From the NCBI GenBank assembly GCA_026627345.1, contig JAPNUP010000073.1:1-36066 (forward strand): 36,066 bases of DNA. Reading direction: 5' to 3'. Shown here in pieces: positions 1 through 36,066 of this stretch (position 1 is its first letter; each line of letters begins with the position of its first letter). The position numbers were made by a program, and so were the translations under genes. The notes beneath the pieces were generated by a model. It was not told the DNA's origin. It did not search any database and worked only from the letters and a program-made list of their open reading frames with translations. The DNA comes from Bacillota bacterium (lineage in GTDB: Bacteria; Bacillota; Bacilli; Alicyclobacillales; SLC66).

Positions 1-61
1 TGGTTAACGCACCGGATTGTGGCTCCGGCATACGTGGGTTCGATCCCCATCGTTCACCCCA
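1..61 (+). tRNA. tRNA-His (GTG), 5' end cut off by the window
   Basis: The anticodon loop reads ATTGTGGCT with anticodon GTG. A T-arm (GTGGG TTCGATC CCCAT) follows, then the 3' acceptor strand CGTTCAC, discriminator C and an encoded CCA at 59-61. A discriminator C fits tRNA-His, which pairs it with an extra G at position -1. The 5' acceptor and part of the D-arm lie before the window, so the tRNA cluster probably continues to the left. Confidence 0.93.
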
Positions 62-65
62 TAAT

Positions 66-140
66 TGGGGAGTAGCCAAGTGGTAAGGCAACGGACTTTG
101 ACTCCGTCATTCGAAGGTTCGATCCCTTCCTCCCCAGCCA
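66..140 (+). tRNA. tRNA-Gln (TTG)
   Basis: The acceptor strands TGGGGAG (66-72) and CTCCCCA (130-136) pair fully. They are followed by discriminator G and an encoded CCA. The anticodon loop ACTTTGACT gives anticodon TTG, reading CAA/CAG. It starts four bases after tRNA-His and is surely co-transcribed with it and with tRNA-Lys. Confidence 0.95.
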
Positions 141-147
141 GTGATAG

Positions 148-223
148 GAGCCATTAGCTCAGTTGGTAGAGCACCTGACTTTTAATCAGGGTGTCGATGG
201 TTCGAGTCCATCATGGCTCACCA
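148..223 (+). tRNA. tRNA-Lys (TTT)
   Basis: The acceptor strands GAGCCAT (148-154) and ATGGCTC (213-219) pair fully. Discriminator A and an encoded CCA follow. The anticodon stem-loop CTGACTTTTAATCAG carries anticodon TTT. It is the last tRNA of the first block and is followed directly by a rho-independent terminator. Confidence 0.96.
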
Positions 224-227
224 TAGG

Positions 228-252
228 AAACCGCGCGGTTGCGCGGTTTTTT
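228..252 (+). terminator. Terminator of the His-Gln-Lys tRNA block
   Basis: A 9-bp perfect stem, AAACCGCGC pairing with GCGCGGTTT across a GGTT loop, ends in a run of six T. It lies five bases after the tRNA-Lys CCA end, the normal layout for the end of a tRNA operon. Confidence 0.92.
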
Positions 253-333
253 GCTGTTCAAGGAGTGATAGTGACGCGTAATGACTGAATCCCATATGAT
301 GGACACACTCGATACGAATACAGTAGCTGCGAC

Positions 334-362
334 TTGCTTACTTTATAGAAGTTAGTTATAGT
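334..362 (+). promoter_or_regulatory. Probable promoter of the FMN reductase gene
   Basis: TTGCTT (334-339), a 17-base spacer and TATAGT (357-362) form a moderate sigma-A type promoter. It sits about 20 bases before the ribosome binding site of the downstream gene. The -35 is weak and the -10 good. No operator-like palindrome is seen between the tRNA terminator and this site. Confidence 0.5.
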
Positions 363-395
363 ATTACTTCATTCACTTTTTTGGAGGTGCTTATT

Positions 396-944
396 TTGAG
401 TAATCGGGTACACATTGTCGCCATGAGCGGAAGTCTGCGTAAGCAGTCCTACAATACGGCTTTGCTGAAAGAGGCTAAGCGTCTACTGGCCGATGTGGCA
501 GACGTGGACATCCTCGAGATCGGGCATCTGCCTTTTTATAATCAGGATCTTGACGCCGCCGTTCCCGCTTCTGTTGCAGAACTGGCCGAACGTATTCGAC
601 TTGCGGACGGCGTATTGTTGGCCACTCCAGAGTATAACTTCTCGTATTCAGCCGTCTTGAAAAGTGCGCTTGAATGGCTTTCGCGACAGTGCACAGGTGC
701 TCCGCTAGCAGGTAAACCAGTTGGCGTTTTAGGTGCCACACTCGGCGCATTCGGCACGACACGGGGGCAGCGTCACTTGCGCGATGTCTTGTTTTCACTG
801 GATGCCGTTGCAGTGAACCGACCCGAGGTGTGTATCGCCTTTGCGAATCAGAAGTTCGACGATCAAGGTATACTGAAAGATGAAGCTACACTGACTTTTC
901 TTAAACAACATCTGGATAACCTCATCGCCCTAGCTAGGAAGTAA
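396..944 (+). CDS. NADPH-dependent FMN reductase family flavoprotein
   Basis: This 182-residue protein is likely a cytoplasmic homodimeric flavodoxin-fold reductase that uses NAD(P)H to reduce FMN, quinones, azo compounds or metals such as chromate. What shows it: the phosphate-binding loop SGSLRKQSYN near the N terminus and the family motif PEYNFSYSAVLKSALEW in the middle, which holds the flavin ring in ChrR/azoreductase relatives. Length is normal for the family. The start is taken as TTG at 396 because GGAGG (383-387) lies eight bases before it; the upstream in-frame TTG at 381 overlaps that site. The gene stands alone between two tRNA blocks with its own probable promoter. The family is certain; the true substrate cannot be read from sequence. 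Confidence 0.88.
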   Translation: MSNRVHIVAMSGSLRKQSYNTALLKEAKRLLADVADVDILEIGHLPFYNQDLDAAVPASVAELAERIRLADGVLLATPEYNFSYSAVLKSALEWLSRQCTGAPLAGKPVGVLGATLGAFGTTRGQRHLRDVLFSLDAVAVNRPEVCIAFANQKFDDQGILKDEATLTFLKQHLDNLIALARK

Positions 945-958
945 GGTTGTGCGCGATA

Positions 959-1000
959 AAGGCGCACAGAAGTCACAGAGCTGTGGCTCCTGTGCGCCTT
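959..1000 (+). terminator. Long hairpin after the FMN reductase gene
   Basis: An 11-bp outer stem (AAGGCGCACAG with CTGTGCGCCTT) encloses a second, imperfect AGTCACAG/CTGTGGCT stem. It lies 14 bases after the stop codon, as a terminator would, but only TTCTGCTATT follows, without a clear T run. It may be a weak or factor-assisted terminator, or a stabilising 3' hairpin. Confidence 0.55.
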
Positions 1001-1006
1001 CTGCTA

Positions 1007-1036
1007 TTGACTTTCCAGCCGCGTGGGTTGTATAGT
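1007..1036 (+). promoter_or_regulatory. Promoter of tRNA-Leu
   Basis: TTGACT (1007-1012), an 18-base spacer and TATAGT (1031-1036) lie about 35 bases before the 5' end of tRNA-Leu. Both boxes are close to the sigma-A consensus. Confidence 0.7.
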
Positions 1037-1070
1037 AGACGAGCGGCAAAGGTAGTGACAACATATACGT

Positions 1071-1153
1071 GCGGGTGTGGCGGAATTGGCAGACGCACCA
1101 GATTTAGGTTCTGGCGGGAGACCGTGGGGGTTCGAGTCCCTTCACCCGCACCA
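1071..1153 (+). tRNA. tRNA-Leu (TAG)
   Basis: The acceptor strands GCGGGTG and CACCCGC pair fully, with discriminator A and an encoded CCA. The anticodon stem-loop CCAGATTTAGGTTCTGG carries anticodon TAG. The long variable arm (83 bases in total) is as expected for a class II leucine tRNA. Confidence 0.96.
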
Positions 1154-1162
1154 TGATGATTG

Positions 1163-1191
1163 TTGCGACTGACGCGCAAGTGTGGTATACT
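1163..1191 (+). promoter_or_regulatory. Promoter of tRNA-Pro
   Basis: TTGCGA (1163-1168), a 17-base spacer and TATACT (1186-1191) lie 27 bases before tRNA-Pro. This suggests tRNA-Pro can be transcribed independently of tRNA-Leu. Confidence 0.65.
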
Positions 1192-1218
1192 AACGAAGTT
1201 ACAGTGTAACATAGATGA

Positions 1219-1295
1219 CGGAGTTTAGCGCAGCTTGGTAGCGCGCCTGCCTTGGGAGCAGGAGGCCACAGGTTCGAATCCTGTAACTCCGACCA
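1219..1295 (+). tRNA. tRNA-Pro (TGG)
   Basis: The acceptor strands CGGAGTT (1219-1225) and AACTCCG (1285-1291) pair fully, followed by discriminator A and an encoded CCA. The anticodon stem-loop CCTGCCTTGGGAGCAGG carries TGG. It is the last tRNA of the second block. Confidence 0.96.
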
Positions 1296-1305
1296 TATCG
1301 ATAAG

Positions 1306-1338
1306 AACCAGCCACCGGATAAGCGTGGCTGGTTTTTT
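1306..1338 (+). terminator. Terminator after tRNA-Pro
   Basis: AACCAGCCAC pairs with GTGGCTGGTT over a nine-base loop and is followed by a T run. It ends the tRNA transcript just before the convergent TauE/SafE gene. Confidence 0.9.
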
Positions 1339-1375
1339 GTCGATTGACATTCTCACGTGTTTGCCGTGGCCAGAG

Positions 1376-2155
1376 TCAAAGCGCCATCCCGGTCCAGATC
1401 TTCATGCAAGTCAGTGCAATGAGCGCTGCCAAGATATACCGAAGGCCATTTGCGTTCATTCGCTTGCCTACGCGAGCGCCGAGTGGTGCTGCTACGATGC
1501 TTGCCCAGATCATGATGAGAGCTGGTCCCAATAAAACCTCGCCGGTGGCCAACTTGCCAACCGCCGTCCCGATCGAAGAAATCAGCGTAATCGCGAGGGA
1601 AGAAGCGATGGTCACTCGCGTAGGAATGCGCAGGACGACGATCATAATGGGAACGAGGATAAATGCGCCAGCGGCTCCTACCACGCCTGAGAGCAATCCC
1701 ACGACAAAGGCGCAAACAACCGCGACTGCACGAGGGAAATCGATCTCTGAGATGGGTCTCTCTTCACTGGCTTTCACGGGCCAGAACATCATGACGGCAG
1801 CGATCGAGGCGAGTACCCCATAAACCAAGTTGATCGCTGATTCCGATAGGTAACGTCCGCCAAACGCTCCGAGAAGGCTGCCGGCCAGGATTGCACTGCC
1901 CATGTAGACGATCAATCGAGTGTGCAGATAGGCGCCTTTGCGGTAGGCGAAAACGCCGGACGCGGAAGCGAAAAGCACCTGAACGGCACTGATGCCAGAC
2001 ACCTCGTGCGCCGAAAAAGCAGCTAGACCGAGTAATGGAGGAAGATAGAGCAGCATCGGATATTTGACGATCGATCCACCGATGCCGAGCATTCCGGAGA
2101 TGAATGACCCGGTTAGGCCGATCAGAAGTATGATCATGAATGCACTGAAGCTCAA
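1376..2155 (-). CDS. TauE/SafE family membrane transporter (sulfur anion export type)
   Basis: A 259-residue integral membrane protein with about eight hydrophobic segments. The family carries anions such as sulfite, sulfoacetate or thiosulfate across the membrane. The Gly-rich first helix (GMLGIGGSIVKYPMLL) and its internal repeat near the middle (SGVVGAAGAFILVPIM) are the two-fold repeat signature of TauE/SafE proteins. The start is the TTG at 2155 because AAAGGAGGT lies about eight bases upstream; longer in-frame starts would place that site inside the gene. Upstream, towards the polymerase IV gene, two palindromes with a CCTAGG core resemble CsoR/CstR operators. In staphylococci and bacilli TauE genes under CstR act in persulfide/sulfite detoxification. 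Family certain; the substrate (sulfite or thiosulfate) is inferred from the operator. Confidence 0.87.
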   Translation of the reverse strand: MSFSAFMIILLIGLTGSFISGMLGIGGSIVKYPMLLYLPPLLGLAAFSAHEVSGISAVQVLFASASGVFAYRKGAYLHTRLIVYMGSAILAGSLLGAFGGRYLSESAINLVYGVLASIAAVMMFWPVKASEERPISEIDFPRAVAVVCAFVVGLLSGVVGAAGAFILVPIMIVVLRIPTRVTIASSLAITLISSIGTAVGKLATGEVLLGPALIMIWASIVAAPLGARVGKRMNANGLRYILAALIALTCMKIWTGMAL

Positions 2156-2222
2156 CGTCCACCACCTCCTTTGCTTTGCTTTGACATGTGCTCTTTGCGC
2201 GCTCGCCACCAACAGACTGTAT

Positions 2223-2232
2223 GTCCTAGGAC
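2223..2232. promoter_or_regulatory. Short perfect palindrome GTCCTAGGAC
   Basis: A 10-bp perfect palindrome shares the CCTAGG core with the larger palindrome 12 bases further on. Together they may be a pair of sites for one dimeric or tetrameric repressor in front of the TauE/SafE gene. Alone it is weak evidence. Confidence 0.35.
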
Positions 2233-2244
2233 GAGCGGATATAC

Positions 2245-2260
2245 ATACGCCTAGGGGTAT
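2245..2260. promoter_or_regulatory. CsoR/CstR-type operator before the TauE/SafE gene
   Basis: ATACGCCTAGGGGTAT is a 16-bp palindrome with seven of eight pairs matched. It has the ATAC-C...G-GTAT form of operators used by the CsoR/CstR family of copper and persulfide sensors. It lies about 90 bases before the TauE start and overlaps a TATGTATAT stretch that could be the -10 region on the minus strand. Two related sites lie before the FAD gene near 33430 and 33480. Confidence 0.6.
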
Positions 2261-2372
2261 CTAAAAACGTTCACAACAGCTGGCGCTTCTGTGCAAAGTG
2301 TGTACGTGTGATGGATTACGCGAGTGGGAAACGGCGACGCAGCGTAGTGCCTGGCCAAAGGTGATTGAAATC

Positions 2373-2400
2373 TTGAGGATCTGCGGGTAGATTGTATAGA
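2373..2400 (+). promoter_or_regulatory. Probable promoter of the polymerase IV gene
   Basis: TTGAGG, a 16-base spacer and TATAGA lie about 35 bases before the GTG start. No CGAAC-N4-GTTCG LexA box of the bacillus type is visible in the whole 2160-2435 intergenic stretch, so SOS control is not evident. Confidence 0.42.
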
Positions 2401-2435
2401 AGACAGTTGATGAGATCGGATAGGGGTAGCTAGCC

Positions 2436-3509
2436 GTGGACGCGCAATCGCGCAAGATTATTCATATCGATATGGATGCTTTTTACGCCTCTGTGGAGCA
2501 ACGTGACTGCCCTGAGTACCGTGGGAAACCAGTGATCGTCGGTGGCTTGCCAAATGCTCGTGGGGTAGTCGCAACCTGCTCCTACGAGGCCCGTGTCTTT
2601 GGTATCCATTCGGCTATGCCCTCTCAGACCGCGTACCGACTCTGCCCACAAGCCGTCTTTGTGCGCCCACGGATGGATGTCTACCGAGCGGTGTCGCAAG
2701 ATATTATGCGCATCTTTCACAACTACACTGATTTCGTGGAGCCGCTGTCACTCGATGAAGCCTACCTCGATGTGACAGCGATCGGAAATGAACGCGTGTC
2801 GGCTACGATGATTGCGCGGGAAATCAAGCAAGAGATTGCCAAACAGACAGGTCTAACGGCATCGGCTGGAGTCTCTTACAACAAGTTACTGGCCAAGATG
2901 GCCTCGGACGCGCAGAAGCCTGACGGACTGACGGTGATCACGCCTGAGCGCGCCTTAGCTTTTCTCGACCGCGTTGCGATTGGGAAATTCTATGGGGTTG
3001 GTAAAGTGACTGAAGAGCGTCTTCGGCAAATGGGGGTGCATACCGGAGCGGACTTGCGCGGCCTTAGCCTAGAGGCGTTGAGCGCTGCGTTTTCTTTGCG
3101 CGGACGGCAACTGTACGAACTCGCACGCGCAGTGGACGCACGCCCTGTGCAAAATGATCGCATACGTCAGTCGATTGGCAAGGAAGTCACACTCAGTGCA
3201 GACACCGATGATCTGACGCAGATCGTAGATGTGTTGCACGCGCTGGCGCAAGCGGTGGCGAGTGCTCTTCTGCGCCGCCGCGTGCGTGGTCGCATTGTCG
3301 TCTTGAAGGTGAAATTTCGCGACTTTGAACAGATCACGCGTAGAGTAACAGTGCCCACGGCGATGCAGACAGTTGATGAGATCTATGCGTGTAGTGTAAC
3401 GCTGTTACGTGAAGTCGTACTGCGCGACAAGGTGCGATTGCTTGGGATCAGCGTCCAACGCCTCGAGCCAGCGGATGAACCACAATGGATTCAGTTGGCA
3501 CTGTTTTAA
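2436..3509 (+). CDS. dinB: DNA polymerase IV (Y family, error-prone)
   Basis: A 357-residue Y-family translesion polymerase that extends damaged or mismatched primer ends. The palm carries the metal ligands: Asp12 in HIDMDAFYASVE and Asp107-Glu108 in LSLDEAYLD. The steric-gate Phe/Tyr pair is in the same AFYASV stretch. The fingers/palm motif YNKLLAKMASDAQKPDG and the helix-hairpin-helix thumb (GVGKVTEERL) follow, then the little-finger domain. The last five residues, QLALF, form the consensus clamp-binding motif that ties Pol IV to the replication sliding clamp. The start is GTG, weakly supported by an AGGGG site; the reading frame begins right before the conserved core. Length matches DinB. 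It is probably monocistronic. Confidence 0.95.
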   Translation: MDAQSRKIIHIDMDAFYASVEQRDCPEYRGKPVIVGGLPNARGVVATCSYEARVFGIHSAMPSQTAYRLCPQAVFVRPRMDVYRAVSQDIMRIFHNYTDFVEPLSLDEAYLDVTAIGNERVSATMIAREIKQEIAKQTGLTASAGVSYNKLLAKMASDAQKPDGLTVITPERALAFLDRVAIGKFYGVGKVTEERLRQMGVHTGADLRGLSLEALSAAFSLRGRQLYELARAVDARPVQNDRIRQSIGKEVTLSADTDDLTQIVDVLHALAQAVASALLRRRVRGRIVVLKVKFRDFEQITRRVTVPTAMQTVDEIYACSVTLLREVVLRDKVRLLGISVQRLEPADEPQWIQLALF

Positions 3510-3534
3510 TAGGATTCTGACTGGGGAACACAGC

Positions 3535-3822
3535 GTGATTGAGGAATGTCTGATCCATCGAGTCCGCCTTTATTCGCGCGATTTGTGGTCAATGGTGCGA
3601 ACAGCGCCGGGAGTCGGTGCTTTTTTTGTCGCGATCTCGGTGACTGGCTTTGGCAACCTCGTCGCAGTGCCTTTGCTGCAGATTTACCAAATTCACGTCC
3701 TGCCTATGACCAATGTGCAGATTTCCTCATTGGTGGCGGCTTCGATCCTATGCGCGGCTGGATTCTACCTCTTGTTTCGTTCGCAAGATGGCGCCGCTTC
3801 CCCCCGACTAGCCGCTTCGTAG
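3535..3822 (+). pseudogene. Fragment resembling an MFS permease, probably a gene remnant
   Basis: The frame encodes about 95 residues from GTG 3535, preceded by GGGGAA. It contains two hydrophobic helices, GVGAFFVAISVTGFGNLVAV and SSLVAASILCAAGFYLLF, joined by PLLQIYQIHVLPMTNVQI. The motif around GFGNLVAVPLLQIYQ looks like the middle of a 12-helix MFS permease, but neither the front nor the rest of such a protein is found in any frame here: dinB ends 25 bases upstream and the opp promoter starts eight bases downstream. I read it as an internal piece left by deletion. It could instead be a small two-helix membrane protein. The family assignment rests on pattern recognition alone. Confidence 0.42.
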
Positions 3823-3829
3823 AACACAC

Positions 3830-3858
3830 TTTACAAGACCCCAGCCTGTATGTATACT
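3830..3858 (+). promoter_or_regulatory. Promoter of the peptide ABC importer operon
   Basis: TTTACA (3830-3835), an exact 17-base spacer and TATACT (3853-3858) make a strong sigma-A type promoter. Its position excludes the ATG at 3850 as the start of the first ATPase gene, because the transcript would begin near 3865. Confidence 0.78.
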
Positions 3859-3921
3859 TTGGTAGAGTTTCGATGGTTACATATAGGGAAGTTAATCACT
3901 AACCATGGGGGCGCACTCCTT

Positions 3922-4902
3922 TTGTCCAACGTGCTGGAGGTACAGTCATTACATGTAGATTTCCACCTCCATGGTGGTTACGTGCAGGCAGTGCAAGACG
4001 TTTCCTTTCATATTAAGGAAGGGGAGACGCTTGGTCTGGTGGGGGAATCCGGTTGTGGCAAGAGCGTGACGTCTCTAGCCTTGGTTCGCCTTCTCTCGAA
4101 GACTGCGCGTGTGACAGGCAAGGTGTTATACAAAGGCCGCGACTTGCTCCAAGTGAGTGGTCCGGAACTGCGCCGTGTACGCGGCGGCGAAGTCAGTATG
4201 ATTTTTCAAGAACCGATGACCTCCTTAAACCCCGTATACAAGATCGGTGCACAGATCTCCGAGGCTTTACGTTTGCACGACAAAGTCTCTCCTCGCGCCG
4301 CTTTCGCTCGATCACTCGAGATGCTTCGGAAAGTCGGCATTGCGCGCCCAGAAGAAATTATGCACGCTTATCCCCATCAATTGTCCGGAGGCATGCGCCA
4401 GAGGGTGATGATTGCCATTGCGATGGTGTGTAGTCCATCGTTACTGATTGCCGATGAACCCACAACAGCGCTTGATGTCACCATCCAAGCTCAAATCCTA
4501 GAGCTTATGAAAATGCTTTCACAAGATTTTGGCACCTCTGTGCTTCTGATTACCCATGATCTCGGTGTCGTAGCTGAGACGTGCGATCGAGTGGCCGTGA
4601 TGTATGCCGGGAACATTGTCGAACAAGGCAATGTGGAAGATATCTTTGCTTCGCCGGAGCATCCGTACACGCAAGGGTTGCTCAAAGCGATTCCGAAGAT
4701 CGATTCGGTTGTCAAGGAACGCCTGCAGCCGATTGAAGGTACGGTACCGACACCTGCTCGAATGCCCGCAGGCTGTCGCTTTGCACCGCGTTGCGCCCTC
4801 GTGCAACCGGGTTGCAGGCTGGAACGACCGTCGCTGTATACAGTCGGTGACGAGCACGTCGCGCGCTGCTTTTTGCACGATAGGAAGGAGGTCGCGCAGT
4901 GA
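3922..4902 (+). CDS. Oligopeptide/dipeptide ABC importer ATPase 1 (OppD/DppD type)
   Basis: One of two ATPases that power uptake by the importer encoded here. From the proposed start the protein has about 326 residues. Walker A is VGESGCGKS (near residue 40), the Q-loop is [11 protein letters not shown], the signature is LSGGMRQRV, and Walker B is [13 protein letters not shown] with the switch histidine in THDLG. The C terminus carries the oligopeptide transporter tail ([12 protein letters not shown], then GCRFAPRC with Cys residues of the type that bind an Fe-S cluster in DppD). The start is uncertain: TTG 3922, ten bases after a GGGGG stretch, agrees with the promoter; an earlier ATG at 3850 lies inside the promoter. 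It overlaps the next ATPase gene by four bases (GTGA), so the two are translationally coupled. Confidence 0.9.
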
Positions 4903-5885
4903 GCGAGGTGTTGTTGAACATCCAAAATTTGCAGAAACACTTTCCGGTTAAAGGTGGAGGACTCACTTCGCGCGGCGCCAGAGTGCGCGCCGTGGACGGC
5001 ATCAGTCTCGAGATTCACAAAGGGGAGACCCTCGGAGTGGTAGGGGAATCCGGATGCGGCAAGTCGACCATGGGACGCAGTATTTTGCGCTTGATCGAGC
5101 CGACCGGCGGTGTGATTGAATTTGCCGGACAGAATATTCTCGACTACAAGCGTACGCAGATGCGCGCGATTCGACGCGAGATGCAGATTGTCTTTCAAGA
5201 CCCGTATGCATCGCTGAACCCTCGTTACACCATTTTTCAGACGCTGTCCGAGCCGATGGAGGTGCATAACCTTTACGATGCCGAGACTAGGCGTCAGCGT
5301 GTGTATGACATGCTGCAGCGTGTCGGTCTTGATCCCTCTTATGCGAAACGTTATCCGCACGAGTTTTCCGGCGGCCAGCGGCAACGTATCGGCATAGCCC
5401 GGGCACTGGTTTTGAATCCGAAGTTGATTATTTTGGATGAACCAGTGGCAGCGCTCGATGTGTCCGTACAGTCTCAGGTGATCAATTTACTAGAGGACCT
5501 GCAGGCAGAGTTTGGACTCACCTACATCTTCATCGCCCATGACTTATCCGTAGTCAAACATATCAGCAACCGCGTACTGGTGATGTACCTCGGCAAGATG
5601 GCAGAACTGGCGCCGTCCGAGGAACTGTTCACGAGTCCGGCCCACCCTTATACGCGCGCGCTGCTATCAGCCGTTCCGGTGCCCAATCCACGCGCGCGTA
5701 GACAGCGACAAATTCTGCAAGGCGACTTGCCAAGCCCGGCCAATCCGCCGTCTGGTTGCGTGTTTCATACGCGCTGTCCACTAGCTCAGGAGGTCTGTCA
5801 AAAAGAAGTGCCTGAATGGCGGCAGATCGCGCAGAATCACAGTGTAGCCTGTCATTTTCCGGAGCGCTCGGCGGAAGTTTTCTAG
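4899..5885 (+). CDS. Oligopeptide/dipeptide ABC importer ATPase 2 (OppF/DppF type)
   Basis: The partner ATPase of the preceding protein, 328 residues. Walker A is [10 protein letters not shown], the Q-loop is [12 protein letters not shown], the signature is [10 protein letters not shown], and Walker B is [13 protein letters not shown], followed by the H-loop AHDLSVV. The C-terminal tail [14 protein letters not shown] and the [12 protein letters not shown] Cys motif are typical of OppF/DppF. The GTG start sits in the stop of the previous gene and has AAGGAGG a few bases upstream. OppF-type proteins pair with OppD-type proteins to form the cytoplasmic motor. Both ATP sites look intact. Confidence 0.93.
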
Positions 5886-6011
5886 CATGATTGCGCCTGT
5901 GAGAGGGGGGAGGCCTGACCGGTTGTCGCCTAAGCGAGCTCACTTCCGGTGCTCGAAACTATGCTGTCACTGCAAGAGCGATTTGGTTACGAACATAAAA
6001 AGGGGGAACGA

Positions 6012-7733
6012 ATGATGAAATTGAAAAAATCACTGGCTGCCGCGATCGTTATGGTCGCTGGAACGGGCATTTTGTTGGCACCGTCTAGTTTCGCCGCATC
6101 TGGTGCAAACGCGGCGTCAGGCGGGGTCATTACCTACGCTTTGCCGTCACAGACGCAGTTGAACTGGTTCTTGCCGATTAACAATGCGGCCGATGACAGC
6201 ATCTATAACGCGCAATTGGTCGATCAAGTCATCAAGCCGATGCTGTGGGTCAACAACGACTACACCATCAACTGGAATTCTTCGATCGCGAAAAATATTA
6301 CCTACAACAAGGCAGGCACTGTCTATCACGTCTTTTTAAACCCGAAGTGGCATTGGTCAAACGGTCAACCTGTCACCTCCAAAGACGTGTTGTTTACGTG
6401 GAACGTGGTGAAAGCGGCATCTGCTCCGAATGCGCCTGCTCCATGGCCATTTGTTGGGGCAGGCACTGGTGACATTCCGAATGGCGTCAAAAGTGTGACC
6501 GCGAGCGGCAAGTATGAAGTCACCATCACACTCGACAAACCGGCTAACCAGCAGTGGTTTATCTACAACGGCATTATTCAGCTGACACCGATGCCGGCGG
6601 CCGCATGGGACAAGTACAAGAACATAACGCAAGAGATCAAGTACTTAGGTCAAAATGCGTCCAATCCGCTGTTTGACAAGGTTGTTGACGGGCCATTCAA
6701 GGTGCTCAGTGGCACACCGAGCCAGGCTTGGACACTCGTGCCCAATCCGAAGTATGATGGGCATAAATCGACGGTCAGCAAAATCGTATTTGACTTTGAA
6801 GCTTCGAATACAGCGGAACTGGCGGCCATCAAAACTGGCGCCATCAACGTCGGCTATCTCGACCAATCCCAGCTCGGCTCGGAACGCTCCTTGACCTCGG
6901 CGGGAGATTCGGTCACCGCAGTGTACCCGTTCGGGATCTTCTGGACGGAAATGAACATGTGGCCCGGCTCGCCGTCTGCGCCGATCTTCAATCAGCTGTA
7001 TGTACGTCAGGCGCTGCAGATGAGTATGGACAATCAAGGGATCAGTCAGGACATCTACAAAGGTTACGCCAAGCCGCTTGATGGTCCTGTGCCGACAGTG
7101 CCGAGCACAAAGTTTTACGACCCGAAACTGAACCACACCCCTTACCCTTATAATCCAGCGGCAGCCAAGAAACTCCTCGAGGAACACGGATGGAAGCTGG
7201 TCAATGGCGTCATGACCAAAGGCAAGGAGAAACTGAAGTTTCGCATGATCTACGTCAGCGGCACGACTTCATCTACAGATACGGCGGAAGTGATGCAACA
7301 AGACTGGAAAGCCATCGGCGTGGATGTCACGCTTGATCCGACGCCATTTAGCACTTTCTTGCAAGAGACGAGTAATAAGAAAGACTATTCTTGGCAGCTT
7401 GCCGTGGGCAGCGGTTGGATCTATGACGGCCCCGGTTTCTATCCGACCGGCGGTGAACTGTTCTCCTCGACGGCACCATCTGGGACAGGATTTAAAGACA
7501 AGCAGGAAGACGCTTTGATTCAAGCGACGCATGTGCCATACGCGACGACGCAAGAGACGATGGCGCACTTTTTCGCCTATGAAGACTACACAGCGCGGAT
7601 GCTACCGTTTCTCTGGGGACAGAATGTCGCGACGCTTGTCGTGACAGCGCCGAACGTGCATAACGTGCCGAAGTATCTGGACGCTGCGACTGGATTCCCG
7701 CAAATGCAGTATTGGACCGTGTCGGGTAACTAA
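6012..7733 (+). CDS. Extracellular solute-binding protein, family 5 (peptide-binding type), without lipobox
   Basis: The substrate-capturing protein of the importer, 573 residues. Residues 1-28 are a classical signal peptide (charged MMKLKK, a hydrophobic core, and SFA before ASG for signal peptidase I). The mature part shows the SBP_bac_5 features: a WHWSNGQPVTSKDVLFTW segment, the RQALQMSMDN helix and PYPYNPAAAKKLLEEHGW. The start is ATG 6012 (or 6015) after AAAGGGGGAA. Most binding proteins of Gram-positive bacteria are lipoproteins held by a Cys; here no Cys occurs in the first 50 residues, so it must be held in some other way or be released. Peptides are the likely ligand, but family 5 also binds oligosaccharides and nickel. 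Confidence 0.9.
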   Translation: MMKLKKSLAAAIVMVAGTGILLAPSSFAASGANAASGGVITYALPSQTQLNWFLPINNAADDSIYNAQLVDQVIKPMLWVNNDYTINWNSSIAKNITYNKAGTVYHVFLNPKWHWSNGQPVTSKDVLFTWNVVKAASAPNAPAPWPFVGAGTGDIPNGVKSVTASGKYEVTITLDKPANQQWFIYNGIIQLTPMPAAAWDKYKNITQEIKYLGQNASNPLFDKVVDGPFKVLSGTPSQAWTLVPNPKYDGHKSTVSKIVFDFEASNTAELAAIKTGAINVGYLDQSQLGSERSLTSAGDSVTAVYPFGIFWTEMNMWPGSPSAPIFNQLYVRQALQMSMDNQGISQDIYKGYAKPLDGPVPTVPSTKFYDPKLNHTPYPYNPAAAKKLLEEHGWKLVNGVMTKGKEKLKFRMIYVSGTTSSTDTAEVMQQDWKAIGVDVTLDPTPFSTFLQETSNKKDYSWQLAVGSGWIYDGPGFYPTGGELFSSTAPSGTGFKDKQEDALIQATHVPYATTQETMAHFFAYEDYTARMLPFLWGQNVATLVVTAPNVHNVPKYLDAATGFPQMQYWTVSGN

Positions 7734-7767
7734 TCGACCGTCCGTTCATTTGATCAAGGTCCGATTG

Positions 7768-7795
7768 GCTCGGGATGGAGAAAACCATCCCGAGC
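7768..7795 (+). other. Intercistronic hairpin between binding protein and permease genes
   Basis: GCTCGGGATGG pairs perfectly with CCATCCCGAGC over a six-base loop, without a T run, and ends just before the ribosome binding site (AAAGGAG) of the next gene. Such hairpins commonly protect the 3' end of the binding-protein mRNA so that it is made in excess over the permeases. It could also limit translation of the permease. Confidence 0.6.
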
Positions 7796-7808
7796 GAAAG
7801 GAGATCGC

Positions 7809-8696
7809 ATGATTCAAGAAACACTCCTCACTGATAGCTCGTTAAGTCAAGCGGCACTCGACGAGCGCCCTGGCTTTGGCAAACGTTTCTGGAGCTCGGG
7901 TATGACGAGGCTCGGTCTTGGTTTATTGGTCGCTTTAGTGCTGTTCTCCTTTGTGGGACCGCTCGTTTACAGACACAGCGCAACTACGGCACACTTGCTG
8001 GCGACCGATGCGTCGCCGTCCGGGCAGTTTCCACTCGGAACAGATAGTATCGGGCACAACGTGTTGGCACAGCTGATGGTCGGAGGCCAATCTTCACTGG
8101 AAGTCGGTTTTGCGGCCGCCATCGTCGCCATGATCTGGGGGACCGTGTATGGGCTGCTCAGTGGCATGATCGGTGGCGTCGTCGATACAGTGTTGATGCG
8201 GATCGTGGACATTTTGCTCTCGGTCCCTGCTATCTTTATTCTATTGTTCCTCAACGTTGCGTTTCAGCCAAGCATCACAGTGATGATTTTCGTCTTAGCC
8301 TCAACCTCTTGGCTAGGCGTCAGCCGCTTAGTGCGCGCAGAAGCGATGGGGATCAAGAGTCAGCTGTATGTAGAGGCGGCACGGGCGACCGGAACAGGCG
8401 TATGGCGCATCATGACGCGCTATCTGCTGCCGAACTTTCTTGGAACGGTACTGGTAGCAGCGACGTTCCAAGTTGCCGATGCCATCTTGGCGATGGCTGG
8501 CCTCAGCTTTCTCGGACTCGGACTGCCACCTCCCACGCCGAACTGGGGCGGTATGCTCTCAGACGGGATGAACTACATGTTTCAAAACTCCTGGTGGCTC
8601 ATCTATCCGCCTGGACTCTGTATTTTGATTGCGCAGGTGTCTATCAACTTGATAGGCGACGGCTTGCGAAATGCCATTGAGACTCGCGAACGCTGA
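7809..8696 (+). CDS. Peptide ABC importer permease 1 (OppC/DppC type)
   Basis: A 295-residue membrane protein with about six helices. After a cytoplasmic N terminus comes TRLGLGLLVALVLFSFVGPL, then the OppC-type external loop FPLGTDSIGHNVLAQLMVGG, which is diagnostic of the C subunit (LGTDxxGRD in relatives). The EAA loop that docks on the ATPase is YVEAARATGTG, followed by the LPPPTPNWGGML loop near the C terminus. The start is ATG 7809 after AAAGGAG. In most opp operons the permeases come before the ATPases and the B subunit before C; here ATPases come first and C precedes B. Confidence 0.93.
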   Translation: MIQETLLTDSSLSQAALDERPGFGKRFWSSGMTRLGLGLLVALVLFSFVGPLVYRHSATTAHLLATDASPSGQFPLGTDSIGHNVLAQLMVGGQSSLEVGFAAAIVAMIWGTVYGLLSGMIGGVVDTVLMRIVDILLSVPAIFILLFLNVAFQPSITVMIFVLASTSWLGVSRLVRAEAMGIKSQLYVEAARATGTGVWRIMTRYLLPNFLGTVLVAATFQVADAILAMAGLSFLGLGLPPPTPNWGGMLSDGMNYMFQNSWWLIYPPGLCILIAQVSINLIGDGLRNAIETRER

Positions 8697-8748
8697 GCGT
8701 ATCGAATCACGCTCGCGTTCTCGGTGGTAAAGGAGGATCCGGGCATTT

Positions 8749-9702
8749 ATGTTGAAGTATACCCTTCGACGCATTATCGAAGCGATTCCGACTGTGCTAG
8801 GGGTTACACTGTTGTCGTTTGTCCTGATTCACATTGTGCCAGGCAGTCCGGTGCGCATTCTTCTTGGCAATCATTACACGCCCTACCGAGCGGAATTGCT
8901 CTCGCGTACACTCGGCCTGAACAAACCGTTGCCGGTTCAGTACTTTACTTGGCTTGGCAACTTGCTTCACGGCAACTTCGGGTACTCGTACACCTACGAC
9001 AAACCGGTGGTATCGCTGATGTTACAGGCGCTTCCGCACACGATTATCATCGTCGTCGTCGCTGTGTTGGCGGCGCACGTGTTCGCGGTGTTTCTCGGGT
9101 CAGTGCAAGCCTACTTTGAGAATACTAAATTCGATCAAATCGTCACGGTGATCAACTACTTCTTCTACTCGATGCCGACTTTCTGGTTGGCGGTGTTGTT
9201 GATTATCTTTTTCTCGATCGATCTCAACTGGTTTCCCTCAGGGGGCATTGTCAACACACAACTCGCTTCGCCTAGTTTTGGCGACTGGGCGAAGCACTTG
9301 GTGCTCCCGATTGCGGCTTTGTTCTTGGTCTCGGTCGCAGGCTGGGCGAGATATATGCGCTCTTCGATGCGCGAAGCGCTTTTACAGGACTATGTGCGCA
9401 CCGCGCGCATGAAAGGCGCCAAGGAGTTTCGCGTGATTTTTGTTCATGCGCTGCGCAACTCCATTCTGCCTCTGATTACGCTTCTCGGTCTGTCTTTACC
9501 GGCGCTTCTCAGTGGTGCACTGTTTGTCGAAGAGGTCTTTAACTACCCAGGTATGGGGCTTCTCTACTGGGATGCGGTCAACTCTCGTGATTATCCTATC
9601 ATTATGGGTATCACTGTATTCGTAGGACTGGTGACGGTGATCGGCAATCTGATCGCGGACCTGCTCTATGGGCTGATCGATCCCCGCATTCAGTACACAT
9701 AA
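8749..9702 (+). CDS. Peptide ABC importer permease 2 (OppB/DppB type)
   Basis: A 317-residue membrane protein, the second half of the translocation pore. The N-terminal helix with RRIIEAIPTVLGVTLLSFVL, the VPGSPVRILLG segment, LGLNKPLPVQYFTWLGNLLHG and the EAA-type loop YVRTARMKGAKE followed by HALRNSILPLITLLG are all standard for OppB. The start is ATG 8749, 12 bases after AAAGGAGG, a rather long spacing. It ends 36 bases before the glycerate kinase start with no terminator between, so the two are likely co-transcribed. Confidence 0.93.
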   Translation: MLKYTLRRIIEAIPTVLGVTLLSFVLIHIVPGSPVRILLGNHYTPYRAELLSRTLGLNKPLPVQYFTWLGNLLHGNFGYSYTYDKPVVSLMLQALPHTIIIVVVAVLAAHVFAVFLGSVQAYFENTKFDQIVTVINYFFYSMPTFWLAVLLIIFFSIDLNWFPSGGIVNTQLASPSFGDWAKHLVLPIAALFLVSVAGWARYMRSSMREALLQDYVRTARMKGAKEFRVIFVHALRNSILPLITLLGLSLPALLSGALFVEEVFNYPGMGLLYWDAVNSRDYPIIMGITVFVGLVTVIGNLIADLLYGLIDPRIQYT

Positions 9703-9738
9703 GCGGGGCTTAGTAGATAGTCCTTGGGAGGGTTACCC

Positions 9739-10881
9739 ATGCGCGTGCTGCTGGCTCCGGACTCTTTTAAAGGGGCGTTGTCAGCGCCAGCGGTCTGCCA
9801 GGCGATGGAACAAGGGATTCACATCGCCTTGCCAGACGCTGTCGTAGATACCTTGCCAGTGGCAGACGGAGGGGAAGGGACCGTCGAGTGTGTACTGCGG
9901 GCGACTGGCGGTCAAAAAGTCGCGGTGTCGGTGCCGGATCTGTTCGGTGAAGACATGTGCGCGAGTTACGGGCGATTGCCCGACGGTACGGCTGTGATGG
10001 AGGTCGCCTCTGTACTCTCTCGCCAAGTTCTGGGTACGCGTGAGCCTGATATCTTTCGCGCAAACAGTGCAGGTGTCGGTCATATGATCGTTCATGCGAT
10101 CGAATGCGGTGTCAAGAAGATTGTCTTGGGATTAGGTGGTAGCGCGACGAATGATGCAGGTATCGGGTTACTGCACGCCTTAGGTGTCCGCCTACTAGAC
10201 TTCGCTGGCCGCGAGTTACTACCTATCCCGCTCAGTGGCTTGCAGCTTGCGCACTTGGATTTACGCGGGCTCCACCCTGGTCTTGCCGATGTGGAACTTC
10301 GCGTGGCGTGTGATGTGACCAATCCACTGTGTGGACCGTATGGTGCTACGGCTGTGTTCGGTCCGCAAAAAGGTGTGACTTCGCAGCAGATCCCTGTGCT
10401 TGACGAAGCACTCGCGCAATTTGCAAACGTTGTGAAAGAGGATCTAGGCACGTCGATTCTGGATCTACCAGGCGCAGGGGCAGCAGGGGGAATCGGCGGT
10501 GCACTTGCTGGTGTGCTCGGCGCGCCACTTGTCAGCGGGATCGACTTGATGCTCGATCTTTGTGCGTTTGACGAACGCGTGCGCGGCGCCGATTTGGTGA
10601 TCACCGGCGAGGGGCAGACGGATCAACAGACGGTCACGGGGAAAGTCGTCTTAGGCGTCGCGAGACGAGCGAAGCGTCACGGCGTGCCGGTGATTGCTCT
10701 GTCCGGGGCAGTGTCCGCTGACGCAACTGCGCCGCTTCACGAACAGGGTGTCACCGCACTATTCTCGGTAGCACACAGTGCTGTCACACTCGCGCAAGCG
10801 ATTGCGCAGACGAAAGACGATCTTGTCATAGCGACCCAGGAAATCATGCGTCTGTTTGTAGCCGGTGTAAGGCACTCCTGA
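9739..10881 (+). CDS. Glycerate kinase (GlxK/GarK family)
   Basis: Phosphorylates D-glycerate with ATP to a phosphoglycerate that enters glycolysis; a cytoplasmic enzyme of 380 residues, the usual length. The N terminus MRVLLAPDSFKGALSA and PVADGGEGTVE are the family hallmarks, as are LGGSATNDAGIGLLHALG, the Gly-rich GAGAAGGIGGALAGV and the C-terminal ITGEGQTDQQTVTGK. The start is ATG 9739 after GGGAGG; an in-frame TTG at 9724 overlaps that site and is not used. It is the last gene of the importer transcript. A link between a peptide-type importer and glycerate is not obvious; glycerate may come from glyoxylate or serine breakdown. Confidence 0.94.
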   Translation: MRVLLAPDSFKGALSAPAVCQAMEQGIHIALPDAVVDTLPVADGGEGTVECVLRATGGQKVAVSVPDLFGEDMCASYGRLPDGTAVMEVASVLSRQVLGTREPDIFRANSAGVGHMIVHAIECGVKKIVLGLGGSATNDAGIGLLHALGVRLLDFAGRELLPIPLSGLQLAHLDLRGLHPGLADVELRVACDVTNPLCGPYGATAVFGPQKGVTSQQIPVLDEALAQFANVVKEDLGTSILDLPGAGAAGGIGGALAGVLGAPLVSGIDLMLDLCAFDERVRGADLVITGEGQTDQQTVTGKVVLGVARRAKRHGVPVIALSGAVSADATAPLHEQGVTALFSVAHSAVTLAQAIAQTKDDLVIATQEIMRLFVAGVRHS

Positions 10882-10897
10882 TGGGTTCTAGAAAATA

Positions 10898-10931
10898 CAA
10901 ATGGCCACCGCCATTCTGCGGTGGCCATTTG
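10898..10931. terminator. Bidirectional terminator between glycerate kinase and amylase genes
   Basis: A 14-bp perfect stem, starting CAAATGGCCACC, closes on a six-base loop in the gap between two convergent genes. The A/T pairs at its base supply a short U tract in both directions, better on the minus strand (GTATTTTC). It most likely ends both transcripts. Confidence 0.78.
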
Positions 10932-10933
10932 CG

Positions 10934-13288
10934 TTACAGACCAGCGGATGAGCGTTGTTCCACAAACAACATGGCAGCGCCGTAGGAACCAAGGGGAAGC
11001 GTAATTGTGCCGTGCGCAACGGTGTAGGTGCGGTTGCCGTGCAGGGCGTCTTCAAGGATTGTGCCGTTTGGCAATAAAGTAGATACCGAGACTTTGATGG
11101 TATGGGCTGCCCCATTGTTGACTGCCACGATTGCTGTGCTGTTCTGGGCTTTATGGCCAAGCGCGTCGCGCCCATCGCGGATCGTTCGCGCATAGACGAG
11201 ATCGTCACCTTCTGCCAACAGCTGCTGATAAGCGCCAGATTGCAACACCGGGTGCGTGTTGCGGATGCGACCGAGCAGTTGGTAGTAGGCGATCAATGAT
11301 TGATTGGCCCGCCCCCACGGATAGGTGCCGCGGTTGAGCGGATCAGAGAAGCCGATCATGCCGGCCTCATCGCCGTAGTATATATCCGGGACTCCGACAA
11401 ATCCGTACTGAAAGGCGGTTACTTCTTTCAGCTTGGCCATTCCCAGGGAAGCCTCGGCTTTAGTAGGCTTCCAGGTCGCTTGCTGATAAGCGGTCAAGCC
11501 GGTGGCGTCAGGAGCGCCTTCGAGAATCGTCAAGATGCGCTCTGTATCTTGTGACCCGAGTAGATTCATCTCCGCGTACATGGCGGGCTGCGGGTACTGT
11601 TCTAGCATCTGCATGAGTGTGTTGCCAAACTGACTGGCGTTCATGGCGTAGTTTTGCACATTGCCATCATTGTAATTGCCCCGGAAAAAGGAGATCACGG
11701 CGTCTCTAAAAGGATAGTTCATGGTGGAATCCCACGTCGTTCCGGTCAACCAGTCGACACCATTGTCGTCCGTCGGGTTGTTCCAGTCCTCTCCGATAAT
11801 AGCGGCTTGCGGATCGATGCGCTTGACAGCCTTGCGAAAGGCGGTCCACCAAGGGATCGAAAAGTTCGCGTTATTGGCAGAATCCAACCGCCAGCCAGAT
11901 GCCCCCATCGTCAGCCAGTAGGCTGCAACCGAGTTTTTACTCGGATTCGTTGGGTCCGACGGATCGTACTTGCCATAGACAAACTGTTGCCACGCGACAG
12001 ATGACGTATTGGTTTGCGGCAGTGTGTCAACCCCGGACCAGTCGATGTAAGGGGGATTATTGCCCGGACTCCACTCGTACCAGTTATAAGACGGCGCATG
12101 CAGTTTCGGGTTCTCATACTCTTGCCAGGCTCCTACCGATGGATAGTTACCGAACTTGTTGAAGTATACGCTATCACTACCAGTGTCTTCGAAAACCCCA
12201 TCGAGAATGATATGCATACCGCGCGCCTTGGCGGCTTTCACCAGATCGATGTACGTTTGCAAAGTCCCGAAACCTGGATCGATCTCCATGTAGTTGCCGG
12301 TGTCGTACTTGTGGTTTGACTCCGACTGGAAAATCGGTGTGAGATAGAGGGTGTTGACGCCAAGACTTTGCAGATAGCCAAGCTTATCGATGATTCCGCG
12401 CAGGTCGCCACCAAAGAAATCGGTATTCCAATTGCCGTTTCCATGAAGGGCCAGCTGTTCTTTGTAATCAGGACTACCGGGATCAACAGTTACATTGGGA
12501 TCATAAGGCGAACTGTACCAGTTTTTGTGAAATTGAATGGGAACAAGTCCTTCTTGACCATCGGCGGTAGTACCTATGGCAAGTTGCGTTTTCGGATTCT
12601 CGTCGTTACTTTTGTTGCCGTTGTTGAAGCGATCCGGAAATATCTCGTAGATAATGCCGTGGCGAAGCCATGTAGGCGTGGTAAAAGTGCGTGCATATAC
12701 GGTGATTTGGTAGTTGACGACACCGAATGCGTTCGGATAGACACTGCCGACACCACCGTAACCAGCGTCGTTATTGCCGTAATAAGCGACCTGATGGTGA
12801 TCAGTCAGCATGAAGTCGTAGCTGAGGACGCCTGGCTGTGCCAGTTTGGCAGCTGGAATCGTGCCTTGCCATACGGCTCGTCCTGTCGTCGATGAGAGGC
12901 CTGTTGCCAGTCGAGTCATCGCGGCTGAGAGTCGGTGCATAGGGATCGTTGCGGTGGCGTTTGCATGGCCGTTGACATTGCTCAGCTCGATCGCCGCGGC
13001 ATTGACAGTTGCGGGGGCCACGATTCTTAAAACGACCTGTGACTTTGTAGGTGCAGCTCCGAAAGGAGAGCGATAGAAGGATGCGTATGAATCTGCGTAG
13101 ATCTCGGACTGCCAGTTCACCGCTGCAGTCCGCTGTGCTGCTGTGAGGGACTTGGCGTATGTCTCTTGTGGGCTCAGCCAATTGCTTTGTAAAAGCCCAA
13201 CACCAGTAGTTGCGACTGCTAAGATGGTGAGCGCCGTTCGCCAATGCAACCGGCGATGCGAAGCGGTGCGATCTGTATGAGCCAACAT
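10934..13288 (-). CDS. Secreted GH13 alpha-amylase/neopullulanase-type glycosidase
   Basis: A 784-residue glycoside hydrolase that should act on starch or pullulan outside the cell. Residues 17-45 form a signal segment ending in TYA. Residues 60-200 look like the N-terminal beta domain of neopullulanases (SFYRSPFG, YYGNNDAGYGG). The barrel follows: EIFPDRFNNGN, region I at Asp363 (DGVFEDTG), region II at Arg467/Asp469 (GWRLDSANN), region III at Glu500 (IIGEDWN), region IV at Asp581 (LLGSQDTER) and YYGDEAGM near 640. The catalytic triad Asp469-Glu500-Asp581 is complete. The two family histidines are not: Asp368 replaces His in region I and Gln580 replaces His in region IV. Upstream are a promoter, a CcpA-like site and a leader with repeats. 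Start ATG after AAGGGG. Confidence 0.92.
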   Translation of the reverse strand: MLAHTDRTASHRRLHWRTALTILAVATTGVGLLQSNWLSPQETYAKSLTAAQRTAAVNWQSEIYADSYASFYRSPFGAAPTKSQVVLRIVAPATVNAAAIELSNVNGHANATATIPMHRLSAAMTRLATGLSSTTGRAVWQGTIPAAKLAQPGVLSYDFMLTDHHQVAYYGNNDAGYGGVGSVYPNAFGVVNYQITVYARTFTTPTWLRHGIIYEIFPDRFNNGNKSNDENPKTQLAIGTTADGQEGLVPIQFHKNWYSSPYDPNVTVDPGSPDYKEQLALHGNGNWNTDFFGGDLRGIIDKLGYLQSLGVNTLYLTPIFQSESNHKYDTGNYMEIDPGFGTLQTYIDLVKAAKARGMHIILDGVFEDTGSDSVYFNKFGNYPSVGAWQEYENPKLHAPSYNWYEWSPGNNPPYIDWSGVDTLPQTNTSSVAWQQFVYGKYDPSDPTNPSKNSVAAYWLTMGASGWRLDSANNANFSIPWWTAFRKAVKRIDPQAAIIGEDWNNPTDDNGVDWLTGTTWDSTMNYPFRDAVISFFRGNYNDGNVQNYAMNASQFGNTLMQMLEQYPQPAMYAEMNLLGSQDTERILTILEGAPDATGLTAYQQATWKPTKAEASLGMAKLKEVTAFQYGFVGVPDIYYGDEAGMIGFSDPLNRGTYPWGRANQSLIAYYQLLGRIRNTHPVLQSGAYQQLLAEGDDLVYARTIRDGRDALGHKAQNSTAIVAVNNGAAHTIKVSVSTLLPNGTILEDALHGNRTYTVAHGTITLPLGSYGAAMLFVEQRSSAGL

Positions 13289-13300
13289 TCTTCCCCTTTT

Positions 13301-13331
13301 CTATCTAAATAACGGCGTAGCCGCTTATTTT
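13301..13331. repeat. REP-like hairpin repeat, copy A (amylase leader)
   Basis: The 22 bases at 13308-13329 (AATAACGGCG...GCTTATT) form an AATAA/TTATT plus CGGC/GCCG hairpin with a GTA loop and one bulged C. The same 22 bases recur exactly, on the opposite strand, at 35960-35981. The preceding CTATCTA is shared with copy B. In the amylase mRNA this copy lies directly before the ribosome binding site. Confidence 0.7.
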
Positions 13332-13342
13332 TCCCGTAGGCG

Positions 13343-13360
13343 GTGGTGCGAGAGCACCAC
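13343..13360. other. Perfect hairpin in the amylase leader
   Basis: GTGGTGC pairs with GCACCAC over a GAGA loop, midway between the two repeat copies. With the repeat hairpins it makes the amylase leader a chain of three stem-loops. Confidence 0.55.
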
Positions 13361-13368
13361 GTCACCGT

Positions 13369-13392
13369 CTATCTAAATAACGGCGCAGCCGC
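13369..13392. repeat. REP-like repeat, copy B (amylase leader)
   Basis: A 24-base direct repeat of 13301-13324 with one difference (GGCGC for GGCGT), 68 bases away. It lacks the TTATT closing arm of copy A, so it can form only the short CGGC/GCCG hairpin. Confidence 0.65.
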
Positions 13393-13399
13393 CTCTCTG

Positions 13400-13413
13400 T
13401 GGAAACGTTTGCA
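13400..13413. promoter_or_regulatory. CcpA-type cre site at the amylase start of transcription
   Basis: TGGAAACGTTTGCA (TGCAAACGTTTCCA on the gene strand) matches the cre consensus TGNAANCGNWNNCW. It lies just downstream of the proposed -10 box and over the likely transcription start, the place where CcpA represses amylase genes in bacilli. The amylase is therefore probably under carbon catabolite repression. Another LacI-family sugar repressor could bind the same form of site. Confidence 0.65.
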
Positions 13414-13419
13414 CTAGGG

Positions 13420-13448
13420 ATTTTATCATAGGATGCAAAGAGAGTAAA
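13420..13448 (-). promoter_or_regulatory. Promoter of the amylase gene
   Basis: On the minus strand TTTACT (13448-13443), a 17-base spacer and TAAAAT (13425-13420) form a reasonable sigma-A promoter. Transcription would start near 13413, giving a leader of about 125 bases. Confidence 0.58.
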
Positions 13449-13470
13449 CGGATCAGTCAAAGGTGGGGGG

Positions 13471-14058
13471 TTATCTTAGTTTCCTGTGAATGTAGAGATA
13501 GAGACCGACTGTTACCAAAACAGCCACCACGATGAAGGCTGTATCTTGTTTCCAGTGCGCCAAGATCCAGTGAACCGCCTCCACTACCACGCCGCCGAGC
13601 AGTACGAAACTGGTGGTCCAGAGGAGGGACGACAGTAGTAAAACAGGGACAAATATACGCAGCTTCACGCGATTGATTCCGGCGACATAGGGAACGATGT
13701 CGCGCACGAAGGCAATGTAACGAGAGACTACGATCGTTAAAATGGTGTACTTCTGAAATAACGACTCACTTCGTTGCAAACGGGCTTCCGTTAGAAAGAC
13801 GTACTTACCGTATTTGACGATAAAAGGACGACCAAGCCATCGACCAAGCCCGTACGCGATCATCGCGCCGGCGAATGTACCGAGGCCTGTAGCCAAAATC
13901 ACTGGCACAGGCGCCAGATGATAGTGAGGAATCCGTGTAAGAGCGCCCGCCGTGGTCAATTCTGTTTCCCCGGGAACGATCAAGATGAAGTATTCCAGTG
14001 CCAACAAGATAAAAAGTCCGATATACCGATAAGTGGTGATAATGGCTAAAATCTGCAC
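13471..14058 (-). CDS. DedA family membrane protein
   Basis: A 195-residue integral membrane protein of the DedA/SNARE-associated family, whose members include lipid-carrier and phospholipid translocases and matter for envelope homeostasis. Features: the re-entrant motif LIVPGETELTTAGAL near the N terminus, GLGRWLGRPFIVKYGKY in the centre, and SRYIAFVRDIVPYVAGIN, which is the conserved Arg-containing second re-entrant region. A strongly hydrophobic end follows. The start is GTG 14058, seven bases after GAGGG; the open frame continues upstream but the extension has no membrane or family character. It is transcribed towards the amylase gene but lies beyond that gene's own promoter. The exact substrate is unknown. 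Confidence 0.85.
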   Translation of the reverse strand: MQILAIITTYRYIGLFILLALEYFILIVPGETELTTAGALTRIPHYHLAPVPVILATGLGTFAGAMIAYGLGRWLGRPFIVKYGKYVFLTEARLQRSESLFQKYTILTIVVSRYIAFVRDIVPYVAGINRVKLRIFVPVLLLSSLLWTTSFVLLGGVVVEAVHWILAHWKQDTAFIVVAVLVTVGLYLYIHRKLR

Positions 14059-14224
14059 GTTGTGGCCCTCATCTCTTTGCTGCGCTCCTTGATCAATATG
14101 TCCTAGTTCGCTGAATATTAGCTGGAGAATGCAGAGTCCGTCTCCAGGCGGAGGTCGCGGTGTCCGCAATCTGCTATGCTATCGATAGGGGCGAGTGCCC
14201 ACATTGAGAAGGAGGAATGAGTCT

Positions 14225-16012
14225 ATGCTCTCATTTCCTAAGCCGGGACTTTCGGAATTCTATCGGACCTACAACATCGCTGGTTTTGCCGTTAGCGCGG
14301 ACGAGAGTCGAATCGCCATCTCGACCAATCTCAGTGGCAAGTACAATGTCTGGGGTCTGGATCTGCCGAATACCTTCCCTTATCCGCTCTCGTATCAAGA
14401 CCAAGTTCCCGCTTTTATCCGCTTTGATCCACAGGATCGCTACATATTAGTGGGTTTCGATCAAGACGGGGATGAAAAGATTCAGATCTATGCCCTATCT
14501 CCGCAAGGAGGCGCACCAGTCGGAGTGCGCATGGCCAAGGGCAAACGGCACGACTTCGGCGCGCTGTCGCGCGACGGGGACCGACTATACTACACGTCTG
14601 ACAAAGACAACGCGCGTTTGCAGAACATTTACCGCTACGACTTGGTGACAGAGACTGAAGAAGTGCTTGTGGAAGGAAACGAAGCACCGGTATTTTTCCT
14701 CAGTGTGTCGCCTGATGAGTCGACGATTTTATATGCGGTGGTGTTCGGCAATACGCATGTAATCCCGTACTTACTCAGAAAAGGACAAAAGGTATGTATT
14801 TCCCCAGATCCGACGGTGTCACAAACGGTGGAGGACGCGCGGTTTATCGATGACGACACACTGCTGTTTACCACCAATTACGGCAAGTCGTATTCGTATG
14901 TAGCCAAGTATAGCGTGTTGACAGGTGAATTGACAGAAGTGTTCAGTGTACCGGGTAAAGAGATTTCAGCGATCGCGTGTACAGAGGGCGTCAAGAAAAT
15001 GTATGTTAGCGCGTCATCCGGCGTCGAAGACAATCTCTATGAAGGCGATCTGGCCACTGGTGCATTTGTCGAGGTTGCGTTTCCTGGTGCACTCATTAAT
15101 GGGTTAAAGATGGGACGCAGTGGACAGGTGTACGGGGTGATTACTCAAGAAAACAGACCGGGCAACTTATACATGCGCAGTGTAGATGGACAGTGGCAGG
15201 CACTGACTTCTAATCGCGTGCTCGGGGTCGACGAGTCACGCATGTCAAGGGCACAGACTGTGCGTTATCCTTCTTTTGACGGACTGGAGATTGAAGCGCT
15301 TTTTTATCGTGCACCAGCAGATGTAGCCAACGGGTACACGATTATCATGCCACACGGCGGTCCGCAAGCTGCAGACCGCAAATATTTTTGGTCGTTTACT
15401 CAGTTTCTGATTTCGCAGGGGTACGACATCTTTGCACCAAATTTTCGCGGGAGTTCAGGATATGGTGCGGAGTTTACCGAGATGGTCAACGGTGACTGGG
15501 GCGGCGGGCCGCGCCGGGATATGGTGGCTGGTATCGAATGGCTGCTCTCGCAAGGTTTGGCGCACCGCGATCGACTGTTTGTGCTAGGCGCGAGCTATGG
15601 CGGATATATGACCTTGCTCCTACACGGACGGCACGCGGACTACTTTTGCGCCGCAGTGGACATCTTTGGTCCGTGTAATATGTTTACGTTTATTGACTCG
15701 GTGCCAGAGTCATGGAAGCCGATGATGGATCTGTTGGTAGGGCATCCAGAGCGCGATCGCGAAAAATTGCGCGAGGACTCGCCGATTACCTATCTTGACA
15801 CAATGACAAAGCCGATGCTGGTGATTCAAGGTGCGCACGATCCAAGAGTGGTCAAGGCCGAGTCGGATCAGATCGTCGAGGCCCTGAGGGCCAAAGGGAG
15901 AGAGATCGAATACATCGTGCTCGAGGATGAGGGGCACGGATTTACCAAGAAGGAAAACGAGCTGCGCGTGTATCAAGCAGTAGCTGATTTTCTCGCGAAG
16001 CACCGAGCGTAG
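14225..16012 (+). CDS. S9 family serine peptidase (acylaminoacyl-peptidase/prolyl oligopeptidase type)
   Basis: A 595-residue cytoplasmic peptidase that trims short peptides or N-acylated residues. The first part (about 1-340) is a beta-propeller built from repeats such as ISTNLSGKYNVWGLDL and LYYTSDKDNARLQNIYRYD, which screens out large substrates. The C-terminal alpha/beta hydrolase domain has the nucleophile Ser457 in GASYGGY, Asp539 in QGAHDPRV and His571 in DEGHGF, plus the oxyanion segment MPHGGPQ. The start is ATG 14225, nine bases after AAGGAGG. There is no signal peptide. With the peptide importer upstream and PepF downstream it fits a peptide-utilising lifestyle. It is probably co-transcribed with the methyltransferase gene 13 bases further on. 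Confidence 0.92.
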   Translation: MLSFPKPGLSEFYRTYNIAGFAVSADESRIAISTNLSGKYNVWGLDLPNTFPYPLSYQDQVPAFIRFDPQDRYILVGFDQDGDEKIQIYALSPQGGAPVGVRMAKGKRHDFGALSRDGDRLYYTSDKDNARLQNIYRYDLVTETEEVLVEGNEAPVFFLSVSPDESTILYAVVFGNTHVIPYLLRKGQKVCISPDPTVSQTVEDARFIDDDTLLFTTNYGKSYSYVAKYSVLTGELTEVFSVPGKEISAIACTEGVKKMYVSASSGVEDNLYEGDLATGAFVEVAFPGALINGLKMGRSGQVYGVITQENRPGNLYMRSVDGQWQALTSNRVLGVDESRMSRAQTVRYPSFDGLEIEALFYRAPADVANGYTIIMPHGGPQAADRKYFWSFTQFLISQGYDIFAPNFRGSSGYGAEFTEMVNGDWGGGPRRDMVAGIEWLLSQGLAHRDRLFVLGASYGGYMTLLLHGRHADYFCAAVDIFGPCNMFTFIDSVPESWKPMMDLLVGHPERDREKLREDSPITYLDTMTKPMLVIQGAHDPRVVKAESDQIVEALRAKGREIEYIVLEDEGHGFTKKENELRVYQAVADFLAKHRA

Positions 16013-16025
16013 GGGGACTTGCAGG

Positions 16026-16577
16026 ATGTGCCCCCGTGAGCAGCTCCTTTATGCACGCTGTGAAATCGACGATATGGTTTTCGTTTTAGGGACGACAGAG
16101 CGCGGACTGTGTCTCGTCTCCTTGCCCTACGAGCAGACGGCGGAACCTCTCCATGAGAAAATGGTCGCGTTGTACTCATCTTTCGAGGTTCGCCCGAGTG
16201 AGGCGGCCATTGAGGTGTATTACGGAGAGCTAAAAGAGTATTTTGCCGCACAGCGCCGCACCTTCACCTTCGCTCTGGATTTGCGTGGGACGCCTTTTCA
16301 GGTATCGGTCTGGAAGGCATTGATGAGTGTGTCATATGGGGACGTTTGCAGTTACGGAGACATAGCGCGACGCATCGACAATCCGCGCGCGGTACGCGCG
16401 GTCGGCGCTGCTACCGGCCGAAACCCGGTGCCGATCGTCGTGCCTTGCCACCGCATCCTTGGGAAAAACGGTACATTAACCGGCTATCGCGGTGGACTCG
16501 CCTACAAGCAGCGATTGCTGCGTCTCGAAGGCGTTGACCACTACACGCCGTCAGGGCACGCGCGATTTGCTTTTTGA
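16026..16577 (+). CDS. ogt: Methylated-DNA--protein-cysteine methyltransferase (O6-alkylguanine repair)
   Basis: A 183-residue suicide repair protein that moves the alkyl group of O6-methylguanine onto its own cysteine. The active site is Cys141 in IVVPCHRILGKNG, followed by LTGYRGGLAYKQRLL. Before it lie the helix-turn-helix and Arg finger: GTPFQVSVWKAL, YGDVCSYGDIARRI and PRAVRAVGAATGRNP. The N-terminal domain is short and divergent, as usual. Start ATG 16026 lies nine bases after AGGGGG, which overlaps the stop of the peptidase gene. No Ada-type regulatory domain is fused. Confidence 0.95.
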   Translation: MCPREQLLYARCEIDDMVFVLGTTERGLCLVSLPYEQTAEPLHEKMVALYSSFEVRPSEAAIEVYYGELKEYFAAQRRTFTFALDLRGTPFQVSVWKALMSVSYGDVCSYGDIARRIDNPRAVRAVGAATGRNPVPIVVPCHRILGKNGTLTGYRGGLAYKQRLLRLEGVDHYTPSGHARFAF

Positions 16578-16619
16578 GCAGCAGAAAAGGCGCCTGTTAG
16601 CAGGCGCCTTTTCTGCTGC
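16578..16619. terminator. Bidirectional terminator between ogt and the GH9 gene
   Basis: A 19-bp perfect stem (starting GCAGCAGAAAAGGCGCC) over a TTAG loop lies directly after the ogt stop. The AAAA/TTTT pairs inside the stem and the facing gene ends suggest that it stops both transcripts. Confidence 0.82.
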
Positions 16620-16631
16620 GTATCGGCGTTT

Positions 16632-18245
16632 TTATTGCGATGCCGATACGGCGTATGCGGCCACAAAGACGGCTGGCGAGTTCCAGTAGATCGTGATCTC
16701 GTTGGTAGCGTAGCTGTCTTCATGATCGATAAAACAGCGAGCAGGCGGCTGTCCGCTTCGTGTCTCTTTGGCTTTCGGGTCTTGCAAGTTGCGATTGGGG
16801 CCTCCCGATACGAGCCCAGGGACCGGAGCGTCAATCCCATCGGCGACGGAAGGTCGGTGATGCGGATGCATCAGTGGGCGCTCGCCAAAGCCGCTGACAT
16901 ACGATTGCCCCAAAGGATTGCGTCCAAACAAGTAATGAAGATGGTCGAGTGCGCGCGTTGCAAAGACCTCTTGACCGGTGAAGTGATCAGCCAAAATCAG
17001 GTGCATGGCTTGGTTCATGAGAACCATCATGCTTCCCCAAATATACTGCTCCGGTAGCAACGAAACGCTGTAGCCGTCCTCTTGGCAGCAAGCTTCGATC
17101 CTTTGTGCCTCCTGAACCCACGCCGCGAGCAAGTCTTCGTATAGCGCGTCGTCTGCTCCCGCGCGACCGGACAACAGATAGGCGACCGTTCCGTATCCAC
17201 CGACATCGGCCCAGCCAAGGGACAGCAAGGAGAACCCTTTAACCGAAGCTAGTTTCCGCAACGCGTCGTGGTACGTCACTTCCCGTGTCGTCCGGTAGAG
17301 TTCGGCACTCGCCCAGAAAGCTTCGTCGATGGACTGGCGATCGCCGTACTCACCCGTGGAGATCCCGACCGGATTGGTAAATGACGGGTAGCTTTCGTGG
17401 GTAGTCAGCCAGTCAAAGCTCAGCTTGGCCAGCTTGAGGCAAGCGGCAGCAAAGGCTGCGTCAAATGGTTCGTATATGCGGGCTGCCATCGCCATAACGG
17501 CACTAAAGGTGGCAGTCGCGGTATAAGATACTGGGGAAAAGACGAGTTCTCCCAAGTCGTCTTCGGGCATCGTGTTGAGTGGCGGAAAGTGTCGCGTAGT
17601 CAGTTTATGAAAGACAGCGCCATCTCTCTGTTGCATCCTTTGTAACCAATCGAGTTCATAACGGACTTCGCTAAGTAGGTCAGGCATGCCCGAACCTGAT
17701 TCCGGTATGCCGATGGGATGTGCGAAGGATGCAGGGAAAAGGTCGTAAGCGAGAAGTAAATCGGCGACGGCTTTCGCGGCGGCCACCGTGTATTTTCCGT
17801 AGTCGCCAGCGTCGTGCCAACCGCCCGCAGATGGCAGCGTGGTCGTCGGATCGTCGTACAATACACCATCGCTGAGATGGCACGCTTTATGCGCATAAGG
17901 CCCGGCGTGTTCCGGTTCGAGGTCGCATCCACAACGCTGAAAGTAGAAGGCTTTTAACATGGCGTCAGCCGCCGACTGGTGGACGTCAGATGCGATGGTA
18001 AATGGAGAAGATGTTTCACCACTAGACAGCTTGATCTTGTAGGATCCGGGATCCCTCAACGAGGAGAAGTCACCCCGATACACCGTGTCGCCTGACGCTA
18101 CGTCCTCCTTGGGCCCGGATAGAGTCCCTGTATATACCGGTTGATCTGTGGCGAGGTCGACCACGGTGAAATGGTCAGCCTCTTTAGCGGACAGGAAAAA
18201 CTTTGGCTTCGACGGCGCGTAGCCGATCTGATCGATATGAATCAC
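16632..18245 (-). CDS. Glycoside hydrolase family 9 endoglucanase, no signal peptide
   Basis: A 537-residue beta-1,4-glucanase. Residues 1-85 are the immunoglobulin-like N-terminal domain (IHIDQIGYAPSKPK). The (alpha/alpha)6 barrel carries the catalytic base pair in SAGGWHDAGDYGKY (Asp145 and Asp148), the subsite motif HPHHRPS, and the acid Glu516 in SYATNEITIYWNSP. A CGC plus HKACH cluster at about 105-125 could be a metal site. Length, domain order and catalytic positions match Cel9A of Alicyclobacillus acidocaldarius, a cytoplasmic enzyme acting on beta-glucans and short cello-oligosaccharides. There is no signal peptide: the protein begins directly at the Ig domain. It starts nine bases after the esterase stop, so the two form an operon. 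Identification is strong; the exact substrate is open. Confidence 0.94.
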   Translation of the reverse strand: MIHIDQIGYAPSKPKFFLSAKEADHFTVVDLATDQPVYTGTLSGPKEDVASGDTVYRGDFSSLRDPGSYKIKLSSGETSSPFTIASDVHQSAADAMLKAFYFQRCGCDLEPEHAGPYAHKACHLSDGVLYDDPTTTLPSAGGWHDAGDYGKYTVAAAKAVADLLLAYDLFPASFAHPIGIPESGSGMPDLLSEVRYELDWLQRMQQRDGAVFHKLTTRHFPPLNTMPEDDLGELVFSPVSYTATATFSAVMAMAARIYEPFDAAFAAACLKLAKLSFDWLTTHESYPSFTNPVGISTGEYGDRQSIDEAFWASAELYRTTREVTYHDALRKLASVKGFSLLSLGWADVGGYGTVAYLLSGRAGADDALYEDLLAAWVQEAQRIEACCQEDGYSVSLLPEQYIWGSMMVLMNQAMHLILADHFTGQEVFATRALDHLHYLFGRNPLGQSYVSGFGERPLMHPHHRPSVADGIDAPVPGLVSGGPNRNLQDPKAKETRSGQPPARCFIDHEDSYATNEITIYWNSPAVFVAAYAVSASQ

Positions 18246-18254
18246 GAGATACCC

Positions 18255-19037
18255 TCATTTCTGTGAGTGGTTACGCTGTAACGGAAGCCAGGCTAGTACA
18301 TCTTGAATTTTGGCGTCCCAGTACCCCCACTCGTGAGTCCCTGGGCCTTCCTCATACGTATAGTCCAAACTGCTTTGCGAGGCAGCACTTCTAAATCGTT
18401 GGTTGCCTTCATATAAGAAGTCTTCGGTCCCACAGCACTGATAGAGCATCGGCTTTTCTGTGCTACCTTGATCACAACGCGAAAGCAGTTCAAACAAATC
18501 ATTGTCCGTCCCTGCGACCGGTTCATCGCCAAAAGCCAGGATGAAGTCGCGACTCGGATTGCTCACCTGACGTGCCCGATCCAGTGCGCCTGACAAGCTT
18601 GCGGCCGCGGCAAACTGCTCTGGTTTGCTCAGCGCCCATTTGAAGGCGCCATAGCCGCCCATGGACAGGCCGGCTACAAAGTTGTCTTCGCGAGCGTCGC
18701 TCAGTGGGAAGAAGGCGCGTGCGAGGCGCGGAAGTTCCTCGCTGAGAAACGTCCAGTACCGTAGACCGTAGGCCATATCTGTGTAAAAACTGCGGTGCAC
18801 CTGCGGCATCACGACTGCGAGGCCGAGCGCTGCCACATATCGCTCGATCGACGTCCGACGCAGCCAAATGGTGTCATCGTCCGACATCCCGTGCAGGAGC
18901 CAAAGCGTAGGATGACGCTCTGCTTTTGCGACGTTGGCAAGGCCAATCTGCCCACTCGTTTGCTGCGGCAAGATGACCGTCATGGAGGTGCTCAGACCCA
19001 GCACCTCAGAGAAGAAGTTGCATGAAATCAGCGCCAT
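18255..19037 (-). CDS. Alpha/beta-hydrolase esterase (tributyrin/acetyl esterase type)
   Basis: A 260-residue serine esterase of the esterase D/CE1-like group. The oxyanion segment is [18 protein letters not shown], the nucleophile Ser125 is in [11 protein letters not shown], Asp207 lies in [12 protein letters not shown] and His235 in [12 protein letters not shown]. There is no signal peptide. Upstream neighbours on this strand are absent; the GH9 gene follows after nine bases. In that setting a role in removing acetyl or other acyl groups from imported oligosaccharides is likely, by analogy with tributyrin esterases and carbohydrate esterase family 1. Start ATG 19037 is preceded by GAGAGGG. 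Confidence 0.9.
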
Positions 19038-19073
19038 GTTGGACCCTCTCTTTCTTTTCCTACACCTCTTGCG

Positions 19074-19082
19074 AGTATATCA
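19074..19082 (-). promoter_or_regulatory. Extended -10 promoter of the esterase-GH9 operon
   Basis: On the minus strand TGATATACT is an extended -10 box (TGn before TATACT) about 37 bases before the esterase start. No good -35 lies 17 bases away, which an extended -10 can compensate. No cre site is seen here. Confidence 0.45.
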
Positions 19083-19151
19083 TGAGCGATGTCCATAGTG
19101 GCCTTTGTATCAGCAAATGATGGTCTCCGTCGACAGGGCATATCGGCGGGA

Positions 19152-19180
19152 TTGACGTGCGCACTTCGTACCGTTACCCT
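19152..19180 (+). promoter_or_regulatory. Probable promoter of the serine acetyltransferase gene
   Basis: TTGACG, an exact 17-base spacer and TACCCT lie 33 bases before the start codon. The -35 is good and the -10 poor. No T-box or S-box leader is seen between it and the gene, so the control known for cysteine genes in other Bacillota is not evident. Confidence 0.42.
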
Positions 19181-19212
19181 TAGGGGGCAGACTTATTGAA
19201 GGGGACTGACAG

Positions 19213-20088
19213 ATGGATCAGCGAGTCGATCGTGAGCAGTTGGAAATGACGTTACGCAAGAACGCGTGTCAGTGGTTTTCCGGACGTAGTTGTCATCCTG
19301 AACCGCATGCTATCGTGCGTTTCGTCGAATTGTGGAAAAGTGTGATGTTGCCGAATTACTTTCCTTGGACGTCTGGGGACAATGCGCTCGAAGCACTCTA
19401 CGACGTGTTGGTCGAGCAGATTCACAGAGCGCTCTTTGCCCGTTGCATCCATACGGACGCCACTGCCCAAACTCGCGAGTTGGCGCGCGAACGCGCAGAT
19501 GAACTGTTGGCGAAAGCGCAGACGCTGCAGACGCTCTTGCATGAAGACGTATTGGCGACCTACAACGGAGATCCCTCAGCCAGTGGTCTCGACGAGATCT
19601 TGCTGACGTATCCGGGGATTTTTGCACTCAGTATCTATCGGATTGCGCATGTGCTTCATGAGATGCGCGTACCGCTGTTGCCGCGCATGATGACGGAGTA
19701 TGCGCACCGTGTGACTGGGATCGATATCCATCCAGGCGCTCAGATCGGCAAAGGCATCATGATCGATCATGGGACGGGGATCGTGATTGGAGAGACTGCG
19801 ATTGTGGGCGATCACGTCAATATCTATCATGGTGTGACGATCGGGGCGCTGTTTTTCCCGCGGGATGAGGCCGGGTCACTAGTGCGGCAGACCAAACGTC
19901 ACCCGACGATTGAAGACGATGTAGTGCTTTATGCGCACGTTACCGTACTCGGTGGAGATACGGTGATCGGCAAAGGCAGTGTGGTTGGCAGCAACGCTTG
20001 GATCACGAAGAGCATTCCGCCATACAGCAAGGTGCTGTATAACGCGGAAAACCGCTATCTGTTTAGCGAAACGATGGTAGGGGAATGA
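19213..20088 (+). CDS. Serine O-acetyltransferase (CysE/EpsC type)
   Basis: Makes O-acetylserine from serine and acetyl-CoA, the first step of cysteine synthesis. The 291-residue protein has a long alpha-helical N-terminal domain (about 1-150), followed by the left-handed beta-helix of hexapeptide repeats. The catalytic pair is Asp171 in GIDIHPGAQIGKG and His186 in MIDHGTGIVIGE, with the same 15-residue spacing as Asp143/His158 in E. coli CysE. The N-terminal domain is longer than in the short bacillus enzymes and resembles the EpsC type. Start ATG 19213 is eight bases after GAAGGGG. It stands alone; no cysK lies next to it. Confidence 0.92.
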   Translation: MDQRVDREQLEMTLRKNACQWFSGRSCHPEPHAIVRFVELWKSVMLPNYFPWTSGDNALEALYDVLVEQIHRALFARCIHTDATAQTRELARERADELLAKAQTLQTLLHEDVLATYNGDPSASGLDEILLTYPGIFALSIYRIAHVLHEMRVPLLPRMMTEYAHRVTGIDIHPGAQIGKGIMIDHGTGIVIGETAIVGDHVNIYHGVTIGALFFPRDEAGSLVRQTKRHPTIEDDVVLYAHVTVLGGDTVIGKGSVVGSNAWITKSIPPYSKVLYNAENRYLFSETMVGE

Positions 20089-20101
20089 AGAGAGAACGTG
20101 A

Positions 20102-20145
20102 AAAAGCAGGACGTTCGTGCCGTGATGCGCGAACGTCCTGCTTTT
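20102..20145. terminator. Bidirectional terminator between serine acetyltransferase and quinol oxidase genes
   Basis: A 16-bp perfect stem (AAAAGCAGGACGTTCG with its complement) over a 12-base loop has four A at one foot and four T at the other. It therefore works as an intrinsic terminator in both directions between the converging genes. Confidence 0.85.
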
Positions 20146-20154
20146 CTTGTCCTT

Positions 20155-20499
20155 TCAGTACGCTTGCGAGCCTCCAAAGGACATGATCCATACGGAGCCT
20201 CCGACAAAAATAATGGTGAAGAAAAGGGCAAAACCAAGGGCCATAATGTGATAACGCGGCCCATGCCCTTCAGTAAAGTGCATGAAGAAAAACAGTTGAA
20301 TACCGATTTGCATCACTGCCAGTAGCATGATGATGGAAATCAGAGTGCGGCCTGACAGCCAGTGGTTGAGCACTGCGAGAAACGCGATGATGGTTAGGAC
20401 CAGTGACAGGAGATAACCGACGACGTGAAGCCAAGGGAAGCTACGCCCATGAGGGGTGAAACCGTCCCCATGCCCACCTTCCATCATGTGTGATGACAT
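20155..20499 (-). CDS. qoxD: Quinol oxidase subunit IV
   Basis: A 114-residue membrane protein with three helices, the small subunit of the heme-copper quinol oxidase. The pattern LSVLTIIAF-type first helix, ISIIMLLAVMQIGIQLFFFMHF and the final IMALGFALFFTIIFVGGSVWIM match the CyoD/QoxD family; the QIxxQLFFFMH stretch is the hallmark. It is thought to help assembly and stability of the complex. It starts immediately after subunit III (stop at 20500), and ends ten bases from the terminator. Confidence 0.9.
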   Translation of the reverse strand: MSSHMMEGGHGDGFTPHGRSFPWLHVVGYLLSLVLTIIAFLAVLNHWLSGRTLISIIMLLAVMQIGIQLFFFMHFTEGHGPRYHIMALGFALFFTIIFVGGSVWIMSFGGSQAY

Positions 20500-21123
20500 C
20501 TACATCACCCCCATCAGATACACGACAGTAAACAGAAAGACCCAGACGACATCAAGAAAGTGCCAATACAAGCCAACGATCGTGAGCTTACGAGCCGTAG
20601 TCGCGTTGATTCCTCGTTTCAGGATCTGGTACATGATCGATATCATCCAGAGAATCCCTATCGAGACGTGAAGGCCGTGCGTACCGACCAGCGTGAAGAA
20701 GGCGCTTAAGAAGGCACTTCGTTGCATGGTGGCACCGACTCCGACGTCGTGCACAAATTCACTGACCTCGAGACCGACAAAGGAGAGGCCGAGTAAGGCT
20801 GTGATCGATAGCCATGTGATCAGCCCACCGCGTCGGCCTTCGTGCATGGCATGTGTCGCCAAACCACACGTAAAGCTACTCGTCAGCAAGATAAATGTTT
20901 CTTCCGTAAATCCCCGTACGTCGAAAATTTGCTGCGGTGTCGGTCCAGCGTCCGTATTGCCTCGTAGGACTAGGTAGGTGGCAAACAAGCAAGCGAACAG
21001 AATCATGTCAGTCGACAAGAAAATCCAGAATCCTGCTACGCGCAGCTCATTTTCATCGTGCGAGTGGCCGGCGGACTGGCCGCGTGCAAGCACGCCAGAA
21101 AGGTCTTTATTGCTAACTGCCAT
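20500..21123 (-). CDS. qoxC: Quinol oxidase subunit III
   Basis: A 207-residue membrane protein with five helices, subunit III of the heme-copper oxidase. Typical parts: FWIFLSTDMILFACLFATYLVLR, the ETFILLTSSFTCG helix, FFTLVGTHGLHVSIGILWM with the conserved His-Gly-Leu-His, and WHFLDVVWVFLFTVVYL at the end. It stabilises subunit I and its proton uptake route. The true start is ATG 21123, with GGGGAGGATG inside the end of the subunit I gene, only two bases after that stop; the longer open frame upstream runs over subunit I and is not coding. Confidence 0.93.
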   Translation of the reverse strand: MAVSNKDLSGVLARGQSAGHSHDENELRVAGFWIFLSTDMILFACLFATYLVLRGNTDAGPTPQQIFDVRGFTEETFILLTSSFTCGLATHAMHEGRRGGLITWLSITALLGLSFVGLEVSEFVHDVGVGATMQRSAFLSAFFTLVGTHGLHVSIGILWMISIMYQILKRGINATTARKLTIVGLYWHFLDVVWVFLFTVVYLMGVM

Positions 21124-21125
21124 GC

Positions 21126-23087
21126 CTACATCCTCCCCAATGCCATTTCTTCGTGTCGAACCTCTTCTGCAGGGATATGATGCCCTGTGTCTTCTTCGAC
21201 GGAGCGCAGTAGCATGGTGGCTAATACCCCGGCCAACCCGATCACAATCACTGCGTACCACTCGAACACAAAGCCGAGACCCACGATGAAGAAGAACACC
21301 GAGAAGATAATGGGTTTTCCAGAGTTATTCGGCATGTGAATGGCTTCGATGTCTTGCGCTGTGGGTCGTAACACGTCAGCTCTTCCACTCTTCTTTAGTT
21401 CCCACCATTCGTCGCGGCGCGTCACAGTCGGGACGACGGCGAAATTATAGTGCGGGGGAGGCGACGGTAGCGACCATTCGAGTGACCGAGCGTTCCAAGG
21501 ATCGCCTGTCACATCTTTGAGTTCAGAGCGGTGCATCGTACTGTAAAGAATGTCCCACACGATGTAGATGAACCCGAGTCCCATAAGGAAGGCACCGATC
21601 GTCGACAGCAAGTTCAGATTGGTCCAGCCCATGCCAGGCGGGTAGGTGTAGATCCGACGGGTCATACCCATCAGACCGAGCAAATACTGCGGGAAAAAGG
21701 TGACGTAAAAGCCGACGTTCCACAGCCAGAAGGCAATACGTCCTCGCTTTTCGTCCAAGGTAAAGCCGAACATTTTGGGCCACCAAAAATACATCCCGGC
21801 AAGCGAGCCGTAGATGGTGCCACCGATCAAAACTTGATGAAAGTGCGCGATCAGAAAAAAGCTGTTGTGATACTGATAGTCGCCCGGAGCTGCAGCCAAC
21901 ATGACCCCTGTGGCGCCGCCAATGACGAAGTTGGGGATAAACCCGACTGCCCAACGCATGGGCATGGTCATGCGGATACGCCCACGGTACATCGTGAACA
22001 TCCAGTTAAAGACCTTTACACCTGTCGGGATACCGATGGCCATAGAGGCGATCCCAAAATAGGTGTTGACGCCGGGGCCTGCGCCCATCGTAAAGAAGTG
22101 ATGCGCCCATAAAAGGAAACTCACGATGGAAATGGCCATGAGCGATGCCACCATGGAGGAATAGCCAAAGACGCGTTTTCCCGAGAATGCCGGAAACACC
22201 TCGCTGAAGACGCCAAACACAGGAAGCAATACGATGTAAACCTCCGGATGTCCCCAGATCCAAAACAAGTTGGTGTACATCATCGGGTTGCCACCATGTC
22301 CCATAGTGAAGAAATGGGCACCGGCCACGCGATCGATCAGCAGCAATGCTAAAGCGATCGTCAGCGCAGGGAAGGCGTAAATGATGATGATACTAGCGGC
22401 GAGCACGGCCCAGGTCAGTAAGGGCATCCGCATCAGTGTCATTCCGGGCGCCCGCATACGAAGAATCGTCACCAGAAAATTGATGCCTGTGGCCATGCTG
22501 CCAATGCCTGAAAGTTGCAGAGCCATCAGGTAAAAGTTCTCACCAGGGCCTGGGTCAAATTGTTTCTCAGTCAACGGCGCGTAGCTCACCCATCCAGCAT
22601 CAGGAGATCCACCGATGACAAACGAGATGTTCAGCAAAAGCGCGCCAAAGAAGAACATCCAGAAGCTAATGGCGTTGAGATACGGGAAGGCGACATCGCG
22701 GGCCCCGATCTGCAACGGAATGACAATATTAAACAAGGCGAACATAAACGGCATGGCCACAAACAGGATCATGATCGTACCGTGTGTACTAAACACTTGG
22801 TTATAGTGTTCAGACTCGAGAAAATGCATGTTTGGCTGTGCTAACTGGGTCCGCATCAGCAGACCGTCGACACCTCCGCGAAAAAGCATTAACAAGGCGG
22901 CGATGACGTAGAGGATGCCGATTTTCTTGTGATCGACAGTTGTCAACCACTCGCGCCACAGCCATCCCCATTTTTTGTAATAGAAGAGCACGAACAAAAT
23001 CGCGATACTGACGAGCGCGATAGACACGTCTGCACCGTAGATCAGTGGATCCCCGGTGACCGGTGTGGGCCAATAATGCGGAAGCAT
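21126..23087 (-). CDS. qoxB: Quinol oxidase subunit I (catalytic, heme-copper)
   Basis: The 653-residue catalytic core reducing O2 to water and pumping protons. All metal ligands are present: the low-spin heme His in FSTHGTIM and the second one in AHFHQVLIGG, CuB His in WGHPEVYIVLLP (with the cross-linked Tyr), WAHHFFTMG and the high-spin heme His in AHFHQ. The extra C-terminal helices and overall size agree with the aa3-600 type quinol oxidases. The start is ATG 23087, eight bases after AAAGGAG. It is the central gene of the minus-strand operon. In an acidophile this oxidase helps keep the steep proton gradient. Heme type (a or o) cannot be read from sequence. Confidence 0.95.
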   Translation of the reverse strand: MLPHYWPTPVTGDPLIYGADVSIALVSIAILFVLFYYKKWGWLWREWLTTVDHKKIGILYVIAALLMLFRGGVDGLLMRTQLAQPNMHFLESEHYNQVFSTHGTIMILFVAMPFMFALFNIVIPLQIGARDVAFPYLNAISFWMFFFGALLLNISFVIGGSPDAGWVSYAPLTEKQFDPGPGENFYLMALQLSGIGSMATGINFLVTILRMRAPGMTLMRMPLLTWAVLAASIIIIYAFPALTIALALLLIDRVAGAHFFTMGHGGNPMMYTNLFWIWGHPEVYIVLLPVFGVFSEVFPAFSGKRVFGYSSMVASLMAISIVSFLLWAHHFFTMGAGPGVNTYFGIASMAIGIPTGVKVFNWMFTMYRGRIRMTMPMRWAVGFIPNFVIGGATGVMLAAAPGDYQYHNSFFLIAHFHQVLIGGTIYGSLAGMYFWWPKMFGFTLDEKRGRIAFWLWNVGFYVTFFPQYLLGLMGMTRRIYTYPPGMGWTNLNLLSTIGAFLMGLGFIYIVWDILYSTMHRSELKDVTGDPWNARSLEWSLPSPPPHYNFAVVPTVTRRDEWWELKKSGRADVLRPTAQDIEAIHMPNNSGKPIIFSVFFFIVGLGFVFEWYAVIVIGLAGVLATMLLRSVEEDTGHHIPAEEVRHEEMALGRM

Positions 23088-23147
23088 GGATACGTCTCCT
23101 TTTTCTTGTTGCCTGACCACCTGTGCAGTTGAATCCTGTAGGTCGCC

Positions 23148-23969
23148 CTACTTGCTTGCCCCTATGATGGTTAAATCACGCTGCATGTACATCCCACCTT
23201 GGTGCCTGATCGTCCGTTCAAACGACCCGGCCGGGTACGAGGAGTAAAACAGTGTCGGCGTGTTGTTCTGTGAACTCACTAGCTGGTTGTACCCTTTACT
23301 CGTCAAAGCTGGTGCTGTCTTCTTGACCGTTTGCACCCACTGGGCAAACTGCGCGGACGGTCGCGACACGACGTGAAAGTCCATCTTGGCATAACCGCGC
23401 CCCGTAAAGTTGCCGCCATGCCCGTAGAAGATACCAGGATGATCCGCTTGTAGCCACAGTCGCATGGCCATGCCAGGCATGGCATATTCCTGACCGCCTA
23501 GTTGCGGCACCCAAAAGCCGTTCATGGGCGAGTTGGCAGTGATGACAAATTGCACAGGTCGATTGACCGGGATGTCACACTCATTGACAGTGGCGATACC
23601 TTGCTCCGGGTATTGAAAGAGCCACTTCCAGTTCAGAGATGTCACTTGTATGGTGACAGGTGTTGCATTTTTCTCTGGCGGTTTGACTAACGCAAAGGTG
23701 TCATAGGCGGTATATACACCTAGAATAGCGATAATCGTCACCGGAATGCCCCACCAAATGATTTCCAGCACCTTGCTTTCCGACCACTCAGGCATGTAAG
23801 GCGCCTTGTTGTCCGGATGGTCACGATACCGTCTCGTGATATAGGCAAGCAGTATCGCGACTGGAATCACAACGATGAGCACCAAGATAATCGATACCAC
23901 GATGAGATGCAGCTCAATGCGAGCCACAGGCCCAGCGGGGTTAAGTACCAGAAAATGATCCCCGTTCAT
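23148..23969 (-). CDS. qoxA: Quinol oxidase subunit II, without lipoprotein signal peptide
   Basis: A 273-residue membrane-anchored subunit with two helices (about 18-45 and 66-88) and an external cupredoxin domain. It is the quinol rather than the cytochrome c type: where CuA enzymes have His and the Cys-x3-Cys loop, this one reads NSPMNGFWVP and FYGHGGNFTGRGYAKM, so CuA cannot form. Relatives such as B. subtilis QoxA begin with a lipoprotein signal peptide and a Cys anchor; here the protein starts at MNGDHFLVLNPAGPV, right at the conserved LxPxGPVA that normally follows the lipidated Cys. ATG 23969 is eight bases from GAGGAGGAG; GTG 23975 is an alternative. No upstream frame supplies the missing signal. 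Confidence 0.92.
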   Translation of the reverse strand: MNGDHFLVLNPAGPVARIELHLIVVSIILVLIVVIPVAILLAYITRRYRDHPDNKAPYMPEWSESKVLEIIWWGIPVTIIAILGVYTAYDTFALVKPPEKNATPVTIQVTSLNWKWLFQYPEQGIATVNECDIPVNRPVQFVITANSPMNGFWVPQLGGQEYAMPGMAMRLWLQADHPGIFYGHGGNFTGRGYAKMDFHVVSRPSAQFAQWVQTVKKTAPALTSKGYNQLVSSQNNTPTLFYSSYPAGSFERTIRHQGGMYMQRDLTIIGASK

Positions 23970-24015
23970 ACACACAGCTCCTCCTCAAGGATCGTTTGAA
24001 ACAGCGTGCCGGAGG

Positions 24016-24117
24016 TCACTCCAGCACCCGATGAAACGCGTAGAGCAAGACGAGTAGCGCGACGAGCGCCATGATGGTGATGCCGATGTAATAATTGCGT
24101 CTTCTCGGTGAGATCAC
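24016..24117 (-). CDS. 33-residue single-helix membrane protein in the quinol oxidase operon
   Basis: A very short gene in the transcript leading to subunit II, 46 bases before that start. It encodes MISPRRRNYYIG, a hydrophobic helix ITIMALVALLVLLYAF and HRVLE. The positive RRR at the N terminus predicts an N-inside orientation. The GTG start has a strong AAGGAGG 8-9 bases upstream, and the stop TGA lies before any other signal. It resembles in size, not clearly in sequence, the tiny accessory subunits (such as IIa, CydX or CcoQ) of other terminal oxidases. No homologue can be named. A role as an extra subunit or assembly factor is inference from position. Confidence 0.68.
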   Translation of the reverse strand: MISPRRRNYYIGITIMALVALLVLLYAFHRVLE

Positions 24118-24133
24118 GGGCCTTCATCCTCCT

Positions 24134-24283
24134 TCAAGTATGCAAGATGTAGTCGTCCACCCACCAAAGCAGGCCGCCAACGACCAATGCGAGTACCATG
24201 GTCAAGATGGTGATGTTAACGACTTTGCTGAGCCCACGTTTTCCTTCGCCATTGTCTTTTGGTCCTGGCATACGATCAGGCAA
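24134..24283 (-). CDS. 49-residue single-helix membrane protein at the head of the quinol oxidase operon
   Basis: A short gene 16 bases before the 33-residue gene. It encodes a polar, charged front (PDRMPGPKDNGEGKRGLSK), one helix VVNITILTMVLALVVGGLLWW and a short acidic-aromatic tail VDDYILHT. The start is TTG 24283, nine bases after GAGGGGG; an ATG four codons on is possible. The order on the transcript is 49-mer, 33-mer, qoxA, qoxB, qoxC, qoxD, with ribosome binding sites before each. The protein is too short for a confident family. Position suggests a small oxidase subunit or assembly protein. Confidence 0.66.
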   Translation of the reverse strand: MPDRMPGPKDNGEGKRGLSKVVNITILTMVLALVVGGLLWWVDDYILHT

Positions 24284-24407
24284 GCGGGCTACCCCCTCTC
24301 AAGACATGCTTTATTCTGGTTAATCTTCCTAAAATGGCATGCGTTATACACGCTGGGGTACGAAAATATCTCGAAGGCAAAATATTTATCTCGTCGAAGG
24401 AAATCGA

Positions 24408-24436
24408 TTGTGTCATATGCCTGATCGGCATACAAT
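24408..24436 (+). promoter_or_regulatory. Promoter of the oligopeptidase F gene
   Basis: TTGTGT (24408-24413), an exact 17-base spacer and TACAAT (24431-24436) lie 52 bases before the start codon. The quinol oxidase operon must start on the other strand in the same gap (24284-24407), but I see no convincing minus-strand promoter there. Confidence 0.62.
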
Positions 24437-24488
24437 GGTACCTAGTAGAAATGACAATGAGCTAGGTGAATGAAGGAGAGGTAGGCGC

Positions 24489-26270
24489 ATGGAACGACTA
24501 ACGCGCAAAAATGTAGCCGTCGATGAGACTTGGGATTTGAGCGATTTGTTTGCTATGCACGCACAATGGGAAGCAGAACTGTCTGCGATCGAGAGGGATC
24601 TGTCGAGTGTCACTGTCTACAAGGGAAGACTCAGTGAGGGCGCTTCTACTTTAGCTGCATGCTTGGACGCGCAAGAGCGGATGCACACACGCTTGACCAG
24701 AGTGACAGCGTACGCCAGCATGCGCTTAGCCACGGACACTACGGATACGCAAAGTCAGGCCGACAGCACCCAGGCATCCACTCTAGGTGCAAGGGTCGGG
24801 ACGGCCTTGTCTTTTATTCGTTCCGAAATCGGCCGGATTTCACTAGATACGCTGGCGCAGTGGATGGATGCGTGTAGCGCGCTTGCCGCACATCGTTATT
24901 TGCTCGATGACTTGGCACGTATGCGACCATTCACGCTTTCGCCGGAGACTGAGCACGCTTTATCGATGCTCCGCGAGACGCTTGCAGCGCCGCATCGTAT
25001 TTATTCACTTGGCAAAGGAGCCGATATCAAGTTCACTCCAGCCAAAGATGCACAAGGAAATCTGCATGCCGTTTATGATGGCGGTCCACTGATCGCGGCG
25101 GACCCTGTTTTGCGTCGCGCTGCGCATGCGTCTTTCGGAGCGGGACTAGCTGCGCATCGCAATACCTTTGCTGCGACTTTTGCCACTGAGGTGCAAAACA
25201 ATGTCGCGTTAGCGCAGGTGCGGGGTTACCCATCGACGACCGCTATGCTTCTTCATCCGCATAAGGTGACTCAAGAGGTGTATGATGCAGTCCTCGATGT
25301 CATTTTTACAGAGGTCGCTCCGCATATGCGCCGGTTTCAGCGCTTGCGGCAGCGGTTGCTTGGTCTTGATCACATGCTCTACTGTGATTTGACCGCGCCT
25401 GTACCTGAAGGATCGGTCGTCAGCTTTGCGCAGGCGCAAGCATGGATTCTCGAAGCGTTGTCGGTTCTTGGGGAGGAGTATCACGCGATCATTCGCGATG
25501 CGTTCGCCAAACGCTGGATAGACCGGGCAGACAACGCTGGCAAGCGAAATGGCGCTTTTTGTAATACGGTGTATGGCGTACATGCCTATGTCTTTATGAC
25601 GTGGGCTGATCAAATGCGACCGGTTTTTACCCTTGCGCACGAGTTAGGGCACGCAGGTCACTTGATGCTGGCCGGCCGTTACCAAAGGCACAATCACGCG
25701 CGGCCCACTACCTCATTTATCGAGGCGCCGTCGACCATGAACGAACTACTGCTTGCGCAGTATCTGCTCGGCCGGTCGCATGATAAAGCGATGCGCACAA
25801 GTGTACTATTAGGCTTAATGGGAACTTATCACCACAACTTCGTCAACCACCTGTTGGAAGGGCAACTCCAGCGGCGCATCTATCACATGGCCGAGAAACG
25901 TATACCGATTACCGAGAAGGTCCTCACTGAGAGCAAAGGCGATATTCTCTCTACTTTCTGGGAGGATACGGTGACGATCGATGAAACGGCTCGCCTGCTG
26001 TGGATGCGTCAACAGCATTACTATATGGGGCTTTATCCATACACCTATGCGCTCGGACTATCGATTTCGACAGCGGCTGCCAAGGCGATCAGCGAAGAAG
26101 GGCAACCTGCCATCGATCGCTGGCTCAGTGTGCTCAAAGCCGGAGGTACGCGCTCACCTGTGGAGCTCGCTGCGATGGCGGGGGTGGATATCACCGATCC
26201 TGCTACTTTTAAAACCGCTGCCGACTATGTAGGCTCACTCGTCGATGAGTTGGAACGAAGCGTGCAATGA
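24489..26270 (+). CDS. pepF: Oligoendopeptidase F (M3B zinc metallopeptidase)
   Basis: A 593-residue cytoplasmic peptidase cutting peptides of roughly 7-17 residues. The zinc site is His384-Glu385-x2-His388 in TLAHELGHAGH, with Glu412 in SFIEAPSTMNE as third ligand. The N-terminal helical domain (about 1-200) with WDLSDLF matches the PepF family. Length is normal. The start is ATG 24489 after GAAGGAG. It stands alone with its own promoter and follows no terminator, and the ABC exporter gene lies 65 bases downstream. It may finish the breakdown of peptides taken up by the importer. Confidence 0.94.
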   Translation: MERLTRKNVAVDETWDLSDLFAMHAQWEAELSAIERDLSSVTVYKGRLSEGASTLAACLDAQERMHTRLTRVTAYASMRLATDTTDTQSQADSTQASTLGARVGTALSFIRSEIGRISLDTLAQWMDACSALAAHRYLLDDLARMRPFTLSPETEHALSMLRETLAAPHRIYSLGKGADIKFTPAKDAQGNLHAVYDGGPLIAADPVLRRAAHASFGAGLAAHRNTFAATFATEVQNNVALAQVRGYPSTTAMLLHPHKVTQEVYDAVLDVIFTEVAPHMRRFQRLRQRLLGLDHMLYCDLTAPVPEGSVVSFAQAQAWILEALSVLGEEYHAIIRDAFAKRWIDRADNAGKRNGAFCNTVYGVHAYVFMTWADQMRPVFTLAHELGHAGHLMLAGRYQRHNHARPTTSFIEAPSTMNELLLAQYLLGRSHDKAMRTSVLLGLMGTYHHNFVNHLLEGQLQRRIYHMAEKRIPITEKVLTESKGDILSTFWEDTVTIDETARLLWMRQQHYYMGLYPYTYALGLSISTAAAKAISEEGQPAIDRWLSVLKAGGTRSPVELAAMAGVDITDPATFKTAADYVGSLVDELERSVQ

Positions 26271-26335
26271 GGTTGAACTTGTGTAGAATTGGGTTCGCCG
26301 TTAAGTCAAGATGGTTTTTCAAGGAGTGAACGCCG

Positions 26336-28063
26336 TTGTTTCGATTGTTTCGATTTTTGCGTCCGTACCGGATGTACGTCATTCTGGGCGTAATTCTGAT
26401 TTTCTTACAGTCACTAGCGAGCCTTTATCTGCCCGATTTGATGTCCAATATCGTGGATATCGGCGTGCAAGGAAACAATGTTCCCTACATCATGAAGGTC
26501 GGCGCGTTCATGCTCGTTGTCGCGCTCATTGGCGTAGCCTGTTCGGTTGCGTCGAGCTACTACACGTCTAAGGCGGCAGCTGGTTTTGGCAAATTGCTAC
26601 GGCGGGACATCTTTACGCAAGTGGAGAACTTCACCTTGCACGAGTTTGACACCGTAGGAACCTCGTCGCTCATCGTAAGAACGAACAATGACGTATTGCA
26701 GGTGCAACAGTTTGTCAATATGGCACTGCGCATGATGGTGATGGCCCCTTTGACCGCTATCGGTGGGATCATCATGGCTGTGTACACCGATGCGCGGCTG
26801 TCGCTTATTATCGTAGTCGCCATGCCTATTTTGGGGCTTGCGATCTACAGCATATTGGGACGCGGAATGGGCCTCTTTCGCGTCGTACAATCGAAAGTAG
26901 ACGTACTCAATCGCGTCTTACGTGAGCATCTCACAGGCATTCGGGTGATCCGTGCATTTGATCGCAGTGACTATGAGATCGATCGTTTTGACAAGGCCAA
27001 TCTGGATCTGACGGACACCTCAGTTAGAGTCTATCAGATCATGGCCGGGTTGATGCCGATTATGATGCTGGTGATCAATCTGTCGACGCTTGCCATTGTG
27101 TGGTTTGGCGCGGGCCTCATCAATCAGGGGCAGATGCAAATCGGTAATATGATGGCTTTCATCCAGTACGTGATGCAAATTATGTTTTCGATGATGATGG
27201 CGTCGATGATGTCTTTTATGATTCCGCGCGCCCAAGCCTCCTCTGCGCGAATCAATGAAGTGCTCGATTTACGCCCGGAGATCTGCGATCCAGAACAACC
27301 GACAGTGCCACCTTCAGAGCATGGCTACGTGGAGTTTCGCGACGTGACTTTTCACTATCCGGGCGCTGAGGAACCGGCCGTCTCGCACATCTCGTTTGTC
27401 GCAAAGCCCGGAGAAGTCACGGCTATTATTGGTGGCACGGGCGCCGGAAAGTCGACGTTGGTGAATCTGATCCCACGCTTTTATGACGTGGCGGCTGGTG
27501 CGATTTTAGTAGACGGAGTCGATATTCGAGAGCTATCACAAAAGGATTTACGCGCCAAAATCGGGTTGGTGCCGCAAAAGGCGGTACTGTTTAACGGTAC
27601 GATCGCCGACAACTTGCGTTACGGGCGGGCAGACGCTACTGACGAGGAGATGCAGTGGGCCGTTTCTGTCGCGCAAGCTAGTGACTTTATCGCTGAAATG
27701 AAAGAGGGTATGAGCTCCGTCCTCGCCCAAGGTGGCGCCAACGTATCTGGCGGCCAGAAGCAGCGTCTGTCCATCGCGCGCGCGCTCGTGCGGCGTCCAG
27801 AAATCTATCTGTTTGACGATAGCTTTTCTGCGCTTGATTATAAGACTGACGCAAAACTGAGAGCTGCCCTCAAAACTGAAATCACGAATGCCACAGTGCT
27901 ACTGGTTGCACAACGGGTCAGTACAGTGATGGATGCAGACAGGATTGTGGTGCTAGACGAGGGACGGGCGGTTGGCGTAGGCACCCATCGAGAATTGTTG
28001 GAGACGTGCGCGGTGTACCGCGAAATCGTTGCTTCTCAACTGTCTGAGGAGGAGATTGCATGA
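26336..28063 (+). CDS. Heterodimeric ABC exporter, half with degenerate ATP site
   Basis: A 575-residue half-transporter with six helices (about 1-310) and a nucleotide-binding domain. Walker A is GGTGAGKS (from 366) and the signature is VSGGQKQRLS. At the catalytic base position it has Asp495 (YLFDDSFSALD) instead of Glu, and the switch His is Gln526 (LVAQRVS). These two changes mark the non-hydrolysing site of heterodimeric exporters such as TM287/288 and BmrCD; the partner is encoded directly downstream. The start is TTG 26336 after AAGGAGTG. It overlaps the next gene by four bases (ATGA). Probable role: multidrug or lipid export. Substrate unknown. Confidence 0.93.
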   Translation: MFRLFRFLRPYRMYVILGVILIFLQSLASLYLPDLMSNIVDIGVQGNNVPYIMKVGAFMLVVALIGVACSVASSYYTSKAAAGFGKLLRRDIFTQVENFTLHEFDTVGTSSLIVRTNNDVLQVQQFVNMALRMMVMAPLTAIGGIIMAVYTDARLSLIIVVAMPILGLAIYSILGRGMGLFRVVQSKVDVLNRVLREHLTGIRVIRAFDRSDYEIDRFDKANLDLTDTSVRVYQIMAGLMPIMMLVINLSTLAIVWFGAGLINQGQMQIGNMMAFIQYVMQIMFSMMMASMMSFMIPRAQASSARINEVLDLRPEICDPEQPTVPPSEHGYVEFRDVTFHYPGAEEPAVSHISFVAKPGEVTAIIGGTGAGKSTLVNLIPRFYDVAAGAILVDGVDIRELSQKDLRAKIGLVPQKAVLFNGTIADNLRYGRADATDEEMQWAVSVAQASDFIAEMKEGMSSVLAQGGANVSGGQKQRLSIARALVRRPEIYLFDDSFSALDYKTDAKLRAALKTEITNATVLLVAQRVSTVMDADRIVVLDEGRAVGVGTHRELLETCAVYREIVASQLSEEEIA

Positions 28064-29982
28064 GTAATCAAAGACCGCAACAGGATGCGCAGCGACCGGG
28101 CGGGATGCCGATGGGGCGGCCAGGTGGCGGTGGAGGCGGATGGGGCGGCGGACCTCCAGGAGGCATCGGCGTTCCGGTGCAGAAGTCGAAGGACTTTAAA
28201 GGTACGTTGCGCCGTCTACTCACCTATTTTCGACCTCACCGCGCTAGCATTCTGACGGTGTTTGTCGCTGCCATTTTAGGCACGGTATTCAGTATATTGA
28301 CACCTAAAATTTTAGCAAGTGCGATTGACGACATCGTATCTGGCGTGTTGGCAAAATTCAAAGGCGTGCCTGGGGCCGGCGTCGATTTCAAGCAGTTACT
28401 CAGTTTGCTTTTTATGCTAGGCGGGCTGTACGTCTTTAGTTCCATATTCAGTTATGTCCAGCAGTACATCATGGCTGGCGTGGCGCAAAGAACGGTTTAT
28501 GAGATGCGTAAGCAAGTGATGAAGAAGCTCGCTAAGCTTCCAGTCAGCTTTTTTGACGCGAACCCGCACGGAGAGATTCTTAGCCGCTTCGTCAACGACT
28601 TTGACAATATCAGTGGGAGTCTTCAACAGAGTCTCACGCAACTGATTACTGCCGTGGTGACGTTTGTTGGGGTCCTGATTATGATGCTGACAATTAGTCC
28701 GCTGATGACACTCGTCATTGCACTTACTTTGCCGCTGAGCTTCGTGGTCACCAAAGTGATCGCTAAACGCTCGCAAGGATTTTTCATCTCGCGACAGCGC
28801 AGCTTAGGTGAACTCAACGGGCATGTCGAGAGCATGTATACGGGGCATCAGATCGTTAAAGCGTTCGGGCATGAAGATGTGTCGATCGAGACGTTTAACG
28901 AGATTAATGAACGTCTATTCACGTATAGCTGGAAAGCGCAGTTTGTCACTGGCATTATCATGCCGCTGATGAACTTTATCGGCAATATCGGTTATGTATT
29001 GGTCAGCGTGATCGGTGGGTTGCTCGTGACAAATGGTACGATCCAAATCGGGGATATCCTCGCGTTTATTCAGTATACGCGACAGTTTTCACAACCGATT
29101 ACCCAATTGTCCAGTATTTCCAATGTGATTCAGTCAACGATCGCATCGTCTGAGCGGATTTTTGAGTTGCTCGATGAGAAAGAAGAAGTGCCGGAACAGG
29201 TGTCGGCAGAAGGGCAAGAGCTGGAGATCCGCGGCGATGTCGCTTTCCAAAATGTGCGTTTCGGGTATACGCCCGATGTGTCGGTGATTGAGGATTTGAA
29301 TATTGACGTCTCGCATGGCCAGACGATTGCCATTGTAGGCCCGACCGGTGCCGGGAAGACTACGCTGGTCAATTTGTTGATGCGCTTCTATGAGCTGTCC
29401 GGCGGCCAGATTTTGATCGATGGAACGGGTATTACCGAGATGAAACGAGGTCGGCTGCGGCGCATGTTTGGGATGGTGTTGCAGGATACCTGGCTGTTTA
29501 ATGGCACAATCCGTGACAATATCGGCTACGGGCGAGCTGGTGCGACGACAGGGGAGATCGTGGAAGCGGCCCAGGCAGCGCATGCTGACCATTTCATCCG
29601 TACACTGCCAGACGGCTATGATACGGTGCTAAACGAGGAAGCCTCCAATATTTCGCAGGGCCAGCGGCAGCTTTTGACCATCGCTCGAGCCATTTTGGCG
29701 GATCCTGATATCCTCATTCTCGATGAGGCTACCAGTAGCGTAGATACGCGTACAGAGGTGCACATCCAAACAGCTATGAAAGAGCTGATGCGCGGACGCA
29801 CCAGCTTTGTCATTGCGCATCGGCTATCAACCATACGCGAGGCTGATCTGATTGTCGTCATGAATCATGGTCGCGTGATCGAACAGGGCACACATCTTGC
29901 TTTGCTTGAACAAAACGGGTTTTACGCCGACTTGTACAACAGTCAATTCAGTGAGGCCGCCGTCCCAGAAGGGGTGGCGTGA
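28060..29982 (+). CDS. Heterodimeric ABC exporter, half with canonical ATP site
   Basis: A 640-residue half-transporter and partner of the preceding protein. Residues 1-45 are a Pro/Gly-rich tail (PGGMPMGRPGGGGGGWGG) before the first helix, as in other members of this subfamily. The ATP site residues are standard: GPTGAGKT from 427, LDEATSS with Glu556 and AHRLS with His587. Its own signature is NISQGQRQLL, with Gln instead of Gly, the variant sitting opposite the partner's degenerate site. The gene overlaps the previous stop by four bases. Its last 40 bases overlap the end of the convergent membrane-protein gene at 29943. Confidence 0.93.
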   Translation: MSNQRPQQDAQRPGGMPMGRPGGGGGGWGGGPPGGIGVPVQKSKDFKGTLRRLLTYFRPHRASILTVFVAAILGTVFSILTPKILASAIDDIVSGVLAKFKGVPGAGVDFKQLLSLLFMLGGLYVFSSIFSYVQQYIMAGVAQRTVYEMRKQVMKKLAKLPVSFFDANPHGEILSRFVNDFDNISGSLQQSLTQLITAVVTFVGVLIMMLTISPLMTLVIALTLPLSFVVTKVIAKRSQGFFISRQRSLGELNGHVESMYTGHQIVKAFGHEDVSIETFNEINERLFTYSWKAQFVTGIIMPLMNFIGNIGYVLVSVIGGLLVTNGTIQIGDILAFIQYTRQFSQPITQLSSISNVIQSTIASSERIFELLDEKEEVPEQVSAEGQELEIRGDVAFQNVRFGYTPDVSVIEDLNIDVSHGQTIAIVGPTGAGKTTLVNLLMRFYELSGGQILIDGTGITEMKRGRLRRMFGMVLQDTWLFNGTIRDNIGYGRAGATTGEIVEAAQAAHADHFIRTLPDGYDTVLNEEASNISQGQRQLLTIARAILADPDILILDEATSSVDTRTEVHIQTAMKELMRGRTSFVIAHRLSTIREADLIVVMNHGRVIEQGTHLALLEQNGFYADLYNSQFSEAAVPEGVA

Positions 29983-30566
29983 GCCCTGCGGGTACGCAGC
30001 AGTGTGTAGATCGCAAGCGCAACAAAGACGAATTCGATGATGATCGAAATCGTTGCGGCATCCGGAATGGCAGGTAATCCACCAGTGTGAAAACCTGCTG
30101 CTCCGGGGTAGGCGCCGCCATGAAAACCACCTGCAGGGAAGTGCCCTTTGAAGTTTTTGCCGCCAGCGAAGCCTTTGAAACCTTTCGCACCCTTGAATCG
30201 AGCCGCGAAAGCAGACGGTGAGAAAGTCCCCGAACGAAATCCGCTACTTCCAAGGATACTGGCAGAAAGCGAAGGCGAGAGGTCCATAGCGAGACGAATG
30301 ATGCCAGCTACACCTGCCACTACACTCCCCAGAATCCAGCCGAGAAGTCGGTGATTGCGTGTCACGAACACAGCGGCCACAACGGCGGCCAGTGCATTGA
30401 GTCCAAACAATACACCCAGCAGCGTGACGTGAAAGGTAATCATACGTAAGAAGAGTCCTAGGTGAATATAAGCGACGACTAACATCAGCACAGCGCTGAC
30501 GACGCGTAACCATAACGCTGGATGCCTCTTTCCAGCGGGTACAATCTGTTCTGCCGTCTCTTGCAT
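29943..30566 (-). CDS. Uncharacterised four-helix membrane protein with a Gly/Phe/Lys-rich loop
   Basis: I do not recognise this 207-residue protein. Three hydrophobic helices lie at about 18-38, 42-68 and 74-95 and a fourth at 172-192. Between the third and fourth is a low-complexity loop rich in Gly, Phe, Lys, His and Ala (FKGAKGFKGFAGGKNFKG, GGFHGGAYPGAAGFHTGG). The start is ATG 30566 after GGGAGG; the longer open frame upstream runs into the next gene. The last 40 bases overlap, tail to tail, the end of the ABC exporter gene. The repeated FKG and GGFHGG units could carry many protonatable or metal-binding groups if the loop is outside; that is inference only. Confidence 0.72.
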   Translation of the reverse strand: MQETAEQIVPAGKRHPALWLRVVSAVLMLVVAYIHLGLFLRMITFHVTLLGVLFGLNALAAVVAAVFVTRNHRLLGWILGSVVAGVAGIIRLAMDLSPSLSASILGSSGFRSGTFSPSAFAARFKGAKGFKGFAGGKNFKGHFPAGGFHGGAYPGAAGFHTGGLPAIPDAATISIIIEFVFVALAIYTLLRTRRAHATPSGTAASLN

Positions 30567-30643
30567 ATATGATCCTCCCTTCTCAGTAGGTTGCGTCATG
30601 GACGAACCCCATGCGATTATCCGAGAAGGGAATTGAAATTTGC

Positions 30644-32389
30644 TTAAAATGAGCGAGCGGAATGACGCGCGGTACGCCCTTTTCGTCGCACTCGCGGTTT
30701 GTTGCGGCCTCGATGGGGAACAAGGGACGTCAGCAGGAACAAGAGTGCTAGAGAACCGGTGATGTCCCGTAAAAGGAACAAATGCGAGGTGTAAAACCAC
30801 ATGCTAAGGCCCGCCATGACAGCGAATGTCAGGGTCCAGTAGGCGCGCGCCAGCAGATAGGAGAGGCGATCTAAGCGCAATAGCGCATGATCCAGATCGA
30901 CTTGTACGGCCCATTCATTTCGGTCCATCTTCTGCAATACACGGTCGAGTTCAGAAGGGAGGCGCACGAGTGCCAGTCCAGTATCTTTGGCTTGCGACAA
31001 GATCAGATCGAAGGCAAGCGCTCCTGTGTCGCCGAAGAGCTCTTTAACTACACCGCGCACTCGCGCGCGGACACCGTCAGGTGCGTCACTGTCGTTTTCA
31101 CTTTGCGCACTGAGCAAGGGAAGCGCGCGCTCCTTGAGTAACGTCCACCAGTCGATGGAAGGTTTGAGCGTTGTTAATACGCCGCTTAACATCCCGATTG
31201 CACGGCCGATGAAGAGATACTTTGCTTGGAGAATCAGAGGTTCGTCATGGAGGAAGTCTTGGAAGTCCTCAATGAAACGGTCCAGTTCTGGGCCTCTCGC
31301 CAACTGAAAGCCGTTGAGCCGATCCAGCATCATACCGACCGCCTGCTTGAGAATCGCGCGATTGGCGTGTGGTTGTAAGAAGCCTAGCTTGTCCACGGCC
31401 TCGACAATACCGTCTAGGTTGCGGGAGATTGCAGCTTGCACAAGAGAAGCAAATACGCTAACGTCATCCGGCTGTACTTGGGCCATCATACCAAAGTCGA
31501 TGAAGCAAAGGCGTCCATCGGCCAACACTAAGAGATTGCCCGGATGTGGATCGACGTGAACGAGTCCGTACTTCAGCATTTGTCGCAAGTATGCGTCGAC
31601 CAAGGTTTCCACGAGCGCCTCGGGGTCGACACCCCACTGTGCAAGCCGCTGACTATCACTGATTTTGCACCCATCTATGAAGTCCATGACAATCACCGAA
31701 CGCGTAACAAGACGATCCACGATGCCAGGTACCGCGATGTGAGGACTGTCCTGAAAGTATTTACGAAACTGCTCCATATAGTCGGCTTCTAGTCGATAAT
31801 CAAGTTCCTCTTGAACGCTACGGGAAAACTCTTCGTAGATCTGCGTGAGCTGAAGGCGGCGGCCGAATTTGGTGAATGTCTCGAGATACCACGCAATCAT
31901 GCGCAGCGCGGACAGATCTGTGTGAGCCAGCGCCGCGATGCCGGGGCGCAGGACTTTGACTGCGACTTCGCGGCCATCGGCCAGTGTGGCGCGGTGAACT
32001 TGACCGAGAGAGGCAGCTGCAGTGGCGATCGGGGCGAAGGCAGCAAAAAGCGCATCGAGGTCTGCCCCGAGTTCACTCTCTATCTGTGGACGGATTTTAC
32101 TAAAAGGTACTGCTGGCACAGCGTCTTGCAGCTGTGTGAGTTCACGGGTAAAGGCCAAGGGGAGTACGTCGGCGCGCGCACTCAAGAATTGTCCCACCTT
32201 GACGATGAGACCTTGAAGCCGCAACGCGGATATGCGCACACGTGCGCCTGCTCGCGCAAAAACGCGCGCCTCTAACTCCTGGCGGCGCGCGGCGCGAAAG
32301 CGAACGATAAAGCGAATCTGCCAGTAATAGCGAATAAATGACAGTGCCAGAAAAAGAATGCGACTAGAGCGCCAAATCTGCTTGAACAC
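30644..32389 (-). CDS. ABC1/UbiB/AarF family atypical kinase
   Basis: A 581-residue protein of the UbiB family of protein-kinase-like ATPases, linked to quinone and lipid homeostasis in bacteria. Seen: the family-defining KxGQ motif (LIVKVGQFLSARADVLP, Lys64-Gln67), the Ala-rich nucleotide loop ATAAASLGQVHRA in place of the Gly-rich loop, the Lys of EVAVKVLRPG (145), HVDPHPGNLL (Asp280, Asn285) and CFIDFG (Asp298). Two hydrophobic stretches near 515-560 should anchor it to the membrane. The start is GTG 32389, six bases after AAGGAG. It is likely co-transcribed with the 75-residue gene before it. A role with the menaquinone used by the quinol oxidase is plausible. Confidence 0.92.
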   Translation of the reverse strand: MFKQIWRSSRILFLALSFIRYYWQIRFIVRFRAARRQELEARVFARAGARVRISALRLQGLIVKVGQFLSARADVLPLAFTRELTQLQDAVPAVPFSKIRPQIESELGADLDALFAAFAPIATAAASLGQVHRATLADGREVAVKVLRPGIAALAHTDLSALRMIAWYLETFTKFGRRLQLTQIYEEFSRSVQEELDYRLEADYMEQFRKYFQDSPHIAVPGIVDRLVTRSVIVMDFIDGCKISDSQRLAQWGVDPEALVETLVDAYLRQMLKYGLVHVDPHPGNLLVLADGRLCFIDFGMMAQVQPDDVSVFASLVQAAISRNLDGIVEAVDKLGFLQPHANRAILKQAVGMMLDRLNGFQLARGPELDRFIEDFQDFLHDEPLILQAKYLFIGRAIGMLSGVLTTLKPSIDWWTLLKERALPLLSAQSENDSDAPDGVRARVRGVVKELFGDTGALAFDLILSQAKDTGLALVRLPSELDRVLQKMDRNEWAVQVDLDHALLRLDRLSYLLARAYWTLTFAVMAGLSMWFYTSHLFLLRDITGSLALLFLLTSLVPHRGRNKPRVRRKGRTARHSARSF

Positions 32390-32418
32390 GTGTTTCTCCT
32401 TACTGCAGGCCGCAGTCT

Positions 32419-32646
32419 TTAGTCTGCAGCTTCGCTTGTCTGCCCAGGCTCGTCATAAGCGGGATCGTCCCACACCGCAGCTGCTTCGCGTAGCTTGCTG
32501 CGAAATGCACGTACGCGCGTCCGAGATGCTTTGTGACAACTCTCTTGCTCGGTTCTGCGCCCACGATTGGAAAACCACTTGACTCCGAAAATGATCAATA
32601 TGACCCGTAAAAGGAAGCTGTGGTTGCGGCGTCGAAAGAACATCAT
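32419..32646 (-). CDS. Small membrane-anchored protein upstream of the UbiB-like kinase
   Basis: A 75-residue protein with a basic N terminus (MMFFRRRNHS), one helix FLLRVILIIFGVKWF and a charged, Arg- then acid-rich cytoplasmic tail ending in WDDPAYDEPGQTSEAAD. No family is recognised. The start is ATG 32646, preceded by GGTAGGGG at a good distance, and it lies 29 bases before the kinase gene on the same strand. That and the promoter upstream make it likely to be real. A partner role to the kinase is inference. Confidence 0.6.
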   Translation of the reverse strand: MMFFRRRNHSFLLRVILIIFGVKWFSNRGRRTEQESCHKASRTRVRAFRSKLREAAAVWDDPAYDEPGQTSEAAD

Positions 32647-32656
32647 GAGTCCCCTA

Positions 32657-32731
32657 CCTTCATTAATCGTTTTTGACTACTTTGATTACCTTATTTACGA
32701 TACGCCTGTGAGCCAGGGAAATCAATGAAGG
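32657..32731. repeat. Inverted repeat in the divergent promoter region
   Basis: CCTTCATTAAT (32657-32667) and ATCAATGAAGG (32721-32731) are inverted copies with one mismatch and 53 bases between. The right arm overlaps the -35 box of the minus-strand operon. It may be an operator pair for the adjacent MarR regulator, or chance. Confidence 0.4.
32697..32725 (-). promoter_or_regulatory. Promoter of the small protein-UbiB operon
   Basis: On the minus strand TTGATT (32725-32720), a 17-base spacer and TATCGT (32702-32697) lie about 50 bases before the ATG at 32646. Confidence 0.48.
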
Positions 32732-32775
32732 TTTAGAAGTTGTCATAAAGGCAAAGTCACCTGACGTAACCTCTA

Positions 32776-32804
32776 TTGACAGCATAGAAACGGGTAAGTA
32801 CAAT
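32776..32804 (+). promoter_or_regulatory. Promoter of the MarR regulator gene
   Basis: TTGACA (consensus), an exact 17-base spacer and TACAAT (one change from consensus) lie 24 bases before the start codon. This is one of the best promoters in the window. It is divergent from the UbiB operon promoter, 50 bases away. Confidence 0.8.
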
Positions 32805-32828
32805 CCTTGGGGGAGGGGGCTTGATTCC

Positions 32829-33269
32829 GTGCACAACATCAAGACAGATATGGATGAGATGGAAGCGCTTATTCCCGAGGTGATGCGATCGATCCGCACG
32901 CTCATGCAGGATATACCAGAGATGAAGTTGACAACGCCAGTTCAGTTTTTTTTGCTACATAAGCTTGAGCGCGAAGGCCCATGTAACGCTTCGACTATTG
33001 CCCAGTTCATGGGCATTACGTCAGGGTCAGTCACCAGTATTACCGAGCGACTGGTCAAGCACGGGCTGATTTCACGCGTGCAGGATGCCCTAGACCGCCG
33101 GATTGTGATTTTCAGTTTGACGGAGTCGGGCGAAGAGCTGCTCCATGCCATTCGCGAGCAGCGCAAGCAGAAACTACAAAGTGTATTCGAGCGATTGGGT
33201 GAAGAGAAGACACACTTGCTGCTCGATCTCTATAAGGATATGCAAGTCATTCTCGAGGATATGAAGTAA
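32829..33269 (+). CDS. MarR family transcriptional regulator
   Basis: A 146-residue winged-helix repressor. The DNA-binding part is TPVQFFLLHKLEREGPCNASTIAQFMGITSGSVTSITERLVKHGLISR, with the wing in VQDALDRRIVIFSLTESGEELL, the MarR signature DxRxxxxxLTxxG. Start GTG 32829 is about ten bases after AGGGG. It lies between the divergent UbiB operon and, downstream, the FAD protein and MFS pump genes; MarR proteins usually control their neighbours, often efflux pumps. A weak hairpin with a T run follows the gene. No Cys is near the dimer interface, so it should respond to ligands and not to thiol oxidation. Confidence 0.92.
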   Translation: MHNIKTDMDEMEALIPEVMRSIRTLMQDIPEMKLTTPVQFFLLHKLEREGPCNASTIAQFMGITSGSVTSITERLVKHGLISRVQDALDRRIVIFSLTESGEELLHAIREQRKQKLQSVFERLGEEKTHLLLDLYKDMQVILEDMK

Positions 33270-33327
33270 CGCCATTTGCTCGAGTTCAATGATGAAAGAC
33301 AGCAATCAGTTTCCAAACTCCCCAGAC

Positions 33328-33353
33328 TGCTCCTACCAGGAGCATCAATTTTT
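33328..33353 (+). terminator. Weak terminator after the MarR gene
   Basis: TGCTCC pairs with GGAGCA over a five-base loop, followed by TCAATTTTT. It lies about 60 bases after the stop codon. The six-base stem is short. Confidence 0.45.
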
Positions 33354-33422
33354 GCGAAGGTCACATTCCTTTCCAAAACCGTCGCATGCCTATCCCACCT
33401 TTCATTATCCGTCTTTGATTAT

Positions 33423-33438
33423 ATACCCGCTCGGGTAT
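33423..33438. promoter_or_regulatory. CsoR/CstR-type operator 1 before the FAD protein gene
   Basis: ATACCCGCTCGGGTAT is a palindrome in which all pairs except the central two bases match, and it extends to an 18-base TATACCCG..CGGGTATA. It is of the TACCC...GGGTA form known for CsoR and CstR. It lies 25 bases upstream of the -35 box. Confidence 0.68.
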
Positions 33439-33462
33439 AAAGCAAGTCATGGCGGTTTGCGT

Positions 33463-33492
33463 TTGACTACATACCCCTGTAGGTATTATAAA
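33463..33492 (+). promoter_or_regulatory. Promoter of the FAD protein gene with operator 2 inside
   Basis: TTGACT (33463-33468), an 18-base spacer and TATAAA (33487-33492). The spacer contains a second palindrome, ATACCCCTGTAGGTAT (33471-33486), which fills it almost exactly. A CsoR/CstR-type repressor bound there would block RNA polymerase; loss of binding on persulfide or copper would release transcription. Confidence 0.7.
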
Positions 33493-33522
33493 GAGAAGAG
33501 AATGTGAAAAGGAGACTGAGTC

Positions 33523-34113
33523 GTGCAATCTCATGAAAACAGACAGGCTGATGTAGTGATCGTTGGTGGCGGGGTGGCGGGTCTTTCTTGCGCGATCTTT
33601 ACGGCAAAGGCTGGACTGCGTACGATCATACTGGATTCACCCGATTCCCAACTTCGCGGCGTGAAGCAAGTGTGGAACTTCCCAGGTTTTGAACAAGGGA
33701 TAGCAGGTGCCGACTGGTTAGCATCGGCGCGTACGCAGGCGGTTTTGCAAGGCGCTGTTGTCCGAGAGGAAAAGGTGGTCGCGCTCGAGCTTCAGGCTCG
33801 TCCTTATACAGCGAAAACTGAAACAGGGAACACCTACGAAGCGCCGTTTCTCGTTCTTGCAGTGAATCTCGGCTCTGAATTACTGGCGACACAGGGTCTC
33901 GAGTTGGCAGTGAACGAATATGTACCGAGTAAGAAGATCCGCTACGTCACTGAGGCACAGTCTAACGGGCAAACGTCCCGTGAGGGTGTATTTGTTGCTG
34001 GTTTGCTAGCGAATCTTCCTAGTCAGTCCGTGATTGCTGCAGGCCAGGGAGCGTTTGTGGGCGTGCAGATCGCCAGCGCCTTTGGACAAAAACCATTCAT
34101 GTGGCATGACTGA
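33523..34113 (+). CDS. Minimal FAD-binding, thioredoxin-reductase-like protein
   Basis: A 196-residue flavoprotein consisting of only the FAD domain of the thioredoxin reductase family. The N terminus has the dinucleotide motif VVIVGGGVAGLSCAIFTAKAG, then WNFPGF, and the C-terminal FAD motif GVFVAGLLANLPSQSVIAAGQGAFVG. The NADPH domain and the CxxC redox site, usually inserted between these, are missing: the protein is about 110-120 residues shorter than thioredoxin reductase, and the only Cys (residue 23, in LSCAIF) lies within the FAD motif. It is therefore not a thioredoxin reductase. The start is GTG 33523 after AAAAGGAG. Its promoter carries CsoR/CstR-like operators, which suggests a role with persulfide or sulfur carriers. 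It ends three bases from the end of the convergent MFS gene. Confidence 0.85.
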   Translation: MQSHENRQADVVIVGGGVAGLSCAIFTAKAGLRTIILDSPDSQLRGVKQVWNFPGFEQGIAGADWLASARTQAVLQGAVVREEKVVALELQARPYTAKTETGNTYEAPFLVLAVNLGSELLATQGLELAVNEYVPSKKIRYVTEAQSNGQTSREGVFVAGLLANLPSQSVIAAGQGAFVGVQIASAFGQKPFMWHD

Positions 34114-34116
34114 CCT

Positions 34117-35541
34117 TCAATGCTCTTTGTGCGGCCTAAGCAAGGTCAACGAGAGCAGGAGGGCTACTAAATAAAAGCCGACAAATACGCGAAAACCTGC
34201 GTCGTTGGAACTTACCAGGGCACTCTCCAGATGAGAGCTCAAAATACCCGCGGTGCCGAGAAATACTTTTGATGCAACGGCAGGCGGTACGCTCAGTTCT
34301 GCCACGACCAAGGCGAGGGTGAGAGATAGAGCCATACCGACATTACGAAAAGTGTAGAACATGCCGGATGCGCTCCCGGTGGCTTCGCGCGGTGCGGATG
34401 ACATCACGGCTTTGGTGAGCGCCGGCCACGCGAGACCATTGGCCACAGACATGATCAGCAAGGGGATGACGATAGCGGTGGTACGCAGTGTCGTGCCGAG
34501 ATTGCCGAGCGCCAAGCCACCGATTGCAAGGAGTATGATCCCTAGAATAACAAGTCGTGCTGGCCCCGCTTTATCGGCGATCATGCCACCTAGCGGGCCC
34601 ATGATCAGTTGCGGTGCGGACAGCGGGATGAGCATCAGTCCGGCATCAAGCGGGCTCATATGGAGCGCTCCTTGCAAATAGATGGTTAATAAAAAGGTGG
34701 TGGCAAAGTAGCCAATCGAGTACGTCAAGGTTACACCGAGTCCTGCGGTGTAGTGACGATGTCTCAGTAACTTGAGATCGAATAGGGGTTGCGGCGCGCG
34801 CGCTTCCAAGCGTGCAAAGGAGATAAATAAGATGACTGCAACGGCAAATAACGTGATGATGCGTCCGGAACCCCATCCCCAAGCTTCTCCCTCTGTCATA
34901 GCGACCAACAGGCCGACAAGGCCCAACCCAAAGGTGAGCATGCCGCCCCAGTCCGTTTTTTGCCGATCCTGACGCGCTGAACCAGGTAGTACCACAAGGG
35001 CTCCAATCATACCGATGACTGCAAAAGGTACGGTGACAAAGAAGATGGAGCGCCAACCTAGCGTGCTGACAAGTGCTCCGCCTGCTACTGGCCCTACGAT
35101 CGAACCGATGACCCACGATGTCGAGTTGATGCCCAGTGCCCGCCCGAGTTGCGCGGAGGGAAAGGTGCGCACGATGATTGGGGTCGCCGTAGCTAGGGCC
35201 AGCGCTGCACCTGTGCCTTGTACGAAGCGAAAGACGATCAGCCAGCCGCCGCTCGGCGCTAGACCACACAAGATCGTGGCCACAGTAAAGATCGCGAGTC
35301 CTCCTAAAAAAATACGTTTCGCACCGATCACGTCGGACCATCTGCCCGCTGGTAACAAGAATAAGGTGCTGGTAATGATGTAGGAGGTCAAGATCCAAAG
35401 GCCAGTGGTGATGCCGATATGTAGTCCTTGCATCAGTTTGGGTAAACCGACAATGACGATCGTGCCATCGAGGTTCGTGATAAAGGAAACTAAGGTCACG
35501 ACCGCAAGCACTGACCATTTTTTCGAGGTGACTTGACTCAT
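34117..35541 (-). CDS. MFS efflux transporter, DHA2 (EmrB/QacA) type
   Basis: A 474-residue membrane protein with about 14 helices that exports drugs or other organic compounds by proton antiport. Features: FITNLDGTIVIVGLPKL in helix 1 (the D1 motif LDxTIVxVALP), the loop 2-3 signature AGRWSDVIGAKRIFLGGL (motif A), FRFVQGTGAALALATATPII (motif B), and GWRSIFFVTVPFAVIG (motif C region). The start is ATG 35541 after AAAGGAG. It is separated by only three bases from the FAD gene end, with no terminator between, so antisense overlap of the transcripts is likely. The MarR regulator two genes away is a natural candidate to control it. Confidence 0.93.
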   Translation of the reverse strand: MSQVTSKKWSVLAVVTLVSFITNLDGTIVIVGLPKLMQGLHIGITTGLWILTSYIITSTLFLLPAGRWSDVIGAKRIFLGGLAIFTVATILCGLAPSGGWLIVFRFVQGTGAALALATATPIIVRTFPSAQLGRALGINSTSWVIGSIVGPVAGGALVSTLGWRSIFFVTVPFAVIGMIGALVVLPGSARQDRQKTDWGGMLTFGLGLVGLLVAMTEGEAWGWGSGRIITLFAVAVILFISFARLEARAPQPLFDLKLLRHRHYTAGLGVTLTYSIGYFATTFLLTIYLQGALHMSPLDAGLMLIPLSAPQLIMGPLGGMIADKAGPARLVILGIILLAIGGLALGNLGTTLRTTAIVIPLLIMSVANGLAWPALTKAVMSSAPREATGSASGMFYTFRNVGMALSLTLALVVAELSVPPAVASKVFLGTAGILSSHLESALVSSNDAGFRVFVGFYLVALLLSLTLLRPHKEH

Positions 35542-35626
35542 GGAAATAGGGTGGCTCCTTTGTATTCAACGACTACGATCTTGCTAGTATAATACATTTT
35601 ACCATCTGCTGCGCAGGAATATCTCC

Positions 35627-35655
35627 TTTACATCCTGTCGAAAATTCGGTATAAT
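35627..35655 (+). promoter_or_regulatory. Promoter of the YdjO-like gene
   Basis: TTTACA (35627-35632), an exact 17-base spacer and a consensus TATAAT (35650-35655). Transcription should begin near 35662, giving a leader of about 100 bases before the TTG start. Confidence 0.82.
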
Positions 35656-35662
35656 GTGGTTA

Positions 35663-35741
35663 TCGACAAATCGGTGAGAACACCTTTCACATGCATCAGC
35701 CTTGGCACCCGCACTTGTGGGTGGCTATTCGTTATTGTCGA
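35663..35741 (+). other. Structured 5' leader of the YdjO-like gene, possible three-way junction
   Basis: TCGACAA (35663-35669) can pair with TTGTCGA (35735-35741). Between them lie two hairpins: GGTG/CACC with an AGAA loop (35673-35684) and CACCC/GGGTG with an eight-base loop (35706-35723). The closing helix ends ten bases before the ribosome binding site. This is a manual fold with no covariation support; it could be a temperature-sensing or stabilising leader, or chance. Confidence 0.42.
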
Positions 35742-35764
35742 GAATGATTATAGGAGGAGTTCAC

Positions 35765-35944
35765 TTGTCGTACTTCAACAATCGCAAACCCACGAGCGAG
35801 CATGTGTATGCAGAGACGGTTATTTGGCAGTGTTCTTCCTGTAACTGTTGGTCGCGAGAGGAATTTGTCTTGGCCAACGAACCGAACTGTCCCGTGTGCA
35901 ACAGTAAGATGAACCGCGAGACCAAAAATATTCGCGTGGAGTAA
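35765..35944 (+). CDS. YdjO-like (cold-inducible) small zinc-ribbon protein
   Basis: A 59-residue protein with a C-terminal zinc ribbon: Cys23, Cys26 and Cys28 in WQCSSCNCWSREEF and Cys42-x2-Cys45 in NCPVCNSKM. This agrees with the YdjO family of bacilli (PF14169 type), described as cold-inducible; the molecular function is unknown. The TTG start at 35765 has GGAGG (35753-35757) seven bases before it, and the protein from there, SYFNNRKPTSEHVY, has the family N terminus. The in-frame region before it is a leader, not coding. Strong promoter, long leader, and a terminator after a repeat hairpin: it is monocistronic. Confidence 0.84.
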   Translation: MSYFNNRKPTSEHVYAETVIWQCSSCNCWSREEFVLANEPNCPVCNSKMNRETKNIRVE

Positions 35945-35958
35945 ATGTCTACGGTGAA

Positions 35959-35982
35959 GAATAAGCGGCTACGCCGTTATTC
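35959..35982. repeat. REP-like hairpin repeat, copy C
   Basis: The 22 bases at 35960-35981 are the exact reverse complement of 13308-13329. With the flanking G and C the outer arms become GAATAA/TTATTC. It lies in the 3' untranslated region of the YdjO-like gene, just before the terminator. In both mRNAs the repeat has the same orientation with respect to transcription. Confidence 0.72.
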
Positions 35983-35987
35983 TGAAT

Positions 35988-36034
35988 AAAAGATCAGAGG
36001 GATGGCCTGGACCGGGGCTCCTCTCTGATCTTTT
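35988..36034 (+). terminator. Terminator of the YdjO-like gene
   Basis: AAAAGATCAGAG pairs with CTCTGATCTTTT over a 23-base loop, followed by C and TT. The AAAA/TTTT feet make it possibly bidirectional. The gene on the other side is outside the window. Confidence 0.75.
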
Positions 36035-36066
36035 CTTATGCCCGCGTTTTCTGACCGTGGCGATAT

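Follow-up and report, generated by a model that had tools for sequence, protein, structure and literature searches.

The window is the whole stretch of DNA that was analysed (36,066 nucleotides). Near its end it carries a flavoprotein gene that is preceded by two putative operators and by a gene of the MarR family. The features of this region are listed below.

32829-33269, + strand: MarR-family gene, the upstream neighbour, which is not conserved beside orthologues of the flavoprotein gene
33328-33344, + strand: terminator-like hairpin between the MarR gene and the operators, by consensus match only
33415-33420, + strand: hexamer TTGATT, -35-like, which may belong to a distal promoter around operator 1, with TATAAA at 33436-33441 as its presumed partner
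33423-33438, + strand: operator 1, ATACCCGCTCGGGTAT, putatively CstR-type, between TTGATT and TATAAA
33463-33468, + strand: proximal -35-like hexamer TTGACT, read from the sequence by consensus match only
33471-33486, + strand: operator 2, ATACCCCTGTAGGTAT, between the -35-like and -10-like hexamers of the proximal promoter
33487-33492, + strand: proximal -10-like hexamer TATAAA, read from the sequence by consensus match only
33523-34113, + strand: flavoprotein gene, 196 aa, GTG start, C-terminal MWHD, FAD-only and thioredoxin-reductase-like

The two operators are separated by 32 bp. The TTGACT-TATAAA spacer (33469-33486) consists of 18 nt, and operator 2 covers the last 16 of them. These exact positions confirm an earlier note on this DNA, which had described two operators 32 bases apart with the second one inside that spacer. 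Both window sites match the pseudo-palindrome ATACC(C/T)-N4-(A/G)GGTAT. Operator 1 is self-complementary at 14/16 positions, or at 16/18 when one flanking base per side is included. Operator 2 is self-complementary at only 10/16 positions, and its right arm is AGGTAT, not GGGTAT. The TTGACT/TATAAA pair is absent from the list of the mechanical promoter scan because its TATAAA does not have the final T that the scan requires. Operator 1 is flanked by a weaker TTGATT/TATAAA pair with a spacing of 15 and may therefore mark a second operator-promoter. Elsewhere in the window, a one-mismatch site (ATACGCCTAGGGGTAT, 2245-2260) precedes the start of a minus-strand ORF (1376-2212) by ~33 bp.

The product of the flavoprotein gene had been described as thioredoxin-reductase-like. 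This description holds for the FAD-binding half and fails for the remainder of a thioredoxin reductase. The matches to Pfam PF07992 and TIGR01292, which cover the FAD domain, are confined to residues 10-114/126; the TIGR01292 match spans model positions 2-108 of 300 and scores 84 bits against a cut-off of 343. Both the NADPH domain and the CxxC redox motif are missing from the 196 aa, as seen from the profile match and from alignment A1, and no cysteine is invariant among the orthologues in that alignment. The AlphaFold model of the flavoprotein (pLDDT 88) has its best PDB match in TTHA0370 of Thermus (PDB 2CVJ/2YWL; the match is to 2CVJ). TTHA0370 is likewise a TrxR-related protein with a FAD-only TrxR fold; it consists of 180 aa and aligns with the predicted model at a TM-score of 0.81/0.88 and 32% identity. 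No functional study of TTHA0370 was found in the literature searched, where its single mention is in a paper on halogenases. The flavoprotein probably acts in the redox handling of persulfides or thiols, and does so together with a partner, since it lacks both an NADPH domain and a conserved cysteine.

Five perfect ATACCYN4RGGTAT sites were identified in the whole 2.76-Mb genome, and two of the five lie before the flavoprotein gene. The search for further copies that the earlier note had proposed thus yielded three. Two are located at a cstR/rhodanese/persulfide-dioxygenase locus (C132:9363 and C132:10340) and the third upstream of a thioredoxin gene (C115:6221). A one-mismatch site is also present at the promoter of the C132 cstR/rhodanese locus (C132:10191). 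All four of these sites lie within or against -35/-10-like pairs. The site C115:6221 (L015:6221-6236) is situated between a Fur-family gene and the thioredoxin gene, ~370 bp before the thioredoxin start, and the intervening stretch has coding potential that is not assigned to any gene.

A third-order Markov model that was trained on ~80 kb of the genome predicts ~0.28 perfect sites for the full 2.76 Mb and 3e-5 for a stretch of 300 bp. In the order, with 59 genomes covered, ATACCYN4RGGTAT occurs 283 times vs 27 for the reversed control, and 126 vs 24 times when five site-rich genomes are left out. It is highly unlikely that the sites are palindromes of chance or repeat origin without a regulatory role. 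A chance origin was rejected from the five perfect sites against the ~0.28 expected. These five are the only ones in the genome, and each lies at a promoter that serves a sulfur/redox gene or the flavoprotein gene; sites also recur at varied promoter positions in the orthologues of other genera. A repeat origin draws its support from genus g12, where the palindrome occurs in perfect form 92 and 27 times in two genomes (G018 and G020) and where the pattern lies inside a ~320-nt repeat in at least one place. At that place (L068:1281-2220, G018) the repeats are near-identical and three stand in tandem. The g12 palindromes are possibly a dispersed palindromic element. A c-di-AMP riboswitch (RF00379) is present at L068:327-447, on this contig of a relative.

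The earlier note was right that the window does not contain the regulator. Three DUF156 proteins are encoded in the genome, of which one is a CsoR (C87) and two are CstR-type (C115 and C132). The C87 protein has the sensor set C-H-C and its gene precedes a copA-type ATPase gene. The C115 and C132 proteins have the sets C-N-C and C-Q-C, where the histidine of CsoR is replaced; both match PF02583 (E 3e-24 and 1e-23) with two cysteines and without the CsoR-type histidine. The CstR of S. aureus also has N at the position of the CsoR histidine; the two reference sequences served as alignment guides only. The Q in the sensor set of the C132 regulator (G000:C132:9447-9758, L014) is the only case among the 33 proteins compared. 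The closest solved structures to the C115 and C132 proteins are 7MQ1-7MQ3, which carry the file title csoR and which we take to be pneumococcal CstR. NCBIfam returned no matching CstR model, and its sole DUF156 matches were to RicR, far below the cut-off. The neighbours of the C132 regulator gene are genes for rhodaneses, a thioredoxin-like protein and a TauE permease, together with a divergent metallo-beta-lactamase-rhodanese (CstB-like) gene. The C115 regulator gene has CstB-like, SQR-like, DUF1641-like and TauE genes in its vicinity, together with an NreB-like kinase/NreC-like regulator pair, where the SQR, DUF1641 and NreBC names come from a reading of the translations.

CsoR and CstR have a common DUF156 fold and pseudo-palindromic operators with G/C runs, and this genome does carry a CsoR gene next to one for a copA-type ATPase. 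The C87 CsoR might on these grounds bind the two sites and place the flavoprotein in a copper response. We consider this very improbable, and it was rejected on the distribution of the sites. The csoR-copA promoter of this genome has no site at <=2 mismatches, and its spacer is instead a different G-rich sequence, TAGGGTGGGTGGGTA. Among the 11 genomes that hold the flavoprotein, a site (<=1 mismatch, within ~1.5 kb) is present at 6/12 CstR-type loci vs 0/21 CsoR-type loci (Fisher p 8e-4, a value that overstates independence because the genomes share ancestry). Two of the six sites at CstR-type loci belong to the promoter of the flavoprotein gene itself, since the cstR gene is its neighbour there. 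The other 6/12 CstR-type genes have no site within 1.5 kb, and operons may place it further off. In addition, the flavoprotein clade neighbours sulfur genes, and the CsoR and the CstR-like TTHA1953 of Thermus exhibit little or no cross-binding of sequences (PMC10318464). The association of the site with CstR-type and not CsoR-type loci, the csoR-copA promoter without a site and the linkage to sulfur genes support the earlier suggestion that sulfur is likelier than copper.

The conservation of the operators was examined among the homologs of the flavoprotein. In a profile search of 348 genomes of the class, members of a close clade score >=202 bits and are set apart from a sister clade, whose members score <=137 bits; several genomes hold flavoproteins of both clades. 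The order has 11 complete close-clade members, which are the window's own and ten others at 45-60% identity. A site with <=1 mismatch lies within 100 bp of the start in 7/11 orthologues and 0/18 paralogues (p 2e-4), and rhodanese, CstB-like (persulfide-dioxygenase-like) or cstR genes lie within ~1.5 kb at 11/20 close-clade loci and 0/32 sister-clade loci counted across Bacilli (p 3e-6); the genomes are related, and both p-values overstate independence. Another 2/11 orthologues have a degenerate site with two mismatches, and a further 2/11 have the site before a rhodanese gene with the flavoprotein gene directly next. All 11/11 complete orthologues have a site in the promoter or before the rhodanese-flavoprotein pair, with two of these sites degenerate. 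The earlier note had let its reading depend on DUF156 genes in the genome and on operators conserved upstream of orthologues, and both were found.

The position of the site varies by genus: read by eye, it occupies the spacer, overlaps the -10 or follows the -10 closely. This variation suggests a maintained function rather than mere common ancestry. Units of site, rhodanese gene and flavoprotein gene are present at L051, L115 and L119, and the flavoprotein gene stands behind TauE-SQR-DUF1641-CstB operons at L050 and L053. One genome (G047), in which the unit of site, rhodanese gene and flavoprotein gene is retained, has a single DUF156 match, and this match is of the CstR type. Outside the order, 3/9 close-clade loci (L091, L094 and L098) have neither the site nor the linkage. 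At L029/L117 (G045:C17, from a 60%-complete genome), the flavoprotein gene has two in-frame stops, and the operator and the rhodanese gene are still present.

The same loci bear on the MarR-family protein encoded at 32829-33269, whose gene is immediately upstream of the flavoprotein gene on the same strand. Some MarR proteins are sulfane sulfur sensors (PMC11211675), and this one might be the regulator of its neighbour. However, none of the 19 flavoprotein loci checked has a MarR-like match beside it and the operators persist, the identical motif is present at the cstR locus, and the terminator-like hairpin separates the two genes. The MarR protein is an exceedingly improbable regulator of the flavoprotein gene; its lack of conservation next to the orthologues was the reason for rejecting it.

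We are highly confident that the two sites are operators of a CstR-type repressor, whose release by persulfide or polysulfide would turn on the flavoprotein gene along with the regulon. This reading draws on the sites, the regulator genes, the regulon pattern, the conservation and the gene linkage, all of which were observed directly. The imperfect palindrome of operator 2 and the two degenerate orthologue sites count against it, as do the 6/12 CstR-type genes that have no nearby site, the three close-clade loci outside the order that have neither site nor linkage, and the many palindromes of genus g12. No sulfur gene adjoins the flavoprotein gene in the window, and regulation must therefore act in trans; the gene is a probable member of the CstR regulon. 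The repressor would be supplied by the C132 CstR-type gene and/or its C115 paralogue, elsewhere in the genome. We infer that the reduced repressor would occupy the -35/-10 spacer and so keep RNA polymerase from the promoter. Once per- or polysulfides had cross-linked its two cysteines, it would let go of the DNA, and the flavoprotein would be expressed along with the rest of the regulon. This mechanism is carried over by analogy from family knowledge of S. aureus CstR and B. licheniformis YrkD. As for the presumed enzyme activity, the operator-linked close clade, with its MWHD end and its TrxR fold without an NADPH domain, may be an undescribed component of persulfide detoxification in Bacilli to whose flavin a rhodanese or thioredoxin partner delivers electrons or sulfur, a proposal to which we give somewhat less than an even chance.

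These findings add an isolated flavoprotein gene of acidophilic Bacillota to a CstR-type regulon, as predicted here. The operator and the neighbourhood together assign a likely role in reactive-sulfur handling to one clade of the flavoprotein family, and what makes the result useful is the recurring link between the flavoprotein and sulfur genes. For the order, they also provide the rule that ATACCYN4RGGTAT marks CstR targets and not CsoR targets. Systems of this kind are known; neither the flavoprotein as a target nor its function as an enzyme is described in the literature searched.

The findings are comparable to the CstR regulons of S. aureus (cst), B. licheniformis (YrkD) and E. faecalis (cst-like with CoAPR), in which the repressor is likewise a DUF156 dithiol protein that lacks the histidine of CsoR (PMC5480029, PMC9918477, PMC9405070). 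The genes in common are those for rhodanese, TauE, SQR, persulfide dioxygenase and thioredoxin. The C115 arrangement closely resembles the B. licheniformis cluster yrkD-nreBC-sqr-pdo, NreB-like and NreC-like genes included (PMC9918477). In contrast to the known CstR regulons, the putative target here is an isolated FAD-only TrxR-like gene that is controlled in trans and has two tandem operators; in S. aureus, CstR likely controls a single operon directly (PMC5480029). The CstR-like TTHA1953 of Thermus thermophilus also has targets scattered over the genome and a specificity distinct from that of the CsoR in the same cell (PMC10318464). However, TTHA1953 binds TACNNTACNNNNGTANNGTA, which has another spacing, and controls Sox genes (PMC10318464); its site was rejected as the same operator because the consensus spacing differs. 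The combination of CstR, a rhodanese and a FAD-dependent enzyme was found only in the paper on E. faecalis CoAPR within the literature searched. CoAPR is a CstR-controlled FAD enzyme that is fused to a rhodanese domain (PMC9405070). It uses pyridine nucleotide and two catalytic cysteines, unlike the flavoprotein, which has no NADPH domain and no invariant cysteine. The genes of the flavoprotein clade often stand directly behind a rhodanese gene, which resembles this fusion, and by analogy CoAPR is the nearest functional counterpart of the flavoprotein.
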